NCBI RefSeq assembly: GCF_001580365.1
Contig: NZ_CP014480.1
Location: 682,001-746,000 of the forward strand
Direction of reading: 5' to 3'
DNA: 64,000 bases
From: Kocuria turfanensis
Lineage (GTDB): Bacteria; Actinomycetota; Actinomycetes; Actinomycetales; Micrococcaceae
Each line of letters starts with the position of its first letter. Within the stretch, counting starts at the first letter, position 1. This document shows, piece by piece, positions 1 through 64,000 of this stretch. A model generated the notes under the pieces. The model had not been told where the DNA came from, did not search any database, and saw only the letters and a program-made list of their open reading frames with translations. A program made the position numbers and the translations under genes.

Positions 1-424
1 TCCGGCCGTGCCAGGGCTCGGTCAGCAGCACCACCCCGGCCAGCGCCAGGGCGGGCCAGGCGAGCGCCCGGAGGCTGTGGGAGCGCACGGCGGCCACGGT
101 CAGCGGGCCGAGGAACTCGATCGCCACGGCGGTGCCCAGCGGGATGCGCTCGATCGCGGCGAGGAAGCCGGTGGTCATCACCCCGGTGGTGAGGCCCAGG
201 CCCAGCAGCGCCGGCACGTCGTGCCGGCGCACGGACCGCAGCGGCGGGCGGGCCAGGACCAGGAAGATCAGCGCTCCCGCGCTGAGCCGCAGCCAGGCGG
301 TCCCGGCCGGGCCGACCGCGCCGATCAGGTCCACGGACAGGGCCGAGCCCAGCTGGATCGAGAGCATCGCGGCCACGGCCAGCCCCCACGGGGGCACGGT
401 GGTGGAGGGGGCGCGAGGAGTCAC
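1..424 (-). CDS. EamA/RhtA-type DMT exporter, N-terminal part (runs off the window)
   Basis: Membrane transporter of the drug/metabolite (EamA, RhtA-like) superfamily, probably exporting amino acids or similar small molecules. The 141 visible codons hold about four to five hydrophobic helices and typical family segments (WGLAVAAMLSIQLGSALS near the start, WLRLSAGALIFLVLARPP, and GTAVAIEFLGPLTVA near the edge). I chose GTG at 424 because GGAGGGA lies about 8 bases upstream and the upstream ATG at 480 is out of frame and soon stopped. It is the third gene of an apparent operon (XRE-cupin regulator, B3/B4 protein, exporter), 60 bases after the B3/B4 gene. The C-terminal half is outside the window, so substrate class is inferred. 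Confidence 0.85.
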   Translation of the reverse strand, partial: MTPRAPSTTVPPWGLAVAAMLSIQLGSALSVDLIGAVGPAGTAWLRLSAGALIFLVLARPPLRSVRRHDVPALLGLGLTTGVMTTGFLAAIERIPLGTAVAIEFLGPLTVAAVRSHSLRALAWPALALAGVVLLTEPWHGR

Positions 425-484
425 GGCCGGTCCCTCCGGGATTCCCGGTGGCCGGGGGCGGGTGCCCCGGAGCGGTGGGTCATG

Positions 485-1225
485 TCAGTCTCCTTGCGCG
501 GACGTCGGGCCGGCGGTGAGCAGGCGGTGGGTGATCCGCACCTCGGGGCCGAGCCGGGCCAGGCGGGCGGCCAGGTCCTCGACCGCGGCGTGCAGGGCCT
601 CATCGGTCAGGGGCGCCAGTGCGTCGAGGATGAACAGGGCGGTGGTGGTGTCCTCGGCCAGGCCGGTGCGGCGGCCCTGGCGCCAGTTCCAGCGCCGGCA
701 GGTCACCCCGGCGTCGTCGCACCACACCACCTCGCCGGGCTCGGGGTGCTCGATCACCGGCGCGCCGGCGGCGACCGTGTCGAAGGGCTCGGCGCCGGTG
801 GCGCGGGCCAGTCGCGGAGCACCGCGGTAGCGGGACAGGTCCTCCCCGCCGAGCTGGATCTGGTGCAGCACCGAGACCGCGTTGTAGAGGTCCGTGAGCC
901 GGTTGACCCGCGGCAGCCCGGTGGAGGCCCGGCGCAGCAGGGCCTCCAGGCTGTTGCGGGTGCGCTGCGGTTTCGCCCCGAACGCCCGGTAGGCGTCCCG
1001 CCACGCGGCCACGTGCGGCAGCTGCTCCACCGGCCGCTCGCCCAGCGCCCGGCGGGCGGCGGCCTCGGCCTCCTGCAGCAGCGCCTCACCGGCCTCGTCG
1101 CTCGGGCCCGGCACGATCCCGTCGACGGCCAGCAGCGCGGCGCGGTAGTCCGGTCGCAGCGCGAACACCTCGCCCGCGACCCGGGCGTCGTCGAGCAGCC
1201 GTTCCGGTGTGCTGAGGTCAGTCAT
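485..1225 (-). CDS. B3/B4 (tRNA-binding-like) domain protein
   Basis: Protein of 246 residues in the stand-alone B3/B4 family, the fold found in the beta subunit of phenylalanyl-tRNA synthetase. Family members may bind aminoacyl-tRNA or misacylated substrates; the exact role is unknown. Characteristic stretches are WRDAYRAFGAKPQRTRNS, the LPRVNRLTDLYNAVSVLHQIQLGG block and GEVVWCDDAGVTCRRWNW. Its ATG overlaps the end of the upstream regulator gene by 8 bases, which suggests translational coupling. The grouping with an XRE-cupin regulator and an EamA exporter is a recurrent bacterial neighbourhood, hinting at handling of an amino acid or analogue, but that is inference. Confidence 0.85.
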   Translation of the reverse strand: MTDLSTPERLLDDARVAGEVFALRPDYRAALLAVDGIVPGPSDEAGEALLQEAEAAARRALGERPVEQLPHVAAWRDAYRAFGAKPQRTRNSLEALLRRASTGLPRVNRLTDLYNAVSVLHQIQLGGEDLSRYRGAPRLARATGAEPFDTVAAGAPVIEHPEPGEVVWCDDAGVTCRRWNWRQGRRTGLAEDTTTALFILDALAPLTDEALHAAVEDLAARLARLGPEVRITHRLLTAGPTSAQGD

Positions 1226-1823
1226 GGGAACCCTCCTGGTGGTGGCCCGAGCCCACGCCCGGTTCGAAGACGGTCAGGGAGAAGCGCGCCGGCTCGGCGC
1301 CGGGATTGGCGTAGGCGTGGGCCACGTCGCCGGGAAAGGCGAGCGCGTCACCGGCGTCTAGGGTGACGGTCCGGTCGGCGACCTCGACGGTGAGCGTGCC
1401 CTGCTGGACCTGCAGGAGCTCCTTGGTGCCCGGGGCGTGGGCCTCACTGGCGTGCCGGTCACCGGGACCCAGGGTCCAGTCCCACAGCTCCACCACGTCC
1501 GGGGGCGCGGTGCCGGCCACCAGGACCCCCCGGCCGCCGGAGTCCCCGGTCCACAGGACCGCGCCCTCCCCGCGCCGGGTCACCTTCACCGGCCTGGGCT
1601 GCGGCGGCTCCACCAGCGCCGGCAGCCCGATGCCCAGGGCGTCGCTGATCCGCAGCAGGGTGCCCACGCTGGGGTTGGCCACGCCCTGCTCCACGTTGAC
1701 CACCATCCGGCGGCTGACCCCGGCGGCCTCGGCCAGCTGATCCAGGGTCCAGTGCCGGTGCTGCCGCTCCTGTCTCACGCGGGTGCCGATGGCCGTCGCC
1801 AAGGTCGTCGTGCTGTCGTCCAT
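1218..1823 (-). CDS. XRE-family regulator with C-terminal cupin domain
   Basis: Transcription factor of 201 residues. Residues about 10-65 form a helix-turn-helix (IGTRVRQERQHRHWTLDQLAEAAGVSRRMVVNVEQG, read in two parts) and residues about 110-195 form a cupin barrel (HASEAHAPGTKELLQVQQG, then LDAGDALAFPGDVAHAYANP), expected to bind the small-molecule effector. I place the start at ATG 1823 rather than GTG 1841. There is no Shine-Dalgarno, but TATGAT ends 7 bases before ATG 1823, the spacing of a leaderless actinobacterial transcript. Three TGCACT copies surround that promoter, so autoregulation is likely. It heads the operon with the B3/B4 protein and the EamA exporter. Confidence 0.88.
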   Translation of the reverse strand: MDDSTTTLATAIGTRVRQERQHRHWTLDQLAEAAGVSRRMVVNVEQGVANPSVGTLLRISDALGIGLPALVEPPQPRPVKVTRRGEGAVLWTGDSGGRGVLVAGTAPPDVVELWDWTLGPGDRHASEAHAPGTKELLQVQQGTLTVEVADRTVTLDAGDALAFPGDVAHAYANPGAEPARFSLTVFEPGVGSGHHQEGSHD

Positions 1824-1826
1824 GAG

Positions 1827-1853
1827 TGCATCATAGTGCACTGGCAGTGCATT
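1827..1853 (-). promoter_or_regulatory. Promoter and probable autoregulatory operator of the XRE-cupin gene
   Basis: On the minus strand the core TGCACT occurs three times in 24 bases (spacings 12 and 10), one inside the palindrome AGTGCACT. A -10-like TATGAT sits between the second and third copies and ends 7 bases before the ATG at 1823, so transcription could start at the A of the ATG. Binding by the adjacent regulator would block RNA polymerase. I see no convincing -35. Confidence 0.55.
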
Positions 1854-2107
1854 CTAGAACCTGTCGGTGATCGGCCGGGTGCTGTCCGTCCCCTCCGCTC
1901 TGCTATAGCTGGAACCCCCGGGACGACCGGAGGGACCCTCAGCAGGGGGAACAGCACGACGAGCAGAGGCAGGTGCGTCATCACCGTCACGATCGCCGCA
2001 GCCGGCGCCGGATGCGTCGGCGCCGATCCGGCCCGTGGACCGGGCGGCAAGCGCACGAGCACGAGCACGGGGACGGCGCTCGTCCCCGCGGCCCGTCCGC
2101 ACCCGCG

Positions 2108-2872
2108 ATGAGTCCGGAGGACGGGCGCGGGAGCCGGAGCCGCCCTCTCCGGCTCCTCCTGAGCCTGCTGCTGCTGGGATCGCTCGCGGGCGCGCTGGTG
2201 CTCCTCGGGCCGAACCTGCTCAGCGGTCTGCGCGCGGGCGACGGCTGGCCGCGCTGGGGCTCGGAGTGCACGGTCGAGACCGCGGACGGGCAGGTGGGAC
2301 TCACCCGCGAGGAGGCGAAGCGGGCCACGACGGCGGTGGCGCTCGCCGCCCGCGGGGAGGCTGCGGACACCACCGGGCTCGACGAGGCGGTGCTGCAGCG
2401 GCTGGCCGAGGGAGCGCCCGGGGACGCCGGCGCGAGCCTGGCCTGCCGGGGCTCGGCCGCCTCTGGCCTGCCGGAGCAGCAGCCGACCGGGGCCGGCCTG
2501 ACCCCGCGCGCCGAGCGGCTGCGCGCGGCGATGGCCGAGGTGTTCGGCGAGCAGAGCCTGGGCGGGTTCGCCCCGGGCGGCGTGGACCAGGGGCACGGCG
2601 AGGAGTCGACGCACTACGACGGCCGGGCCGTCGACGTCTTCTTCCGGCCGGTGACCGAGGAGAACCGGCGTGCGGGGTGGGTGCTGGCCCACTGGCTGGT
2701 CGCGCACGCCGAGGACCTGGACGTCCAGTACGTCATCTTCGACGACCGGTTCTGGAGCGCGCACAGCGCCCGCGGGCAGTGGCAGGACTACGACGCGCCC
2801 GAGCCCGCCAACGAGATCCTGCGCCACCTGGACCACGTGCACGTGGACGTACTGCGCGGCGGCGCCGGCTGA
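2108..2872 (+). CDS. Membrane-anchored or secreted VanY/ARB-07466-like protein
   Basis: Protein of 254 residues with an N-terminal hydrophobic helix (residues about 14-40, LLLSLLLLGSLAGALVLLGP) that either anchors it or serves as an uncleaved signal. The C-terminal half carries HYDGRAVDVFFRP (about residues 169-181) and ends with HLDHVHVDV. These His/Asp pairs resemble the zinc-binding pattern of M15/VanY-type peptidases and the actinobacterial ARB-07466-like C-terminal domain. A role in cell-wall or surface processing is therefore possible but unproven. I chose ATG 2108; the open frame extends upstream to 1973, but that stretch is Arg/His-rich and lacks a ribosome site. No operon partners are evident. 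Confidence 0.72.
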   Translation: MSPEDGRGSRSRPLRLLLSLLLLGSLAGALVLLGPNLLSGLRAGDGWPRWGSECTVETADGQVGLTREEAKRATTAVALAARGEAADTTGLDEAVLQRLAEGAPGDAGASLACRGSAASGLPEQQPTGAGLTPRAERLRAAMAEVFGEQSLGGFAPGGVDQGHGEESTHYDGRAVDVFFRPVTEENRRAGWVLAHWLVAHAEDLDVQYVIFDDRFWSAHSARGQWQDYDAPEPANEILRHLDHVHVDVLRGGAG

Positions 2873-2947
2873 GGAGCCTCCGCTGCGGCCCACGGCGCGG
2901 CGACGAACGACCGGGGCACCCTGCGCGGTCGACCACCCGGGCGCACC

Positions 2948-3523
2948 CTACCGGGACAGGACAGGTGGCGCCGGCGCCGGCGGCCCCGGGTGTCCAGCAG
3001 CGAAGACGCGGCAGCGCCGGCCCTCGGCCACCACCTCGTCGACGAGTTCCAGGCCCGCCTTCTCCAGCACCCGCTGTGAGGCCCGGTTCTCCGCGAACGT
3101 CTCGGCCCGGACCGGCAGGCCACAGTCCTCGGCGATGCCGACGAGCTCGGCGACCACCTCGGTCGCCAGTCCACGCCCCCACATCTCCGGTCGCAGCGCG
3201 TAGCCGATCCACAGCTGCCAGCCTCCCGCCCCGGGCGCCGGCTGGAGGCGCAGCATCGCATCCCCGACACAGAGCCCGTCGACCACGATCGCCACACCGC
3301 GCACGATCCACCCGGACCCCGGGTCGCGTCCCGCCAGACGGGCGTCGATGCGGTCCCGGACCTCCTCGCGCGACAAGGGGGCATGGCCCAGGTGCTCGGT
3401 GACGTGCGGGTCGCCCCGGTAGGCGAGCATCGCCTCGAGGTCGGAGGCCCGCACCGGGCGCAGCAGGCATCGGTCCGTGAACCGGGGCCACGCTCCGGCG
3501 ATCGGGTCAGGCGGATCCGTCAT
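2948..3523 (-). CDS. RimJ/RimL-like GNAT N-acetyltransferase
   Basis: GNAT-family acetyltransferase of 191 residues, likely acetylating a protein N-terminus, amino acid or antibiotic-like substrate with acetyl-CoA. Visible family features are LRPVRASDLEAMLAYRGDP near the start, the core strand WIGYALRPEMWGRGLATEVV (the GRG-type acetyl-CoA loop) and FAENRASQRVLEKAGLELV at the end. ATG 3523 has only a weak ribosome site. Its frame stays open upstream into the cysteine hydrolase gene, so a gene finder may report one 426-residue fusion (2948-4228). I regard the two as separate genes joined by a frameshift. The family is clear; the substrate cannot be predicted. Confidence 0.82.
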   Translation of the reverse strand: MTDPPDPIAGAWPRFTDRCLLRPVRASDLEAMLAYRGDPHVTEHLGHAPLSREEVRDRIDARLAGRDPGSGWIVRGVAIVVDGLCVGDAMLRLQPAPGAGGWQLWIGYALRPEMWGRGLATEVVAELVGIAEDCGLPVRAETFAENRASQRVLEKAGLELVDEVVAEGRRCRVFAAGHPGPPAPAPPVLSR

Positions 3524-3647
3524 GGCCCCAGTCGACCACGCGCCCGCAACGGCGGGGCGCACGGGACCTCGGGTGCCGCGTCCGGGCCCGCTCTGCGGAG
3601 ACGGCCGGCGGAGCCTGCGGCGCCCCGGCCGTCCCGTTCGTCCCTCG

Positions 3648-4228
3648 TCAGCGGGACGGAGTGGTGAGCTCCGCCGTGGCACCACCGTGGCGAACTCCCC
3701 GTGCAGGTTGACCGCGGTGACCCGGGACAGGTCCGCCGCGGGCACGGTCACGCCGTCCGGTCCCGTACGGTCGAAGGTGTGGGTGGCGTCCAGGGCGAAG
3801 TGGACCCGGTAGCCGAGGTTGCCCCCGACCCGTGCCGTGGTCTCGCAGCAGTGGTTGGTCGTGATGCCGCAGACGACCAGCTCCGGGACGTCGTGGGCCT
3901 GCAGCCAGGCGTGCAGGTCGGGGCTGCCGTGGAAGCTGGAGTTGACGCTCTTGCGCACCAGCAGGTCCGGGGTGCCGGTGACGATGTCCTTGAAGGCGTT
4001 GCCGGGGCGGTCCGGGTGCAGCGGGGAGGTCGGGGTGGTGGAGTCGTGCCGGACGAACACCACGGGCCGGCCGCTCTCCTGCCAGTGGGCCAGCAGGGCC
4101 GCGATGTTCGCCTCGCACGACGGGTTGTCCCGCCGGCCCCAGTACGCGGCGTCGTCGAAACCCCGCTGGACGTCGACGACGACCAGGGCGGCGCGCGGAC
4201 CCGGGACACCGGGCGTGGGGACGGTCAC
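3648..4228 (-). CDS. Isochorismatase-like cysteine hydrolase, 3' end shifted by a probable one-base deletion
   Basis: Cysteine hydrolase of the isochorismatase/nicotinamidase superfamily. Asp19 (VVVDVQRGF), Lys93 (VRKSVNSSF) and Cys127 (GITTNHCCETT) form the expected catalytic triad. Up to about residue 183 (GEFATVV) the frame is normal. From there the annotated frame reads into Pro/Arg-rich sequence and on into the GNAT gene. One base inserted near 3680-3686 restores the usual ending ATAELTTPSR followed by a stop at 3648-3650, giving a 193-residue protein of normal family length. The span is 581 bases, one short of a whole number of codons. Either a real recent mutation or an assembly error explains this. 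Confidence 0.82.
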
Positions 4229-4356
4229 GGTCGTGACGATACACCGGGCGCCGTGGGGCCGGGAGCCCCGCGGCGGTCCGGTGCGGTCCTGCCGACGGAG
4301 GTCCTCACCGCCCGGCCGGCATGACGCCGCGCGCAGCCGGTGAGAGGCTGGATCCC

Positions 4357-4929
4357 ATGACGACGACCCACCGCTACCACGTGGAGATCCTCCACCTGCT
4401 CGTCTCCCCCGGCCACGCCTACTTCGGCCGGGCCCGGGACGGCGCCGCGGACGTGCCGACGACGGACGCGGACCGCGCCGAGCTGGTGACCGGCAAGGGC
4501 ATCGTCGGCGACCGGTTCTTCGGCAAGGCCGCGCACATGGACGCGGCCGTCACCCTGCTCGCCGTCGAGGCGCTCGAGGCCATCGCGGCCGACCTCGGCG
4601 CCGAGCCCTTCGACCCTCTGCTCGCCCGGCGCAACGTGGTCCTGCGCGGCGCCGAACTGGCCCCGCTGCTCGGCCAGGAGTTCGCCCTGGAGTCGCGCGG
4701 TGAGCTCGTGCGGCTGCGAGCCGGGCGACCCGCTCACCCCTGCGCGTGGATGGACCGGATGCTCGCCCCCGGGGCGCACGCGGCGATGCGCGGGCGGGGA
4801 GGTCTGCGCTGCCGGCCGCTCTCGGACGGGGTCCTGCTCCGTGGGCCGGCCGTGCTGCACAGCCCGGTGCCCCTGGACCCGGAGCGGGCCGGGGACGCGG
4901 TCCGGCTGCGCCCGGCCCGGCTGCCCTGA
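4357..4929 (+). CDS. MOSC domain protein
   Basis: Protein of 190 residues with one MOSC domain, the sulfur/molybdenum-cofactor-binding fold of the molybdenum cofactor sulfurase C-terminus and of YiiM-like proteins. Diagnostic pieces are GKGIVGDRFFGK (about residues 46-57), LARRNVVLRG (about 89-98) and the conserved cysteine of RPAHPCAWMDRML (Cys129). Such stand-alone proteins are thought to handle activated sulfur or N-hydroxylated compounds with a Mo cofactor, but this one's substrate is unknown. ATG 4357 fits the family length better than the in-frame ATG at 4321. It is divergent from the cysteine hydrolase gene and followed by a tandem repeat. Confidence 0.88.
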   Translation: MTTTHRYHVEILHLLVSPGHAYFGRARDGAADVPTTDADRAELVTGKGIVGDRFFGKAAHMDAAVTLLAVEALEAIAADLGAEPFDPLLARRNVVLRGAELAPLLGQEFALESRGELVRLRAGRPAHPCAWMDRMLAPGAHAAMRGRGGLRCRPLSDGVLLRGPAVLHSPVPLDPERAGDAVRLRPARLP

Positions 4930-4957
4930 CCGAGCGCTCCACCAGCTCCCGTCGGTG

Positions 4958-5150
4958 CGGGAACCGCGTACGGGAGCCAGGTGCGGGAGCCGCGTGCAGG
5001 AACCAGGCGCGAGAGCCAGGCGCGGGAGCCGCGTGCAGGAACCAGGCGCGAGAGCCAGGCGCGGGAGCCGCGTGCAGGAACCAGGCGCGAGAGCCAGGCG
5101 CGGGAGCCGCGTGCGGGAGCCAGGTGCGGGAGCCGCGTGCGGGGCAGGGC
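4958..5150. repeat. 39-bp tandem repeat, three copies plus degenerate flanks
   Basis: Identical 39-bp units start at 4983, 5022 and 5061, and partial units (GCGGGAGCC and GTGCGGGAGCC steps) extend the block to about 4958 and 5150. Each unit is itself built from 12-13-bp variants of GCGGGAGCCGCGTGC. It lies in the 319-base gap between the convergent MOSC gene and a membrane-protein gene. The reading frames through it are repeat artefacts, not genes. Confidence 0.9.
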
Positions 5151-5248
5151 GCGCGGGGCGCTGCGCTCTGCCCGGGACTGAGCAGGTTCGCGGCACCGGC
5201 CGCGAGCACCCGTCCCCGGCTCCCCGCTGGGTGCGGGGCCCGGCCCGC

Positions 5249-5953
5249 TCACCGTTCGCGGGCCGCGTGCGAGGTGCTGCCGGAGCCGGGCGCGTCGTGC
5301 CGGCGCCGGAGCGCCTGCACGATGAGGTAGCCGCCGGCCGCGATGAGCGCCAGCGGCCACAGGTAGGACACCGCGGACAGCAGCACGGTGGCCTCCAGGG
5401 CGATCAGCGCCGCCAGGACGGCCAGGGCAGCGGCGGGGATCCACGCCCAGCGGTTGCGGGCCGCGCCGGTGGGCAGCACGGCCACGAGCGCGAACGTGAC
5501 GGCCAGCCCCACGAAGAACAGCACTCCGCCGGCCTGCTCCTCCTGGGCGGCGGCGGTGAGCAGGGCCTGCAGCGCCAGGGTGATCAGCACACCGGCCGGG
5601 ATGAGGGCCCACCACCGGCGGTGGTCGCGCAGGTAGACCGCGGCGAACCCGGCGCCGCCGCCGCCGAGGAACAGGGCTCCGCCCCACTGCTGGCTGCCGG
5701 GCACGCCGACCTCGTCGAACAGCACGAGCACGCCGAGGCCGAGCAGCGCGCCCGCGGGGATCGCCGCCCACCACTTGGAGGGGTCCGTGGCGTACAGGAC
5801 TCCGAACGCGGCGCCGGCCGCGAGGAAGAGCAGTCCCCACAGCACCCCGACGGCCTCCATGAGGCCGGTCGCCTCCAGGAGCAGCAGCACCCCGGCGGCG
5901 AGCAGCAGGGCTCCCAGCACGATCGTCGCGGTCCTCCGTGGCACGGCCACCAC
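5249..5953 (-). CDS. Polytopic membrane protein of unknown function
   Basis: Protein of 234 residues made almost entirely of hydrophobic helices. I count about eight, arranged as helix pairs separated by short loops such as ATDPSKWWAAIP and LRDHRRWWALIP. The recurring R/K-x-x-WWALIPAG pattern suggests internal duplication. The tail after the last helix is basic and polar. I recognise no transport or catalytic motif. Start GTG/ATG at 5953 is the first of the open frame. The upstream region to 6250 is shared with the divergent propeller gene. Function unknown; membrane location is confident. Confidence 0.75.
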   Translation of the reverse strand: MVAVPRRTATIVLGALLLAAGVLLLLEATGLMEAVGVLWGLLFLAAGAAFGVLYATDPSKWWAAIPAGALLGLGVLVLFDEVGVPGSQQWGGALFLGGGGAGFAAVYLRDHRRWWALIPAGVLITLALQALLTAAAQEEQAGGVLFFVGLAVTFALVAVLPTGAARNRWAWIPAAALAVLAALIALEATVLLSAVSYLWPLALIAAGGYLIVQALRRRHDAPGSGSTSHAARER

Positions 5954-6250
5954 CCCCTGGATCCAGGGTAGGACGCCGGGACCGGGCCGGGTCCGGCGCG
6001 GCGGCGAATGGACGCAACATGTCGTCGCACCCGGGAAAGCCCCTGGTGAGCGGCTGATTGCAGTCGTAAACTGGGGTTCTCATCTCGTGCATCGCTGCAC
6101 CGGGGGCCTCGCTCCCGGTCTCTCCCGTTCCCCGGGGCGCTGTGCCCGCCGGGAAACGTCCTCCGGTCGGCTGGGGGCCGACCGCTCTCCGCGGCACGCC
6201 GTTCTCGCGGCCGTGCCGACGATCCTTCTCACCGCTTCGGGGGACCCACC

Positions 6251-7489
6251 ATGAAACACTCACTCGTCTCGCGCGCCCTCACCGGGGCGTCCGCGGCCGT
6301 GCTGGCCACCACCGGGATCGCTCTGGGCGGACCGGCCCACGCGGCGTCGGCGCAGCCCGTCTTCTCCTACAGCCAGGGCTGGCGCGTGGACCAGCACGTG
6401 CGCGAGCTCGCCGACGTCAACGGGGACGGCCGCGCCGACGTCGTGGGCTTCGGCAACAGCGGCGTGCAGGTCGCCTTCGGACAGACCGACGGCACCTTCA
6501 GCACGCCGAGGATGAGCGTGCGCGACTTCGGGGCCGCCCAGGGCTGGCGCAACGACCGGCACGTGCGCACCCTGGCCGACGTCGACGGCGACCGCCGCGA
6601 CGACATCGTCGGCTTCGGCAACGCCGGCGTCTACGTGGCCTACTCCCGGGGCGACGGCAGCTTCACCGCGCCGGCGCTGAAGGTCCGCGAGTTCGGCTGG
6701 AACCAGGGCTGGCGGGTCGACCAGCACCCGCGCGAGCTCGCCGACCTCAACGGCAACCTGACGGCCGACATCGTGGGCTTCGGCTACTCGGGGGTGACGA
6801 TCTCCCACGGGCGCACCGACCGCACCTTCGACGGCACCGGCAAGCGGATCGACAGCTTCGGCTGGGACCGCGGCTGGCGGGTCGACAAGAACCCGCGGCT
6901 GCTCGCCGACGTCGACGGCAACAGCACGGCCGACATCGTCGGCTTCGGGGACGCCGGCACGTACGTCTCCTACTTCTCCGCCCTGGGCGACACGTTCACC
7001 CAGCCCGCACTGGAGATCCGCGACTTCGGCTACGCCCAGGGCTGGCGGGTCGGCCAGCACCCCCGGATGCTGGCCGACGTCAACGTCAACCCGGCCGGCA
7101 ACGCCGCGGCGGACATCATCGGCTTCGGCTACTCGGGGGTCTCCGTCGCCTACTCGCTGAACGGGGGCGACTACACCGGTGCGGCCGTGCGGGTGAACAA
7201 CTTCGGCCAGGCCCAGGGGTGGCGCGGCGACCGCCATCCGCGGACCCATGCGGACATCAACGTCGACGGCATCCAGGACCTCGTGGGCTTCGGCAACGCC
7301 GGGGTCTACGTCGCCCACGGCCGGGCGAACAACACCTTCGGCCCGGTGTACCTGAAGGTCGCCGCCTTCGGCTACGACGACGGCTGGACGGAGGAGCGGT
7401 ATCCGCGCCTGCTCGGGGACGTGAACGGCGACGGCCGTGACGACGTCGTCGGCTTCGGGCACTCGGCCACGTACGTCCAGCTCTCCTGA
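6251..7489 (+). CDS. Secreted seven-repeat FG-GAP/VCBS beta-propeller protein
   Basis: Exported protein of 412 residues. A Sec signal peptide (residues 1 to about 31, ending PAHA) is followed by seven repeats of about 54 residues. Each opens with FGxxQGWRxDQHPRxLAD and continues DVNGDGRADVVGFGxxGVxVxY. The D-x-D/N-G-D/N acidic loops are the calcium sites of FG-GAP/VCBS propellers. Seven copies fill a seven-bladed propeller with nothing else attached, so this is a stand-alone extracellular binding protein, possibly lectin-like. ATG 6251 follows GGGGGACCCACC. Repeats 5 and 6 have partly degenerate calcium loops (VNVNPAGNAAAD, INVDGIQD). Confidence 0.88.
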   Translation: MKHSLVSRALTGASAAVLATTGIALGGPAHAASAQPVFSYSQGWRVDQHVRELADVNGDGRADVVGFGNSGVQVAFGQTDGTFSTPRMSVRDFGAAQGWRNDRHVRTLADVDGDRRDDIVGFGNAGVYVAYSRGDGSFTAPALKVREFGWNQGWRVDQHPRELADLNGNLTADIVGFGYSGVTISHGRTDRTFDGTGKRIDSFGWDRGWRVDKNPRLLADVDGNSTADIVGFGDAGTYVSYFSALGDTFTQPALEIRDFGYAQGWRVGQHPRMLADVNVNPAGNAAADIIGFGYSGVSVAYSLNGGDYTGAAVRVNNFGQAQGWRGDRHPRTHADINVDGIQDLVGFGNAGVYVAHGRANNTFGPVYLKVAAFGYDDGWTEERYPRLLGDVNGDGRDDVVGFGHSATYVQLS

Positions 7490-7507
7490 TCCCGTCCGGC
7501 GGGGCCC

Positions 7508-7563
7508 CGCCGCGGCCGGTGCCGTCCTCGTCCGCCCGGACGGGGTCGGCACCGGCCGCGGCG
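7508..7563. terminator. Bidirectional terminator-type hairpin between convergent genes
   Basis: Perfect 17-bp arms (7508-7524 and 7547-7563, CGCCGCGGCCGGTGCCG and its complement) enclose a 22-base loop that contains a further short TCCG/CGGA stem. It sits between the propeller gene and the convergent SDR gene. There is no T-tract, as is usual in high-GC actinobacteria. Confidence 0.7.
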
Positions 7564-7600
7564 CGCGCCGGTGCCGGCGCAGCACCGGGGGGCATCACCC

Positions 7601-8341
7601 TCAGTCCGGCACGGGGTGGTGGGCGGTGCCGGCGGTCTCCCCGCCGTCGACGACGAACTCCGCTCCCGTGACGAACGAGGAGTCGTCACCGGCCAGGTAG
7701 GCGACCGTCGCCGCGACCTCCTGCGGGCGGCCGGCCCGGCCCATGGCCACGTGCACGACGTCGGGTGCGAACCCTTCCGTCATCGGGGTGATGATGAAGC
7801 CGGGATGCACCGAGTTGACCCGGATCCCGTCGGCGGCGAGGTCGAGGGCCGCGGCCTTGGTCAGGCCCCGCACGCCGAACTTCGAGGCCGTGTAGGCGGG
7901 GATCTGCTCGTAGCCGCGCAGCCCGGCGGTGGAGGAGATGTTCACGATCGAGCCCCCGCCCCGGTCCCGCATCGCGGGCACGGCCGCCTGGATGCCGAGG
8001 AAGACCCCCGTGAGGTTCACCGCGAGCACCCGGTCCCACGAGGCCCGGGAGTGCTCGGCCGTGTGCCCGAACTCCACGATCCCGGCGTTGTTGACCAGGA
8101 TGTCCAGCCCGCCGAAGGCGTTCACGGTCCCGGCCACCGCGGCCGCCCAGCCCTGCGCGTCGGTGACGTCCAGGTGGACGCGGTCGGCGTGTCCGGACAG
8201 CACCGCCTTCACGTCCGTCTCCGGCAGCACGTCGGCCAGCATCACCCGGGCGCCCTCCTCGACCAGCCGCACGGCGATGGCCGCCCCGATCCCCCGTGCC
8301 GCGCCGGTCACCAGCGCCACCTTGCCCTCCACGCGTCCCAT
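7601..8341 (-). CDS. SDR-family oxidoreductase
   Basis: Classical short-chain dehydrogenase/reductase of 246 residues, using NAD(P)H on an alcohol or ketone substrate. The cofactor motif TGAARGIG is at residues 12-19, then LDVTD, the NNAG strand motif, catalytic Ser in NISSTAGLRG, catalytic Tyr-x-x-x-Lys in YTASK, and HPGFIITPMTEGF after the active site. The carboxy end DDSSFVTGAEFVVDGG is typical. ATG 8341 begins MGRVEGKVALVTG; the frame is open upstream, but that stretch lacks similarity. Sequences of this sort include 3-alpha-(20-beta)-hydroxysteroid-type dehydrogenases, but the substrate cannot be assigned. Confidence 0.9.
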   Translation of the reverse strand: MGRVEGKVALVTGAARGIGAAIAVRLVEEGARVMLADVLPETDVKAVLSGHADRVHLDVTDAQGWAAAVAGTVNAFGGLDILVNNAGIVEFGHTAEHSRASWDRVLAVNLTGVFLGIQAAVPAMRDRGGGSIVNISSTAGLRGYEQIPAYTASKFGVRGLTKAAALDLAADGIRVNSVHPGFIITPMTEGFAPDVVHVAMGRAGRPQEVAATVAYLAGDDSSFVTGAEFVVDGGETAGTAHHPVPD

Positions 8342-8542
8342 GTCCGCCCCCCCTGCGCGCTCTCGAGATCCCGGTCCGTGCCCGGCCGGGCCGGGGCGCA
8401 CGACCGCACCGGCCTCGGCCCCGCTGCACCCACGAGAGCACTGATCTCCCGGGCCCACAACGGTCCACGAGATCCCGTCGACACGGTGGGACTCAATCCT
8501 GTGCCTGTGCGAAGCGCCTTGTCGGCCGCGAGACGCCGGCCC

Positions 8543-8579
8543 TACCGTGGACGGTGCTCCGGCGACGGGCGGAGCACCG
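8543..8579 (+). promoter_or_regulatory. Candidate promoter and 5' leader hairpin of the STAS-USP pair
   Basis: TACCGT at 8543-8548 fits the TANNNT -10 pattern. A perfect 9-bp hairpin follows directly (CGGTGCTCC at 8552-8560 and GGAGCACCG at 8571-8579, 10-base loop), ending 20 bases before the ATG at 8600. The hairpin would sit in the 5' leader and could stabilise the mRNA. A similar CTACGGTGGA element precedes the Hsp20 gene. Confidence 0.4.
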
Positions 8580-8599
8580 CTGCCGGAGGATGCCCTGCC

Positions 8600-8932
8600 A
8601 TGACCCCCAAGATCTCCGTGCTCGTCCAGGTCGACGTCTGCGACGGAACCGTGACGCTGGGCGTCACCGGGCAGCTGACCGAGGGGAACCAGCAGGCGCT
8701 GGTGTCCCTCGTCCGCCGGGCGCGCTCGGCGTTTCCCCGGGCGGCGGTCACCGTGGACCTCGTGCGGGCGGAGCCCGTGAGCGCCGCCGCGGTCGACCTG
8801 CTGGTGTGGAGCCTCGAGATGCTCGACGCGGCAGCGGGGCCGGTGACCCTGAGGATCCCGCCGCCGGATCCGACCGGCTCCCGCGGGACCCGTGCCGGCA
8901 GCGGGCGCTCCCCCCGGAAGGAGAAGCGATGA
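8600..8932 (+). CDS. Small STAS-like (anti-sigma antagonist-type) protein
   Basis: Protein of 110 residues whose strand-helix order resembles a STAS domain: VDVCDGTVTLGVTGQLTEGN, then ALVSLVRRARSAFPRAAVTVDLV, then VSAAAVDLLVWSLEMLDAAAG and VTLRIPPP. Canonical antagonists carry a phosphorylatable Ser in a D-S-S/T-G motif; here the region reads RAEPVSAAAVDLL, so classical phosphoregulation may be lost. It ends in a basic tail (SGRSPRKEKR). Its stop overlaps the start of the next universal stress protein gene in an ATGA, so the two are translationally coupled. A regulatory partner role in stress is inferred from context. The domain call is moderate because the sequence is short and divergent. 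Confidence 0.6.
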   Translation: MTPKISVLVQVDVCDGTVTLGVTGQLTEGNQQALVSLVRRARSAFPRAAVTVDLVRAEPVSAAAVDLLVWSLEMLDAAAGPVTLRIPPPDPTGSRGTRAGSGRSPRKEKR

Positions 8933-9360
8933 GCGACATCCCCACCGGCGACCGCGTCGTCGTGGGCGTCGACGGTTCGGCGGCGTCCGCGGAGGCCCTG
9001 CGGGAGGGAGCCCGTTGGGCGCAGGTCCTCGACGCGCCGCTCGACGCGGTCATGTGCTGGGACAGCCCGTACCTCGACGAGAGCTACTCCGGCATCACGC
9101 CCGAGGAGTTCCGCGCGGAGCACGAGCAACGGTTCGCGGCAATCTTCGCCGAGGTCTTCGGGGACGAACGCCCGGAGCGTCTGACCACCCGGCTGGTGCG
9201 CGGCCGGGCGGCGGAGCGCCTCCTCGAGGAGAGCGAGGGCGCACGGATGCTGGTCGTGGGCCGGCGCGGAACGGGCCGGGTGCTGCGCACGGTGCTGGGC
9301 TCGGTCAGCTCGGCCCTGGTCTCCCACGCCCGGTGCCCCGTGCTGGTCGTGCACCCCTGA
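8929..9360 (+). CDS. Universal stress protein (UspA family), first paralogue
   Basis: Single-domain UspA-family protein of 143 residues. VVVGVDGSAASAEALREGARWA near the N-terminus is the first strand-helix. The ATP-binding signature G-x2-G-x9-G-S/T appears as GRRGTGRVLRTVLGS, followed by VSSALVSHARCPVLVV. Such proteins dimerise and bind ATP in dormancy, oxygen or heat stress. It starts at ATG 8929 inside the stop of the STAS-like gene (ATGA overlap). A close paralogue lies 0.85 kb downstream (10208-10663), with an Hsp20 gene between, which makes this a small stress-response cluster. A strong hairpin after its stop probably ends transcription. Confidence 0.93.
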   Translation: MSDIPTGDRVVVGVDGSAASAEALREGARWAQVLDAPLDAVMCWDSPYLDESYSGITPEEFRAEHEQRFAAIFAEVFGDERPERLTTRLVRGRAAERLLEESEGARMLVVGRRGTGRVLRTVLGSVSSALVSHARCPVLVVHP

Positions 9361-9372
9361 GGCAGAGGAGTC

Positions 9373-9400
9373 CGGGCACGGCGGCTCCTCGCCGTGCCCG
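9373..9400 (+). terminator. Hairpin terminator after the first USP gene
   Basis: Perfect 11-bp stem CGGGCACGGCG (9373-9383) with CGCCGTGCCCG (9390-9400) and a 6-base loop, starting 13 bases after the stop. No T-tract. Confidence 0.7.
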
Positions 9401-9619
9401 CGACGGGAGCGGGCGCGGCGGCTCGCCGCGCCGGTGGTGGTCCCAGGGCGACTGCGTCACGATCGGGACATGTCGGCCCCGGGCCTTACCGCACCGGCAC
9501 GGGTTGCCTACGGTGGAAATGCCCACGTGCAGCGCACGGTCCCAGGGGTCCGGGCGCGAGCACTCGGGGGCGCCGGCCACGGGGCCGGCGCCGGTCAGTA
9601 CACGATGAGGAGTCTGGTC

Positions 9620-10048
9620 ATGGCTGGATTGATGCGCAGGGAGGCCTTCGACGTGCTCGAGCCCCTCCGTCGTCTCATGGAGGGCGACCTGGAGACCACG
9701 TGGCCGCGCGTGGAGGAGTTCCAGGACGGCAACACCATGGTGATCCGGGCGGAGCTGCCCGGGATCGACCCGGACAAGGACGTCGAGCTCACGGTCGTCA
9801 ACGACACCCTGCATCTGCGGGCCACCCGGCAGGAGAGGACCGAGCACAAGGACAAGGGCAGCTACCGCTCCGAGTTCCACTACGGCTCCTTCTCCCGCTC
9901 CCTGCCCCTGCCCAAGGGCTGCCGGGAGGAGGACATCACCGCCGCCTACACCGACGGGGTGCTCGAGGTCCGGGCCCCGATGCGCGAGCCGGGCGAGCAG
10001 GCCACCAAGAAGATCCCGGTGAGCCGCCGGGAATCCGGCTCCGCCTAG
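9620..10048 (+). CDS. Hsp20/alpha-crystallin small heat shock protein
   Basis: Small heat shock protein of 142 residues, an ATP-independent holdase that keeps unfolding proteins soluble. The alpha-crystallin domain spans residues about 33-125: MVIRAELPGIDPDKDVELTV opens it, YRSEFHYGSFSRSLPLPKG is central, and the end carries AAYTDGVLEVRAP, the family A-x-x-x-D/NGVL motif. I chose ATG 9620 because GAGGAG lies 8 bases upstream at 9606-9611; the in-frame ATG at 9605 has no such site. A TACGGT -10-like box at 9509-9514 may be its promoter. It lies between two UspA paralogues and is likely stress-induced. Confidence 0.93.
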   Translation: MAGLMRREAFDVLEPLRRLMEGDLETTWPRVEEFQDGNTMVIRAELPGIDPDKDVELTVVNDTLHLRATRQERTEHKDKGSYRSEFHYGSFSRSLPLPKGCREEDITAAYTDGVLEVRAPMREPGEQATKKIPVSRRESGSA

Positions 10049-10207
10049 GGACACCGCGCGCGGCGGCGGGTCCACCGGTGTGCGATCCGCCGCTCGGCCG
10101 CGGCCCCGACCACGGTTCACCGCACCGCCTCGCGCCCGGCGACCCGGGGGCGGGGCGCTCCCATCCACCCACCCCCGGCTGCGTCGGCCCTGCACCGAAG
10201 GAGCGCC

Positions 10208-10663
10208 ATGAGCGACATCCCGATCGAGACCCCCACCGGCGACCGCATCATCGTGGGCGTCGACGGCTCCGACCACTCCAAGGAGGCACTGCGGGAAGCG
10301 GCCCGGCTGGCGCAGGCCCTCGACGCCCCCCTGGAGGCGATCGCGTGCTGGCAGGATCCGGCCCTGTACGCCACCTCCTACGGATACATCCCCGAGCTCG
10401 ATCCCGAAGCGTTCCAGTCCGACGCCCGGCGCATGCTCCAGGAGACGCTCCAGGAGGTGTTCGGCGAGACCCGCCCCGCCCGGCTGACCACCCGGCTGCT
10501 GCGCGGACGCGCGGCCGAGCTGCTCGTCGAGGAGAGCAGGAGCGCCCGGATGCTGGTGGTCGGGGCCCGCGGCGTCGGCGGGGTCCTCGGCATGATCCTG
10601 GGCTCGGTCAGCTCCGCGCTGGTCTCGCACGCGCACTGCCCGGTCCTGGTCGTGCGCCGGTAG
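10208..10663 (+). CDS. Universal stress protein (UspA family), second paralogue
   Basis: UspA-family protein of 151 residues, clearly a duplicate of the protein at 8929-9360. It shares MSDIP at the start, RPARLTTRLLRGRAAELLVEES and the end LGSVSSALVSHAHCPVLVV. The ATP-binding loop G-x2-G-x9-G-S reads GARGVGGVLGMILGS. Differences lie mainly in the N-terminal extension (IETPTGD) and the variable loop after the first helix (ALYATSYGYIPELDPEAF). GAAGGAGCGCC provides a good ribosome site before ATG 10208. It is separated from Hsp20 by 160 bases, so it may have its own promoter. Confidence 0.93.
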   Translation: MSDIPIETPTGDRIIVGVDGSDHSKEALREAARLAQALDAPLEAIACWQDPALYATSYGYIPELDPEAFQSDARRMLQETLQEVFGETRPARLTTRLLRGRAAELLVEESRSARMLVVGARGVGGVLGMILGSVSSALVSHAHCPVLVVRR

Positions 10664-10766
10664 CCGACGTGGTCCGCCCCCGACGGTCGGGCCGTTCGTC
10701 GGGCGCCGGGACCGCGCGAGGCGCTCCGGCCGGTGGCCCCGCCGATCCGTCGGACGGCACACCGCC

Positions 10767-11219
10767 GTGACCGAGGACGTCCCCGCCGTCTCCGTCCGCC
10801 TGGCCCGGGCCACCGACGTCCCCGCCGTGGTGGACCTGCTCGGGCAGCTCGGCTACGTCCCCGAGGCGCGTTGGGTGCGCACCTGGGTGTGCACGGCCGT
10901 GCCCGACGACCGGTGCCTGGTGGCGGAGGCGGCCGGACGGGTGGTGGGCCTGGCGCACCTGCACCGGGTGCCGTTCCTGGCCGAGAGCACCTACCGGGCC
11001 CGGCTGACCGCCCTCGTGGTCGACGAGCCGGCCCGGTCCCGCGGCGTGGGCGCGCTCCTGCTGGCCGCGGCCGAGCGGGCGGCGCGGGACATGGGGGCCA
11101 CCGCGCTGGAGCTGTCGACCTCGAACCGGCGGTTGCGGGCGCACCGGTTCTACGAGCGCCACGGCTACACCCAGCGATCACGGCACTATCGCAAGGCCGT
11201 GCCGCCGGACGGCCCCTGA
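10767..11219 (+). CDS. GNAT-family N-acetyltransferase
   Basis: GNAT acetyltransferase of 150 residues. VRLARATDVPAVVDLLGQLGY opens the fold. LTALVVDEPARSRGVGALLL is the beta4 strand and acetyl-CoA loop (R-x-x-G-V-G). LELSTSNRRLRAHRFYERHGYTQ is the C-terminal substrate-side motif. The start is GTG at 10767 without an obvious ribosome site, so it may lie a few codons off. The class includes amino-group acetyltransferases such as those for antibiotics or polyamines; the substrate is unknown. It is on the same strand as the stress genes, 103 bases after the second USP, but membership in their unit is not supported. Confidence 0.85.
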   Translation: MTEDVPAVSVRLARATDVPAVVDLLGQLGYVPEARWVRTWVCTAVPDDRCLVAEAAGRVVGLAHLHRVPFLAESTYRARLTALVVDEPARSRGVGALLLAAAERAARDMGATALELSTSNRRLRAHRFYERHGYTQRSRHYRKAVPPDGP

Positions 11220-11302
11220 GCCGCCGGGCTCCACAGCCCCGACCGCGGGGCTCCGCCGTCGACGTGCGCCCCAGCGCAGAAGCCTCATCGCCGCGCGCAC
11301 AC

Positions 11303-11317
11303 TAGACAGGCTGTCTA
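11303..11317. promoter_or_regulatory. Probable PadR operator
   Basis: Perfect inverted repeat TAGACAG-G-CTGTCTA, 7-bp arms with one central base, ending 20 bases before the ATG of the padR-like gene. An AT-rich TAAATA at 11315-11320 overlaps its right arm and may be the -10 box, so a bound repressor would block its own promoter. Confidence 0.6.
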
Positions 11318-11337
11318 AATAGGCGCACTGTGTCCTC

Positions 11338-11712
11338 ATGAGCACCACCACCCAGCGCAGCGAGTGGCTCCGCGGAGTCCTGGGCCTGTGCGTGCTGCGG
11401 GCCATGGCCGACGGACCGACCTACGGGTACGCGATCGCCGCGAACCTGGCCCGGGCGGGCTTCGGGGACGTCAAGGGCGGAACGCTCTATCCCCTGCTGG
11501 CCCGGCTCGAGAAGAACGATCTCGTCACCGTCGAGTGGAGAGCCGGGGCGGGTGGCCCCGGCCGCAAGTACTTCTCGCTCACCGACGCCGGCCGCGCCGA
11601 GCTGGAGCAGGGCATCACCCAGTGGCAGGCGTTCTCGAGCGTGGTCACCGGCTACCTGACCTCCGACAGCGCCGGCGACGCCCCGACGTCCCCCCGTCCC
11701 CCTACTCCCTGA
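11338..11712 (+). CDS. PadR-family transcriptional regulator
   Basis: PadR regulator of 124 residues with an N-terminal winged helix: LRGVLGLCVLRAMADGPTYGYAI, then GGTLYPLLARLEKNDLVTVEW, then the wing GPGRKYFSLTDAGRAELEQG. These are all family signatures. The C-terminal dimerisation helix is short (WQAFSSVVTGYLT), as in subfamily-2 PadR proteins. Downstream, 10 bases on, is a HAAS-type membrane protein, the partner usually encoded with such regulators, so the pair forms an autoregulated envelope-signalling unit. The palindrome at 11303-11317 is the likely operator. Confidence 0.93.
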   Translation: MSTTTQRSEWLRGVLGLCVLRAMADGPTYGYAIAANLARAGFGDVKGGTLYPLLARLEKNDLVTVEWRAGAGGPGRKYFSLTDAGRAELEQGITQWQAFSSVVTGYLTSDSAGDAPTSPRPPTP

Positions 11713-11722
11713 GGAGGAACCC

Positions 11723-12502
11723 GTGAACACCGTCCCCCACCCCCACGCCCCGGCCCACGAGGTCTGGCAGCGCCCGTTCGTGCGGTCCCACCGGAGCTGG
11801 TGCGACGACTTCGTGGTGGAGCTGCGCCTGCGCGCCGTCCCCGGACCGGTGATCGGCGACCGCCTCGGCGAGGTGGAGACCCACTGCGCGGCCACCGGCG
11901 ACACGCCCATCGAGGCCTTCGGTGACCCGGTGGCCTACGCCGCCCGGATCGCCGAGGAGGGCGGCACCGCACCGGTGTCCGGGGTCTGGACGGTCACGCT
12001 CCTCTCCGCCGCGCAGGTGGTGGCCCTGCTGGTGGGCACCGCCGCGGTCACCGCGTGGGCCCGGGGCGAGAGCCTCGCCTACGACGTGGTCCAGGTGGGC
12101 TTCCTGGGCGTGTTCGTGCTGGTGCTGCTGTGCCTGCCCCGGCTCGTCCGCCCGCTGGTGCGCCACCCCTGGGCGGTCGGCGCGCCCCTGGCCGTCGGGG
12201 TCCCGCTGCTCGCGCTGGGCGCCGCGTTCTCGGACCGGTGGGACCTTCCGGTCGCGCTGGTCCTGCCCTCCGCCCCGGTGGCCGTCGGCCTGTTCGTGGC
12301 GGTCCTGGGCCTGGCCTGGTGGCAGCTCCGCGAGCTGGATCGGGGCCTCGGGGACGACCTCGTCACCTCCCCCCTGCCCCCGGAGTCGGGCTCACCGGCC
12401 GGGGAGGGCACCACTCTCCGCCGATGGACCGCTCTGCTGCCGGCGTGCATGATCCCCGTGGCCTACCCCGTGCTGGCGGCCTTCGGCTGGATGCTGGCCT
12501 GA
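11723..12502 (+). CDS. HAAS-domain membrane protein, partner of PadR
   Basis: Protein of 259 residues. The first 85 or so form a soluble HAAS-like region (SWCDDFVVELRLRAVPGPVIGDRL, GEVETHCAATG, GDPVAYAARIAEE), the conserved helix set with which these proteins are thought to signal to the cognate PadR. Five or six hydrophobic helices follow (ending VAYPVLAAFGWML). The start is GTG 11723, preceded by GAGGAGGAAC. It forms a two-gene operon with the PadR gene, 10 bases apart. Biological stimulus unknown. Confidence 0.82.
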   Translation: MNTVPHPHAPAHEVWQRPFVRSHRSWCDDFVVELRLRAVPGPVIGDRLGEVETHCAATGDTPIEAFGDPVAYAARIAEEGGTAPVSGVWTVTLLSAAQVVALLVGTAAVTAWARGESLAYDVVQVGFLGVFVLVLLCLPRLVRPLVRHPWAVGAPLAVGVPLLALGAAFSDRWDLPVALVLPSAPVAVGLFVAVLGLAWWQLRELDRGLGDDLVTSPLPPESGSPAGEGTTLRRWTALLPACMIPVAYPVLAAFGWMLA

Positions 12503-12526
12503 GGCCTCCGCCGTCGCCGCGGGCGG

Positions 12527-13066
12527 TCAGGCCGGCGGGGAGGCGGGGCCGGGCTCCGGACTTCCCTGGTGGACGTGGGCGGCCATGGTCATCACGGTGA
12601 TGAGCTGGGCGGCGATGACCGCGGAGGCCCAGCCGCCCTGGGCGGCGACGAGGTGGACGGCCGCGGGGATGACGAGGAGCAGCGGGAGGGCACGGACCGC
12701 CAGCAGCCGCGCCCGCTCTCCCGGGGTCTCGGGGACGTCCTCGACGGCCGGAGACGTCCGATCCGCACGTCCGGTGAGCCCGTCCGCGGCGACGAGGTCG
12801 GCCCAGCGGCGCCGGCGCCGCGCGTGGTGGAGCATGCCGGCCAGCACCGCGAGGTACATCGCGGCCACGATCCCCGAGACGAAGAGCAGCACCGGCCCCT
12901 CGTCGTCCCCTGCGCGCAGTCCCACGACGAACCCGAGGCCCAGAGGCAGCAGCCAGAGCCCGAGGAGCAGCTTGTCGACGCCGGTCAGCACGTGGTCCTC
13001 CCCCGGTCGGACGTGCTCGATGACCGCATCCTCGCACCCCGGGCACCGCCGTGTCTGACCCCTCAT
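12527..13066 (-). CDS. CxxC-containing membrane protein of unknown function
   Basis: Protein of 179 residues beginning MRGQTRRCPGCEDAVIEHV. The N-terminal C-P-G-C looks like half of a zinc ribbon facing the cytoplasm. About four hydrophobic helices follow, in two pairs: LLLGLWLLPLGLGFVVGL and VLLFVSGIVAAMYLAVLAG, then LLLVIPAAVHLVAA and VIAAQLITVMTMAAHV. A basic segment HHARRRRRWADLV lies between the pairs. I recognise no family. It is convergent with the HAAS gene (24-base gap) and 117 bases away from the 3' end of mtlD. The start is ATG 13066; the open frame upstream is probably non-coding. Confidence 0.7.
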   Translation of the reverse strand: MRGQTRRCPGCEDAVIEHVRPGEDHVLTGVDKLLLGLWLLPLGLGFVVGLRAGDDEGPVLLFVSGIVAAMYLAVLAGMLHHARRRRRWADLVAADGLTGRADRTSPAVEDVPETPGERARLLAVRALPLLLVIPAAVHLVAAQGGWASAVIAAQLITVMTMAAHVHQGSPEPGPASPPA

Positions 13067-13123
13067 CCGGGGGCGCGGGCCCACCGGGCCACGCACCAGG
13101 GGCGGACCCACCGGACCACCCAG

Positions 13124-13167
13124 CACGGGCGGGCGTCCCGGACCGGAGTCCGGGACGCCCGCCCGTG
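13124..13167 (-). terminator. Strong hairpin terminator of mtlD
   Basis: Perfect 20-bp arms (13124-13143 and 13148-13167; left arm CACGGGCGGGCGTCCCGGAC) with a 4-base loop CGGA, starting 15 bases after the mtlD stop. It is one of the most stable hairpins in the window. Confidence 0.8.
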
Positions 13168-13182
13168 GTGTGCCCGGCGGCC

Positions 13183-14352
13183 TCAGCCCCGCCGGGACGC
13201 CCGTGCGTCGGCGACGATGCCCACGACGTCCTCGAAGAGCGGGTGACCGGGCTCCAGGCCGGTCAGCCGCCCGGCCACGGTCTCGTCCGCGTCCGTTCCG
13301 CCCAGCAGCTGCGCGAGCTCGGCGGCCTCCGGGTCGTCCGGGGCGTCGAAGCGCAGGGCCGCGGCCATGGCCTCCAGCAGGGCGGCGGTGCCCAGTCCGC
13401 GCTCGGCCAGCTCCGCGGCCGGCCCGGTGAACCGCTCGTGCCGGCTCAGCTTGCGCAGCGGGGCCCGGCCCACCCGGTCCACGGTGTCCGGCAGCTCGGC
13501 GTTGGCGAAGCGGGTGAGGATCTTCTGCACGTAGGCCTCCTGCTCCGCGGGGTCGAAGCCGTGCTTGGCCACCAGCAGCGCCTTGGTCTCCTGCAGGACC
13601 GCCTCGACCTTGGCCCGGATCTGCGGGTCGGCCAGCGCGTCCGAGAGCTTGCGCTTCCCGACGGCGCGCCCGAAGTAGGCCGCGGCCGCGTGACCGGTGT
13701 TCACGGTGAACAGCTTGCGCTCGATGTAGGGGCCCAGCGCCTCCACCCAGGTCACCCCGGGGATCTCCGGGACGGTGTCGCCGAACGGTCCCTTCTCGAT
13801 CGCCCACTCGAGGTATGGCTCCACCCGCACGTCCAGGCCCGCCCCCGGCTCCTGGTTCGGCACGATGCGGTCCACCGCGGTGTTGGCGAACAGCGCCCGG
13901 GCGTCGACCGCCGCGTCGTCGAGGCCCTGGTCCCGCGCAGCGGCCCGGACCTCCCGCTCCAGGATGTCGGTGGCGTTGATCGCGTTCTCGCAGGCCATCA
14001 CCGCCTGGCGGCCCGTCCCGGCCGGGCGGGCCGCCAGGCCCTTGGCGATGGCCGGGGCCACGAACCGCAGGATGTTCGGGCCCACGGCCGTGGTGACCAC
14101 CTCGGCGCGGCTCAGTTCGGCCACGAGCGCCGCCTCGTCCGTGGCGGAGTTGACCGCCCGGTAGCCCTCGACGACGTGGTCGCGGCCGCCCTCGCCGGCC
14201 TCGTGCACCGTGTAGCTGGGGGTCGAGGCCAGCGCGTCGATCAGCGGCGCCGCCACGTCCGCGAAGACCACCTCGTAGCCCGCCTCGTGGAGCAGCAGCC
14301 CCACGAAACCCCGTCCGATGTTGCCCGCACCGAAGTGCACTGCCGTGCTCAT
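13183..14352 (-). CDS. mtlD: Mannitol-1-phosphate 5-dehydrogenase
   Basis: Enzyme of 389 residues converting mannitol-1-phosphate to fructose-6-phosphate with NAD+, in the long-chain polyol dehydrogenase family. The N-terminal NAD motif is VHFGAGNIGRGFVG (residues about 4-17). ACENAINATDIL, ALFANTAVDRIVPNQ and the catalytic Lys region WVEALGPYIERKLFTVNTGHAAAAYFG (read in two parts) follow. ATG 14352 has GAAGGTGAACCC upstream. No mannitol PTS genes are in view, so the gene may use phosphate made elsewhere or make mannitol as a compatible solute. An 18-base palindrome 68 bases upstream may be its operator. Confidence 0.94.
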   Translation of the reverse strand: MSTAVHFGAGNIGRGFVGLLLHEAGYEVVFADVAAPLIDALASTPSYTVHEAGEGGRDHVVEGYRAVNSATDEAALVAELSRAEVVTTAVGPNILRFVAPAIAKGLAARPAGTGRQAVMACENAINATDILEREVRAAARDQGLDDAAVDARALFANTAVDRIVPNQEPGAGLDVRVEPYLEWAIEKGPFGDTVPEIPGVTWVEALGPYIERKLFTVNTGHAAAAYFGRAVGKRKLSDALADPQIRAKVEAVLQETKALLVAKHGFDPAEQEAYVQKILTRFANAELPDTVDRVGRAPLRKLSRHERFTGPAAELAERGLGTAALLEAMAAALRFDAPDDPEAAELAQLLGGTDADETVAGRLTGLEPGHPLFEDVVGIVADARASRRG

Positions 14353-14419
14353 GGGTTCACCTTCCCGAAGACGTCCATCACCTCGCCCACGGTACGCGCC
14401 GCCGGCGGGCAGGACACCT

Positions 14420-14437
14420 GTGTACGGCTCCGTACAC
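14420..14437. promoter_or_regulatory. Palindrome upstream of mtlD, candidate operator
   Basis: GTGTACGG-CT-CCGTACAC, 8-bp perfect arms with a 2-base centre, 68 bases upstream of the mtlD ATG. Length and symmetry suit a dimeric regulator such as a TetR or GntR protein; the regulator is not identified. Confidence 0.45.
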
Positions 14438-14440
14438 CGT

Positions 14441-14505
14441 GGCCGCCGGTCACCAGTCCGCCGGTCACCGGGACGCCGGTCACCGTGGCCGCCGGTCACC
14501 GGGAC
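14441..14505. repeat. 15-bp tandem repeat, four copies
   Basis: CCGGTCACC recurs at 14446, 14461, 14476 and 14492 (steps 15, 15, 16), with linkers alternating between GTGGCCG and GGGACG types. It lies in the 223-base gap between mtlD and the YczE-like gene. No gene is seen in this gap. Confidence 0.8.
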
Positions 14506-14575
14506 GCCCGACCGCCCGATGAGGGCGTCGAGGCGAGCACGGCGAGCACGGCACAGGGCAGCATCAGCTGCGCGG

Positions 14576-15196
14576 TCACGGCGCGGTCCTCTCCCGGGGG
14601 ACGGGCACGGTGCGGGGACCGGCGGGGAGGTCCAGCAGCGGCAGCAGGCGGTGGACGAGCGGGCCGATGGCCAGCGCGTAGACGACGGTGCCCACGCCCA
14701 CGCTGCCGCCCAGCACCCAGCCCGTGGCCAGGACGCAGAGCTCGATGGCCGTGCGCACCCGCCGGACGGACCCGCCGGTGCGCTCCACCAGCCCGGTCAT
14801 CAGGCCGTCGCGGGGGCCGGGACCGAAGCGGGCCCCGATGTAGGCGGCGGTGGCCGCCCCGCTGAGCAGGACACCGCCCGCGAGCAGTCCCATCCGGGCC
14901 GGGATGCCGGTGGCGTGCGGGAGCACGAGCAGGGCGGCGTCGACGACCAGGCCGATGACCACGATGTTGCTCACCGTCCCGAGACCGGGCCGCTGCCGCA
15001 GCGGCACCCAGAGCAGGAGGACCAGCGCACCGGTGGCGATCACCACCGCCCCGAAGCTCCAGCCGAGCCGCTCGGCCACGCCCTGGTGGAAGACGTCCCA
15101 GGGATCCAGGCCGAGGTCGGCCCGCAGCATCAGGGCGAGCGAGAGGCCGTAGGCCACCAGGCCGGCGTACAACTGGACGAGTCTGCGCATCAACAT
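14576..15196 (-). CDS. YczE/YitT-like membrane protein
   Basis: Integral membrane protein of 206 residues, five or so helices, in the YczE family. Typical segments are LYAGLVAYGLSLALMLRADLGLDPWDVFHQG (read in two parts), GLGTVSNIVVIGLVVDAALL and GARFGPGPRDGLMTGL. The ADLGLDPWDVF and GPGPRDGLM motifs are characteristic. YczE proteins are often divergent from MocR-type regulators, as here, and are suspected transporters of a compound handled by that regulator. ATG 15196 is favoured; a second in-frame ATG is two codons on. Function is not experimentally fixed. Confidence 0.88.
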   Translation of the reverse strand: MLMRRLVQLYAGLVAYGLSLALMLRADLGLDPWDVFHQGVAERLGWSFGAVVIATGALVLLLWVPLRQRPGLGTVSNIVVIGLVVDAALLVLPHATGIPARMGLLAGGVLLSGAATAAYIGARFGPGPRDGLMTGLVERTGGSVRRVRTAIELCVLATGWVLGGSVGVGTVVYALAIGPLVHRLLPLLDLPAGPRTVPVPRERTAP

Positions 15197-15212
15197 GCCA
15201 CCAGTCTCCGCT

Positions 15213-15253
15213 CAACTGGCATTGCTTCCTATAGCCAGTTGCGGAACACTGGC
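15213..15253. promoter_or_regulatory. Operator between yczE-like and MocR genes
   Basis: CAACTGGC (15213-15220) and GCCAGTTG (15234-15241) are perfect inverted 8-mers 13 bases apart. A third half-site ACTGGC lies at 15248-15253, in direct orientation to the first, and ends 4 bases before the MocR ATG. MocR proteins typically bind combined direct and inverted half-sites, so this is the likely site of control for both divergent genes. Confidence 0.65.
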
Positions 15254-15257
15254 TTTC

Positions 15258-16682
15258 ATGACCCGCAGGATCAGTGCCCGCGCCCTGGCACCGATGCTCC
15301 CGCCCCCGTCCGATCGCGGACCCGCCTACCGCGAGCTGGCGGACCACCTGCGCCTGCTCGTGCTCGACGGGAGAGTGCCGCTGGGCGTCGCGCTGCCCGG
15401 GGAGCGTGAGCTGGCGGCCGCCCTCGGTCTCAGCCGGACCACCGTCACCGGGGCCTACCGGCTGCTGCGGGAGGAGGGCTGCCTCACCGGCCGGCAGGGC
15501 GCGCGCAGCACCACCGCCCTGCCCGGCGGGACCGGGACGAGCACGCCGGGCCCGGAGGCACCGGACGGAGTGCTGGACCTCGCCTACGCCGCGCTGCCGG
15601 CCGCACCGCAGGCGGTGCACGCCGCCTACGCCGCCGCCCTCCAGGACCTGCCGGCCCACCTGCCGAGCCACGGGTACTCCCCTGCCGGGGTGGACGTGCT
15701 GCGCGGGGCCGTCGCCGGGAAGTACACCGCCCGGGGCCTGCCGACCACGCCGGAACAGATCCTCGTCACCTCCGGGGCGCAGCACGCCCTGCACCTGGTG
15801 CTCCGGCTGGTCACCGCGGCGGGCGACCGCGTCGTCGTCGACCACCCCTCCTATCCCCACGCCCTCGACGCCGTGCGGGAGGCGCGCTGCCGTCCTGTGC
15901 CCGTGGCCCTCGGGAGCACGGGGTGGGACGTCGAGGGCTTCCGCGCCGCGCTCCGGCAGGCCGCACCGACCATGGCCTACGTGATCCCGGACTTCCACAA
16001 CCCCACGGGCCGGTGCATGACCGGTGCGGAGCGCGCCGAGATCGTGCGCGCCGCGCGCGAGTCCCGGACCACGCTGGTCGTGGACGAGACGCTCGTGGAC
16101 CTGCACCTCGACGGTCCCTCCGGTCCTCCGACGGGCGCCCACCACCCGGACGTCATCTCGATCGGCTCGACGAGCAAGTCCTACTGGGCGGGGCTGCGCA
16201 TCGGGTGGATCCGTGCGACGCCCGGGACGATCACCCGGCTGGCGGCGGCGCGGCCGAGCGTGGACATGGGCTCGCCCATCGTCGAGCAGCTGGCGACGGC
16301 GGCGCTGCTGCGGGACCCGGACGTGCTCCCGGCCCGCCGGGAGCAGCTGCGCGCCCAGCGGGCGGCGCTGGTCGCACTGCTCGGGGAGCACCTGCCCGGC
16401 TGGCGGTTCGAGGTCCCCCCGGGCGGACTCTCCCTGTGGGCCGAGCTGCCGGAACCGGTCAGCAGCGCGCTGGCCGCGCTCGCGCCGCGCTACGGGCTGC
16501 GCCTGGCGGCCGGGCCCCGCTTCGGCGTCGACGGGGCCTTCGAACGGTTCCTGCGCCTGCCCTTCACCCTCCCCGTCCCGGACCTGGAACGGGCGGTGTC
16601 CGGCCTGGCCCGTGCCGACGCCGCGCTCGGCAGCACGCCGCTCGATGCCGTCAGCCCTACGGCGGCCGCGCAGCTGGCCTGA
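15258..16682 (+). CDS. MocR-type regulator (GntR helix-turn-helix fused to aminotransferase domain)
   Basis: Transcription factor of 474 residues. Residues 22-80 form a GntR winged helix (ALPGERELAAALGLSRTTVTGAYRLLREEG, read in two parts). Residues about 105-460 form a fold-type I aminotransferase domain that binds PLP. The HNPTG motif is at 247-251 and the PLP lysine is Lys307 in SIGSTSKSYWAGLRIGW. The domain is expected to sense PLP or an amino-compound adduct rather than catalyse. ATG 15258 fits this HTH start; the frame is open farther upstream but runs through the operator. Divergent from the YczE-like gene, which it probably controls. Confidence 0.92.
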   Translation: MTRRISARALAPMLPPPSDRGPAYRELADHLRLLVLDGRVPLGVALPGERELAAALGLSRTTVTGAYRLLREEGCLTGRQGARSTTALPGGTGTSTPGPEAPDGVLDLAYAALPAAPQAVHAAYAAALQDLPAHLPSHGYSPAGVDVLRGAVAGKYTARGLPTTPEQILVTSGAQHALHLVLRLVTAAGDRVVVDHPSYPHALDAVREARCRPVPVALGSTGWDVEGFRAALRQAAPTMAYVIPDFHNPTGRCMTGAERAEIVRAARESRTTLVVDETLVDLHLDGPSGPPTGAHHPDVISIGSTSKSYWAGLRIGWIRATPGTITRLAAARPSVDMGSPIVEQLATAALLRDPDVLPARREQLRAQRAALVALLGEHLPGWRFEVPPGGLSLWAELPEPVSSALAALAPRYGLRLAAGPRFGVDGAFERFLRLPFTLPVPDLERAVSGLARADAALGSTPLDAVSPTAAAQLA

Positions 16683-16889
16683 CGCCCGCACCCGCCCGGC
16701 CGTCCCGGACCACCGGGCAGCGCGCGACACCGGGCGTCACATTCGTCGCCGCGGCCCCCGGCCCGGCGCGCCGGACGACGGCAGGCCCCCGCCCGTCGTA
16801 CAACGAGAGCGTGCGCCACGCGCCTCCCCCGACGCCTGCGGCACGCGCCCCCACCCCCGGGGCACCCTCGTCCCGCCCCCAGGAGAACC

Positions 16890-17993
16890 ATGCGCAGCAC
16901 CCCCTCGCCCACCCCGGTCCGGGCGGGAGGCCCGGCCGGCCGCCGCGACGCCGTCCGGCGGTTCCTGGCCACGCCGGTGCACCTGGCCCTGGCCCTCGGA
17001 CTGGTCACCGGGTGCGCCTCGAGCACGGCCTCCACCACCCCGGCGCCCGTTCCGGGCACGGTGTCCACCGTGCCCGCGAGCGCCTCCCCGACCGCGAGCG
17101 CCCCCGCCTCCACCAGCACCTCACCGGCCGCCCCGCCGCCCCTCGGAACGGTCACCACGGTCAGGCCCGCACCGGCGGAGACCCCCGTCCCGGCGGCCGT
17201 TCCGCTCGCGGGCGCCCGGCTGGCCCTGGAGGGTCTGCCGGTCGCCGCGGCCGGGACGATGTCCGACTACGACCGGGAGGCACTGTTCGGCGGCTGGATC
17301 GACGCGGACGGGGACTGCGAGGACACCCGCGCCGAGGTCCTGGCCCGCGACCTGACGGACATCACCTCCGCGGACGGCTGCACGGTGGCCACCGGCACGC
17401 TCGCGGACCCCTACACCGGGTCCACGATCGCCTTCGTCCGCGGGGCGGCGACCTCCGGTGACGTCCAGGTCGACCACGTCGTCTCCCTCGGCAACGCGTG
17501 GATCACGGGGGCGCGCCGCCTGACGCAGGCCGAGCGGGTGGCGCTGGCCAACGACCCGCTGAACCTGCTGGCGGTCGACGGGCCCGCCAACGGGTCGAAG
17601 TCGGACCTGGACGCGTCCGGGTGGCTGCCGCCGAACGAGGCGTTCGCGTGCGGGATGGTGGCCACCCAGATCGCGGTGAAGGCCCGGTACGGACTGTGGG
17701 TCACGGCTCCGGAGAAGCAGGCCATGGCAGAGGTGCTCGCAGGCTGCCCGGCGCAGCAGCTGCCCGGCGGGATCCCGTTCGGTGACATCACCGGGGATGC
17801 CCCGGCCGCGCCCGTGCCCTCCTCGGCCTCGTCGCCGACTCCCGAGGTCCCGGTGCCCGCGGTGCCCACGGACGTCCACTACCAGAACTGCGCGGCCGCC
17901 CGGGAGGCCGGGGCGGCCCCGCTGCGCCGCGGTGAGCCCGGCTACCGGGACGCCATGGACCGCGACGCCGACGGCGTCGCGTGCGAGGGCTGA
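16890..17993 (+). CDS. Lipoprotein nuclease with GmrSD-type HNH and excalibur domains
   Basis: Exported protein of 367 residues. A lipobox LGLVTGC places the lipid-anchored Cys at residue 42. A Thr/Ser/Pro/Ala-rich linker runs to about residue 110. The DUF1524/GmrSD-C-like HNH domain has QVDHVVSLGNAW (H), the Asn of NDPLNLLAVDG and DASGWLPPNEAF. The C-terminal excalibur calcium-binding domain has YQNCAAAREAG, PGYRDAMDRDADGVACEG. The acidic D-x-D-x-D-G loop binds calcium. Secreted surface nucleases of this layout occur in many actinobacteria and are thought to use extracellular DNA. ATG 16890 follows CAGGAGAACC. No operon partner is evident. Confidence 0.9.
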   Translation: MRSTPSPTPVRAGGPAGRRDAVRRFLATPVHLALALGLVTGCASSTASTTPAPVPGTVSTVPASASPTASAPASTSTSPAAPPPLGTVTTVRPAPAETPVPAAVPLAGARLALEGLPVAAAGTMSDYDREALFGGWIDADGDCEDTRAEVLARDLTDITSADGCTVATGTLADPYTGSTIAFVRGAATSGDVQVDHVVSLGNAWITGARRLTQAERVALANDPLNLLAVDGPANGSKSDLDASGWLPPNEAFACGMVATQIAVKARYGLWVTAPEKQAMAEVLAGCPAQQLPGGIPFGDITGDAPAAPVPSSASSPTPEVPVPAVPTDVHYQNCAAAREAGAAPLRRGEPGYRDAMDRDADGVACEG

Positions 17994-18032
17994 GCCGCGC
18001 GACCCCGTTGCCGGGGCCGGGCCCGCAGCGGG

Positions 18033-18227
18033 TCATCCGGTGCCGGCCCACCGGGACCGCAGCGCGCGCGGGCGGGGCAGCGCGCTCCAGACGGAGCCGA
18101 GGGCCATGCCCACGAGCCACAGGCATGGGAACCACCACTGCCACCCACCCAGGTGCAGGAAGAACCCCACGACGAGGACGATCGTCAGCAGCAGGTTCAT
18201 GAACAGCAGCGTCATCTGGTTCGGCAT
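18033..18227 (-). CDS. Small two-helix membrane protein
   Basis: Protein of 64 residues, MPNQMTLLFMNLLLTIVLVV then GGWQWWFPCLWLVGMALGSVW, a pair of membrane helices joined by a short loop and ending in a basic tail. GAGGGGGACC lies at ribosome-site distance before ATG 18227. I do not recognise the family. It is convergent with the GmrSD-type gene (39-base gap). Confidence 0.65.
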   Translation of the reverse strand: MPNQMTLLFMNLLLTIVLVVGFFLHLGGWQWWFPCLWLVGMALGSVWSALPRPRALRSRWAGTG

Positions 18228-18430
18228 GGCGGTCCCCCTCCGCTCGGCGTCGTGCCTCCGGCATCGTGGCACGGCCCGGCCCGGCCCGTCTGACCCCTCT
18301 TCCGGGGGCAGGCCGGGTGACCGAGCCGGAAGGGCGGGGCGGGGCAGGCCGGACAGGCGGGGGCGGACAGGCCGCGGGGCGGACCGGACACACAGGAGGT
18401 GCCGGATGTGCTGGACGTGCCGGTCGAGCA

Positions 18431-18502
18431 GGACGGGCACGACACGCCGGACGGTCACGACACGCTGGACGGGCACGACACGCTCGAGGGTCATGACACG
18501 CC
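18431..18502. repeat. 18-bp tandem repeat, four copies
   Basis: Units start at 18431, 18449, 18467 and 18485, with the pattern GGACGGGCACGACACGCT. The period is a multiple of three, so plus-strand frames stay open. It lies within the 320-base stretch 18228-18547 between the small membrane protein and the glycosyltransferase 3' end. I see no confident gene there. Confidence 0.85.
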
Positions 18503-18547
18503 TGAGGAGCAGCACCGGCCGGACAGCCGGGGCCGGCCGGCCCCGGC

Positions 18548-19741
18548 TCAGAGGCCGGTGAGGACGTCCAGCGCGGTCCGCAGCCCCCGCTCCTGCCGCA
18601 CGGCACGCCCCAGCCGCTCGGCACGCTCGCCCCGGTCCAGGGCCTCCCCCAGTGCCGGGACCAGCGTCTCCGCCGTCAGCCGCCGGTGGGGCACGGGGGC
18701 CGACGCGATCCCCAGGCGGTGGAGCTGCCCGGCCCAGAACGGCTGGTCGGCGAGGAAGGGCACGACCACGGAGGGCACGCCCGCGCGGGCGACGGTGTGC
18801 ACCGTCCCGGCCCCGCCGTGGTGGACCGCCGCGGCGGCTCCCCGGAGCACGGCGCCCAGCGGTGCCGACGGCACGACCAGCACGTCCTCGCCGCGGTGGT
18901 CCTCCGGCAGGACCAGGCCGCCCCATCCGCTGAGCAGCAGGGTCCGCAGGCCGTGGGCGCGCGCCCCGGCCACGACCGCCCGGGCCCGGGCCTGCGCGTC
19001 GCCCGCCCTCATGGACCCGAAGGTCGCCACCAGGTACGGTCCGCCGCGCACGAACCGGTCCACCACCGGCTCCGCCGCGGGCTCCAGCGCCTCGTCGTGC
19101 CAGGCTCCGGTCAGGTGGACCGCGGGCGGCCAGTCGGCGGGCCGCGGCAGCAGGTGCGGGCTGGCCCCGATCAGCGTGGCCCGGGAGGACGAGCGCGGCG
19201 AGGGCGCCCGGCCGCCGGGCAGTGCCGCACAGGCACGCTCGACGTCGGCGCGGAACAGACGCGCGGCGCCGCGCGGCACCGCGTAGGTGGCACGGTTGAA
19301 CCGCCCGAGGTCCGCGCTGACCGTGGGCCCGCCCGGGGCGGAGAACTCGCGGGTGGGCGTGGCCACGGGCACGAACTCGGTCAGCACCCGCGGGACGCCC
19401 AGGGCGTCGGCCACCGCGGGGGCGGTGAGGATCAGCGGGTGGTGCACGACCAGGTCGGGCCCGAAGGCCAGCGTCTCCCGCACCGCGGCCGAGAGCATCC
19501 GCCGCATGCCGGGCCGGACCTCGGCGCGGTAGTGGCGCAGCGCCGTGCGCGGGGTGAGCCCGTCGGTGCGCAGCAGGCGGTGGAAGTCCACCCCGAGGCG
19601 CACGGTGTCGAGCCCGGACAGGTCGGCGCCGGAGCGGTCCGGGACACCCAGCCGGACCTCGTGCCCCCGGGCGGCGGCGTAGCGGGCCAGGGCGGCGAAG
19701 GGCTCGACGTCGCCGCGGGTTCCGGAGGTCAGGAGCATCAT
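18548..19741 (-). CDS. GT1-family (MGT/UGT-like) glycosyltransferase
   Basis: Glycosyltransferase of 397 residues with the two-domain GT-B fold. It begins MMLLTSGTRGDVEPFAALARY, the sterol/macrolide glycosyltransferase N-terminal signature. The C-terminal sugar-nucleotide site shows VVPSAPLGAVLRGAAAAVHHGGAGT, then ARAGVPSVVVPFLADQPFWAGQL. The HHGGAGT block is the UDP-sugar donor motif shared with CrtX-type carotenoid glucosyltransferases. It is divergent from a C50-carotenoid-like pair, so it may glycosylate that carotenoid, but it could equally act on a sterol-like or macrolide-type acceptor. The start is one of two adjacent ATGs at 19741/19738, without a strong ribosome site. Confidence 0.82.
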   Translation of the reverse strand: MMLLTSGTRGDVEPFAALARYAAARGHEVRLGVPDRSGADLSGLDTVRLGVDFHRLLRTDGLTPRTALRHYRAEVRPGMRRMLSAAVRETLAFGPDLVVHHPLILTAPAVADALGVPRVLTEFVPVATPTREFSAPGGPTVSADLGRFNRATYAVPRGAARLFRADVERACAALPGGRAPSPRSSSRATLIGASPHLLPRPADWPPAVHLTGAWHDEALEPAAEPVVDRFVRGGPYLVATFGSMRAGDAQARARAVVAGARAHGLRTLLLSGWGGLVLPEDHRGEDVLVVPSAPLGAVLRGAAAAVHHGGAGTVHTVARAGVPSVVVPFLADQPFWAGQLHRLGIASAPVPHRRLTAETLVPALGEALDRGERAERLGRAVRQERGLRTALDVLTGL

Positions 19742-19865
19742 GCGCACGACCACCAGTCTGCCCGGCCGCGCGGCGGAGCACGAACCGCCGGGGGCCCCGC
19801 CCGAGCCGTCCTCCGGGCCGGGCCCGCCGTCCGCCCGCGCAGGGTCCCCGGTTCCCGCGGCCCCG

Positions 19866-19896
19866 TAGAGTGGAGGACACCCGGGCTTCCCGGGTG
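19866..19896 (+). promoter_or_regulatory. Candidate promoter and 5'-end hairpin of the carotenoid pair
   Basis: TAGAGT at 19866-19871 fits TANNNT. A perfect 8-bp hairpin CACCCGGG-CTT-CCCGGGTG (19878-19896) begins about where transcription would start, so it would cap the mRNA 5' end. GAGGAGGAC then precedes the GTG start at 19923. Confidence 0.45.
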
Positions 19897-19922
19897 CCCG
19901 TCGTCCGAGGAGGACCCCCACC

Positions 19923-20789
19923 GTGCCAGCAGCAGGCCCCGCCCCCGCCCTCCGGCGGATGGTCCACATCTCGCGGCCGGTGCTCTGGATCAACACGCTG
20001 GGCCCGGGGGTGCTGGGCATGTGGCTCACCGGCTCGCTGCTGCGGTGGGAGGCGGTGCCGCTGCTGCTGTGGCTGACCCTGCCGTTCAATCTGCTGATCT
20101 ACGGCGTCAACGACATCTTCGACCAGGACACCGACGCCCTGAACCCGCGCAAGGGGTCGCTGGAGGGCGCGCGGATCAGGTCCTCCGAGGTGCGCACGAT
20201 CTGGGCGTCGGTGCTGGCGACCAACCTGCCGTTCGTCCTCTGGTTCGCCCTCGCCCTCCCCCCGGCGGCCCTGGGCTGGATCGCGCTGTACGTGCTGGTG
20301 TTCGTGTTCTACTCGGCCCCGCCGCTGCGCTTCAAGGCGCGGCCCTTCCTCGACTCCCTGAGCAACGCCGCCTACGCCTTCCCCCTGGTCATCCTGGCCT
20401 ACGCGCTCGGGGACACCCCCGTGTGGCCGGCGGCGCTGGGCCTGATGGCCTGGAGCGTGGCCAAGCACGCGTTCGACGCCGTCCAGGACATCGAGGAGGA
20501 CCGCGCGGTGGGCATCACCACGACGGCGGTCCGGCTCGGCGCGCGCGGCACCGGCTGGTGGAGCGGCGCGTGGTGGGCCGTGTCCGTGCTGGGCTTCGCG
20601 CTCGTCAGCGTTCCGGTGGCGGTGGTCAACGCTCTCATCGCCGGGTGGCTCGTGCTCTCGCTGCTGCGGGCCCCGTCCCCGGCCACCGGCCACCGGCTCT
20701 ACCGGCACTCCATCGCGTTCCCCTACGTCGCCGGCACCGTGGCCGGGGTGCAGCTGGCGGGCGCGCTGATCCTGGGACGGTACCCGTGA
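19923..20789 (+). CDS. UbiA-superfamily prenyltransferase, probable lycopene elongase (C50 carotenoid)
   Basis: Membrane prenyltransferase of 288 residues with about eight helices. The first Asp-rich motif reads YGVNDIFDQDTDALNPRKG, where N-D-x-F-D-x-D-T-D-x-x-N-P-R-K-G is characteristic of lycopene elongases (CrtEb/LyeJ-like) making C50 carotenoids. The second is DAVQDIEEDRAVGITTTAVRLG. It would add dimethylallyl units to lycopene in the membrane. GTG 19923 is the start, GAGGAGGAC upstream. The next gene overlaps it by four bases (GTGA) and encodes a CrtI/CrtD-type oxidoreductase, which supports a carotenoid role; crtE, crtB and crtI are not in the window. Other UbiA functions remain possible. 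Confidence 0.85.
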   Translation: MPAAGPAPALRRMVHISRPVLWINTLGPGVLGMWLTGSLLRWEAVPLLLWLTLPFNLLIYGVNDIFDQDTDALNPRKGSLEGARIRSSEVRTIWASVLATNLPFVLWFALALPPAALGWIALYVLVFVFYSAPPLRFKARPFLDSLSNAAYAFPLVILAYALGDTPVWPAALGLMAWSVAKHAFDAVQDIEEDRAVGITTTAVRLGARGTGWWSGAWWAVSVLGFALVSVPVAVVNALIAGWLVLSLLRAPSPATGHRLYRHSIAFPYVAGTVAGVQLAGALILGRYP

Positions 20790-22231
20790 GCCGCGTCGTC
20801 GTGGTCGGCGGCGGCATCGGCGGGCTGACCGCCGCCGCCCTGCTGGGCCACGCCGGCCACCGGGTCACCGTGCTGGAGGCCGCCGACCACGTCGGCGGCA
20901 AGAGCCGGCGCATCGAACAGACCGGGCAGCGGATGGACACCGGCCCCTCGCTGGTCACGTTCCCGGGGGTGTGGCGGGAGCTCCTCGAGCGCCTGGACAC
21001 GCTGCGCGGCGCGGGCACCGGTGCCCGCGCCGGGGAACCCGACGCCGCGGCGGTGGCCCGGCTGGAGCTGGAGCGGCTGCCCGACGTCGGGACGTACTAC
21101 TACCGCGGCACCCGCAGCGAGCTGCCCGTGCCGCCGGGCCACCCCTGGCACGCGGCCTGGGCGCGATTCGAGGCCGAGCACGGCGGTCTCGGCCCGGACG
21201 TCACCCGGCTGCTCACCACCGCTCCCCTGGACCGCAGCTCCTACCCCGCGCTGGCCGCGCTCGGACGGCTTTACGGTCCACGCCTGACCACCCGCAGCTA
21301 CCTCGACGGCCTCGACTGGATGCCGGAGGGCCTGCGCGAGGTGATCGCCATCCACACCCTCAACGCCGGCGTCAGCCCCTCGCGCACCCCGGCCCTCTAC
21401 GCGAGCATGCCCGCGGTGATGGCCCGGGACGGGGTGTGGATCCCCCGCGGCGGGGTGTACGAGCTGGTCGAGGCCCTGGACCGGCTGGCCCGGCGGGCCG
21501 GCGTGGAGATCCGCACCGGGGAGCCGGTCACCGCCGTCGCGCGACGGCGGGTCGAGACCGCCCGCGGCACCTACCGGGCCGACGCCGTGGTCAGCGGGGT
21601 CGACGCCCACCGGCTGGGCGGTCTCCTCGCCGGGCGCGCCCCCCGGCGGCCGCGCCGGCTCAGCTGCTCGGCGATCGCGATCTACGCCGTCCTCGACGCC
21701 GCGCTCCCCGAGGGCACGCCCCGGCACGGCGTCATCCTGCCGGACCGCCCGGCGGAGCTCTACGCCAGCCTGGAGGCCGGGGAGGAGCCCGTCCAGACCA
21801 TGGCCTTCGCGAACTACTACCCGGCCCACGGCGTCTACCCGAACAGCTCCCCCACCCTGGCCCTGCTCCTGACCGCCCCCGCCAACGGGAGGTCCTACAC
21901 CCTCGACGACCCGTTCGTGGCCCGCGAGCTCGACCGCGCGAGCCAGGTGCTGGGGCTGCGGGCCCCGCTCCGGGAGCGCTTCCGCCGCACGGAGATCCTC
22001 GACCCCGCGTTCTTCGCGGTCCACGGCTCGGCACAGGGGGCGCTCTACGGCGCGGTCCGTCCGGCGTGGCTGAGCGGGCCCCTGCACACCCCGTCCCACC
22101 GGAGCCTGCTGCGACCGTGGCTGTGGCGGGTAGGCGCCTCCGTCCATCCGGGCGGCGGGCTGCCCGCCGTCCTGGGCGGGGCGATGATCTCGACGGAGAA
22201 GCTGCTGCAGCACCTGGGGCCGACGGCCTGA
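20786..22231 (+). CDS. CrtI/CrtD-type FAD-dependent carotenoid oxidoreductase
   Basis: FAD flavoprotein of 481 residues in the phytoene desaturase family. The dinucleotide motif VVVVGGGIGGLTAAALLGHAG is at residues about 4-24, then VLEAADHVGGKSRR and MDTGPSLVTFPGVW. RGGVYELVEALDRLARRAGVE marks the middle region and a family-like C-terminus HPGGGLPAVLGGAMIS marks the end. Sequence and size suit the CrtD-like desaturases (3,4-desaturation or rearrangement of C50 chains) rather than the first phytoene step, but this cannot be settled from sequence. GTG 20786 overlaps the UbiA stop, so the two are coupled. Confidence 0.85.
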   Translation: MSRVVVVGGGIGGLTAAALLGHAGHRVTVLEAADHVGGKSRRIEQTGQRMDTGPSLVTFPGVWRELLERLDTLRGAGTGARAGEPDAAAVARLELERLPDVGTYYYRGTRSELPVPPGHPWHAAWARFEAEHGGLGPDVTRLLTTAPLDRSSYPALAALGRLYGPRLTTRSYLDGLDWMPEGLREVIAIHTLNAGVSPSRTPALYASMPAVMARDGVWIPRGGVYELVEALDRLARRAGVEIRTGEPVTAVARRRVETARGTYRADAVVSGVDAHRLGGLLAGRAPRRPRRLSCSAIAIYAVLDAALPEGTPRHGVILPDRPAELYASLEAGEEPVQTMAFANYYPAHGVYPNSSPTLALLLTAPANGRSYTLDDPFVARELDRASQVLGLRAPLRERFRRTEILDPAFFAVHGSAQGALYGAVRPAWLSGPLHTPSHRSLLRPWLWRVGASVHPGGGLPAVLGGAMISTEKLLQHLGPTA

Positions 22232-22263
22232 GCGGGGCGCCCCGCGACGACGCGCGCTCGGAC

Positions 22264-22430
22264 CGGGGTCCGGCGGCCGGGCCTCAGGTCCCGCAGAACG
22301 TGCCGGGAACCGGCGGCCGGGCCTCAGGTCCCGCAGAACGTGCCGGGGACCGGCGGCCGGGCCTCAGGTCCCGCAGAACGTGCCGGGGTCCGGCGGCCGG
22401 GCCTCAGGTCCCGCAGAACGTGGTGTACGG
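22264..22430. repeat. 40-bp tandem repeat copying the 3' end of selO
   Basis: Units beginning CGGCGGCCGGGCCTCAGG start at 22271, 22311, 22351 and 22391. Read on the minus strand, each contains ACGTTCTGCGGGACCTGA, the codons for Thr-Phe-Cys-Gly-Thr and the selO stop. The 22391 unit is the real gene end; the other three lie beyond the stop and are untranslated. A 14-base palindrome GCGGGGCGCCCCGC (22232-22245) precedes the array. Confidence 0.9.
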
Positions 22431-23867
22431 CCCGAAGTCCTCCGCCGCCGGGGCGGCGTAGCGCTCCAGGCCGGCACGCTCGTCGTACGGGGCGGTCACC
22501 GCTTCCAGGAGCCGTCCCAGCGGGTCGAGGTCGCCGTCCCCGGCCGCTGCGAGCGCCTCCTCGACGAGGTGGTTGCGCGGGATGTAGACCGGGTTGGTCC
22601 GGTCCATGATCTCGGGATCCGGGCCCTGGGCCCGCCAGCGCTCGGCCCAGCGGTCGAAGGCCTGCAGGTCGAGCACCAGGTCCCGGGCGGGCCGGGCGTC
22701 GCCGCGGGCGGCCGCACCGAGGTTGCGGAAGAAGGACGTGTGGTCCACGTGGTTGGCCTGGAGCAGGGCGAACAGGTCGTCGGTCAGCGCGGAGACGACG
22801 TCGTCCCCGAGCTCCCGGGGAAGACCGAGCTTGGCGCGCAGGCCGGCCGTCCAGGCGGCGCTGTACTGCCCGGCGAACCCGCCGAGCGACTTCTCCGCCA
22901 GGCCCACCGCACGGTCCTGGTCCTCGTCGAAGAGGGGCAGCATGGCCTCGGCGAGCCGGGCCAGGTTCCACTCCGCCGCGACCGGCTGGTTGCGGTAGGC
23001 GTAGCGCCCGCGCTCGTCGATCGAGCTGTAGACCGTGGCCGGGTCGAAGGCGTCCATGAACGCGCACGGCCCGTAGTCGATGGTCTCGCCCGAGATGGTC
23101 ATGTTGTCGGTGTTCATGACCCCGTGGACGAAGCCCACCAGCATCCACTGGGCGACCAGGGTCGCCTGGGCGGCCACGACGGCCTCGAACAGGGCCAGAT
23201 GCGGGTGCTCGGCCGATGCGGCGTCGGGATAGTGCCGGTCGACGGCGTGGTCGGCCAGGCGGCGCAGGAGCCCGAGGTCGCCGGTGGCCCGGGCGTACTG
23301 GAAGCTGCCGACCCGCAGGTGGCTGCCGGCCACCCGGGCCAGCACGGCGCCCGGCAGCAGGCGCTCGCGGCGCACCCGGCGTCCTGTCGCCACGACGGCG
23401 AGGGCACGTGTCGTGGGGATGCCCAGGGCGTGCATGGCCTCGCTGACGACGTACTCGCGCAGCATCGGGCCGAGCGCGGCGAGGCCGTCGCCGCCGCGCG
23501 CGAACGGCGTGCGGCCGGAGCCCTTCAGGTGGAGGTCGCGCAGGCGGCCCCCGGCGTCGGCGATCTCGCCCAGCAGCAGGGCGCGGCCGTCGCCCAGGCG
23601 CGGGTTGAAGGAGCCGAACTGGTGCCCGGAGTAGGCCTGCGCCACCGGGGTGGCGCCGCCGGGAACGGCGTTGCCGACCAGCAGCCGCACGCCGGCCGGG
23701 CTCTCCAGCGCGGCGGGATCGAAGCCGAGCTCGACGGCGAGGGGTTCGTTGAGCACGAGCAGCTGGGGTTCGGGCACCTCCTCGGCACGCCAGGGCACGG
23801 CCAGCTCGCCGAGCTCACGGGCGAAGCGCCCCTCGAAGGTGACGGTCGACAGCGGTGTTATAGTCAC
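22404..23867 (-). CDS. selO: SelO-type pseudokinase AMPylase
   Basis: Protein of about 487 residues of the SelO (YdiU) family, an atypical kinase fold that transfers AMP to protein Ser/Thr/Tyr, thought to act in redox homeostasis. Family features are [23 protein letters not shown] (glycine-rich region), [47 protein letters not shown] (read in two parts) and the tail [15 protein letters not shown], ending CGT. The third-last Cys matches the Sec/Cys position of the family. I chose GTG 23867; the frame opens at 24020, but the extra 51 residues are unlike the family. Its 3' end is tandemly duplicated. Confidence 0.92.
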
Positions 23868-24086
23868 CTTGTCAACGATACAGGGACCGGCGGACAGCGG
23901 GACCCGCGGCCCTGCCCGCGGTCGCACGGGACGGTCGCGCAGGACGGTCACCCGGGCAGTGGCCTCGGGGCCCCCCGGCCCCGACGCCACCTCCGGCCCG
24001 AGCAGGTCGCCCTGGAGCACGCCGCCCCCGAGGCCCCCCCGGCCTCCGGCGATGTCCAGGCCCGCGATCCGAGCCGCATCCCACCA

Positions 24087-24098
24087 TACTGGTCAGTA
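24087..24098. promoter_or_regulatory. Short inverted repeat upstream of selO, weak operator candidate
   Basis: TACTG-GT-CAGTA in the 350-base stretch 23868-24217 between selO and the hydrolase gene. TATGGT on the minus strand partly overlaps it and could be a -10 box for a longer selO leader. Nothing else is recognisable in this gap. Confidence 0.25.
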
Positions 24099-24217
24099 CC
24101 CTTAGTTGCATCTTCGACGCGGAGGCGGAATCGTGATAGTGACGCGACCACGAACCGCACGTCGGGGGGCGCCTCCGCGACGGAGGGCCACGCCGCGCCG
24201 GCCCACGGGCGGGACGG

Positions 24218-25069
24218 TCACCTCTCGAGCGCGGCCAGCCGGTCCGCCACGAGGGCGGGAATGTCGTAGTCGGTGTGCGCACCGGCGGTGGTGATGCGCC
24301 GGGCCCGCTCGTAGCCGGCGCCCCGGTACGCGGCCGCGGCCTGCGCGGTGGCCGCCCGGGCCGACCAGGACCCGGAGTCGGTCGCGTAGGCGCCGTCCCG
24401 GTCGCCGACGACCCAGGTCAGCGCCAGGTCCTCGGTGGCCGGTGTGGCCTCGGCGACCGGTTGCCCGTAGGTGCCGCCGCCGCCGATGAACGCGGCCCCG
24501 GACCCGTCCGGCAGCCAGTGCGTGTCCCCGCGCAGCAGGTTCCGGGACAGGAACTCCGCGCCCCCGGAGTAGCCGGTCACCAGCACCCCGGCGTCGGTGG
24601 TGGGGGTGATGTTGGTGGTGGCGAACTGGCGCACCGCCTCGGCGACGGCACCGGTGTTCCCGGCCCGCCAGCTGCGGGTGCCGTGGGGGGCCTCCACGAA
24701 CACGAACGCCCGGTTGGTGTCCGCGGCGACCCGGGCCATCCGCGTGGCGAAGCGCCCGGACGGCTGCTCGGCACGGGCGGTGCCGTCCCCGTCGAAGAAG
24801 AACACCGCCCCGGCCGGACGGTCCCAGTCCACGCCCTCGGCGTAGTAGTGGTAGCTCAAGGAGATGCCGTTGTCCGCGCGGAACACCCGGTCGGCGCCGC
24901 TGACGGGGTGCCAGCCGGTCGAGCTGGTGGTCACGGCCTGCGCCGGAGCCGCGGCGAGCAGCAGTCCGCCGGCCAGCGCACCGCCGACGGCCGGGCGCAG
25001 GAGGCACCGCCACCAGCGGCGGGCCTGCCGGGTCGTGGTCGACGTGGTGATCGGAGTGAGGGTGTGCAC
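24218..25069 (-). CDS. Secreted alpha/beta-hydrolase (esterase-like)
   Basis: Exported protein of 283 residues. The signal peptide ARRWWRCLLRPAVGGALAGG-LLLAAAPAQA ends at AQA about residue 45. The mature part has VFFFDGDGT, and the nucleophile elbow GVLVTGYSGGAEFLSRNLL (G-Y-S-G-G), resembling PHB-depolymerase or feruloyl-esterase-like hydrolases. WVVGDRDGAY may hold the catalytic Asp and ITTAGAHTDYDIPALVADRL the His. Starting GTG 25069 has GGGAACAGGAAC upstream; the open frame continues to 25129, but the extra stretch lacks signal-peptide character. It may hydrolyse an extracellular ester. Confidence 0.75.
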   Translation of the reverse strand: MHTLTPITTSTTTRQARRWWRCLLRPAVGGALAGGLLLAAAPAQAVTTSSTGWHPVSGADRVFRADNGISLSYHYYAEGVDWDRPAGAVFFFDGDGTARAEQPSGRFATRMARVAADTNRAFVFVEAPHGTRSWRAGNTGAVAEAVRQFATTNITPTTDAGVLVTGYSGGAEFLSRNLLRGDTHWLPDGSGAAFIGGGGTYGQPVAEATPATEDLALTWVVGDRDGAYATDSGSWSARAATAQAAAAYRGAGYERARRITTAGAHTDYDIPALVADRLAALER

Positions 25070-25573
25070 TGGCCGTTCCTGTTCCCGTGATGGTCCCAGG
25101 AGATCGCCGCGGGCAGTTCCGGCCGGCACCCGGCACGCGTGCTGCTCCCGGGAGGAATCGGTCGGCTCCGGCCCATGAGGACGTCCGCCGGCACTGTCCC
25201 GGACACCACGAATGTCATTGCATGTACAGCCGGGAGCCTATCGGGACGAAACAGCCTGTGACAAGCTTGAACTCAGCGAGCGCCGGGTGCGCGGAGACCT
25301 CGAGCGACGGTCTGCGGCCGGTCGTTCCGGTGCGCCGGTGCCCGGGCGGCAGCCACGGACCGCGACGTGCGGGAGCCGGCGCCGGGCCGGCCCGTCGCAC
25401 GGGACCCGGTCACCGCCGGCACCGGCCCCCGGCCGCCGCCCGCGCCTGCGCACTTTCTCACCACGTTAGAGTTGACCCAGACTTCGCGGGGCAGTTCCAC
25501 CCCGCATGCGAGCCGCGCTCCGCGCGAGCCGGCCGCGCCACCGTGCCCGAACCCACCATGAAAGCGTGATCCG

Positions 25574-27277
25574 TTGACCACTTCCTCCCGTTCCTCCCGA
25601 TCCTCCCGCAAGCCCAAGTCCCCGCCGCCGCTGCCCGCCGGGGGCCTGCGGGTGACCCCGCTGGGGGGCCTGGGCGAGATCGGGCGCAACATGACCGTGT
25701 TCGAGCACGCCGGCAAGCTGCTCGTCGTCGACTGCGGGGTGCTGTTCCCCGAGGAGCACCAGCCGGGCATCGACGTCATCCTGCCCGACTTCACCGCCAT
25801 CCGGCACCGGTTGGGTGACATCGTCGGGATCGTGCTCACGCACGGGCACGAGGACCACATCGGTGGTGTGCCCTACCTGCTCAAGGAGCGCCCGGACATC
25901 CCGCTCATCGGCTCGGAGCTGACCCTGGCGTTCATCACCGCCAAGCTCACCGAGCACCGGATCACCCCGAAGACGGTGCACGTGGAGGCCGGTGACAAGC
26001 ACCGGGCGGGCCCCTTCGAGTGCGAGTTCGTCGCGGTCAACCACTCGATCCCGGACAGCCTGGCCGTGGCCATCCGCACGGACGCCGGGCTGGTGCTGCA
26101 CACCGGGGACTTCCGGATGGACCAGTTCCCCCTGGACGACCGGATCACCGATCTGCGCCACTTCGCCCGGCTGGGCGACGAGGGCGTGGACCTGTTCCTC
26201 ACCGACTCCACCAACGCCGAGGTCCCCGGGTTCACCACCTCGGAGCAGGAGCTGACCCCGGCGATCGACCACGTCTTCGCCACCGCGCCGAAGCGGATCA
26301 TCGTCTCCAGCTTCGCCAGCCACGTGCACCGGATCCAGCAGGTCCTCGACGCCGCCCACGCCCACGGGCGCAAGGTCGCCTTCGTCGGCCGGTCCATGGT
26401 CAAGAACATGGGCATCGCCACCGAGCTGGGCTACCTGAAGATCCCGCGCGGGCTGGTGGTCGACTTCAAGAAGCTGCGCTCCATGCCCGATGCGAAGGTC
26501 GCCCTGGTGTGCACCGGCTCCCAGGGCGAGCCCCTGGCCGCGCTCTCGCGGATGGCCAACGAGACCCACCAGATCCAGCTCAACCCCGGGGACACGGTGC
26601 TCATGGCCAGCTCGCTGATCCCGGGCAACGAGAACGCGATCTACGGGATCATCAACAAGCTCACCGACCTCGGCGTGAAGGTCGTGCACAAGGGCAACGC
26701 CAAGGTGCACGTCTCCGGTCACGCCTCCGCCGGTGAGCTGGTGTACTGCTACAACATCGTCAAGCCCACCCACGTGATGCCCGTGCACGGGGAGTCCAAG
26801 CACCTGCACGCCAACGCCGAGCTGGCGATCCGCACCGGCGTGGACCCGGAGAACGTGCTCATCGCCAAGGACGGCAGCACCATCGACCTCGTCGAGGGCC
26901 GGGCCCGGATCTCCGGGCGGGTGGAGGCCGGCCTGGTCTACGTCGACGGTCACACGGTGGGCAAGGTCACCGAGGAGACCCTCGTCGAGCGTCGTCTGCT
27001 GCAGGAGGGCGGGGTGGTCACCGTCGTGGCCATCGTCGACGCCGACACCAACGTGCTGGCCGAGCCGCTGGAGTTCATCGCGAAGGGCTTCGTCCACGAC
27101 GAGCACATCTTCGACAAGGCCGCCGAGAAGGTCGAGCACGCCCTGGCCCGCCCGGCCACGCAGAAGCTGGAGGACCTCGACGAGCTCGAGTCGCTCATCG
27201 GCGAGACCGTGGCCCGCCACCTGGAGCGCGCCTACCGGCGCGCGCCGCTGGTCACCGCAGTCGTCATCGACGCCTGA
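25574..27277 (+). CDS. rnj: Ribonuclease J
   Basis: Metallo-beta-lactamase/beta-CASP ribonuclease of 567 residues, a 5'-3' exo- and endoribonuclease in mRNA decay and rRNA maturation. The HTHGHEDHIGG zinc motif (THGHEDH near residue 93) is intact, followed by HTGDFRMD, SFASHVHRIQQ in the beta-CASP domain, HVSGHASAGEL and MPVHGESKHLH. The C-terminal dimerisation segment ends near ITAVVIDA. The start is TTG 25574, the only one close to the family's N-terminus (LPAGGLRVTPLGGLGEIGRNM at residues 20-40). A Ser/Arg-rich head precedes it. Often found after dapA in actinobacteria; here dapA is absent. Only a 444-base region without a clear gene lies upstream (25130-25573). Confidence 0.94.
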   Translation: MTTSSRSSRSSRKPKSPPPLPAGGLRVTPLGGLGEIGRNMTVFEHAGKLLVVDCGVLFPEEHQPGIDVILPDFTAIRHRLGDIVGIVLTHGHEDHIGGVPYLLKERPDIPLIGSELTLAFITAKLTEHRITPKTVHVEAGDKHRAGPFECEFVAVNHSIPDSLAVAIRTDAGLVLHTGDFRMDQFPLDDRITDLRHFARLGDEGVDLFLTDSTNAEVPGFTTSEQELTPAIDHVFATAPKRIIVSSFASHVHRIQQVLDAAHAHGRKVAFVGRSMVKNMGIATELGYLKIPRGLVVDFKKLRSMPDAKVALVCTGSQGEPLAALSRMANETHQIQLNPGDTVLMASSLIPGNENAIYGIINKLTDLGVKVVHKGNAKVHVSGHASAGELVYCYNIVKPTHVMPVHGESKHLHANAELAIRTGVDPENVLIAKDGSTIDLVEGRARISGRVEAGLVYVDGHTVGKVTEETLVERRLLQEGGVVTVVAIVDADTNVLAEPLEFIAKGFVHDEHIFDKAAEKVEHALARPATQKLEDLDELESLIGETVARHLERAYRRAPLVTAVVIDA

Positions 27278-27289
27278 TCCGCGCCCCTC

Positions 27290-27332
27290 GGGCCGCCCCG
27301 GCGGGCTCTGCGCCCCGCGGGGGGGGCGGCCC
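27290..27332 (+). terminator. Terminator-type hairpin after RNase J
   Basis: Perfect 10-bp arms GGGCCGCCCC (27290-27299) and GGGGCGGCCC (27323-27332) enclose a GC-rich loop with its own GCGGG/CCCGC pairing. It starts 12 bases after the rnj stop. The rest of the 447-base gap to 27724 shows only a possible TACCGT -10 box at 27363 and no gene. Confidence 0.6.
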
Positions 27333-27724
27333 ACCGGTTCGTGCACCCCGTGGCGGAGCGGGTACCGTGGAGGAGCACGTCGGAGGGCAGTTCGCCCGGT
27401 GCCCGAACAGGGCGGGCCCGCCCTCCGCTCCGCGCGACCTCCGCACGGCGGTCGACGACGCCGGTGCGCCGCAGCACGTGCTCGCCCGTCCCGGCGGCCC
27501 CGTGTGCGGGCCTCCTCGACCGTGGCGGCCCCGTCCCCGGTGACCGCAGGGCCGGGGGGCACGCCGGGTCGGACCGCACCGGACGCCGGGCACCGGTCCA
27601 CCCCGTGGGCGCTCTCCCCCCGGGTGAGCCGCGGCCCCGGAGACGGCGGTGCCGGCGTCCTCGCCCCCGCGGGCCCGGCACCGGACGCTGACCCTGCCAT
27701 CGACCCCGACAGGCACCACCTCCC

Positions 27725-29824
27725 ATGACGTACCCGACCACGACCACCACCCCGGCCGCGCCCGCTCCTGCGGGTGCGCATCCGCCCGGCCACCGCCCCG
27801 ACATCCAGGGCCTGCGCGGGGTGGCCGTGCTGCTGGTCGTGGCCTTCCACCTGTGGACGGACCGGGTCTCCGGCGGGGTGGACGTCTTCTTCGTCCTGTC
27901 CGCGTTCCTGCTCACGGGCACGTTCGTGCGGCGGATCGAGCGCGGGAGGCCCCTGGCGGTGCGCGAGTACTGGGTGCGCACCTTCGCGCGGCTGATCGGG
28001 CCGATGGCGGTCATGCTGCTGGCCGTGCTCGCCGCGGTGCTGACCCTCTTCCCGCCCAGCCGGTGGGAGGAGCTGCTCTCCCACGTGTGGGGCTCGTTGT
28101 CCTACGTGCAGAACTGGGTGCTGGCCGGTCAGTCCGTGGACTACTACGCCGCCGACAGCGCCGAGACCACCCCGCTGCAGCACACGTGGTCGCTGTCCGT
28201 CCAGGGCCAGGTCTTCCTGCTCTGGCCGCTGTTGCTGGCCGGCTGCGCGCTCGCCGCCCGGTGGGCGGGGCTGCGCTTCCGCACGGTCGCCCTGGCCGTG
28301 TTCGCCCTGGTGTTCGCCGGCTCCTTCGCGTGGTCCCTGGCGCAGACGGCCGGCGCGCCGGCCTGGGCCTACTTCAGCACCGTCACCCGGCTGTGGGAGT
28401 TCGCCCTCGGCTCCCTGGCCGCCCTGGCGCTCGCCCGCTCGTCCCGCCCGCAGGACGCGTCGCGGAGGAGCCTCCCGGAGGCCGCGGCCCGGCCGGTGGG
28501 CGTGGCGCTGGGCTGGTCCGGGCTGGCCGCGGTCGTGGCCACCCCGTTCCTCCTCGACACCGGCGCCCGCTTCCCCGGCACCGCGGCCCTCGCCCCCACC
28601 CTGGGCGCCGCGGCGATCCTGCTCGGCGGCGCGCTGGCCCCCGGCAGACCGCTGAGCGCGGGGCGCGTGCTCGCGGCACGCCCGCTGCTCTGGTTCGGCG
28701 ACCGGGCCTACGGGATCTACCTGTGGCACTGGCCGCTGCTGATCACCTACCTGCTGATCTCCGCCCGTGACGACGTTCCCGTCGTCGACGGTCTCGGCGT
28801 TCTCGCCGCCTCCGTGCTCCTCACCCGGGCCACCGCGCCGCTGCTGGCCGGCTGGCGGGCCCTGCCCGGGGTGCGCGCCGGCCACGGCCTCCGCCTGGCC
28901 GCCACCGCCCTGGTCGTGGCGGTGCCCCTCACCGGCGCGCACCAGTACACGGTCCAGCGCGATCCCTCCGCCGGCGTCGAGCGCACCCCGGAGAACTACC
29001 CCGGGGCCGCGGTGCTGCGCGGGGACGTCACCGAGGTCCCGGACGTGCCGATCATCCCCACCGGCGCCGAGCGCGAGGACGAGTGGGGGGACACCGGCGG
29101 GCCCTGTTCGCCCGAGGACGCCCCCGAGGGCATCGACGGCCTGGGCCACTGCCGGGTGATCGAACCCGACGACGGCGCTGACCCCGAGCGCACCGTCGTG
29201 GTGATCGGGGACTCCCACGCCCAGCAGCTGCTCACCCCGATCCACCGGGCCGCCGACGCCCAGGGCTGGAAGGTGGTCTCCTACCTGCGCATGGCCTGCC
29301 GCTACACGGGCGACGCCGAGCCGGCCGACGCCGAGTGCGGCGAGTTCAACGCCGCCGCCCGCCAGGCCGCCCTGGAGGCGGAGCCGGACGCGGTCCTGAC
29401 CATCGGGACCCTGAGCCTCCCCGAGGCCCCGCACGAGAAGCTCGTCGACGGCTACGAGGCCGGCGTCCGCCCCTTCCTGGACGCCGGCATCCCCGTCCTG
29501 GCCTTCCGCGACAACCCGCGCTTCCCGTTCAGCATGTTCGCCTGCGTGGAGACCTACGGCCCCGACCGTGCGCGCTGCAATCCGCCCCGCTCGGAGTCCC
29601 TCCTCCCGGAGAACCCGCTCGAGGACCTGGCCGCCCGGCACGAGGACCTGCACCCGGTCGACCTCACGGACCGGCTGTGCACCGACTCCGTCTGCCCCGG
29701 GGTGGTGGGCAACATCCAGGTCTACATGGACCTGGACCACGTCACCTCGGCCTACGGCGAGACCCTCGCCCCCGACGTGGAGCACCGGATGCTCGAGGCC
29801 CTGGGCTGGCCGGACCGGCGGTAG
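27725..29824 (+). CDS. Membrane O-acyltransferase (acyltransferase 3) fused to SGNH domain
   Basis: Two-domain envelope enzyme of 699 residues. Residues about 25-390 form the ten-helix acyltransferase-3 domain (HRPDIQGLRGVAVLLVVAFH, GVDVFFVLSAFLLTGTF, PLQHTWSLSVQGQVFLLWPL, YGIYLWHWPLLITYL). Residues about 400-699 form a periplasmic SGNH hydrolase domain (VVVIGDSHAQQLLTPIH block I, LDHVTSAYGETLAPDVE block V). This OafA-like layout transfers acyl groups onto cell-surface glycans. ATG 27725 is the start. The neighbouring lipomannan-type mannosyltransferases suggest the acceptor might be a membrane mannan, such as the succinylated lipomannan known from Micrococcus; that link is inference. Confidence 0.9.
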   Translation: MTYPTTTTTPAAPAPAGAHPPGHRPDIQGLRGVAVLLVVAFHLWTDRVSGGVDVFFVLSAFLLTGTFVRRIERGRPLAVREYWVRTFARLIGPMAVMLLAVLAAVLTLFPPSRWEELLSHVWGSLSYVQNWVLAGQSVDYYAADSAETTPLQHTWSLSVQGQVFLLWPLLLAGCALAARWAGLRFRTVALAVFALVFAGSFAWSLAQTAGAPAWAYFSTVTRLWEFALGSLAALALARSSRPQDASRRSLPEAAARPVGVALGWSGLAAVVATPFLLDTGARFPGTAALAPTLGAAAILLGGALAPGRPLSAGRVLAARPLLWFGDRAYGIYLWHWPLLITYLLISARDDVPVVDGLGVLAASVLLTRATAPLLAGWRALPGVRAGHGLRLAATALVVAVPLTGAHQYTVQRDPSAGVERTPENYPGAAVLRGDVTEVPDVPIIPTGAEREDEWGDTGGPCSPEDAPEGIDGLGHCRVIEPDDGADPERTVVVIGDSHAQQLLTPIHRAADAQGWKVVSYLRMACRYTGDAEPADAECGEFNAAARQAALEAEPDAVLTIGTLSLPEAPHEKLVDGYEAGVRPFLDAGIPVLAFRDNPRFPFSMFACVETYGPDRARCNPPRSESLLPENPLEDLAARHEDLHPVDLTDRLCTDSVCPGVVGNIQVYMDLDHVTSAYGETLAPDVEHRMLEALGWPDRR

Positions 29825-29977
29825 TTCCGTGACGGCCACCTGAGCGGCCGGCCGAGCGGCCACCGGCGTGGCCAGGACCGCGGGGACGACAGCCCGGAGG
29901 ATCCATCGGCAGCGGTCCCGCCGGCGCGCCGTCCCCGTGTCGCCACCGTCCAGGACCGCCGGGGCCGATCCGCGGGC

Positions 29978-31264
29978 TCAGGCGTCGACGGTCCGGGGCG
30001 CGGGGCGGGTGGCGCTCCCCAGCTCCACGGTCCGCCGCACGGACCACCACAGCAGGAGGACGAGGAGCGCGTTGCGCACGGTCAGGACGGCCGCCATCAC
30101 CGGGTGCGCGTGGATGAGCGGGGTGTAGAAGAGCGGGTAGATCACGAACGTGGCCACCGCGATCCCCATCAGCAGCGCCGCCGGGGCCCTCCACCGCCGG
30201 CGGTCGTGCACCAGGCCGACCACGACGACCGGGGCGAGCCAGATCATGAACTGCGGGGAGCCGACCTTGTTGAAGACGATGAACACGGTGGTCATCATCA
30301 GCGCCCCCTCGTAGAGGAGCTCCTCCCGCTCGGCCCCGCGCCGGAGCGCACGGACCAGCAGGGCGGACCCCGCGAGGACGGCCAGCACGAGCAGGGGCTG
30401 CATGAGCAACGCTGTGAGCTCGGCGCCGGGCCCGTAGACCTCGGTGGAGTTGATGGCCACGTTGTCGGCCATCCGCGCCCCGGCCACGTCGAGGACGCTC
30501 AGCCAGACCCACGGGGTGGAGAACGTGGCCTCCAGCTGCATGCCGCGTTCGCCCTGGTTGACCAGGAAGTCCGCGATGCGCGCGATGCCGCCGGAGAGAT
30601 ACGTGCCGAGCACCACCGCCGCGGTGACCACCACCCCGGCGGCCACGACCTGGAGCCGTTGCCGGCAGGCGATGACCAGGGCGAGCAGGACGGCCGCCGG
30701 CCAGACCTTGATCCAGGTGGCGATGCTCAGCAGGACCGAGCCGAGCACCGGACGCCGGGCCGCCCAGAGCAGCCCGATGAGCACGATCGGGGCCGCGACG
30801 CCCTCCACCCGGGCGAACCCGAGATAGCCCAGGAAGACGGTGAAGACCAGCCACCACCATGCCGGGAGGACGCTGCGCGCCCGCCACGGGCCGCGGGTGA
30901 GACAGGCCAGTGCCACGGCGTTGAGCACCGTGATGATCAGCGTCCACACCAGCAGGTAGGGGCCGGGCCCGGCGATCCCGGCCAGGTGGATCGGGATCTG
31001 CGCCAGCACCGGGTACACCCACGGGCTGATGTCGTCCGCGCCGCCGGTCGGGTCGTACCCGGCCATGGCCCACCGGCGGTACTGCTCGGTGTCGCTGAAG
31101 GCGTCGCCGTGGACGACGAAGGACATCATCCAGCCCAGGAAGTAGAGGTGGACGACGGCGAAGCCCCACCACACGCTGGACGGGCGGGCGAACCAGGCCG
31201 CGGCACGGGCGGGCAGGACGGCGTCGCGCAGACCGGTCAGCCGGTCGCGGAAGGCGGCGGAAAT
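29978..31264 (-). CDS. GT87-family membrane glycosyltransferase, probable ATT start
   Basis: Polyprenol-phosphate-sugar-dependent glycosyltransferase of about 428 residues with many transmembrane helices, a clear paralogue of the gene at 31266-32573 (GDAFSDTEQYRRWAMAGYD aligns to GGAFSDTYIYRAWAQADFD; FIVFNKVGSPQFMIWLAPVV aligns to FIVFNKVGSPQFMVWLASAV). The conventional start would be GTG 31174, but paralogue alignment continues upstream (AAFRDRLTGLRDAVLPAR versus TRFRDRLLPQ). The only initiation-like codon at the aligned position is ATT 31264, with AAGGAG seven bases before it and one base after the preceding stop. So I use ATT, recognising this is unusual. Likely lipoglycan mannosylation. 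Confidence 0.72.
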   Translation of the reverse strand: MSAAFRDRLTGLRDAVLPARAAAWFARPSSVWWGFAVVHLYFLGWMMSFVVHGDAFSDTEQYRRWAMAGYDPTGGADDISPWVYPVLAQIPIHLAGIAGPGPYLLVWTLIITVLNAVALACLTRGPWRARSVLPAWWWLVFTVFLGYLGFARVEGVAAPIVLIGLLWAARRPVLGSVLLSIATWIKVWPAAVLLALVIACRQRLQVVAAGVVVTAAVVLGTYLSGGIARIADFLVNQGERGMQLEATFSTPWVWLSVLDVAGARMADNVAINSTEVYGPGAELTALLMQPLLVLAVLAGSALLVRALRRGAEREELLYEGALMMTTVFIVFNKVGSPQFMIWLAPVVVVGLVHDRRRWRAPAALLMGIAVATFVIYPLFYTPLIHAHPVMAAVLTVRNALLVLLLWWSVRRTVELGSATRPAPRTVDA

Positions 31265-31265
31265 C

Positions 31266-32573
31266 TCAGGACTCCTTGGCGGTGAGCACGGTGGTCGGCC
31301 GCGTCGAGCCGAGCCGGTACAGGCGGCGCCCCGACCACCACAGCAGCACCACGAGCATGGCGTTGCGCAGGGTCAGCACCAGCGCCATCAGCGGGTCGTT
31401 GTGGCTGAGCTCGTAGTAGAACAGCGGGTAGACGAAGAACGTGGCCACGGCGATGACGATCAGCATCGCCGCCGGCACCCGCCACACCGTCCGGTGGTGG
31501 GTCAGCCCCACGGCCACGGCCGACGCGAGCCACACCATGAACTGCGGCGAACCGACCTTGTTGAACACGATGAAGGCGGTCACCATGGTCAGCGAGCCGG
31601 CCAGCAGCAGCTCGGTGCGGTCGGTGGCGCCGGACTGCTCCCCGCGGCGCAGCCCCCGGGCGATCAGGACGGTCACCACGGCGGCGGCCAGCAGCAGCAG
31701 GGGCTGCATCAGCACGGCCATGGTCTCCGTCCCGGGGCCGTCCACCTGCATGGAGTTGATCTCGGTGTTCATGTACATCCGGGACTCGCCCACGCCCAGC
31801 ACGGACAGCCACAGCCACGGGGTGGTGAACGTGGCCTCCAGCTGCATGCCCCGGTCCCCCTGCTGCGTGAGGAAGTCGAGGAGTCTCGGCAGCTCCCCCA
31901 TGGCGGCGGCCACCCCGGCCGCGGCCGCGCTGACCAGCAGGCCCGCGACGACGACCTGGACCCGTTGGCGCACCACGGTGACCAGGGCGAGCACCACGGC
32001 GGCGGGCCAGACCTTCATCCAGGTGGCGACGCTGAGCAGGACCGAGGCGACGACCGGGTGCGCCGCGCCGTAGACCAGGGCGACGAGCACCAGCGGGGCC
32101 GTGAGCCCGTCGACCCGGGCGAAGCCCAGCCAGCCCATCAGGAAGACGAAGCCCAGCCACCACCACGCGGCCGGGACGGCGTGGCGGTCGCGTCCCCAGT
32201 CCGTCAGCTTCCCCACGGCCCAGCCGTTGAGCACGGTGATCATGAGCACCCACAGGAAGAAGAACGGGCCCGGACCGGCCGCTCCGGCCACCGCGATCGG
32301 CAGCAGCGCCAGCACCGGATAGACCCAGGGGCTGGGTTCGGCCCCGAGATTCTGCTCGTCGAAGTCGGCCTGGGCCCAGGCACGGTAGATGTAGGTGTCG
32401 CTGAAGGCGCCGCCGGCCAGGGACGTCACCAGGGCGAACACCAGGAAGACCAGGTGCACCGCGACGAAGCCGGTGAGCAGTCCGCGCGGGGAGTTCGCCC
32501 AGACCTGCCACCGCTGGGGCAGCAAGCGGTCTCGGAACCGGGTGAGCAGGCTGAAGGTCTTGTCCGTGGACAT
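31266..32573 (-). CDS. GT87-family membrane glycosyltransferase (polyprenol-linked)
   Basis: Integral membrane glycosyltransferase of 435 residues with about ten helices in the GT87 (DUF2029) family, which includes mycobacterial mannosyltransferases using polyprenyl-phosphomannose. An early luminal loop holds the acidic AFSDTYIYRAWAQADF (likely catalytic Asp). FARVDGLTAPLVLVALVYG and SVATWMKVWPAAVVLALVTV follow. ATG 32573 has GAGGATCGCCCC upstream; the frame stays open to 32738, but the additional stretch is low-complexity. Its stop is one base from the presumed ATT start of the downstream paralogue, so they form an operon, divergent from the MptB-like gene. Confidence 0.85.
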   Translation of the reverse strand: MSTDKTFSLLTRFRDRLLPQRWQVWANSPRGLLTGFVAVHLVFLVFALVTSLAGGAFSDTYIYRAWAQADFDEQNLGAEPSPWVYPVLALLPIAVAGAAGPGPFFFLWVLMITVLNGWAVGKLTDWGRDRHAVPAAWWWLGFVFLMGWLGFARVDGLTAPLVLVALVYGAAHPVVASVLLSVATWMKVWPAAVVLALVTVVRQRVQVVVAGLLVSAAAAGVAAAMGELPRLLDFLTQQGDRGMQLEATFTTPWLWLSVLGVGESRMYMNTEINSMQVDGPGTETMAVLMQPLLLLAAAVVTVLIARGLRRGEQSGATDRTELLLAGSLTMVTAFIVFNKVGSPQFMVWLASAVAVGLTHHRTVWRVPAAMLIVIAVATFFVYPLFYYELSHNDPLMALVLTLRNAMLVVLLWWSGRRLYRLGSTRPTTVLTAKES

Positions 32574-32858
32574 GGGGCGATCCTCGTCAGGGGCTGAGCG
32601 ACAGGGCAGCGGGCCGTCCCGGCGAGCCGTCGCCGGGACCGTTGCGCGGCTCCCCCATGCTACGTGCCCGGGCGGGGCCGGGCGGACATCCGCCCGGCCG
32701 GGACCCCGACCGGCCGGGCGATCCGGGACGGGAACCACGGCGAAACCCTCCGCAGTCCCGGGGCCGAGGCGTCCGTGACTGCTAGGATCGGGCTCCCGGA
32801 GAGCATCCGGGGCACCTGTCCGCCCAGCAATGACACACCTAGGGGATCAGCACACGTC

Positions 32859-34439
32859 ATGACGGCAGGTGGTTCGCATCGGGGGGCACCGGGGAACCGT
32901 CACGAGCAGGCCGAGGAGCCCGCGGCAGCACAGCCCCGGCCGGAGCCGGTCACCCCGCGGCCACCGCGAGCGCACGTCGCCGTCCTGCAGGGGTTCGTCG
33001 GCTCCGTGCTGATGTTCGTCGGATCGATCGGCACCGGGTGGATCGCGAGCGGTTCTCCGATGGTCCGCCATCCTCTGGTCATCGCACTGCGCGTCGAGGG
33101 ATGGGGCGTGTACTGCTCCACCGTGCTGCTGACGGTCGGCGCGATGCTGCTGGTGCGCTCCTGGCTCCGTCTCGGGCAGAGGCTGCAGGACTGGCCCGCC
33201 GGCGCCCAGCGCCCCGTCCTGCTGGCGGTGTGCGCGTGGTCGCTGCCCCTGCTGTTCGCCGTCCCGATCTACTCCCGGGACGTCTACGCCTACATCGGGC
33301 AGGGGCGGCTCATGCTGGCCGACCAGAATCCCTACACCACCGGCATCTCCACCCTCGAGAACTGGTTCATGCTGGGCGCCGATCCGGCCTGGGCCGAGGC
33401 CCGCACTCCCTACGGGCCGCACTTCCTGTGGGCGGCGCGGGCGATCGTGGCCCTCACCGGGGCGCAGCCGGACCTGTCGGTGCTGCTCTTCCGCCTCCTG
33501 GCCTGCGCCGGTGTCCTGCTGTGCGTGGTCTATGTGCCCAAGCTGGCGCAGCTGCACGGGGTCGACCCGGCCCGGGCCCTGTGGATCGCCGTGGCCAATC
33601 CCCTGTTCCTCATCAGCTTCGTGGCCAGCGCGCACAACGACGCGCTGATGCTCGGGCTGGCCGTGGCCGGCACGTACGCCGCGGCCACGGGGCGGCCGAT
33701 CGCCGGTGTCCTGCTGGTGACCGCGTCGATCGCCGTCAAGCCCATCACCATCCTGCTGCTGCCGTTCATCGGGCTGCTGTGGGCGGGGCCGAAGGCGTCC
33801 TGGGGGCGGAGGTTCGGCCTCTGGGCGGCGACGGCGGCCCTGAGCTGCGGGGTGCTGCTGCTGAGCGGCCTCCCCTATCAGCTGGGCACCGGGTGGGTCT
33901 GGGCGCTGGTGGATCCCACCCCGGGCTTCACCGGCTACTCACCGTCCGGGTTCCTGAGCCAGCGGGTCGACCACCTCGCGGACGCGGTGGGTCTGCCGGG
34001 AGGTCAGCTGGCCTCGGCGCTGCGCAGCGCGCTGCAGTACACCGCCATCGGACTGGTGCTCCTCCTGATGTTCCGCGGCGACGACCGGCAGGTGGTCCGC
34101 AGGCTGGGACTGGCCTTCGCGGCCGTGGTGCTGCTCTCACCGATCATCCAGCCCTGGTACATCCTCTGGTTCCTGCCGTTCCTCGCCGTGACCGGCATCA
34201 AGGACAACTGGCAGATCCGCTCGCTCTACATCGTGATCACCTTCTTCGTCATCTTCGGCGCCCAGGACCAGCTCTCCGTGTGGCCGTTCATCGAGCTGCC
34301 GGTCGACGCGTCGACGATCGCGTTCGTGACGGCGCTGGCGTTCACCGCCTACCTGATCCTCCTGGACCCCCACACCCGGCACCTGCTGGTCCGCGGAGGC
34401 CCGGTGCGCTGGCTCGCCCGCCGGCGCCCCCGTCGCTGA
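32859..34439 (+). CDS. MptB-like polyprenol-phosphomannose alpha-1,6-mannosyltransferase
   Basis: Membrane mannosyltransferase of 526 residues with about twelve helices. It extends the alpha-1,6 mannan core of lipomannan outside the membrane. Typical segments are FAVPIYSRDVYAYIGQGRLM (conserved Asp-Val-Tyr), NPYTTGISTLENWFMLGADP, RTPYGPHFLWAARAIVAL, SPIIQPWYILWFLPFLAV and ANPLFLISFVASAHNDALML. I chose ATG 32859, with CTAGGGGATC upstream; the open frame begins at 32664. A TAGGAT -10 box is at 32783. Divergent from two GT87 paralogues; together with the acyltransferase-SGNH gene this is a lipoglycan cluster. Confidence 0.9.
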   Translation: MTAGGSHRGAPGNRHEQAEEPAAAQPRPEPVTPRPPRAHVAVLQGFVGSVLMFVGSIGTGWIASGSPMVRHPLVIALRVEGWGVYCSTVLLTVGAMLLVRSWLRLGQRLQDWPAGAQRPVLLAVCAWSLPLLFAVPIYSRDVYAYIGQGRLMLADQNPYTTGISTLENWFMLGADPAWAEARTPYGPHFLWAARAIVALTGAQPDLSVLLFRLLACAGVLLCVVYVPKLAQLHGVDPARALWIAVANPLFLISFVASAHNDALMLGLAVAGTYAAATGRPIAGVLLVTASIAVKPITILLLPFIGLLWAGPKASWGRRFGLWAATAALSCGVLLLSGLPYQLGTGWVWALVDPTPGFTGYSPSGFLSQRVDHLADAVGLPGGQLASALRSALQYTAIGLVLLLMFRGDDRQVVRRLGLAFAAVVLLSPIIQPWYILWFLPFLAVTGIKDNWQIRSLYIVITFFVIFGAQDQLSVWPFIELPVDASTIAFVTALAFTAYLILLDPHTRHLLVRGGPVRWLARRRPRR

Positions 34440-34455
34440 GACCCCCACGTCGGCA

Positions 34456-34535
34456 CCCGACCGCCCGACGCCCCCGGCGCCCCCGCCGGACCCGACCGCC
34501 CGACGCCCCTACCCGGCCCGACCGCCCGACGCCCC
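34456..34535. repeat. Host tandem repeat in which the IS110 element sits
   Basis: CCCGACCGCCCGACGCCCC occurs at 34456, 34491 and 34517. The third copy ends at 34535, the left junction of the insertion sequence. The right flank resumes with GGACCCGACCGCCCC (36038-36052), so the element interrupts this repeat array. Confidence 0.8.
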
Positions 34536-34547
34536 GTTACCTTCTTC

Positions 34548-34740
34548 CCAGCTCCTCGGTCCGTGATGATGAGGAGTGTTGGCCGGCCGGTCCTCGGCAT
34601 GATCGTTTGCCCCCAGTCATCCATGATCCGGGGGGTGTTGTCACCGAGGGCCGGTCCGGTGGTCACGGATCGCTGATAGAGGCGGGATCTCCTGTGGAGG
34701 ACCTTTGTAACGTGGATGCCGAGCGTGACCACCTCCCGGC
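34548..34740 (+). ncRNA. Predicted IS110 bridge (seek) RNA
   Basis: The leader can fold into three parts. (1) A 5' hairpin CTCCTC (34552-34557)/GAGGAG (34571-34576). (2) A looped stem CCGGTCCTCGG (34587-34597)/CCGAGGGCCGG (34644-34654), 11 pairs with one G-U. (3) A looped stem GGTGGTCACG (34658-34667)/CGTGACCACC (34724-34733), 10 perfect pairs. In loop 3, GATAGAGGC (34675-34683) equals the element's right end (36019-36027) and GTAACG (34707-34712) complements CGTTAC at its left end (34535-34540). In loop 2, GCCCC (34609-34613) equals the left flank and CGGGGGGTG (34629-34637) complements the right flank CACCCCCCG (36027-36035). This matches donor- and target-binding loops. Ends approximate. 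Confidence 0.7.
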
Positions 34741-34784
34741 CGGCCAGCACGTGCAGATGCCATCGCAGGAGAAGGGACCCGGCC

Positions 34785-36011
34785 ATGTCAGAGCAACCAT
34801 CCCCGGCGGTGTTCGTCGGCCTCGACGTCGGCAAGTCCGACCATCACGCCGTGGCCGTCACGAGCACGGGGAGGGCGGTCTATGACAAAGCTCTGCCCAA
34901 CGACGAGGCTCGGCTGCGGGCGATTCTTGAGGCCCTGATCGTCGAGCACGGGCCGGTGCTGATGGTCGTTGATCAGCCGGCCACCATCGGGGCGCTGCCG
35001 GTGGCGGTGGCCCAGGCGATGGAGTCTGTCACCGTGGCATACCTGCCGGGACTGGCCATGCGCCGGATCGCGGACCTGCACCCGGGTGCGGCGAAGACGG
35101 ACGCCCGCGACGCGTTGATCATCGCCGAGGCCGCCCGGACCATGCCGCACACCCTGCGGAACATCCGGGTGGACGAGGCTCAGATCGCCGAGCTGGGTGT
35201 GCTGGCCGGCTTCGACGACGACCTCGCCGCCCAGATCACCGCCACCTCGAACCGTCTGCGGGGGATGCTCACCCAGATCCACCCCGCCCTGGAACGGGTC
35301 CTCGGGCCGCGGGTGACCCACCCGGCGGTGGCCGACCTGCTCACCCGCTACCCGACCCCGGCGAAGCTGCAGACGGCCGGACGGGGTCATGTGAGGGCGA
35401 GGCTGAAGAAGCACGCCCCGCGGCTGGCCGAGCCGTTGACCGAGGAGGTCTTCGACGCCCTGGGCCAGCAGAGCGTGGTCGTGGCCGGTACCGAGGCCGC
35501 CGCCACCGTCATCCCGATCCTGGCCGGGCAGCTGGCCGGCCTGATCCATCAGCGCGCCACGGTGGCTACCCAGGTCGAGGCCCTCGTGGAGGCCCACCCT
35601 CTTTCCGCGGTCCTGACCTCGATGCCCGGCATCGGCGTCAGGACCGCCGCGAGGATCCTCACCGAAGTCGTCGGCAAGGACTTCCGAGACGCCGGGCACT
35701 TGGCCTCCTACGCCGGAATCGCCCCGGTTACCCGAAGGTCGGGAACCTCGATCCGCGGCGAGCACGCCGCCAAGGGCGGGAACAAGAGACTCAAACGGGC
35801 GCTGTTCCTCTCCGCCTTCGCCTCACTCAACCACCCGCCCTCCCGGGCGTACTACGACCGCAAGCGCGCCCAGGGCAAACGCCATAACCAGGCGATCATC
35901 GCCCTGGCCCGCCGACGGATCGACGTCCTGTACGCGATGCTGCGCGACGGGACCCTCTACCAAGACCCCACCGAGCCTCAGAGCCCGTCACCGGTGGCCC
36001 TGGCCGCTTGA
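34785..36011 (+). CDS. IS110-family DEDD transposase (recombinase)
   Basis: Transposase of 408 residues. The N-terminal RuvC-like DEDD domain has Asp14 (VGLDVGKSDHH), Asp63 (VVDQPATIG; many relatives have Glu here) and Asp106/Asp109 (KTDARDALII). A coiled middle region is followed by the Transposase_20 C-terminal domain: SMPGIGVRTAARILTEV (helix-hairpin-helix), LASYAGIAPVTRRSGTS with probable catalytic Ser319, and KRALFLSAFASLNHPPSRAYYDRKRAQGK. ATG 34785 follows GGAGAAGGGACC. IS110 enzymes cut and paste via a circle without terminal repeats, guided by the bridge RNA of the leader. Intact, so potentially active. Confidence 0.93.
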   Translation: MSEQPSPAVFVGLDVGKSDHHAVAVTSTGRAVYDKALPNDEARLRAILEALIVEHGPVLMVVDQPATIGALPVAVAQAMESVTVAYLPGLAMRRIADLHPGAAKTDARDALIIAEAARTMPHTLRNIRVDEAQIAELGVLAGFDDDLAAQITATSNRLRGMLTQIHPALERVLGPRVTHPAVADLLTRYPTPAKLQTAGRGHVRARLKKHAPRLAEPLTEEVFDALGQQSVVVAGTEAAATVIPILAGQLAGLIHQRATVATQVEALVEAHPLSAVLTSMPGIGVRTAARILTEVVGKDFRDAGHLASYAGIAPVTRRSGTSIRGEHAAKGGNKRLKRALFLSAFASLNHPPSRAYYDRKRAQGKRHNQAIIALARRRIDVLYAMLRDGTLYQDPTEPQSPSPVALAA

Positions 36012-36027
36012 CGAAAACGATAGAGGC
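36008..36027 (+). promoter_or_regulatory. IS110 right end with half promoter TTGACG
   Basis: TTGACG (36008-36013) overlaps the transposase stop. When the right end (to 36027) joins the left end (from 34536) in the excised circle, TACCTT (34538-34543) falls 16 bases downstream, forming a TTGACG-16-TACCTT promoter that would transcribe the leader RNA. Junction promoters of this type are known for IS110 circles. Confidence 0.55.
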
Positions 36028-36150
36028 ACCCCCCGTCGGACCCGACCGCCCCGGACCGCGACGGCAACCGGCCGAGCGGTGGCCGCGGGCACCGCCGGGC
36101 CGTGGGGGCAGCGGCGGCGCCGTCGCGGCCCGGGGCCGGTGAGGTCGCGC

Positions 36151-36181
36151 CGACGGCGCCGTCGTGACGTCCGGCTAGAGT
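36151..36181 (+). promoter_or_regulatory. Leaderless promoter of prfC and adjacent palindrome
   Basis: TAGAGT (36176-36181) ends 7 bases before ATG 36189, so the transcript would start at the ATG. CGACGGCGCCGTCG (36151-36164) is a perfect 14-base palindrome just upstream, covering the -35 zone, possibly an operator. Confidence 0.45.
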
Positions 36182-36188
36182 CGTGGGC

Positions 36189-37835
36189 ATGGCCGGACAG
36201 CAGACAGCACGCACCCCGTCGACCCTGCTCGACGGGTCCGCCCCGGAGACGGTCGCGGCGGAGGCCGCCCGCCGGCGCACGTTCGCGGTGATCTCCCACC
36301 CGGATGCGGGCAAGTCGACGCTGACCGAGGCCCTGGCCCTGCACGCGCGCGTCATCGAGGAGGCCGGGGCGACCCACGGCAAGTCCAGCCGGAAGGCCAC
36401 GGTCTCGGACTGGATGCAGATGGAGCAGGACCGGGGCATCTCGATCAGCTCGGCCGCCCTGCAGTTCAGCTACCGGGACACCGTGGTCAACCTGCTCGAC
36501 ACCCCCGGCCACGCCGACTTCTCCGAGGACACCTACCGGGTGCTGGCCGCGGTGGACTGCGCGGTGATGCTCGTCGACGCCGCCAAGGGCCTGGAGACCC
36601 AGACCCTGAAGCTCTTCGACGTGTGCGCACGGCGGGGCCTGCCGGTGATCACCGTGATCAACAAGTGGGACCGCCCCGGCAAGGACGCCCTGGAGCTCAT
36701 GGACGAGGTGCAGCAGCGCACCGGCCGGGTGCCGGTGCCGCTGACCTGGCCGGTGGGGCTGTCCGGGGACTTCCGGGGCACCCTGGATCCGCGCACCCGC
36801 ACCTACACCCGGTACCGGCGGGTGGCCGCCGGCGCCGCCCTGGCCGAGGCGGAGGTGCTCGACCCCGCGCAGGCCGCCGAGCTCGAGGGGGCGGCGTGGA
36901 CGGAGGCGTGCGAGACGGCCGATCTGGTGGCCGAGAGCAACGGGGCGTTCGAGCCCGGGGCGTTCCTGGCCGCAGAGGCCACCCCGGTGCTGTTCGCCGC
37001 CGCGGCCCTGAACTTCGGGGTGGGCACCCTGCTCGACGTCCTGGTCGACCTCGCGCCCCCGGCCGGCGCGCGTCCCGACGCCGCGGGGGTCCCGCGGCCG
37101 GTGGACGCGCCGTTCTCCGGGTTCGTGTTCAAGCTCCAGGCCGGGATGGACCGCGCCCACCGGGACCACGTGGCGTTCCTGCGGGTCTGCTCCGGGGTGT
37201 TCCGGCGCGGGACGGTGCTCACGCACGGGGCCACCGGCAAACCGTTCGCCACCAAGTACGCCCACCAGGTCTTCGGCCGGGACCGGGAGACCGTCGAGAC
37301 CGCCTTCCCCGGGGACGTGGTGGGGCTGGTCAACGCCTCGGCGCTGCGGGCCGGGGACAGCGTCTATACCGGCACGCCGGTGACCTTCCCGCCCATTCCG
37401 CACTTCTCCCCCGAGCACTTCCAGGTGGCCCGGGCCGTGGACGCCGGGCGGGCCAAGCAGTTCCGCCGTGGGATCACCCAGCTCGAGCACGAGGGCGTCA
37501 TCCAGGTGCTGCGCTCGGAGGTCCGCGGGGACCAGGCGCCGGTGCTCGCGGCGGTGGGCCCGATGCAGTTCGAGGTCGTGGCCGACCGGATGGCCCAGGA
37601 GTTCGGTGCGCAGGTGCGCCTGGAGGCCCTTCCCTACACCCTCGCCCGGCGAGTCGTCGCCCCCGATCCCGGCGTGCTGAACCAGGTGCCGGGCGTCGAG
37701 GTGCTGTGGCGCTCCGACGGCGAGGCGGTGGCGGTGCTCACCGACAAGTGGAAGCTCGGCCGCATTCCCACCTACGCCCCCGAGGCGTCCCTCGAACCGA
37801 TCGGCGGCGACGCCGAGGAGACCACCCCCGCCTGA
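36189..37835 (+). CDS. prfC: Peptide chain release factor 3
   Basis: Translational GTPase RF3 of 548 residues, which recycles RF1/RF2 after termination. G1 is SHPDAGKSTLTEAL (residues about 37-50), then DRGISISSAALQF (switch I), DTPGHADFSEDTYR (G3), NKWDRPGKDALELMDEV (G4) and the RF3-specific C-terminus (MQFEVVADRMAQEFGAQVRLE). Its length fits the family (about 530-550). ATG 36189 is chosen because the -10 box leads to a leaderless start; GTG 36183 is the alternative. It is not linked to other translation genes here. The last 64 bases overlap the opposite-strand membrane protein gene. Confidence 0.95.
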   Translation: MAGQQTARTPSTLLDGSAPETVAAEAARRRTFAVISHPDAGKSTLTEALALHARVIEEAGATHGKSSRKATVSDWMQMEQDRGISISSAALQFSYRDTVVNLLDTPGHADFSEDTYRVLAAVDCAVMLVDAAKGLETQTLKLFDVCARRGLPVITVINKWDRPGKDALELMDEVQQRTGRVPVPLTWPVGLSGDFRGTLDPRTRTYTRYRRVAAGAALAEAEVLDPAQAAELEGAAWTEACETADLVAESNGAFEPGAFLAAEATPVLFAAAALNFGVGTLLDVLVDLAPPAGARPDAAGVPRPVDAPFSGFVFKLQAGMDRAHRDHVAFLRVCSGVFRRGTVLTHGATGKPFATKYAHQVFGRDRETVETAFPGDVVGLVNASALRAGDSVYTGTPVTFPPIPHFSPEHFQVARAVDAGRAKQFRRGITQLEHEGVIQVLRSEVRGDQAPVLAAVGPMQFEVVADRMAQEFGAQVRLEALPYTLARRVVAPDPGVLNQVPGVEVLWRSDGEAVAVLTDKWKLGRIPTYAPEASLEPIGGDAEETTPA

Positions 37836-38269
37836 GCCCGCCCGGGCGCCGCCGCCCTGCGGCGGACGACCTCGAAGACCACCGCCGACGCCGCGTTGGG
37901 CACCCAGTAGGGCCAGGGCAGGGCGGGGCACAGACACAGCACCCATGCCTGCGCCCAGCGCAGCGCTCCGGAGGTCCTGCGGTTGCGCACCAGGTGATAG
38001 CCCACCACGGACTCGAACGCCGCCGTGGCCAGCACGACGGCCGGAGCGACCGGCTCCAGCGCGGCCAGGACGGGCCGGTAGGGCGGCACCCACGCGCTGT
38101 CGCGGAACCAGCCGATCAGCCGGTGGGCGATGCGGACCGTGTACACCGCGTTGAGGACGGCCGAGCCGCTGAAGTACAGTCCCACGGCCCGGACGCCCCA
38201 CAGCCCGGCCCGCCGCGGTGCCGGCCTCACGCTCGGGCGACGGATGTGCCGATGTGCCGTGGATGCCAT
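37772..38269 (-). CDS. Membrane protein of unknown function, overlapping prfC
   Basis: Protein of 165 residues with three or four hydrophobic helices: LWGVRAVGLYFSGSAVLNAVY, VLAALEPVAPAVVLATAAFE, ALRWAQAWVLCLCPALPWPY and PNAASAVVFEVVRR. RNRRTSGALRWAQAW lies in a loop. I recognise no motif. ATG 38269 is preceded by GGAAGGACCTGTC, a good ribosome site; the open frame extends to 38392. The 3' end runs 64 bases into the prfC coding region on the other strand, so the last 21 residues (VVSSASPPIGSRDASGA region) are constrained by prfC. A family resemblance to tryptophan-rich sensory or DoxX-like proteins is possible but not shown. Confidence 0.65.
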   Translation of the reverse strand: MASTAHRHIRRPSVRPAPRRAGLWGVRAVGLYFSGSAVLNAVYTVRIAHRLIGWFRDSAWVPPYRPVLAALEPVAPAVVLATAAFESVVGYHLVRNRRTSGALRWAQAWVLCLCPALPWPYWVPNAASAVVFEVVRRRAAAPGRAQAGVVSSASPPIGSRDASGA

Positions 38270-38509
38270 GACAGGTCCTTCCCGCTCCGACGGTGTCGGA
38301 CGTCGGAGCGCTTCGTCCGGACGGCTGGTGGAGGCCCATTGCACCACGGCCGTCAGGCGTCTCCCACCGCGGCACCGCATGATGACGCGCATGCCCCCAT
38401 GGGCATCGGCCGCAACCGGGCATCCACATGAGGGGGCGTCGCTGTCCTGGAGGCCTGGCCGCAGCGCCGGGCGTCGTGCACGGTCTCGGGGAGGTCCGGT
38501 CGAGCCGGA

Positions 38510-38998
38510 TCAGCGGAGCCGTCGGTGCCGGTGCGAGGAGTCGCGTCGCGAGACGGTGCGGCGACGGCCGGCGCACGAGCGCCGGGTCGGCGTCCCACGA
38601 CGTTGCTGATCTCGGGCCCGCCGCGACGGCGCCGTGCCCCGCCGGCTCCCGGCCCGTCCGACGACGGCGCCGCAGCCCACCAACAGGGCCAGCACGTAGA
38701 CCGGCAACAGACCCCAGGACGCGATCGTGTTCTCGTGGGAGAGCACTGCCAGCAGGCAGGCGGCCGCCACGGCGATGCCCCCTGTCCACCGAGCACGGGC
38801 GGTCAGGAGCAGGATGCCGGCCAGCGCGGCGACCACGGATGCACGGCGCACGTCGTGTGCGCCTTCGACGCGCAGGAGCTCTTCCTCGTCGGTGCCCCAG
38901 CTCACCAACGGAACCGCGTGCACCAGGCCGAGGTACAGGGTCATCGACGCGGCGAGGCCGACCAGTCCCGCCACGACAGCGATGAGGATGCGGCTCAC
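38510..38998 (-). CDS. Small membrane protein, Arg-rich tail
   Basis: Protein of up to 162 residues. The first 115 carry about four hydrophobic helices (ILIAVVAGLVGLAASMTLYLG, RASVVAALAGILLLTARA, GGIAVAAACLLAVLSHEN, GLLPVYVLALLVGCGAVVG). The last 45 residues (RRGTAPSRRARDQQRRGTPT onward) are so Arg-rich that they look like translation of non-coding DNA, and a frameshift or lost stop near the end of the last helix is possible. The start is GTG 38998. The family is unknown. Gap 38270-38509 shows nothing recognisable. Confidence 0.55.
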   Translation of the reverse strand: MSRILIAVVAGLVGLAASMTLYLGLVHAVPLVSWGTDEEELLRVEGAHDVRRASVVAALAGILLLTARARWTGGIAVAAACLLAVLSHENTIASWGLLPVYVLALLVGCGAVVGRAGSRRGTAPSRRARDQQRRGTPTRRSCAGRRRTVSRRDSSHRHRRLR

Positions 38999-39190
38999 GG
39001 CGAGCGGTGCGCGCGGCTGGACGGGGTGCGGGTCATGGGCCCATTGTGCTCAGCGGGTCCGCACGCCCAGCACCCGCAGGACCCTCGACCTGTGACGTCG
39101 CAGTCGGCGCGTCCCTTCCGCAGACCGCGAGGTACCGCCAGAGTATGAGTCACGGCGACACCGGCCGCACGTCATCGACAGGAGATCCCC

Positions 39191-39748
39191 ATGGGCCAGC
39201 TGATCATCACCGAGTTCACCACGCTCGACGGCGTCGTCGACTCCCCCGGCGGTGGCCCGCATCCGCACGCCGGCTGGACCTTCCAGCAGGTGGAGTTCGA
39301 CGAGACCGCCTACGAGATCAAGGACCGGGAGCAGCAGGAGGCGGCCGCGATGCTGATGGGCCGGGTCAGCTACGAGGAGTTCGCCCCGGTCTGGCCCTCG
39401 ATGGAGGAGTTCGCCGAGTACAACGCCATGCCGAAGTACGTGGTCTCCTCCACCCTCGAGAACCCGGCGTGGCACAACACCTCGGTGCTGCGCTCCCTCG
39501 ACGAGGTCGCCCGGCTGAAGGAGACCGTCGACGGCACCATCCTGGTGCACGGCAGCGCGACGCTGGCCAAGGGCCTGGCCGCCGCCGACCTCGTGGACCG
39601 GTACCACCTGCTGATCTTCCCCGTGCTGCTCGGCGCGGGACGGCGTCTCTTCGACGACACGGCCGACACGCTGCGCAAGCTGGACCTGGTCGAGCACCAG
39701 GCCTACGCGAACGGCGTCGTCAAGGCCGTCTACGACGTCGCGCGCTGA
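39191..39748 (+). CDS. Dihydrofolate reductase-like (RibD C-terminal) protein, first paralogue
   Basis: Protein of 185 residues in the YyaP/RibD-C dihydrofolate reductase-like family. ITEFTTLDGVVDSPGGGPHP opens the fold, AMLMGRVSYEEFAPVWPS holds the NADPH-binding Gly-Arg, and KYVVSSTLENPAW, TILVHGSATLAKGLAAADLVDRYHLLIFPVLLGAGRRLF (read in parts) follow. These enzymes reduce a flavin/pterin-like substrate with NADPH, but their roles are undefined. ATG 39191 has ACAGGAGATCCCC upstream. A second family member is at 54223-54843. It is convergent with the DUF302 gene, with a hairpin between. Confidence 0.88.
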   Translation: MGQLIITEFTTLDGVVDSPGGGPHPHAGWTFQQVEFDETAYEIKDREQQEAAAMLMGRVSYEEFAPVWPSMEEFAEYNAMPKYVVSSTLENPAWHNTSVLRSLDEVARLKETVDGTILVHGSATLAKGLAAADLVDRYHLLIFPVLLGAGRRLFDDTADTLRKLDLVEHQAYANGVVKAVYDVAR

Positions 39749-39786
39749 CGCCCTGCTCCCGCCGCCCCGAGGGCTGCGCCGGGGGC

Positions 39787-39820
39787 CGGGTCGCGACCGC
39801 CGGTGCGGGCGGCCGACCCG
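39787..39820. terminator. Bidirectional terminator-type hairpin
   Basis: CGGGTCG (39787-39793) pairs with CGACCCG (39814-39820), continued after one-base bulges by CCGCC/GGCGG. It lies between the DHFR-like and DUF302 genes. Confidence 0.5.
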
Positions 39821-39835
39821 ATCCGGCGGCGCGGC

Positions 39836-40276
39836 TCACTCGCCCGCGGCGCCGGCTCCTGCGGCCCCGGCCCCACCGAGGGTGGACAGGGCTGCACGGA
39901 GCCGTGCGTCGGCGTCGTCGGCGACCTCCCGCACCTGGGGGCTGCCGCTGAGCTGCACCATGGTCTGCGGGTCGATGGCCTCGACGGTGGTCCGGTCCTC
40001 TCCCGGAGCGCGGCGGACCACGACGTTGCAGGGCAGCAGGGCGCCGAGCTGCGGCTCGGCGGCCAGCGCCCTGCTGGCCAGGCCGGGGTTGCAGGCTCCC
40101 AGGATGACGTAGTCGCCGACGGCCTCGGCGGCCTCGGGGCCCAGCTTCGTGGTGAAGGTCGCCCTGACGTCGATCTCGGTCAGGACGCCGAAGCCCTGAT
40201 CGGCCAGAGCGGCGCGTGTCCGCTCCACGGCCTGCTCGTAGGGCAGGGGGACGGTGACGGTGTGGGTGTAGGCCAT
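39836..40276 (-). CDS. DUF302 domain protein
   Basis: Protein of 146 residues with a single DUF302 domain: HTVTVPLPYEQAVERTRAALADQGFGVLTEID, read in parts, then YVILGACNPGLASRALAAEPQLGALLPCNVVVRR with the conserved Cys-Asn-Pro and Pro-Cys-Asn-Val motifs. The small domain may bind a ligand or metal, and the family is often found beside sulfur, thiol or metal-stress genes, as here next to rhodaneses. The C-terminal tail is Gly/Ala-rich. ATG 40276 has AGGGAGCTGAGC upstream. Divergent from the rhodanese at 40561. Confidence 0.9.
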   Translation of the reverse strand: MAYTHTVTVPLPYEQAVERTRAALADQGFGVLTEIDVRATFTTKLGPEAAEAVGDYVILGACNPGLASRALAAEPQLGALLPCNVVVRRAPGEDRTTVEAIDPQTMVQLSGSPQVREVADDADARLRAALSTLGGAGAAGAGAAGE

Positions 40277-40488
40277 GCTCAGCTCCCTCGGGATCGATCG
40301 GGCACTGCGGAGTTCTCCGCCTCCAACCTCTCAGTCTTCCGCCGCCGAGGCCAGGGGGGGGCAGAACGGTCCTTTCGCTCCGTCCCCGCCGGTCCTTCCC
40401 CCCGCCCCGGGCCGCGCTCCCGTGGTGTCCGGCAGCCCGAGGCCCCGACCGGGATCCGTCGCGCGACCGGCGGGTGTTTCCCGAGCGT

Positions 40489-40518
40489 TTGCATACCCCT
40501 GGGGGTATCAGACATACT
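40489..40518 (+). promoter_or_regulatory. CsoR/CstR-type operator within the rhodanese promoter
   Basis: ATACCCCTGGGGGTAT (40493-40508) is the inverted repeat bound by the CsoR/CstR repressor family. It fills the space between a -35-like TTGCAT (40489-40494) and a -10-like CATACT (40513-40518), so a bound repressor would block transcription of the rhodanese gene at 40561. Confidence 0.75.
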
Positions 40519-40560
40519 GGAGGCACACGTTTCACCCGTCCGCTCTTCGAAAGGCACTTC

Positions 40561-41154
40561 GTGACTTCCGCCCCCACCGCCGTGACCACCCTCGACCCCC
40601 GGACCCTGCGCCAGTGGATGGCCCAGCACGAGGACCTGGTCGTCATCGACGTCCGCTCCGCGGCCGAGTTCGAGTCCCTGCACATCCGCGGTTCCTACAA
40701 CGTGCCCCTGCCCCTGCTGTCCGAGCACACCGCCGAACTGGCCGCGCGCCTCGGTGAGCGCGTCGTGCTGGTGTGCCAGTCGGGGGTCCGTGCCGAGCAG
40801 GCCCGTCAGCGGCTGTCCACCGCCGGGGTCGACACCGCCTACGTGCTCACCGGCGGAGCCCCCGGCTTCGCCGCCGCGGGAGGCGACGTCGTGCGCGGCG
40901 CCCAGCGCTGGGACCTGGAGCGCCAGGTGCGCATGGCCGCCGGCTCCCTCGTGCTCACCGGGCTGGTCGGAGGCCGGTTCATCTCGCCCAAGGTGCGCAC
41001 CCTGGCCGGGATCGTCGGCACCGGCCTGGCCTTCTCGGCGGCCTCCAACACCTGTGCGATGGGCAAGGCGCTCGCGGCCATGCCGTGGAACAGGACTGCC
41101 GACGAGCCCACTGCCACCTCTGCCATCAACCAGATCCCCGCTGCCGGCGCCTGA
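40561..41154 (+). CDS. Membrane rhodanese (rhodanese plus DUF2892)
   Basis: Protein of 197 residues. Residues about 8-105 form a rhodanese domain (TLRQWMAQHEDLVVIDVRSAAEFESLHIRG in parts, catalytic Cys in VVLVCQSGVRAEQARQRL). Residues about 125-180 form a DUF2892 membrane segment (QVRMAAGSLVLTGLVGGRF, TLAGIVGTGLAFSAASNTCAMGKAL), the YgaP-like arrangement. It likely moves sulfane sulfur at the membrane. The start is GTG 40561 with AAAGGCAC upstream. The operator in its promoter implies induction by polysulfide or copper. It precedes a second short rhodanese by about 40 bases. Confidence 0.9.
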   Translation: MTSAPTAVTTLDPRTLRQWMAQHEDLVVIDVRSAAEFESLHIRGSYNVPLPLLSEHTAELAARLGERVVLVCQSGVRAEQARQRLSTAGVDTAYVLTGGAPGFAAAGGDVVRGAQRWDLERQVRMAAGSLVLTGLVGGRFISPKVRTLAGIVGTGLAFSAASNTCAMGKALAAMPWNRTADEPTATSAINQIPAAGA

Positions 41155-41195
41155 GCCCCACCAAGGCCGGCTGACCGGAGCCGGCCGAGAGCCGC

Positions 41196-41489
41196 GTGCG
41201 CCGCCGCTCGGCTCCGCCTCCCCACCGCCCCGCCCAGGAACAGGTCCTCGACGTCCGCGAGGACTTCGAGGTCGCCGACGGCATGATCCCCGGCGCCCTC
41301 CACATCCCCATGGGGCAGCTCACCGCCCGCCTGCCCGAACTCGACCGGACCCGCCCGGTGATCGTCGTCTGCCGCAGCGGCAACCGCAGCGCCCGGGTGG
41401 CCGACGCGCTCAACGGCGCCGGCTACACCGCGGACACCATGGCCGGCGGCATGCTCGCCTGGCAGCGCGCCGGGCTGCCCATCCGCTGA
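41196..41489 (+). CDS. Small single-domain rhodanese, possibly N-terminally truncated
   Basis: Protein of about 97 residues. EQVLDVREDFEVADGMIPGALHIPMGQL is the middle of a rhodanese fold, and VIVVCRSGNRSARVADALN has the active-site Cys in C-R-S-G-N-R-S. The end MAGGMLAWQRAGLPI is family-typical. The first 15 residues are Arg/Pro-rich and replace the usual first helix (I-x-x-x-E-L), so the start (GTG 41196) may be wrong or the gene may have lost its 5' end. It follows the membrane rhodanese closely and is probably co-transcribed. A terminator hairpin follows at 41618. Confidence 0.7.
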   Translation: MRRRSAPPPHRPAQEQVLDVREDFEVADGMIPGALHIPMGQLTARLPELDRTRPVIVVCRSGNRSARVADALNGAGYTADTMAGGMLAWQRAGLPIR

Positions 41490-41617
41490 TCCGCAGCAGC
41501 CGGCGTCGGCCACCGACCGCGGGCACCGAACACCGAACAGCGGGTGCTGAGCGCCGGGCATCGAACCCGGGCACCGAACCCGGGCACCGAGTGCCGGGTG
41601 CCGGGCACCGACAGCAC

Positions 41618-41652
41618 GAAGGGGCCGTCCGCATCTCGCGGACGGCCCCTTC
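41618..41652 (+). terminator. Strong hairpin terminator of the rhodanese operon
   Basis: Perfect 15-bp arms (41618-41632, GAAGGGGCCGTCCGC, and 41638-41652) with loop ATCTC. It lies 128 bases after the rhodanese stop; the sequence between holds short repeats of GGGCACCGAAC type. Confidence 0.8.
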
Positions 41653-41676
41653 GACCGTGTCCAGGCCCCGCCTCCC

Positions 41677-41700
41677 CACCGCACCGCACCGCACCGCACC
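41677..41700. repeat. Pentanucleotide repeat (CACCG)n
   Basis: GCACC repeats four times (41681-41700) after CCACC. The stretch 41653-42146 otherwise holds no gene I can support. Confidence 0.8.
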
Positions 41701-42146
41701 GGAGCAGCATCCGCCCGGACAGCATTCCCGTCGCACTGCACCTCCGGAGCTCATCCGCGTCGCACCGCCCGGCGAACGCCGTCCGGCCGCCGACCACACG
41801 TGGACGGCCTCGCGGAGATGCTCCCGGAGGAACTTGCGGGGCAGGCAGGGCCGACGCGGGGCGTGTCCGGGCCGCGCTCTCGAGATGTACGTCCGTGACG
41901 ACGACGTCGGGGCGGCTCAGCACCGGAACCACCCCCGCGCCTGCTGCTGGGACAATCGTTGCCGGTGGCCGGAGTCGGCGTGGAGGTGGCCATCCGCCTC
42001 CTGTGCAGGTCGAAGGCGCAGGACCCGGTCGGGTGTGTCGTCGTCTCCTCCGCCGGGCGGGGGTCACCCCTGGGGGCACCCCGGCCGCTTCGGGCCATCG
42101 TGTTCGTCCTCATCGCAGGCCGGGGCACGGAGAGGGAAGGGCGCAC

Positions 42147-42533
42147 ATGTCCGCACGCATCCGATGGTCGCGATGGCTGGTCGCCGCCGGTCTGCTCGGC
42201 CTGCTGGTCGGGGCCCTCGATCCCCTGGAGGGATCGCTCGTCATCCTGGCGGGCGCAGCCCTGGCGGCCCTCGGCGCCCACCTCGGTCGGAGCAGGCGCC
42301 GGCAGTATGCGTCCTGGTCACTGGTCCTGGTCACCACGGGCGTGGCCGCCATGTGGATCGCGAGCGCCGCCGGGGGTTTCGGGCCGGGAACCGGGCGCTC
42401 CCCCGGATGGGGAGCGCTCGTTCTTCTGCCCTATGCCGCCGGTTGGCTGCTGGGTCTCGCGGTCGCCGTCGTCACGCTGATCGAACTGCTCACCCGCCGG
42501 CCGCAGGCGGATCGGGCCGCACCTGGGGAGTGA
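42147..42533 (+). CDS. Small three- or four-helix membrane protein
   Basis: Protein of 128 residues: WLVAAGLLGLLVGALDP, SLVILAGAALAALGAHLG, ASWSLVLVTTGVAAMWIAS and LVLLPYAAGWLLGLAVAVVT are hydrophobic helices. ATG 42147 is well placed after AGGGAAGGG. I recognise no family. It lies on the plus strand between the rhodanese and persulfide genes; a link to them is not shown. Confidence 0.7.
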   Translation: MSARIRWSRWLVAAGLLGLLVGALDPLEGSLVILAGAALAALGAHLGRSRRRQYASWSLVLVTTGVAAMWIASAAGGFGPGTGRSPGWGALVLLPYAAGWLLGLAVAVVTLIELLTRRPQADRAAPGE

Positions 42534-42569
42534 GGACGACCCCTTCCCGGCAGCTGCCGTTGCGGCCGG

Positions 42570-42800
42570 CCGCCGAGGACACCCCGTCGTGCCGCCGGTG
42601 GCCCCCTTCCACCCGCCGACGACGACCCGTCCTTACCGCCGGAGCCCTCCTCTCCAGCCGCCGAGAACACCCCGTCCATACCGTCAAAGTCGCCCTCCAG
42701 CCGCCGAGGAGACCCTCTCTGTGCCGCCGGAGGCCCCTTCCACCCGCCGACGACGCCCCGTCGTGCCGCCGGAGCGGGCTCGTCCGGGCGCCGAAGACGA
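42570..42800. repeat. Degenerate ~43-bp tandem repeat ending in a terminator
   Basis: Units starting CCGCCGAGGAC, CCGCCGACGAC, CCGCCGAGAAC, CCGCCGAGGAG, CCGCCGACGAC and GCGCCGAAGAC begin at 42570, 42613, 42658, 42701, 42744 and 42788 (steps 43-45). Some units share GTGCCGCCGG and GGCCCCTTCCAC. No gene is seen between 42534 and 42863. Confidence 0.8.
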
Positions 42801-42839
42801 CCGAAGGGGCCGCCCGCGTGTTGCGGGCGGCCCCTTCGG
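42801..42839. terminator. Strong bidirectional terminator hairpin
   Basis: Perfect 17-bp arms (42801-42817 CCGAAGGGGCCGCCCGC, and 42823-42839) with loop GTGTT. It sits 24 bases after the persulfide dioxygenase stop and also closes the plus-strand region. It shares its core with the hairpin at 41618. Confidence 0.8.
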
Positions 42840-42863
42840 CTCTTGAGCGCTCGAGGCTCGGGA

Positions 42864-44270
42864 TCAGCGCACGGCGGCAGCCACGGTGTCCCGGTAGGCG
42901 GACCAGCCGGCGTAGGAACCGTCGAGCTCGGCCACGTCGTAGCCGGCGTGCCGGAGCGTGGAGGCCACCACCGAGGACCGCAGCCCGCTCTGGCAGTAGG
43001 TCACGATGGTGCCCTGCTGCGGCAGCCGGTCCAGGTTCCACAGCACCCGGCCCCCGTGCAGCTGAACGGAACCGGGCACGTGCCCGGCGGCGTGCTCGCT
43101 CGCGGCGCGCACGTCCAGCAGGACGGCCTTGTCGAAGGACTCGACCTCCTCGGGCTGGACCAGCTGCGGGGTGGACCGCGGCAGGCCCGCCGTGCCGGTG
43201 ACGTAGCCGGCGACCCTGTCGATGCCCACGCGCACCAGGTGGTCCCAGAAGTCCTGGGCCGCCTCCTGGTCGTCGGCCAGCAGCACCAGCGGACGAGTGT
43301 CGGCCTCGGGGTTCACGGCCCAGGCGGCGTAGGTCGCCACCGATCCGCCGGCGGGGATGTTCAGTGCCCCGCTCACGGTGCCGGTGTGCACCTCGGCCGC
43401 GGAGCGGGTGTCCACGAAGGTGGCCTCGTCGGCGGCGAGCAGCCGCGCGACCTGCTGCGCGTCCAGCTGGGACAGCGGGGCCCGCTCCCCCATGACCGCC
43501 GGGCCCCGCCGGTTCTGGTTCTTCATCCGCCCGAAGTAGAACGGGGCGTCGGGCTGGCCCTCGAGCAGCTCCTCGACGAAGCCCGCCTCGTCGTCGGCCG
43601 CCAGGTAGGGACCCCACCAGGAGTAGAGCCGCTCGTAGCCCACCGTGGTCGACGGGATCGCACCCAGGGCCTTGCCGCAGGCCGATCCGGCCCCGTGCCC
43701 GGGGAAGACCTGGACGTGGTCGGGCAGGGTCAGGAACTTCTCCTTGAGGCTGGCGAACATCTGCTTCGCCCCGAGGAAGCGGGTGTCCACCCCGCCGGCG
43801 GCCTCGTCCAGCAGATCGGGCCGCCCCAGGTCCCCGGAGAACACGAAGTCCCCGGTGAGCATGTAGCCCGGGGCGTCGGCGAAGGCGCCGTCGGTGACGA
43901 GGAAGGACAGGTGCTCCGGCGTGTGGCCCGGGGTGTGCACGGCCTTCACCACGATGTTGCCGATCCGGAGCTCGTCGCCGTCGTACAGGCGCTCGGCGTC
44001 GAACTCGTACTGCCAGTCCTCTCCGCCCTCGCCGGAGACGTGCATGGTGGCCCCGGTGCCGGCGGCCAGCTCGCGGGTCCCGGAGAGGTAGTCGGCGTGG
44101 ATGTGGGTCTCGGTGACCGCGGTGATCCGCATGCCGTTCTTCGCGGCCAGGTCCCGGTAGACGTCGATGTCGCGACGGGGATCGACCACCAGGGCCTGCC
44201 CGGTGCGCTGGCACCCGATGAAGTAGCTGGCCTGAGCGAGGTCCTCGTCGTAGATGCGCTCGATGAGCAT
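42864..44270 (-). CDS. CstB-like persulfide dioxygenase-rhodanese fusion
   Basis: Multidomain enzyme of 468 residues that oxidises low-molecular-weight persulfides. Residues 1-240 form a metallo-beta-lactamase fold of the ETHE1/persulfide dioxygenase type (THIHADYLSG at about 55, HTPGHTPEHLSFLVTDG, TGDFVFSGDLGRPDL). A first rhodanese-like domain (about 260-370) lacks the catalytic Cys: LVLLADDQEAAQDFWDHL replaces it. The second (about 375-465) keeps it in IVTYCQSGLRSS. This matches the CstB layout with a catalytically dead middle rhodanese. ATG 44270 follows AAGGAGAGACCC. It is divergent from the copper operon across two CsoR/CstR operators. Confidence 0.92.
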   Translation of the reverse strand: MLIERIYDEDLAQASYFIGCQRTGQALVVDPRRDIDVYRDLAAKNGMRITAVTETHIHADYLSGTRELAAGTGATMHVSGEGGEDWQYEFDAERLYDGDELRIGNIVVKAVHTPGHTPEHLSFLVTDGAFADAPGYMLTGDFVFSGDLGRPDLLDEAAGGVDTRFLGAKQMFASLKEKFLTLPDHVQVFPGHGAGSACGKALGAIPSTTVGYERLYSWWGPYLAADDEAGFVEELLEGQPDAPFYFGRMKNQNRRGPAVMGERAPLSQLDAQQVARLLAADEATFVDTRSAAEVHTGTVSGALNIPAGGSVATYAAWAVNPEADTRPLVLLADDQEAAQDFWDHLVRVGIDRVAGYVTGTAGLPRSTPQLVQPEEVESFDKAVLLDVRAASEHAAGHVPGSVQLHGGRVLWNLDRLPQQGTIVTYCQSGLRSSVVASTLRHAGYDVAELDGSYAGWSAYRDTVAAAVR

Positions 44271-44346
44271 GGGTCTCTCCTTCGCAGGATGGGGTGTGGA
44301 ACAGGGGTCCGGCGGAGGTCTCTCCGGCCGTCTGACGACAACGGTA

Positions 44347-44385
44347 ATACCCCCAGGGGTATGGCGCAAGTACCCAGGGGGGTAT
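44347..44385. promoter_or_regulatory. Two CsoR/CstR-type operators in the divergent region
   Basis: ATACCCCCAGGGGTAT (44347-44362) and GTACCCAGGGGGGTAT (44370-44385), centres 23 bases apart, between the CstB-like gene (minus) and the membrane protein/PCuAC/DyP genes (plus). A -10-like TATGCT (44383-44388) overlaps the second. A repressor bound here could control both sides. Confidence 0.72.
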
Positions 44386-44417
44386 GCTGGACGCGGATGG
44401 CGGTGGAGGTGAGACGG

Positions 44418-45077
44418 ATGCACCCACGAGCACGGCGACTGCTGCGCGGCTGGACGGGGGCCGTCCTGGCGACGGCCGTCGCGGCGGCGTCCCACGTCGC
44501 CGGCGGCGGCCCGGCTCCGGCACCGATGCTCGTCCTCCTCTCCCTGGCGCTGTCCGGGCCGGTGTGCACCGCCCTGGCCGGGCAGGTGCTGTCCCGTTCC
44601 GCAGTGGCAGCCGGTGTGCTGGTCAGCCAGGGCGTCTTCCACCTGCTGTTCGGCGGCACCGGGGAGGTCGTCGTCGTCTCCGGCGATGCCCACCACGCCG
44701 CCCCCGCAGCGGAAGCGGGAGGACCCGCCCTCGTGCTCGCGGCCGAGCCGCACGCCGCCCACGACGGCACCACCATGGTGGCCCTCCACGTGCTCGCCGC
44801 CGCGGCCACCTACGGTCTGATCCGCCACGGCGAGGTCTCCGCGGTGCGGGTGCTCGACTCTCTCCGGATGCGCGTCCGCCGGCTGTGGCAGGTCGCGTCC
44901 TGTCCTCTCGTGGCGCACCGTCCCCGTCCCGTGACGGAGGGGCGCTCGCCCGTGCTGATCGACCAGGAGCGGCTGCGTCCGGCGCTGTCCTACCGCGGCC
45001 CGCCGGAGCGCCGTCATCGGGACCTCGACCGAGTCCTCCGTGCGGCGCCGGGCGTCGCTCCCGCTCGGGCAGGCTGA
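44418..45077 (+). CDS. His-rich membrane protein, first gene of the copper/peroxidase operon
   Basis: Protein of 219 residues with four hydrophobic helices (GAVLATAVAAASHVAG, APMLVLLSLALSGPVCTAL, AVAAGVLVSQGVFHLLFG and TTMVALHVLAAAATYGLIR). His pairs lie at SHV, VFH, DAHHAAP, AEPHAAHDG and ALH. The tail is cytoplasmic and basic. I do not recognise the family; His positions suggest metal (perhaps copper) handling. I chose ATG 44418 because GGAGGTGA lies just upstream; ATG 44397 is the alternative, near the -10 box. Downstream come the PCuAC lipoprotein (129-base gap) and DyP peroxidase genes, all likely co-transcribed from the operator region. Confidence 0.7.
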   Translation: MHPRARRLLRGWTGAVLATAVAAASHVAGGGPAPAPMLVLLSLALSGPVCTALAGQVLSRSAVAAGVLVSQGVFHLLFGGTGEVVVVSGDAHHAAPAAEAGGPALVLAAEPHAAHDGTTMVALHVLAAAATYGLIRHGEVSAVRVLDSLRMRVRRLWQVASCPLVAHRPRPVTEGRSPVLIDQERLRPALSYRGPPERRHRDLDRVLRAAPGVAPARAG

Positions 45078-45206
45078 GCGCCGACACGGCGCCGGCAGCC
45101 GGCGGGGCCGCCGCGACGCGCCACCTCCGGCGTGGTCCCCCTCCACGTTCCGTCCCACCGCACGGCCCTCGACGCCGCGCTGCCCTCCCCTGGCTGAAGG
45201 ATGCCC

Positions 45207-45863
45207 ATGCTCTTCCATCACTCCACCCGCACTCCGCGCCGCACCGCCGTCCTGGCCCTCGGCGCACTCACCCTGACCGGTTGCGGCGCCGCCGCGGACA
45301 CCGCCCCCGCAGCCGGCCCCGCTTCCCCGGCGCCCGTCTCCTCCGCGCCGGCCTCCTCGGTCGCCGCGCCCCTGCGCGTCGAGCAGGCCTGGGTCAAGGC
45401 CCGCACCACGCCGGGGATGACCGGCGCCTTCGCCACCCTCGTCAACGACACCGACGTCCCGGTGACCCTCGTCGGGGTCGCCACCGACGGCGCGAGCGGA
45501 TCCACGGAGCTGCACGAGACCGCGCTGGACCCGGAGACCGGATCCACGGTCATGCGGCGGATGGCCGAGCCCGTCACGATCGCCCCGGGTGCGTCCTACG
45601 TGCTCGAACCCGGTGGGAACCACATCATGCTGCTCGACCTGCAGTGCGGTCTCTACGCCGGTGACGCCCTGGACCTCACCCTCCAGTTCGACGGCGGGGC
45701 CGGGCAGACCGTCGCCGCCCCGATCAAGGACTACGCCGGCGCCCAGGAGGAGTACGTTCCGGGATACGACCAGGACCACGACGAGCACGGCGAACCGGGG
45801 CACGACGAGCCGGGTCACACGGCGTCCGCCGCCGTCTCGGCGCTGCCCAGCTGCCATGAGTGA
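45207..45863 (+). CDS. PCuAC-family copper chaperone lipoprotein
   Basis: Exported copper-binding lipoprotein of 218 residues. Lipobox LTLTGC lies near residue 25, followed by a Ala/Pro/Ser linker. The PCuAC (DUF461) domain begins LRVEQAWVKARTTPGMTGAFATLVN. Its copper ligands are His in STELHETAL, Met pair MRRM and His-x-Met in GGNHIMLLDLQ, the usual H(M)-M-HxM set. The C-terminal tail is His/Asp-rich (YDQDHDEHGEPGHDEPGH), a second metal buffer. ATG 45207 has AAGGATGCCC upstream; ATG 45201 is too close to that ribosome site. The next gene overlaps by 8 bases. Likely delivers copper outside the membrane. Confidence 0.9.
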   Translation: MLFHHSTRTPRRTAVLALGALTLTGCGAAADTAPAAGPASPAPVSSAPASSVAAPLRVEQAWVKARTTPGMTGAFATLVNDTDVPVTLVGVATDGASGSTELHETALDPETGSTVMRRMAEPVTIAPGASYVLEPGGNHIMLLDLQCGLYAGDALDLTLQFDGGAGQTVAAPIKDYAGAQEEYVPGYDQDHDEHGEPGHDEPGHTASAAVSALPSCHE

Positions 45864-47088
45864 GCTCGGCGACCGGGTCAGTCGTCGGCGGCTGCTCGCC
45901 GCCGGCGGGGCCGCCGGGGTCGGTGCGGTCTCGGCGGTGGGACTGGAGTCCGCCCGCAGGGCCGGCGCGTTCCGGCCCGATCCGGATGCGGATCGGTGGG
46001 CCCACGGCCGGGACACGGTGGCCTTCCACGGCCCCCGGCAGGCCGGTGTGGGCACCACGCCACAGGCCTTCGCCTCCTTCGTGGGCCTGGACCTGCACGC
46101 CGGGGCCACCCGGGACACGGTGCGCCGGCTCCTCACGGTGCTGTCCGACGACGCGGCGGCGCTGACCCAGGGTCGTGCCCCTCTGGGAGACCAGGAGCCG
46201 TGGCTGGCCCAGAACCCCTCCCGGCTCACGGTGACCTTCGGCTTCGGCCCCCGGGTCCTCGCGCTCGTCGCCGGCGACCTCCGGCCCGACTGGCTGAGGC
46301 CGTTGCCGCGGTTCTCCGTCGACCGGCTCGAGGACCGGTGGAGCGGAGGCGATCTGCTGCTCCAGATCTGCGCCGAGGACCGGCTGACCGTCTCCCACGC
46401 CCAGCGGATGCTGTTCAAGGACGCCCGCTCCACCACGGCCGTGCGGTGGATCCAGGAAGGCTTCCGGCACACGGTCGGCTCCACGGCGTCGGGCGGGTCC
46501 ATGCGCAACCTCTTCGGGCAGGTCGACGGCACCGTCAACCCGGCACCCGGCACCGAGGAGTTCGAGCGGGTCGTCTACGGACGCGGAGGATGTCCGGCGT
46601 GGGTCGAGGACGGCACGGCGCTGGTGCTGCGGCGGATCGCCATGGATCTGGACACCTGGGACGAGGTCGACACCCCCGCCCGGGAGGACTCCGTCGGGCG
46701 GCGGTTGACGGACGGGGCGCCTCTGACGGGATCCTCCGAGCACGAGGAGCCCGACTTCGCCGCGAAGGGTCCGCTGGGGTTCCCCGTCATCGCCGGCTAC
46801 GCTCATATCCGTCGTTCCCGCACCGGGAATCCGCCGGAGCAGATCCACCGGCGCGCCTACAACTACGACGTCCCCGGGGCCGGGGTGCCCGGTGCCGCGG
46901 GCGACGTCGGGCTGCTGTTCGCGTCCTACCAGGCCGATGTCGACCGCCAGTTCGTCCCGATCCAGCAGCGGCTCGACGAGCTGGACATGCTGAACACCTG
47001 GACGACGCCCGTCGGCTCGGCCGTCTTCGCCGTGCCCCCGGGCTGCACCGAGGGAGGATTCGTCGGCGACGTCCTGTTCGACGCCTGA
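45856..47088 (+). CDS. DyP-type peroxidase, Tat-exported
   Basis: Haem peroxidase of 410 residues in the dye-decolorising peroxidase family. A twin-arginine signal peptide (DRVSRRRLLAAGGAAGVG, cleavage about residue 36) exports it folded. FGFGPRVLALV begins the first domain. The signature FGQVDGTVNP (G-x-x-D-G) provides the distal Asp; the proximal His is probably IHRRAYNYDV. ATG 45856 overlaps the end of the PCuAC gene (8 bases), so the pair is coupled. In streptomycetes, copper chaperones and a DyP (DtpA) share an operon for copper-dependent extracellular chemistry; the same logic may apply here. Confidence 0.92.
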   Translation: MSELGDRVSRRRLLAAGGAAGVGAVSAVGLESARRAGAFRPDPDADRWAHGRDTVAFHGPRQAGVGTTPQAFASFVGLDLHAGATRDTVRRLLTVLSDDAAALTQGRAPLGDQEPWLAQNPSRLTVTFGFGPRVLALVAGDLRPDWLRPLPRFSVDRLEDRWSGGDLLLQICAEDRLTVSHAQRMLFKDARSTTAVRWIQEGFRHTVGSTASGGSMRNLFGQVDGTVNPAPGTEEFERVVYGRGGCPAWVEDGTALVLRRIAMDLDTWDEVDTPAREDSVGRRLTDGAPLTGSSEHEEPDFAAKGPLGFPVIAGYAHIRRSRTGNPPEQIHRRAYNYDVPGAGVPGAAGDVGLLFASYQADVDRQFVPIQQRLDELDMLNTWTTPVGSAVFAVPPGCTEGGFVGDVLFDA

Positions 47089-47334
47089 ACTCCGGCTCGG
47101 ATCGCCCATGCCAGGGGCTCCCGGAGCCTCACTGCCTCCAGCGCCTGGTGCTCCTCCCCCACCGCCGGCGCCCCAGGACAGAGGCACATGTCGTCAATGC
47201 GTGCACATATGACGGCGGCGACTGTGCAATCGGGGGAGCCGGGCCATACTGGGGCGAGATTCCCCGACCGAGGTACGGACGGTCGGAGCTGAGGCAGTGC
47301 CGGACGCGGCCTGTGCGGAAGGTGGTACTGGCTC

Positions 47335-48282
47335 ATGGGTGAGGTGTTCCGCCACGAACTCACGGTCTCGGACCCGGACGTGCTGCCCGTGCTCGGGGAG
47401 CGGACCGGACTGCGCTTGGGCTACGGCTCCGCCGATCCCGAGTTCTCCTACCGGCTCTCGCGCGCCGGTGACGCGCGAGGTGCTGTCTCCCGGGTGCACG
47501 TGGGAGGCGCGATGTCGCTGTGGGGCGACACCGCGACCTTCACGGTGTCCCACGTGCATGGCAGACGCTACGACTGGCAGACGCGGCAGGAGACCGGCAC
47601 CGCCGCCGCCGGAATCCCTGTGCTGTTCCGCCCGGGACATCCCGTGCTCGTCGTGGCCGAGGACGTGGCCGTCACTCTCGCGCACCTTCCCGTGGACGTG
47701 GTGCAGCAGACCGCCGACACCGTCTACGGCACCGAGTCCCCGGTGGGCTTCACGTCCCCCGTGCCGGTCAGCACCCGGCTGGGGCAGTACTGGTCCGAGC
47801 TGGCGCGCTTCAGCGCCGGTGTGCTCGCGTCCGCGGCCTTCGACGAGCCCGTGGTGCGCGCCGACCTCACCCGCCACCTGGCCGTGGGACTGCTCGAGTG
47901 CTTCCCACTGCGCGGGGACCGCGCGGAGCGGTACCTGTCCATGGAAGCCCAGTGCCGCCGATACCGGATTGCGCTGCAGTACTTCGACGACCACGCCGCG
48001 GACCCGATCACCGTGGAGGACGCCGCCCGCGCGGCCCGGACGACCACCAAGGCCCTGGTGCGGGCCTTCCGCGCCAATCACCCGACAGGGCTGACGCCGG
48101 CCCAGTACCTGCGCCGGACCCGGATGGACGCCGCCCACCGCGAGCTGCAGGACGCGGACCCTGCTCGCGGGGACACCGTGAAGGAGATCGCCGCCCGCTG
48201 GGGCTTCGCCCATCCGGGCCGCTTCGCCCAGTACTACCGGCAGGTCTACGGGACGACGCCCAGGCACACTCTCGGCCGCTGA
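47335..48282 (+). CDS. AraC-family transcriptional regulator
   Basis: Regulator of 315 residues. The C-terminal 90 residues hold the paired helix-turn-helix: ITVEDAARAARTTTKALVRAFRANHPTGLTPAQYL, read in parts, then VKEIAARWGFAHPGRFAQYYRQVYGTTPRHTL. The N-terminal effector region resembles AraC-binding-like domains but shows no ligand motif. ATG 47335. A -10-like CATACT lies about 90 bases upstream. The 246-base stretch before it (47089-47334) shows no gene. It is followed by a convergent MFS transporter 18 bases away, which it might regulate; inference only. Confidence 0.92.
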   Translation: MGEVFRHELTVSDPDVLPVLGERTGLRLGYGSADPEFSYRLSRAGDARGAVSRVHVGGAMSLWGDTATFTVSHVHGRRYDWQTRQETGTAAAGIPVLFRPGHPVLVVAEDVAVTLAHLPVDVVQQTADTVYGTESPVGFTSPVPVSTRLGQYWSELARFSAGVLASAAFDEPVVRADLTRHLAVGLLECFPLRGDRAERYLSMEAQCRRYRIALQYFDDHAADPITVEDAARAARTTTKALVRAFRANHPTGLTPAQYLRRTRMDAAHRELQDADPARGDTVKEIAARWGFAHPGRFAQYYRQVYGTTPRHTLGR

Positions 48283-48300
48283 CCGGGCAGCACGCCCGGC

Positions 48301-49815
48301 TCAGCCCGAGGACGCGGACGAGGGCGCGGTGACGGCGGTTTCGCCGCCCTCAGCGGCCACCTGCGCGTACGACGCCGAGACCCGGCGGTAGACCGGGGTC
48401 AGGAAGGCCAGCAGCGCGGCCGCGATCATCACGATTCCCGCCACGAGGAACACCAGGGCGATGCCGCGGGAGGTGCCCTCCCCCAGCAGCGGAGCCAGCT
48501 GGGCGGCGCCCTCGGCCGATCGCGCGTACGGGATGATCCAGACCTGGGCGACCGGTGCGATGAGGAACGCGGTGATCGGCGCGGCGGCGGACTCGAACGC
48601 CATGGCGAAACCGAAGACCCGGCCCTGCCGTTCCAGCGGCACCACCCGCTGGATGACCGTCTGCTCGGCCGCCTCCACGAAAGGGACGAGCACGAGGTAG
48701 AGCCAGATGCCGAGGACGTACAGCCAGGCCCACTCCCGCAGTGTGAACACCGCCCCGAGCACGCCCATCGCGACCACGGCGAGCAGCATGGTCCGCAACG
48801 GGTTGGACCCGAGGCCGAACTTGCCGATCAGCGCCCCGCCCACGATGAAACCGGTGGCACCGAGCGCGAAGACCGCTCCCCAGATCTCCACGGGGAACAT
48901 CTCCAGGCCGTAGGGGTCCATCAGCGCCATGTAGACGCCGCCGATGAAGTTGTTGAACGTCGAGAACAGGATCAGCGCGAACAGCCCGGACACGGCCAGC
49001 ACGGCCGCGAAGGCACCCCGGAGGTCGAAGCCGCCGTGTGCGTCCGTGGCCGCGGCGCGCACCTCCTCGGGCATGCGCAGCGTGAGCAGGTGCACGAGGG
49101 CCACGGCAGTGAGCGCCACGGCGACGACGACTGTGCCGCCCATGCCCAGCAGCCCGATGGACAGGCCGGAGAGCACCGAGGTGACGATGAACATCAGTCC
49201 CTGCACCATGCCCACGAGTCCGTTGGCGTTGGCCCTCCGGTCCGGTTCCATGAGGATCGTGACCGTGGTGGACAGGGCGATGTTGCGCATGTTCTCCACC
49301 ACGGCCCCGATCAGGACGACCAGGGCGAAGGCCCAGAGCCACGGCCGGGTCAGGTCTGCCATGGCAGTGGCGGGGGTGAGGAGGTACAGGATCCCGGCGA
49401 GCACGAACATCACCAGGGTGAAGACGGCGGCGAAGCGCATCACGACGAGCTTGCGGTAACGGTCGACGAAGGTGCCGAAGCTGATGCTGGAGAGCGCGAT
49501 CAGCAGCATGTACGCGCCGCCGACCACCCCGGTGGCGATCACGTTGCGCGTCTCCAGATACACCCAGAACGTCAGGGCGAACCACAGGTAGCTGGTCGTG
49601 ATGTTGGCGAGCGCCGTGTTCACGAGGATCCCGGCGAAGGTGCGGGACCGCTGCGCCGGGCTGCGCACGGACGTGTCGACGGCGTCGGAGTCGACCGGAC
49701 CGGGCGGCCCGCCGTCTCCGTCCGGCACGGGCCGCACGGCCGCGTCCGCTGGACCTGGCACGCCTTCGGCGGGAGCATCGACGGCCCGGGAGGAACCCGG
49801 ATGCTGCTCGTTCAT
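48301..49815 (-). CDS. Major facilitator superfamily transporter
   Basis: MFS permease of 504 residues with twelve predicted helices after a 60-residue hydrophilic head rich in Pro/Ala/Asp. FAGILVNTALANITTSYLWFAL opens helix 1, followed by FGTFVDRYRKLVVMRFAA (the D-R-x-x-R-R-like loop between helices 2 and 3), NANGLVGMVQGLMF and GRVFGFAMAFESAAAPITAFLIAPV. This is the drug-efflux-like/MdfA-type group. The substrate is unknown. ATG 49815. It is convergent with the AraC-type gene. Beyond its start, 49816-50417 is a 602-base stretch in which I see no gene. Confidence 0.88.
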   Translation of the reverse strand: MNEQHPGSSRAVDAPAEGVPGPADAAVRPVPDGDGGPPGPVDSDAVDTSVRSPAQRSRTFAGILVNTALANITTSYLWFALTFWVYLETRNVIATGVVGGAYMLLIALSSISFGTFVDRYRKLVVMRFAAVFTLVMFVLAGILYLLTPATAMADLTRPWLWAFALVVLIGAVVENMRNIALSTTVTILMEPDRRANANGLVGMVQGLMFIVTSVLSGLSIGLLGMGGTVVVAVALTAVALVHLLTLRMPEEVRAAATDAHGGFDLRGAFAAVLAVSGLFALILFSTFNNFIGGVYMALMDPYGLEMFPVEIWGAVFALGATGFIVGGALIGKFGLGSNPLRTMLLAVVAMGVLGAVFTLREWAWLYVLGIWLYLVLVPFVEAAEQTVIQRVVPLERQGRVFGFAMAFESAAAPITAFLIAPVAQVWIIPYARSAEGAAQLAPLLGEGTSRGIALVFLVAGIVMIAAALLAFLTPVYRRVSASYAQVAAEGGETAVTAPSSASSG

Positions 49816-50417
49816 GCGGCCAGTCTAGAAACGACCGCGGACACGGTAGCCGCTGTCCGGCTCGCCGCGCAGGACACGCGCCCGACCCCGCTCCTGGGAG
49901 CCGGTACGACGTGCACCGACGTGCTGGTGCAGCCCGTCGTTGGGCACAGACCCGTCCCGGCCCGGCCCTATCGTCGCCACGCTGCGCAGGAGGTCGGATC
50001 GACGACCTCGGGCACCGCGCCCGGGACGGTTCGCACCGCCGGTGACGGACGGTATGCGGGCTCAGGACGGTGACGCGCCGACCGAGCCTTTCCGAGGTCG
50101 TCCACGTCCCCGCCGGACGGTGGGCGGAGCCGAGTTCCCGAGCTGCGGCGGCGACCGGGGCACCGTCGGCGCATGGTCGCTGCGGGACCCCGCGGGGCTT
50201 GCACCCCGGACCTGGCCGACAGTCCTCGTGTCCGGTGAAGGGGAAGGCGGCGCGCGACGATCACGGGTCGCTGCCGGCACAGCGGTGCCCCACAGGGACG
50301 ACGGGAAGGTCGGCCTCGTGGGTCTGTTCGGATCACCGGCAGGCCGATGGGAGACCTCGACGTGTGAGGCGGCACCGAGCACCTTAGGACGTCGGACACG
50401 GCCTGGAGAATGAACCC

Positions 50418-52046
50418 ATGACGGCAACGGCGCAGCGGCGGCCCCGAACCCGGGTGAGCGGTGAGGAATGTCCGGGCGAGTCCGTGCCTCCGGAGATGCT
50501 CGACCTCCGGGCGAGGGGTGCCGCCGTGCGAGCCGCTGCCTTCGAGCTCGCTGACGCGGCTGCGGCGGAGGCGCGAGCAGTGGGCGCGCAGCTGCGGTGC
50601 ATCCACCGCCTGTGGCTGGCCGCGCAGGCGGCTCGCACGGCGGCCCGGTTCGAGGCGATGGAGAAGGCCCAGGCGGAGCTGTTCGCCCGTGGTGCTGTCC
50701 GCCCGGACCCGCTGAGTCCCTTGGCCGAGGCGGAGCACCAACTGGTCGTGGACGTGGCGGCCGAGGTCGGGCCGGCCCTCCGGCTGCCCTCGGGTACGGC
50801 CCGGCGGCGTGTGGAGGACGCCGTGCTGCTGGCCGAGATGCTGCCGGAGGTCCTGATCGCTCTGGAGGCGGGCCGGATCGGTGCGGCCCAGGCCATGGTC
50901 ATGGTGGAGCAGTGGCGCGAGCTGGTCGTGGACGCGCCGACCTGGACCGGCACGCAGTGCGTGCCGCCGCCCGTCGAGTCTGTCTGCCGCCTGATCGCCG
51001 AGCTGCTGGAGCGCGCCCCGCAGGTGACGGCCGCGCAGCTGCGGGCAACAGCTCGTGCCCGGCGCGCCGTGCTCGTGGCCGACGCCGAGGAGCGCAGCCG
51101 GCGAGCCGCGCGGAAGCATCGTGCAGTGTGGGTGGAGCCGGCGTCCGACGGGACGGCCTATCTGCACGCGCTGCTGGACGCGCACGTGGCGATCGCCGTG
51201 CACGGCCGGCTCGAAGAACTGGCCACCCTGCTGGGCGAGGACGTACCCGTGCCGGGCCGTCCGGGACCGGCGTGCGCGCCGGGGCCGGAGCTCCCGGAGG
51301 CCGCGGAGCCGCGCACCGCAGGAGAACTCCGTGCCGATGTGCTGGCGGACCTGCTGCTGGACGGTGTCCTGCCGGACGATGCACGCTTTCCGCGCGGAAT
51401 CAGGGCGCAGGTGAGTGTGACCGTGCCGGTGGCCATGCTGACCGGTGCCGGAGCAGGACCAGGAGCGACCGGGTGCGGCGCCCCGATGCTGTCCGGCTAC
51501 GGCCCGATCAGCGCGGAGGTGGCCCGTCAGCTGGCTGCCGGTGCCGGAGCCTGGCACCGGGTGCTGACCCACCCCGCCACGGGGGTGGTCCTCGACCACG
51601 ACCGCACCGTCTATGCCGTGCCGCGGGACCTGCGTCGTCTGGTCGAGCTGCGCGACGGCACCTGCCGGTTCCCCGGGTGCCGGCGCCGGGCCCAGAGCTG
51701 CGATCTGGACCACACGGTGGCCTGGATCGACGGAGGGCCGACGGCCGAGCACAATCTGGCCGCACTGTGCCGGCACCACCACCGGATCAAGCACCGCAGC
51801 GGGCACCTCGGGCGCTGGTCGGTGCGGCAGATCGATGCTGAGCCCGCGCTCGGAGCAACCGGGGAACCGCCGGGACGTACCGCGGTGCTGGAGTGGACGT
51901 CGCCTGCCGGCCTCGTGCACCGGTCCGCGCCCGAGCACGTCGGTGGTCGTGAGATCCTCGCTGACCTCCGCCGCACACCGGTCGCCGGCAGACCACCCGG
52001 GGATTCCCCGCCCCTTGACCTGGGTGACGCTCCCCCGCCCTTCTGA
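50418..52046 (+). CDS. DUF222/HNH endonuclease (13E12 repeat family)
   Basis: Protein of 542 residues. Residues about 20-330 form a helical DUF222 domain (VGPALRLPSGTARRRVEDAVLLAEMLPEVL, read in parts; AEERSRRAARKHRAVWVEP). Residues about 405-470 form an HNH nuclease: GTCRFPGCRRRAQSCDLDH (zinc-ribbon Cys and the first His), AWIDGGPTAEHNLAALCRHHHRIKH (the Asn and last His). The C-terminus is Pro-rich. Such 13E12-type genes are abundant in actinobacteria and considered mobile or phage-linked nucleases. ATG 50418. The last 26 codons are part of a 78-bp tandem repeat that continues past the stop. Confidence 0.92.
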   Translation: MTATAQRRPRTRVSGEECPGESVPPEMLDLRARGAAVRAAAFELADAAAAEARAVGAQLRCIHRLWLAAQAARTAARFEAMEKAQAELFARGAVRPDPLSPLAEAEHQLVVDVAAEVGPALRLPSGTARRRVEDAVLLAEMLPEVLIALEAGRIGAAQAMVMVEQWRELVVDAPTWTGTQCVPPPVESVCRLIAELLERAPQVTAAQLRATARARRAVLVADAEERSRRAARKHRAVWVEPASDGTAYLHALLDAHVAIAVHGRLEELATLLGEDVPVPGRPGPACAPGPELPEAAEPRTAGELRADVLADLLLDGVLPDDARFPRGIRAQVSVTVPVAMLTGAGAGPGATGCGAPMLSGYGPISAEVARQLAAGAGAWHRVLTHPATGVVLDHDRTVYAVPRDLRRLVELRDGTCRFPGCRRRAQSCDLDHTVAWIDGGPTAEHNLAALCRHHHRIKHRSGHLGRWSVRQIDAEPALGATGEPPGRTAVLEWTSPAGLVHRSAPEHVGGREILADLRRTPVAGRPPGDSPPLDLGDAPPPF

Positions 52047-52220
52047 CGCCAGAGTTCTCGGCTCTCCCGACCACCCGTGGGTCCTCCGCCCCTCGACCCG
52101 GGTGACGCTCCCCCGCCTTTCTGACGTCAGAGTTCCCGGGTCCCCCGACCACCCGTGAGTCCTCCGCCCCTCGATCCGGTGGGGGCTCCCCCGCCCTTCT
52201 GGTGTGGGAGTGCCCGAGCC
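51991..52220. repeat. 78-bp tandem repeat duplicating the 3' end of the HNH gene
   Basis: GACCACCCG starts units at 51991, 52069 and 52147 (exactly 78 = 26 codons apart). The first unit encodes the last residues of the HNH protein and its TGA (52044-52046); the two following copies lie beyond the stop. Confidence 0.88.
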
Positions 52221-52267
52221 CCCTCCTGAGCGCGGTTCTGAGTCGTCGTCCGTCCGCGTCCGTCCGC

Positions 52268-52440
52268 GAACCCGGCCTGCGAACCCGGCCTGCGAACCCG
52301 GCCTGCGAAGACGGCCTGCGAAGACGGCACAGCACGGCACGGCACAGCACGGCACAGCACGGCACGGCACGGCACGGCACGGCACAGCACGGGACAGCAC
52401 GGCACGGCGCGGGGCGGCGCGGCGCGGCGCGGCGCGGCGA
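52268..52440. repeat. Low-complexity array: 13-bp repeats then pentanucleotides
   Basis: GAACCCGGCCTGC repeats three times (52268-52306), then GAAGACGGCCTGC (52307-52331, about twice), followed by runs of GGCAC/AGCAC (about 52325-52405) and GGCGC (about 52406-52440). The stretch 52047-52942 contains no gene I support. Confidence 0.85.
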
Positions 52441-52942
52441 CCATACGTGAATCGGGCACGGCGACTGTACGGCGACACGGTACGGCGATGCGGCACGGCA
52501 CGGTAAGCAGACGGTACGCGCCGACGGCCCGAGGACGATACGAAGACGGCACGGCGACGGCGTGCGCATCGCCGCTGTCCGGGTCTGTGACCTGCCGGCA
52601 TTCGTCCATGCTGATCGGTGGCAGCCCGTCCGCAGTCCCCGATTCGGACTCGACGACCGGGCCTCGCCTCGTACGCCGGGCGCCGTGGATGGGCGTCGAC
52701 TCCGCGGCGAGCGAGCAGGAATGCCTGCGCGTCGTCGTCATGGAATCGCGGGAACCTCCACGGGCGTAGGCATCGGTCACCGAGCAGGGTTAACGTGACA
52801 GTCCGAGGGCCGGCAACCCTCCCTGCCCCCGGCGGATCCAACCCCGACATGCTGACCGTTGACGCATATTCCTCGTGGCGGGTGCGTCCTTCCAGCCCAT
52901 CGTCGACATCCACGGCAGGGGCGTCGCGACAAGGAGCCGGCG

Positions 52943-53887
52943 ATGAACACGACCACTCGATCACCTCGCCACCTCGTGTGGCCGGCCTTCCTGGTGGGAG
53001 CCCTGCTGCTGCTCGGAGCCGGCAACGAGGTGCTGTACGGGATCGCCGTCCCAGCGGCCGCACTGGCCCTCGTCGTGGCGGTCCCGGGGCCCCGGCCCCG
53101 CCTGGCACGGCACCCCGATGCACTCGACCTGGCCGTGGTGGCCGGGCTCTACCTCGGGGTAGTGACTCTGTTCTGGCTCGCGTTCCGGGTGTTCACCCAG
53201 CAGAACACCTTGGGCCTGTTCCTGTGCTTCGCCTCCGGGATGGTGCTGGGAGTGGTGGGCCCGGTCGTCTACACCGTGTGGATCCGTGGCCGGAGTCTGT
53301 CCGCACTGGGGCTGCGTCGCGACAACATCGGCCGGTCCGTCGCCCTGGGCGTCGTCCTGGCCGGTGTGCAGTTCGCGCTCACGCTGTGGGGCTACGACCT
53401 GCCGCAACCGGTGGACTGGGTGCCGCTGCTGGCGCTCGCCCTGACCGTCGGACTCTTCGAGGTCGTGTTCTTCCGGGGCTTCGTGCAGACCCGGTTGGAG
53501 ACCGCGTTCGGGTCCGTGGCCGGCGTCGGCGGGTCCGCCGCGCTGTACGCCGGCTACCACGTCGGCTACGGCATGGGCGCTTCCGAGATGCTCTTCCTCT
53601 TCGGACTGGGCGTCGTCTACGCGGTCGCGTTCGCCCTGGTCCGCAACGTCGTGGTGCTGTGGCCGCTGCTGGTGCCGCTCGGGTCGTTCTACAACAACCT
53701 GCAGGGCGGTGGCATCACCATGCCGTGGGCAGCGATCCTGGGTTTCGCGGACGTGCTCGCCCTCATGTTCGCGGCCGTGTGGCTCGCCGCCAGGCACGAA
53801 CGCCGCCGGGATCCGGGGGCACTGCCCCAGGGACCGGGATCCCGGCGACAGCAATCGGAGCCACGAGCACCGTCTCCCGATTCCTGA
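52943..53887 (+). CDS. CPBP-family intramembrane protease-like protein
   Basis: Integral membrane protein of 314 residues with about eight helices. The CPBP motif 1 region reads VGLFEVVFFRGFVQTRLE (the usual E-E-x-x-x-R is here E-V-x-x-x-R), motif 2 is ALYAGYHVGYG and a later NNLQGGG sits where motif 3 occurs. CPBP proteins are intramembrane glutamyl proteases or maturation factors for secreted peptides. The Val in place of the second Glu may reduce activity. ATG 52943 has AAGGAGCCGGCG upstream. The C-terminal tail is basic (RHERRRDPGALPQG). No clear partner peptide is seen nearby. Confidence 0.8.
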   Translation: MNTTTRSPRHLVWPAFLVGALLLLGAGNEVLYGIAVPAAALALVVAVPGPRPRLARHPDALDLAVVAGLYLGVVTLFWLAFRVFTQQNTLGLFLCFASGMVLGVVGPVVYTVWIRGRSLSALGLRRDNIGRSVALGVVLAGVQFALTLWGYDLPQPVDWVPLLALALTVGLFEVVFFRGFVQTRLETAFGSVAGVGGSAALYAGYHVGYGMGASEMLFLFGLGVVYAVAFALVRNVVVLWPLLVPLGSFYNNLQGGGITMPWAAILGFADVLALMFAAVWLAARHERRRDPGALPQGPGSRRQQSEPRAPSPDS

Positions 53888-54222
53888 CAGGGGCTGTGGG
53901 GCCCGACGCCCGAGGCACTCCCCCGCAGGTCGGACCTGCCGGCCGTGGCCGCGGGACGCACGACGGGCGTCCCGCCCCGGTGGTCTGCCGGATGCCCGAC
54001 CCGGGACGGACGCTCCGCGCACGAGCGGCGTGCCGTGCCCGTCACCGTCCGGGCCGCGAGCACCGGCCATCCGGTCGATGCGGCGTCCGTCGGGGATCGA
54101 GGCGGCAGTCCCGAGTGCTCGGCCGGGGCGCGCCGTCATGCACCGCCCCAGGATTGACCCCCGGACGCGGTCCGGACAGGATGGTGCGCCCCGGACGTCG
54201 TCGCACACCGAAGGACCACCTC

Positions 54223-54843
54223 ATGGGCATCATCCAGGTCGACCTCTTCCTCACCCTCGACGGCGTCTACCAGGGCCCGGGCGGGCCGGACGAGGACCGT
54301 GCGGGCGGCTTCGAGCTCGGCGGCTGGCAGGGCGCGTACTTCGACGACGCGACGGGGGAGATGATCGGCGCCGGCATCGACCGGCTGGACGCGCTGCTGC
54401 TCGGACGCAGGACGTACGACATCTTCGCCGGCTACTGGCCGGCCCACGGGGACGACGACCCGATCGCCGTGAGGTTTAACGCCGTGCCGAAGTTCGTCGT
54501 GTCGCGCACGCTGACCGACCCGTCCTGGGCGGGCAGCACGGTCCTGCGGGACGTCGCGGCGGAGGTGCGAGCGCTCCGGGACCGGTTCGACGCAGTGCAC
54601 GTCATCGGCAGCGGCGAGCTCGTGACAGCGCTGCTGCGGGAGGACCTCGTCGACCGGCTGAACCTCCTCGTCTATCCACTGGTCCTGGGCTCGGGCAAGC
54701 GCATCTTCGGCAGTGGTGCGGCCCCGGCCGCCTTCACCCTGGTGGCGCCGCCGCGGGCGTTCCCGAAGGGAGCCGTCTCCCTGGTCTACGAGCGGGCCGG
54801 CGCCCCGGTGACCGGCGTCGACGTCGCACGAGCCGGCCAGTAG
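54223..54843 (+). CDS. Dihydrofolate reductase-like (RibD C-terminal) protein, second paralogue
   Basis: Protein of 206 residues related to the one at 39191-39748 but diverged. IIQVDLFLTLDGVYQGPGGP is the first block, LLLGRRTYDIFAGYWPAHG the NADPH region, KFVVSRTLTDPSWAGSTVL and GSGELVTALLREDLVDRLNLLVYPLVLGSGKRIFGSG (read in parts) the core. ATG 54223 has AAGGACCACC upstream. Such proteins reduce unknown substrates with NADPH. The gap 53888-54222 upstream and 54844-55259 downstream show no recognisable gene. Confidence 0.86.
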   Translation: MGIIQVDLFLTLDGVYQGPGGPDEDRAGGFELGGWQGAYFDDATGEMIGAGIDRLDALLLGRRTYDIFAGYWPAHGDDDPIAVRFNAVPKFVVSRTLTDPSWAGSTVLRDVAAEVRALRDRFDAVHVIGSGELVTALLREDLVDRLNLLVYPLVLGSGKRIFGSGAAPAAFTLVAPPRAFPKGAVSLVYERAGAPVTGVDVARAGQ

Positions 54844-55259
54844 GCGAGCACCGATGCTCACGCGCGCCACGGACCGCGCAGCGCCCAGCAGGTGACGACA
54901 CGGCCGCCCCCGACGGCAGCGGCGCCGTGCTCCGCGGAGGACCGGCCGGCAGGACGCCCGGACGGTGCGCCCGGACAGGGCCGCGCCGTCCCGGGCTGCG
55001 GTCGTCACGGGTCCGGCGCCGGGTCACCCGGGCGGGGTGAGGACAGGGGCGGCCGTGGTGGCGACCGTGGACGTACCTGGAGCGCGGCCCCAGGAGTTCG
55101 CCGGGCGCGCCGAGCGCGACCACCCGGACGGGCCGCCGGCCCGGAGCCCGCCCGGACCGGGAATCCTGCCGGCACGACCGAGGACGGTGACGATCGGGGC
55201 CGACGACCGGGCGCCTGCTCCGGCGCCTCCTCCGACGACCTCACGACGGGTGACCACTC

Positions 55260-56546
55260 ATGGCCGGGACGAGCACGCACGAAGGACCCACCGTCCGCAC
55301 GCAGCTGCAGCTTGCCGTTCCGGCACTCCTGGTCGGCACGGTCTCGGCGCTGGGCCTGTTCGTCGTCGACGAGGTGGCTCTCGTCGTCGAGCACCTCCTC
55401 TGGTCGACCCTGCCCTCGCTGTGGGGCCTGGATCCGGGGTCGGGCTGGTGGATCCTCGGGGTCCTCACCCTGACCGGCCTGGCCGTCGGGCTGGTGGTGC
55501 AGTTCGTCCCGGGACACGGCGGCCGCGATTCCGCGACGACGGAGCTGATCGCGCCGCCGCTGAAGCTCGCAGCGGTCCCCAGCCTGGTGCTGGTGACGGT
55601 GCTCGGACTGGCCGGCGGGGTGAGCATGGGGCCGGAGCTCCCCATCATCGCCATCAACACCGCGGTCCTGGTGGCCCTCGTGGCCCGGTGGTGGCCGCGG
55701 GTGCCCGTCGAGCTCGTCGTGCTGATCACCGCGTCGGGGACGATCGGCGCCCTGTTCGGGACGCCCGTGGCAGCCGCTCTGGTGCTCACCGGCGTGGTCG
55801 CCGCCTTCAAGCAGGGAGGCGCCCTGTGGGACCGGCTCTTCCTTCCGCTGGCGGCGGCGGGCGCGGGCGCGGTCACCATGAGGTGGCTCGCCGGCCCGCA
55901 GCTGCCCGAGGCCGGCCCGCCTCCGCTCGGCACCCCCGACGCCGTCGATCTCGCCACCGGTCTCGCCGTGGCGGTGGGAGGCGCCCTGGTGGGGCTGGCC
56001 ACGGTCCACCTGTTCCCGCACCTGCACCGGCTGTTCCACTCGCTGCGGCACCCGGTGCTCTACAGCACCCTCGGCGGTCTGCTGCTGGGCGTCCTGGGCG
56101 TGCTGGGAGGACCGATCACCCTGTTCAAGGGCGCCCGCCAGACGGGCGAGCTCATCCAGAACGCTGCGGACTACTCCCCGTGGCAGCTGGCACTCGTCGT
56201 CGCGGTCAAGCTCGCGGCCCTGCTCGTCGCCGCGAGCGCCGGCTTCCGGGGCGGGCACGTCTTCCCGGCGGTCTTCATGGGCGCCGGCGTCGGGCTGCTG
56301 GGGCACGCGCTGATCCCGGGGATGCCGCTGGGGCTGGCGCTCGCCTGCGGAGTCCTCGGCGTGCTCCTGCCCGTGACGCGGGACGGCTGGATCTCCCTGT
56401 TCGTCGCCGTGGTCCTGGTCGGCGACGTCACGGTGCTGGCCGTCCTCAGCCTCGTCATCCTGCCCGTCTGGCTCCTGGTGTCCAGAGCACCGGGGATGGT
56501 GGTCAGCCCGCCGGGGTCGCCCGAGGCGTCGGAGCCCACACTCTGA
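55260..56546 (+). CDS. ClC-family chloride channel/transporter-like protein
   Basis: Membrane protein of 428 residues in the ClC voltage-gated chloride channel family, about 14 helices. GGVSMGPELPIIAINTAVLVA replaces the usual G-K/R-E-G-P selectivity motif; AGFRGGHVFPAVFMGAGVGLLGH matches the G-x-F-x-P block. The canonical G-S-G-I-P motif is not apparent near the N-terminus, so the ion selectivity may differ from that of the fluoride- or chloride-exchange relatives. ATG 55260. It is convergent with the amidotransferase gene whose open frame reads antisense through this whole gene. Confidence 0.85.
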   Translation: MAGTSTHEGPTVRTQLQLAVPALLVGTVSALGLFVVDEVALVVEHLLWSTLPSLWGLDPGSGWWILGVLTLTGLAVGLVVQFVPGHGGRDSATTELIAPPLKLAAVPSLVLVTVLGLAGGVSMGPELPIIAINTAVLVALVARWWPRVPVELVVLITASGTIGALFGTPVAAALVLTGVVAAFKQGGALWDRLFLPLAAAGAGAVTMRWLAGPQLPEAGPPPLGTPDAVDLATGLAVAVGGALVGLATVHLFPHLHRLFHSLRHPVLYSTLGGLLLGVLGVLGGPITLFKGARQTGELIQNAADYSPWQLALVVAVKLAALLVAASAGFRGGHVFPAVFMGAGVGLLGHALIPGMPLGLALACGVLGVLLPVTRDGWISLFVAVVLVGDVTVLAVLSLVILPVWLLVSRAPGMVVSPPGSPEASEPTL

Positions 56547-57386
56547 CCGGTCCGGCCCCAAGCGGTGACGGGGGTGAACGAAGAGCTCGACCTCTCCGTC
56601 GTGCACGGCCAGGCCGGTGGACTCCGGCACCTCCTGCCACGCTCCGCGCAGATCGCCCAGGGGCTCGGACACCACCATCCGCGCGTCCTCGGAGAGCTGC
56701 TGGAGCATGGCGTGCTCCGGGTACTGGGCACGCAGCGCCGAGACGTCGGCGCTGTGGAACAGCGACCGGGAGCGGCCCTCGCTGGAGTAGCGGAAGGCCC
56801 AGGTGGTCCGCCCGTCGGTGGTGGCCACCGTCATCTGGAGCGGGTGCTCCACGCCGTGACGGTGGCCGACCTCCTCGATGAGCCCCGCCGCTGCCGCGAC
56901 GGCTGCCGCCGGGTCCTGCTCCAGGCCGAGGGTGAGGGCGAGGAAGAAGAACAGCTCCGAGTCCGTGGAGCCCTCGATCAGCGGGAACAGCCGGGGCTCG
57001 ACGGCCAGCACGAGGTCGCGCTTGAGGGTCAGGAAGTCCTCGATGAGCCCGTTGTGCATCCACAGCCAGTGGCCGTGACGGAACGGATGGCAGTTGGTCT
57101 GCTGCACCGCAGTGCCGGTGGTGGCCCGGATGTGCGCGAAGACGTAGCCCGGCGAGGCCTGCATCGCCAGTTCGTGCAGGTTGCGGTCGTTCCAGGCGGG
57201 CTCCGTGCTGCGGAACAGCCCCGGCGTCGGCCGGTTGCCGTACCAGCCGACGCCGAAGCCGTCCCCGTTGGTGGTCTCCACGCCCAGGCGCGCGTGCTTG
57301 CTCTGCACGACCAGGGAGTTGGCGGGTTTGAACAGCAGGTCCTCCAGGCTCACGGGCGAACCCGAGTACGCCAGCCAGCGGAACAT
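56547..57386 (-). CDS. Class II glutamine amidotransferase-like protein, catalytic Cys lost and stop missing
   Basis: Protein of the EgtC/YafJ-type class II amidotransferase family. Its core is intact to about residue 275: NGDGFGVGWYG, EPAWNDRNLHELA, VFAHIRATTGTAVQQTNCHPF and GHWLWMHNGLIEDF. Normal members begin M-C-R-W, with Cys2 as the nucleophile freed by Met removal; this one starts MFRWLAYSGSPVSLEDLLF, so Cys2 is Phe (TTC). After VELFVHPRHR the frame does not stop but runs antisense through the ClC gene to 55005 (793 codons in all). One base near 56565 would give ELF-FTPVTA, the usual tail, without an immediate stop. Likely damaged. Confidence 0.75.
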
Positions 57387-57552
57387 GTCGCTCGTCCTCT
57401 CATGCCATGGGGGCCGCCGCCTCAGCGGCGAGCCTCCGAGGAGCCTCGTTCCGGGGCCGTGGAGCCAGCACCGCCTCCGCGGCACGCCTGGAGTGAAACC
57501 TCGTCCCGGGGCCGCGGCCGTCGGCCGGGCCCCGGGACGTCGGCGGAGCCGA

Positions 57553-58077
57553 TCAGCTCGTGGCGCTGTCCGCGGGAACGGTCGCGCCCGGTTCCTCGGC
57601 GAAGACCTGGAACAGCTTCTGCTCCTCGTCCCGGGACAGGTTGGTGTGCAGCAGGTGCATGTCCTGGCCGGCGAAGGCCTCCCGCACCCGGTCGACGACG
57701 GCGCCGGACGTGAGGACGAACAGCGCCGATGTGCCCGGCGTGACCTCCTCGCGCACCCGGTTGATGAAGCCGTCGTCGATGCCCGTGTCCGTCAGCATGC
57801 CGCTCAGGGCTCCGGCCGCGGCGCCCACGGCCATGCCCAGCAGCGGGACCAGGAAGATCAGCCCGAACAGCATGCCCCAGAAGGACCCGCCGAGAGCCCC
57901 GGCGCCCACCAGGTTGTTGAGCTGACGGGTCTTCGGCTTCTTCCTGTCCTCGGGCCAGGTCACGATCGCGGCGTCGTGGACCCGGATCAGCTCCTGTCTC
58001 GTCAGGCGCTGCAGCGTCTGTGTCGCCACCTCGGCCCCGTCAGGGGTGTCGAACTTCCATACGGTGAGCGTAGCCAT
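57553..58077 (-). CDS. DUF1269-family membrane protein
   Basis: Protein of 174 residues with a DUF1269 domain: ATLTVWKFDTPDGAEVATQTLQRL opens, followed by AIVTWPEDRKKPKTRQ, a glycine-zipper membrane hairpin (GALGGSFWGMLFGLIFLVPLLGMAVGAAAGALSG, in parts) and VREEVTPGTSALFVLTSGAV. Members are of unknown function and common in bacterial envelopes and stress settings. ATG 58077 has GGGAGGCAGACC upstream; the open frame reaches 58299. Upstream stretch 58078-58401 holds no gene I can support. Confidence 0.88.
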   Translation of the reverse strand: MATLTVWKFDTPDGAEVATQTLQRLTRQELIRVHDAAIVTWPEDRKKPKTRQLNNLVGAGALGGSFWGMLFGLIFLVPLLGMAVGAAAGALSGMLTDTGIDDGFINRVREEVTPGTSALFVLTSGAVVDRVREAFAGQDMHLLHTNLSRDEEQKLFQVFAEEPGATVPADSATS

Positions 58078-58401
58078 GGTCTGCCTCCCGGAGCAGTGAA
58101 GCGGTGCTGTGGTGGAGCTGGTCGACATCGACAGAACGGACCGGACGACGGCGCGGCGCCGATCACCGATCGGACGGGCCCCGAGGGATCGATCCGCTCG
58201 CCTCCGCAGCACATGACGTGCGGTCACAGGCCACCGCACCGGCCACGGTGTGGTCCGCCGATCGCTCCGCGGCGGAGCCGTCCTCGCCGACCTGTTCACA
58301 GGATGGGTGCCTGCTTCCCCACGCGGATCACCCCGGCAGGGTGAAAGCCCAGCGAGTCCCGTCGGCCGGGGCGGACATGGGAGCGATCGGGGGGAGACGG
58401 C

Positions 58402-58947
58402 TCAGTCGGCGGCGGAACCCCGCCGTGCCAGGCCCTCCTGGACGGCGCCCATGATCACCCGGGCGATGAGGCCGACCAGGAGGAGGTTGCCGATCATCTG
58501 CACCGTGACCACGGCGCGGGCCGCCTGGGAGACGGCCGTGATGTCCCCGAACCCGACGGTCGCGATGACCGTCACCGTGAAGTAGAAGGCGTCCAGCCGG
58601 CTCAGCGGCTCAGACCAGTGCTCCGGAGCGGCACGGGACATCAGGTGGTATGTGAGGGAGAAGACGACGACGAACACCGGCACCGTGAGCGCCAGCGTCC
58701 CGAAGGCCTGGGCCCGCGGCGCTGGCGAGACCTTGATGGCGCGGATCTGCCGCACCAGCAGCCCCGCGACGACCACGAGCCCACCGGTGAGCACCAGGAC
58801 CGTGCTGGCGGTGAACGCCGAGGTGAACGGGAGACAGAAGTACGCCAGCAGGACACCCAGCCCCGACAGGGACGAACGCACCAGCATGCTGCGCGGGCCC
58901 CGGGTCCGGCCCTTGTCCGGAGGTCCGGGTGCTCGTCCGGTCCGCAT
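58402..58947 (-). CDS. Two-pore-helix potassium channel (ion_trans_2)
   Basis: Potassium channel subunit of 181 residues. The selectivity filter TVIATVGFGDI is intact (T-V-G-F-G-D). Two hydrophobic helices precede (LSGLGVLLAYFCLP, VLVLTGGLVVVAGLLVRQI), a third (LALTVPVFVVVFSLTYHLM) comes before the pore and one follows (VVTVQMIGNLLLVGLIARVIM). ATG 58947 has AGGAGGTGCAG upstream, a near-ideal site. The 339-base gap to nrdF contains only a terminator-type hairpin near 59242. Confidence 0.9.
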   Translation of the reverse strand: MRTGRAPGPPDKGRTRGPRSMLVRSSLSGLGVLLAYFCLPFTSAFTASTVLVLTGGLVVVAGLLVRQIRAIKVSPAPRAQAFGTLALTVPVFVVVFSLTYHLMSRAAPEHWSEPLSRLDAFYFTVTVIATVGFGDITAVSQAARAVVTVQMIGNLLLVGLIARVIMGAVQEGLARRGSAAD

Positions 58948-59241
58948 CGGTCTGCACCTCCTGTGTCCACCCCGCACGGTCCGCCGCGCTGAGGGCTTCG
59001 TACCGGTGGGTCGACCGTACCCGAGGGAGCGTGCGGACGGGCACCCCGCTCTTGTGCGTGGTGCTGTCCCGACGACCCGTCGCCTTCACCCGCCCCCGAG
59101 CCGCGCGCTGGCGGGCCGCTCCGGGCCGCAGGAGATCACCCCCGTAGCGCCGCCGGTCTCGAGGGTCGGGGACCGGCCCTGCTCGGGCAGAGACACGACC
59201 AGCGTGGCCGTCACGATTGCCGGCCGATGGGAACCGCGACG

Positions 59242-59281
59242 ACGAAGGGGCGGCCCTGCCGGTGCAGAGCCACCCCTTCGT
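59242..59281 (-). terminator. Terminator-type hairpin after nrdF
   Basis: ACGAAGGGG (59242-59250) pairs with CCCCTTCGT (59273-59281), with TGC/GCA in the loop, starting 20 bases after the nrdF stop. Confidence 0.6.
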
Positions 59282-59300
59282 CCCACCGGTCAGACGGGGA

Positions 59301-62543
<3,243 letters not shown>

Positions 62544-62547
<4 letters not shown>

Positions 62548-63038
62548 GCCCGGGGCTGCGGAAATTGTCGCCAAAACTGTTCCAATCCTTCGTTTACCTT
62601 GCGGACATCCTCGGAGGTGCCCATGAGTTCGAACTTGTAGAGGACGGGGACGTCGCACTTGGCCGCGATCTTGTCCGCGGCCAGGCAGAACGCCGGCCCG
62701 AAGTTGGTGTTGCCCGCGCCGATCACGCCGCGCAGCAGCCGCCGGTTGGCCTCCCGGTTGAGGAACTTCACGACCTGCGGCGGAACGGCCCCGCTGCCGT
62801 TGGGTCTCCCGTAGGTCGGGGCGACCAGCACGAAGGGCTCGGTCATCTCGGGGGGCTCCTCCCCGGTCAGAAGAGGAAGGCGCACCGCGCGGGCGGCGAG
62901 CTTCTCGACGAAGCGGTGCGTGTTGTTGGAGACCGAGGAGAAGTAGACGACCAGGGGGGCGCAGGACTCGGACGCCGCGCGGGCGGCGCCGGGCTCCTGC
63001 AGAGCGGTCCCGGGGGTGCCGGGGAGGTTCGTGCTCAT
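62544..63038 (-). CDS. nrdI: NrdI flavodoxin-like protein
   Basis: Flavoprotein of 164 residues that supplies superoxide to activate the Mn-dependent Nrd[23 protein letters not shown] holds the flavin-phosphate loop, then [45 protein letters not shown] and [21 protein letters not shown]. The first 25 residues ([20 protein letters not shown]) are an extension not usual in the family. ATG 63038, 98 bases after nrdH. Its stop overlaps nrdE. Confidence 0.94.
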
Positions 63039-63136
63039 GTGCTTCCGCGCTCCGGGGTGGGTCGGTGGCCGGTGGTCCTGCATCCGGGTCCGGGTCCGGG
63101 ACCGGGCGCCGCGGGGAAGCGGGCGGCGCGCGGGCC

Positions 63137-63373
63137 TCAGGCCGAGAGCAGGACGGCCAGGGAGGTGATCTTGTCCGGACGGTAGCCGGACCAGTGCTCG
63201 GTGGACGTCTCGACGACCGGGACCTGCTGGTAGCCCAGCGCCAGGACGTGGGCCAGGGCCGCCTCGTCCTCGGTGACGTCGACGACGCTGTACTCGATGC
63301 CCTTCTTGGTCAGGGCCCGGTAGGTGGCATTGCACTGGACGCAGGACGGCTTGCTGTACACGGTCACGGACAT
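63137..63373 (-). CDS. nrdH: NrdH glutaredoxin-like electron donor
   Basis: Redoxin of 78 residues passing electrons from thioredoxin reductase to NrdE. The active site is CVQC (residues 11-14, [15 protein letters not shown]), and the C-terminal WSGYRPDKI is the NrdH signature. ATG 63373 has AAGGGGAAACAGC upstream. It is the first gene of the operon. NrdR boxes and DnaA-box-like sites lie 100-260 bases upstream, so the operon probably responds to dNTP/ATP levels and replication. Confidence 0.95.
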
Positions 63374-63473
63374 CGCTGTTTCCCCTTGGTCGCTCGGGTG
63401 GTTTTTCGGGGGAGATCCGGGACTTCCGCAGACTCTGCGGCTGTGAAGGGGTCTCTCCGGGTGGCTGATTTCA

Positions 63474-63520
63474 ATACTACATCTAGTGTTCGGAAGGGGA
63501 AGTGACCCCTAGATGCAGTG
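63474..63520. promoter_or_regulatory. Two NrdR boxes of the nrdHIEF promoter
   Basis: ATACTACATCTAGTGT (63474-63489) and ACCCCTAGATGCAGTG (63505-63520) resemble the NrdR box ACACTATATATAGTGT and are exactly 31 bases apart, the typical spacing of three helical turns. On the minus strand box 1 contains TAGTAT, a -10-like element. Confidence 0.8.
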
Positions 63521-63527
63521 GTGAAGG

Positions 63528-63633
63528 TTGTCCACAGCTCCTCTCTGCCTATCCCCAGGACGGGCCTCGGCCATCCACAGGGCACCGTCCGCGGGGGTCG
63601 CGGAATTCCGCGACCGGGGCCCCGATATGCACA
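63528..63633. promoter_or_regulatory. Cluster of DnaA-box-like sites upstream of nrdHIEF
   Basis: TTGTCCACA (63528-63536, a standard actinobacterial DnaA box), CTATCCCCA (63549-63557), CCATCCACA (63571-63579) and the weaker ATATGCACA (63625-63633) lie in 106 bases, all on the same strand. Confidence 0.5.
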
Positions 63634-63672
63634 GGCTGTGCGCTCCGCGGGGCCCCCGGGCGGTGGACGGAA

Positions 63673-64000
63673 TTAATTTTCGGACACGGCGTGTCGGCTC
63701 CGGCGGCGGGGCCGGCGCAGACCGACCGCCGCGCCGGCGAGCAGGGCCCGCAGGCCCCGGTAGGGCGGGTAGACGACCCACAGGGTGTCGGGAGCGAGCG
63801 GCTTGTCCAGGACCGCCCGCGCGTGGGAGAACGTGGTGAACGAGAACTTCCCGTGGTAGGCGCCGGTGCCGCTCTCCCCCACCCCGCCGAAGGGCAGCTC
63901 CGGGCTGCTCAGCTGCAGCAGCGGGGCGTTGAAGGACAGCCCGCCGGAGGACGTGCGCCGGCGGAAGAGCTCCTTGACCGCCTTCACCTCGGTGAACACG
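63673..64000 (-). CDS. Aldehyde dehydrogenase, C-terminal end (gene starts outside the window)
   Basis: Last 108 codons of an NAD(P)-dependent aldehyde dehydrogenase of the ALDH3-like (class 3, membrane-associated) group. [29 protein letters not shown] is the conserved C-terminal block, read in parts, and [14 protein letters not shown] precedes it. The end has a hydrophobic helix ([17 protein letters not shown]) and a basic tail, which may bind membranes as in fatty-aldehyde dehydrogenases. The catalytic Cys and NAD domain lie beyond the edge. On the same strand as nrdHIEF but 300 bases upstream of nrdH, with promoter sites between. Confidence 0.88.

Follow-up and report, generated by a model that had tools for sequence, protein, structure and literature searches.

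A Kocuria IS110-group element with a predicted bridge RNA, found with its relatives in homopolymer C tracts

The window, a stretch of 64,000 nucleotides from Kocuria turfanensis, contains one intact IS110-type recombinase gene (34785-36011), whose product carries the Pfam domains DEDD_Tnp_IS110 and Transposase_20. At 408 amino acids the protein has the size (about 300-460 amino acids) and the domain pair (PF01548 and PF02371) of the IS110 family, and it also matches the solved transposases of IS621 and ISCro4 by sequence (PDB 8wt6 and 9t56). Residues D14, D63, D106 and D109 lie at the DEDD motifs, assigned by motif position rather than by alignment, and IS621 has E60 where this protein has D63. 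In the serine region, S319 is aligned with residue 243 of chain 8wt6, which equals the published S241 if two extra residues are assumed. The gene is preceded by a non-coding left end of 249 bp and followed by 18 bp after its stop codon, the long-left and short-right layout of the IS110 group. Membership of the IS1111 group was rejected because the RNA layout lies in the left end and the right end has only 18 bp. The locus comprises the following features.

34532..34535, forward strand: left target half CCCC, the last two letters being the target core CC
34536..36029, forward strand: complete IS110-group element, beginning with GTTACC and ending with the donor core AC (net insert 1494 bp), bounded by three identical copies with differing flanks, by RE-AC-LE junctions and by the empty site of an ISEc20 relative
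34538..34543, forward strand: -10-like box TACCTT, the promoter being complete only when the ends are joined
34552..34576, forward strand: predicted 5' stem-loop of the bridge RNA, CTCCTC/GAGGAG, seen in the sequence and lying outside the counted alignment
34587..34654, forward strand: predicted target-binding loop module with an 11-bp closing stem (34587-34597 with 34644-34654)
34606..34614, forward strand: putative left target guide (LTG) TTTGCCCCC, agreeing with the flank at positions 6-9
34630..34636, forward strand: putative right target guide (RTG) GGGGGGT, with five G for the right target, one G for core C9 and the T for donor A8
34637..34638, forward strand: candidate target-loop handshake guide GT, able to pair with donor positions 6-7 (GC, one G-U), from the sequence and the IS621 handshake rule
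34658..34733, forward strand: predicted donor-binding loop module with a 10-bp closing stem (34658-34667 with 34724-34733)
34675..34683, forward strand: putative left donor guide GATAGAGGC, the same letters as in the right end at 36019-36027
34707..34713, forward strand: putative right donor guide GTAACGT, the complement of ACGTTAC, in which core AC precedes the left end
34714..34715, forward strand: candidate donor-loop handshake guide GG, able to pair with target positions 6-7 (CC), likewise from the sequence and the IS621 handshake rule
34785..36011, forward strand: IS110 recombinase, 408 amino acids (PF01548, 2.2e-45; PF02371, 2.4e-20; match to 8wt6, 1.1e-13)
36008..36013, forward strand: -35-like box TTGACG in the right end, overlapping the transposase stop codon
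36019..36029, forward strand: left donor and donor core, GATAGAGGC-AC, with AC in 60 of 65 right ends by script and 59 on inspection
36030..36034, forward strand: right target half CCCCC, followed by G at 36035

The window genome encodes three copies of the recombinase protein at 100% identity as well as two distant IS110 relatives. The element DNA is identical in all three copies, which are full-length and lie at unrelated sites; the two further copies, at C1:497182 and C1:2530200, suggest recent movement. Common to the three are GTTACC at the left and GATAGAGGCACCCCCC at the right, where the end falls in a C run and is not placeable by alignment alone. In three relatives (L014, L051 and L073) a right end abuts a left end as GGC-AC-GTTAC. 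These RE-AC-LE junctions of L014, L051 and L073 (1704-3486) are chromosomal and equivalent to a circle junction, and L073 carries two leaders of the same type in tandem. Because of these junctions and an exact empty site in E. coli (described below), we place the right end at 36029, correcting the 36027 of the preliminary description, and assign the AC to the element. Within CACCCCCCG, the bases CA belong to the element, the next C is core and the flank starts with CCCCCG; the last C, inside the C tract, is ambiguous, while the A is unambiguous. The right ends behind the count of 60 in 65 were located with a TTGAC requirement, and the script miscounted L065, which is without AC. A right core of CC instead of AC also occurs in L133, L140 and L143, outside those 65 ends.

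Bridge RNAs, or seekRNAs, are established for IS110 elements (PMC11208160; PMC11187229). The 5' hairpin and the two looped stems of 11 and 10 bp that had been proposed for the leader are present in the sequence, and we compared them in an alignment of 28 leaders picked by hand from 97 candidates. RNAalifold predicts 34 pairs in this alignment, 14 of them with changes on both sides. Over 23 scaffold pairs, 92.4% of cells pair, and 83 cells show a both-sided change compared with 30.5 in shuffled alignments (0 of 500). On four of the five measures of stem covariation, none of the 500 shuffles reached the observed value, and on the remaining one a single shuffle did; the structure was derived from the tested alignment itself, and shuffling leaves relatedness in place. 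When partner columns were slid by one to three positions, the covariation score fell from 0.432 to at most 0.144. Among the 28 sequences, the target module has 97.3% of cells paired over 12 pairs (the closing stem and four inner pairs), six of which changed on both sides, and the two helices of the donor module have 84.3% and 76.8% of cells paired, with both-sided changes in five of seven pairs. The fold of the window leader itself has a z-score of -2.12, and 3 of 200 shuffles are as stable, a modest result alone. Neither the whole window, at gathering scores, nor 34400-36200, at E<=1, gave an Rfam match. Judged by these comparisons, the leader is of the bridge-RNA layout, with a 5' hairpin, a target loop and a donor loop, the loops being conserved while the stems show compensatory changes.

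The second loop contains both proposed donor matches, GATAGAGGC (34675-34683), identical to the right end, and GTAACG (34707-34712), complementary to CGTTAC at the left junction. Across relatives the left donor guide is the same as the right end over eight letters in 50 of 65 loci, counts in which some right ends or donor guides misread by the script (e.g. L034, L065, L073 and L078) were kept. The guide changes along with the end, as in the variants ATAGAGGC, ATAGAAGC, ATAGGGGC, ATAGGGAC and ATAGAGAC; for 16 guide/end types, 46 of 64 variable letters match against a shuffled mean of 37.6 (p 0.002, with no correction for relatedness). The right donor guide hardly varies; in L071 and L072 it shows a compensated change, GTAAG accompanying a left end of CTTAC. 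In sequence comparison, then, the predicted donor guides change in step with the element ends among the relatives.

The promoter proposed for the joined ends keeps its two boxes, TTGACG and TACCTT, while their spacing becomes 18 rather than 16: joining the ends yields TTGACG-N18-TACCTT. Among 58 right ends found without requiring a -35 box, TTGAC lies upstream in 56, with a spacer of 18 in 52 and of 17 in 4. The initial reading of the locus as an IS110 element with a bridge RNA, donor and target guides and a junction promoter is thus supported by the sequence tests. The element might instead be a decayed and inactive IS110 copy with a leader that resembles a bridge RNA by descent only. Activity is beyond what sequence alone shows, but three identical full-length copies at unrelated sites suggest recent movement, and the reading frame and ends are intact, so we consider decay highly unlikely.

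The first loop contains GCCCCC at 34609-34614 and CGGGGGGTG at 34629-34637, the basis of the flank matches reported before. The GC-rich target deduced from them was too loose a description; the flanks of the element and its relatives show the target to be a homopolymer tract, with about nine C or more. For this comparison, 99 recognised leaders were reduced to 88 loci by dropping those without either flank and repeated flank pairs, the loci being distinct insertions rather than independent lineages, with homopolymer lengths that can be off by one in assemblies. Fifteen viral_contigs loci and the distant IS110 copies L004 and L005 (frames only) were left out. The hosts are actinobacteria and proteobacteria, including Kocuria, Micrococcus, Arthrobacter, Leucobacter, Actinoplanes, Paraburkholderia and Pandoraea. 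Left flanks were obtained for 83 of the 88 loci; three or more terminal C are present in 76 of them and four or more in 71. On the right (64 of 88 loci), the flank opens with four or more C in 56 cases and with five or more in 50. Joining the two flanks gives a tract of C9 or longer in 47 of 59 loci, nine being the commonest length (16 loci).

We also checked whether copies with the same loops lie in unrelated targets, and most other copies were in C tracts. The exceptions on the right, with fewer than four C, are eight of the 64 flanks: the junctions of L014, L051 and L073, plus L043, L044, L052, L063 and L103. On the left, seven of the 83 flanks end in fewer than three C, and L072, outside this count, is without a left C tract. 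Six Microbacterium relatives (L022, L023, L026, L027, L031 and L033) have no recognisable right end and contribute to the left counts only. Judging from the left flank of L064, two elements seem to share one C tract there, the AC of the first being separated from the left end of the second by about eight C. In the left flanks of L059 and L065, the left end is immediately preceded by an additional GTTACCCC or GTTACCCCC, as if an earlier insertion had left a scar or insertions were nested.

In the window genome, all three copies lie on contig C1, in reconstructed tracts of C9, C9 and C10, and they occupy three of the four C9-or-longer tracts of that contig. Both strands of the 4.16-Mb genome together have six unoccupied C9-or-longer tracts, one of them on C1, and 16 exact C8 tracts. 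A C9 tract is not rare everywhere, since other genomes of the genus hold 4 to 538 overlapping nine-base windows (ten of the twelve genomes with a match were checked). The idea that the element sits in a host repeat did not hold, and a dispersed repeat was rejected as the target: a genome search with 34440-34535 gave no second match at E<=1e-5. What repeats is a 16-mer, GACCGCCCGACGCCCC, found three times in the left flank (34459-34535). Annotated sites outside the genus (L132, L133, L137, L140 and L143) lie between annotated genes, and at L134 a small hypothetical gene on the opposite strand stops about four bases short of the element. Inspected by eye, the third window-genome copy (L003) appears to interrupt a reading frame within its final codons, which after joining read CTG CCC CCC CCC CGC TAG.

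Empty sites were sought for the window-genome copies and for E. coli relatives; 1430 E. coli genomes contain a match to the leader. Ten E. coli regions were fetched and reduced to four sites; six regions are seemingly one site, for which flanks were compared in L134, L135 and L139 and annotation only in L136, L138 and L142. Another region, L141, is without a left end, and its RefSeq annotation reads 'IS110 family RNA-guided transposase'. In E. coli strain 163, the ISEc20 copy L137 is flanked by fadL and yfdF. After removal of the segment GTTACT...GGGGCAC, its joined flanks equal K-12 MG1655 over 300 of 300 bases, and the empty target holds a C9 tract. A place covering at least 80% of this joined query was present in 4150 of 5426 E. 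coli genomes. From this exact empty site it follows that AC arrives with the element, that nothing is duplicated or lost, and that the target is a C9 tract. The second site, L134, has empty sites too, the best at 99.7%, and the best matches to the joined EcN site differ slightly (99.3-99.7%). For the C5 copy L140, none of the 5426 genomes covers 80% of the joined query. For copy 2 of the window genome, the joined flanks can be aligned at 70-84% with element-free sequence in seven relatives (L117-L123); in the closest three (83-84%) the site is just after a stop codon and the full C9 tract is absent. For copy 1, flanks in relatives gave no convincing alignment across the site. Insertion without target duplication, as in the IS110 family, is therefore seen exactly in the ISEc20 relative and, at 70-84%, in the relatives of copy 2.

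These sites bear on whether the poly-C flanks are artefactual, either as part of the element ends or as assembly and homopolymer errors. C runs are error-prone in assemblies, and the joined EcN site falls short of identity by the margin given above; against this, the length of the run varies from copy to copy of an identical element, the two ends meet without an intervening C run in the RE-AC-LE junctions, and the K-12 empty site has its C9 tract without any element, which refutes the artefact for the E. coli relative. We rejected the C runs as part of the element and judge an artefact of either kind to be barely credible.

The agreement between LTG and left flank is concentrated at positions 6-9 (77, 81, 76 and 79 of 82 loci). 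Position 5 agrees in 44 of 82 loci and positions 1-4 in 21 to 26, near background, so that positions 1-5 give a weak signal (p 0.02-0.09, not corrected for relatedness). The longest G run of the RTG is six in 73 of 86 loci; it is broken in L036, L066 and L075 of these 86, and in L018 outside the count. The C-tract flanks are kept in L018, L036 and L066 despite the broken RTG. L018 and L066, from two species, share the same altered RTG, GCAGGCGG, with C-tract flanks, a possible case of natural re-targeting or of mismatch tolerance; either the RTG match is not absolute or these copies inserted before their RTG changed. Just past the C run, the flanking base can pair with the RTG in 12 of 24 cases, which is no signal. 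In L102 and L105, the two loci whose left target guide has only three C (GTTGCCC), the left flank likewise has exactly three C. With C in both halves of the target, the LTG and RTG can pair with each other, and minimum-energy folding pairs their runs in 24 of 28 target loops. The guides match both strands at a C tract, and target and loop hardly vary among relatives, which limits covariation. We infer the dependence of the target on the guides, as nearly all copies share the target letters.

A competing explanation is that the C tract is recognised by the protein, or through an unusual poly-C/poly-G DNA structure, and that the C and G runs of the loop form only a structural stem. The pairing of the runs in 24 of 28 folds, the altered-RTG elements L018 and L066 that are still in C tracts, and the little guide signal beyond the C run would all suit this explanation. 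However, the layout, strand order and register match IS621, whose loops have been shown to guide (PMC11208160), and the donor guides of the same RNA covary with their DNA. The RTG also runs past the tract to fit the core and donor bases (GT-GT against GCAC), as the handshake predicts: its U facing core position 8 fits donor A8 and not target C8, and the next GU can pair with donor GC at positions 6-7. Such pairing of the RTG with donor bases after strand exchange is the handshake arrangement of IS621 (PMC11208158), and the pairing to the element's CA agrees with its prediction. Recognition by protein or DNA structure is therefore, in our view, unlikely. Left junctions keep the target core, mostly CC, and right junctions the donor core AC. 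By analogy with IS621, these cores fit a top-strand exchange after the core, with the odd base settled later. Donor and target cores share the second base but are not identical; in IS621 the two are the same, a central feature of that system.

We conclude that the locus is very probably an IS110-group bridge-RNA element that is RNA-guided into C tracts of about nine or more. The circle, transcription, RNA binding and strand exchange are extrapolated from IS621. The element would move as a circle in which the joined ends build the promoter TTGACG-N18-TACCTT, and this promoter would drive the bridge RNA from the left end. The donor loop would pair with the circle junction, GATAGAGGC-AC-GTTAC, while the target loop, with LTG ..GCCCCC and RTG GGGGGGU, would pair with a C tract of about nine or more on both its strands. 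Strand exchange at the core by the DEDD/serine recombinase would then insert the element into the tract and duplicate nothing.

Three aspects appear to be new: a broad clade fixed on poly-C, target guides that are complementary to each other, and donor and target cores that differ (AC and CC). We found no poly-C target for IS110 elements in the literature searched; the supplementary target logos of PMC11187229 may contain one. More speculatively, the cross-phylum clade could be hard-wired to C>=9, the complementary guides closing the target loop until a long tract invades, so that tract length would act as a specificity check and the differing cores would lead to a handshake at three positions; we offer this as a tentative proposal, somewhat less likely than its alternatives. 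Whereas bridge-RNA systems in the literature considered read mixed sequences, this clade would read a homopolymer, and it may serve as a natural test of self-pairing guides opening onto DNA, of register in a repetitive target and of differing cores. Most annotated sites read are intergenic, which would be a safe landing strategy.

Among known elements, ISKrh6 of Kocuria rhizophila is likewise an IS110-family element from this genus, of about 1476 bp, with a seekRNA region noted by its authors, who left its target unresolved (PMC12500396). Annotated names within the clade are ISEc20, ISSfl4, ISBma3 and ISArsp5 (plasmid records), at 66-71% protein identity. These elements differ from the window element in host range and loop details, and the ISArsp5 copy L133 has a right core of CC; the ISEc20-type and ISArsp5 copies that we read have the same loops and C-tract flanks. 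The available portions of PMC1525189, PMC2877748, PMC5629016 and PMC7373316 describe no target for the named members, one of four ISSfl4 copies being near a REP (PMC1525189). Our results suggest a target rule for ISEc20 and ISArsp5, for which the literature search gave none. The ISEc21 seekRNA system resembles what is proposed for the window element in its upstream non-coding RNA matching both target strands, its circle with a junction promoter and the absence of target duplication, but its target is a conserved site in certain IS3-family transposase genes, unlike a C tract (PMC11187229). With IS621 and ISCro4 the window element shares a recombinase with DEDD and Tnp_20 domains, a leader-RNA layout with a 5' stem-loop followed by the target loop and then the donor loop, guide polarity, handshake positions and a promoter at the RE-LE junction (PMC11208160; PMC11208158). 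The sequence match to IS621 is limited to the C-terminal part of the protein (query 275-392). IS621 inserts into a REP-type sequence and has the core CT in donor and target, whereas the window element lies in a homopolymer C tract with cores of AC and CC that differ in the first base, and has, unlike IS621, two target guides complementary to each other.
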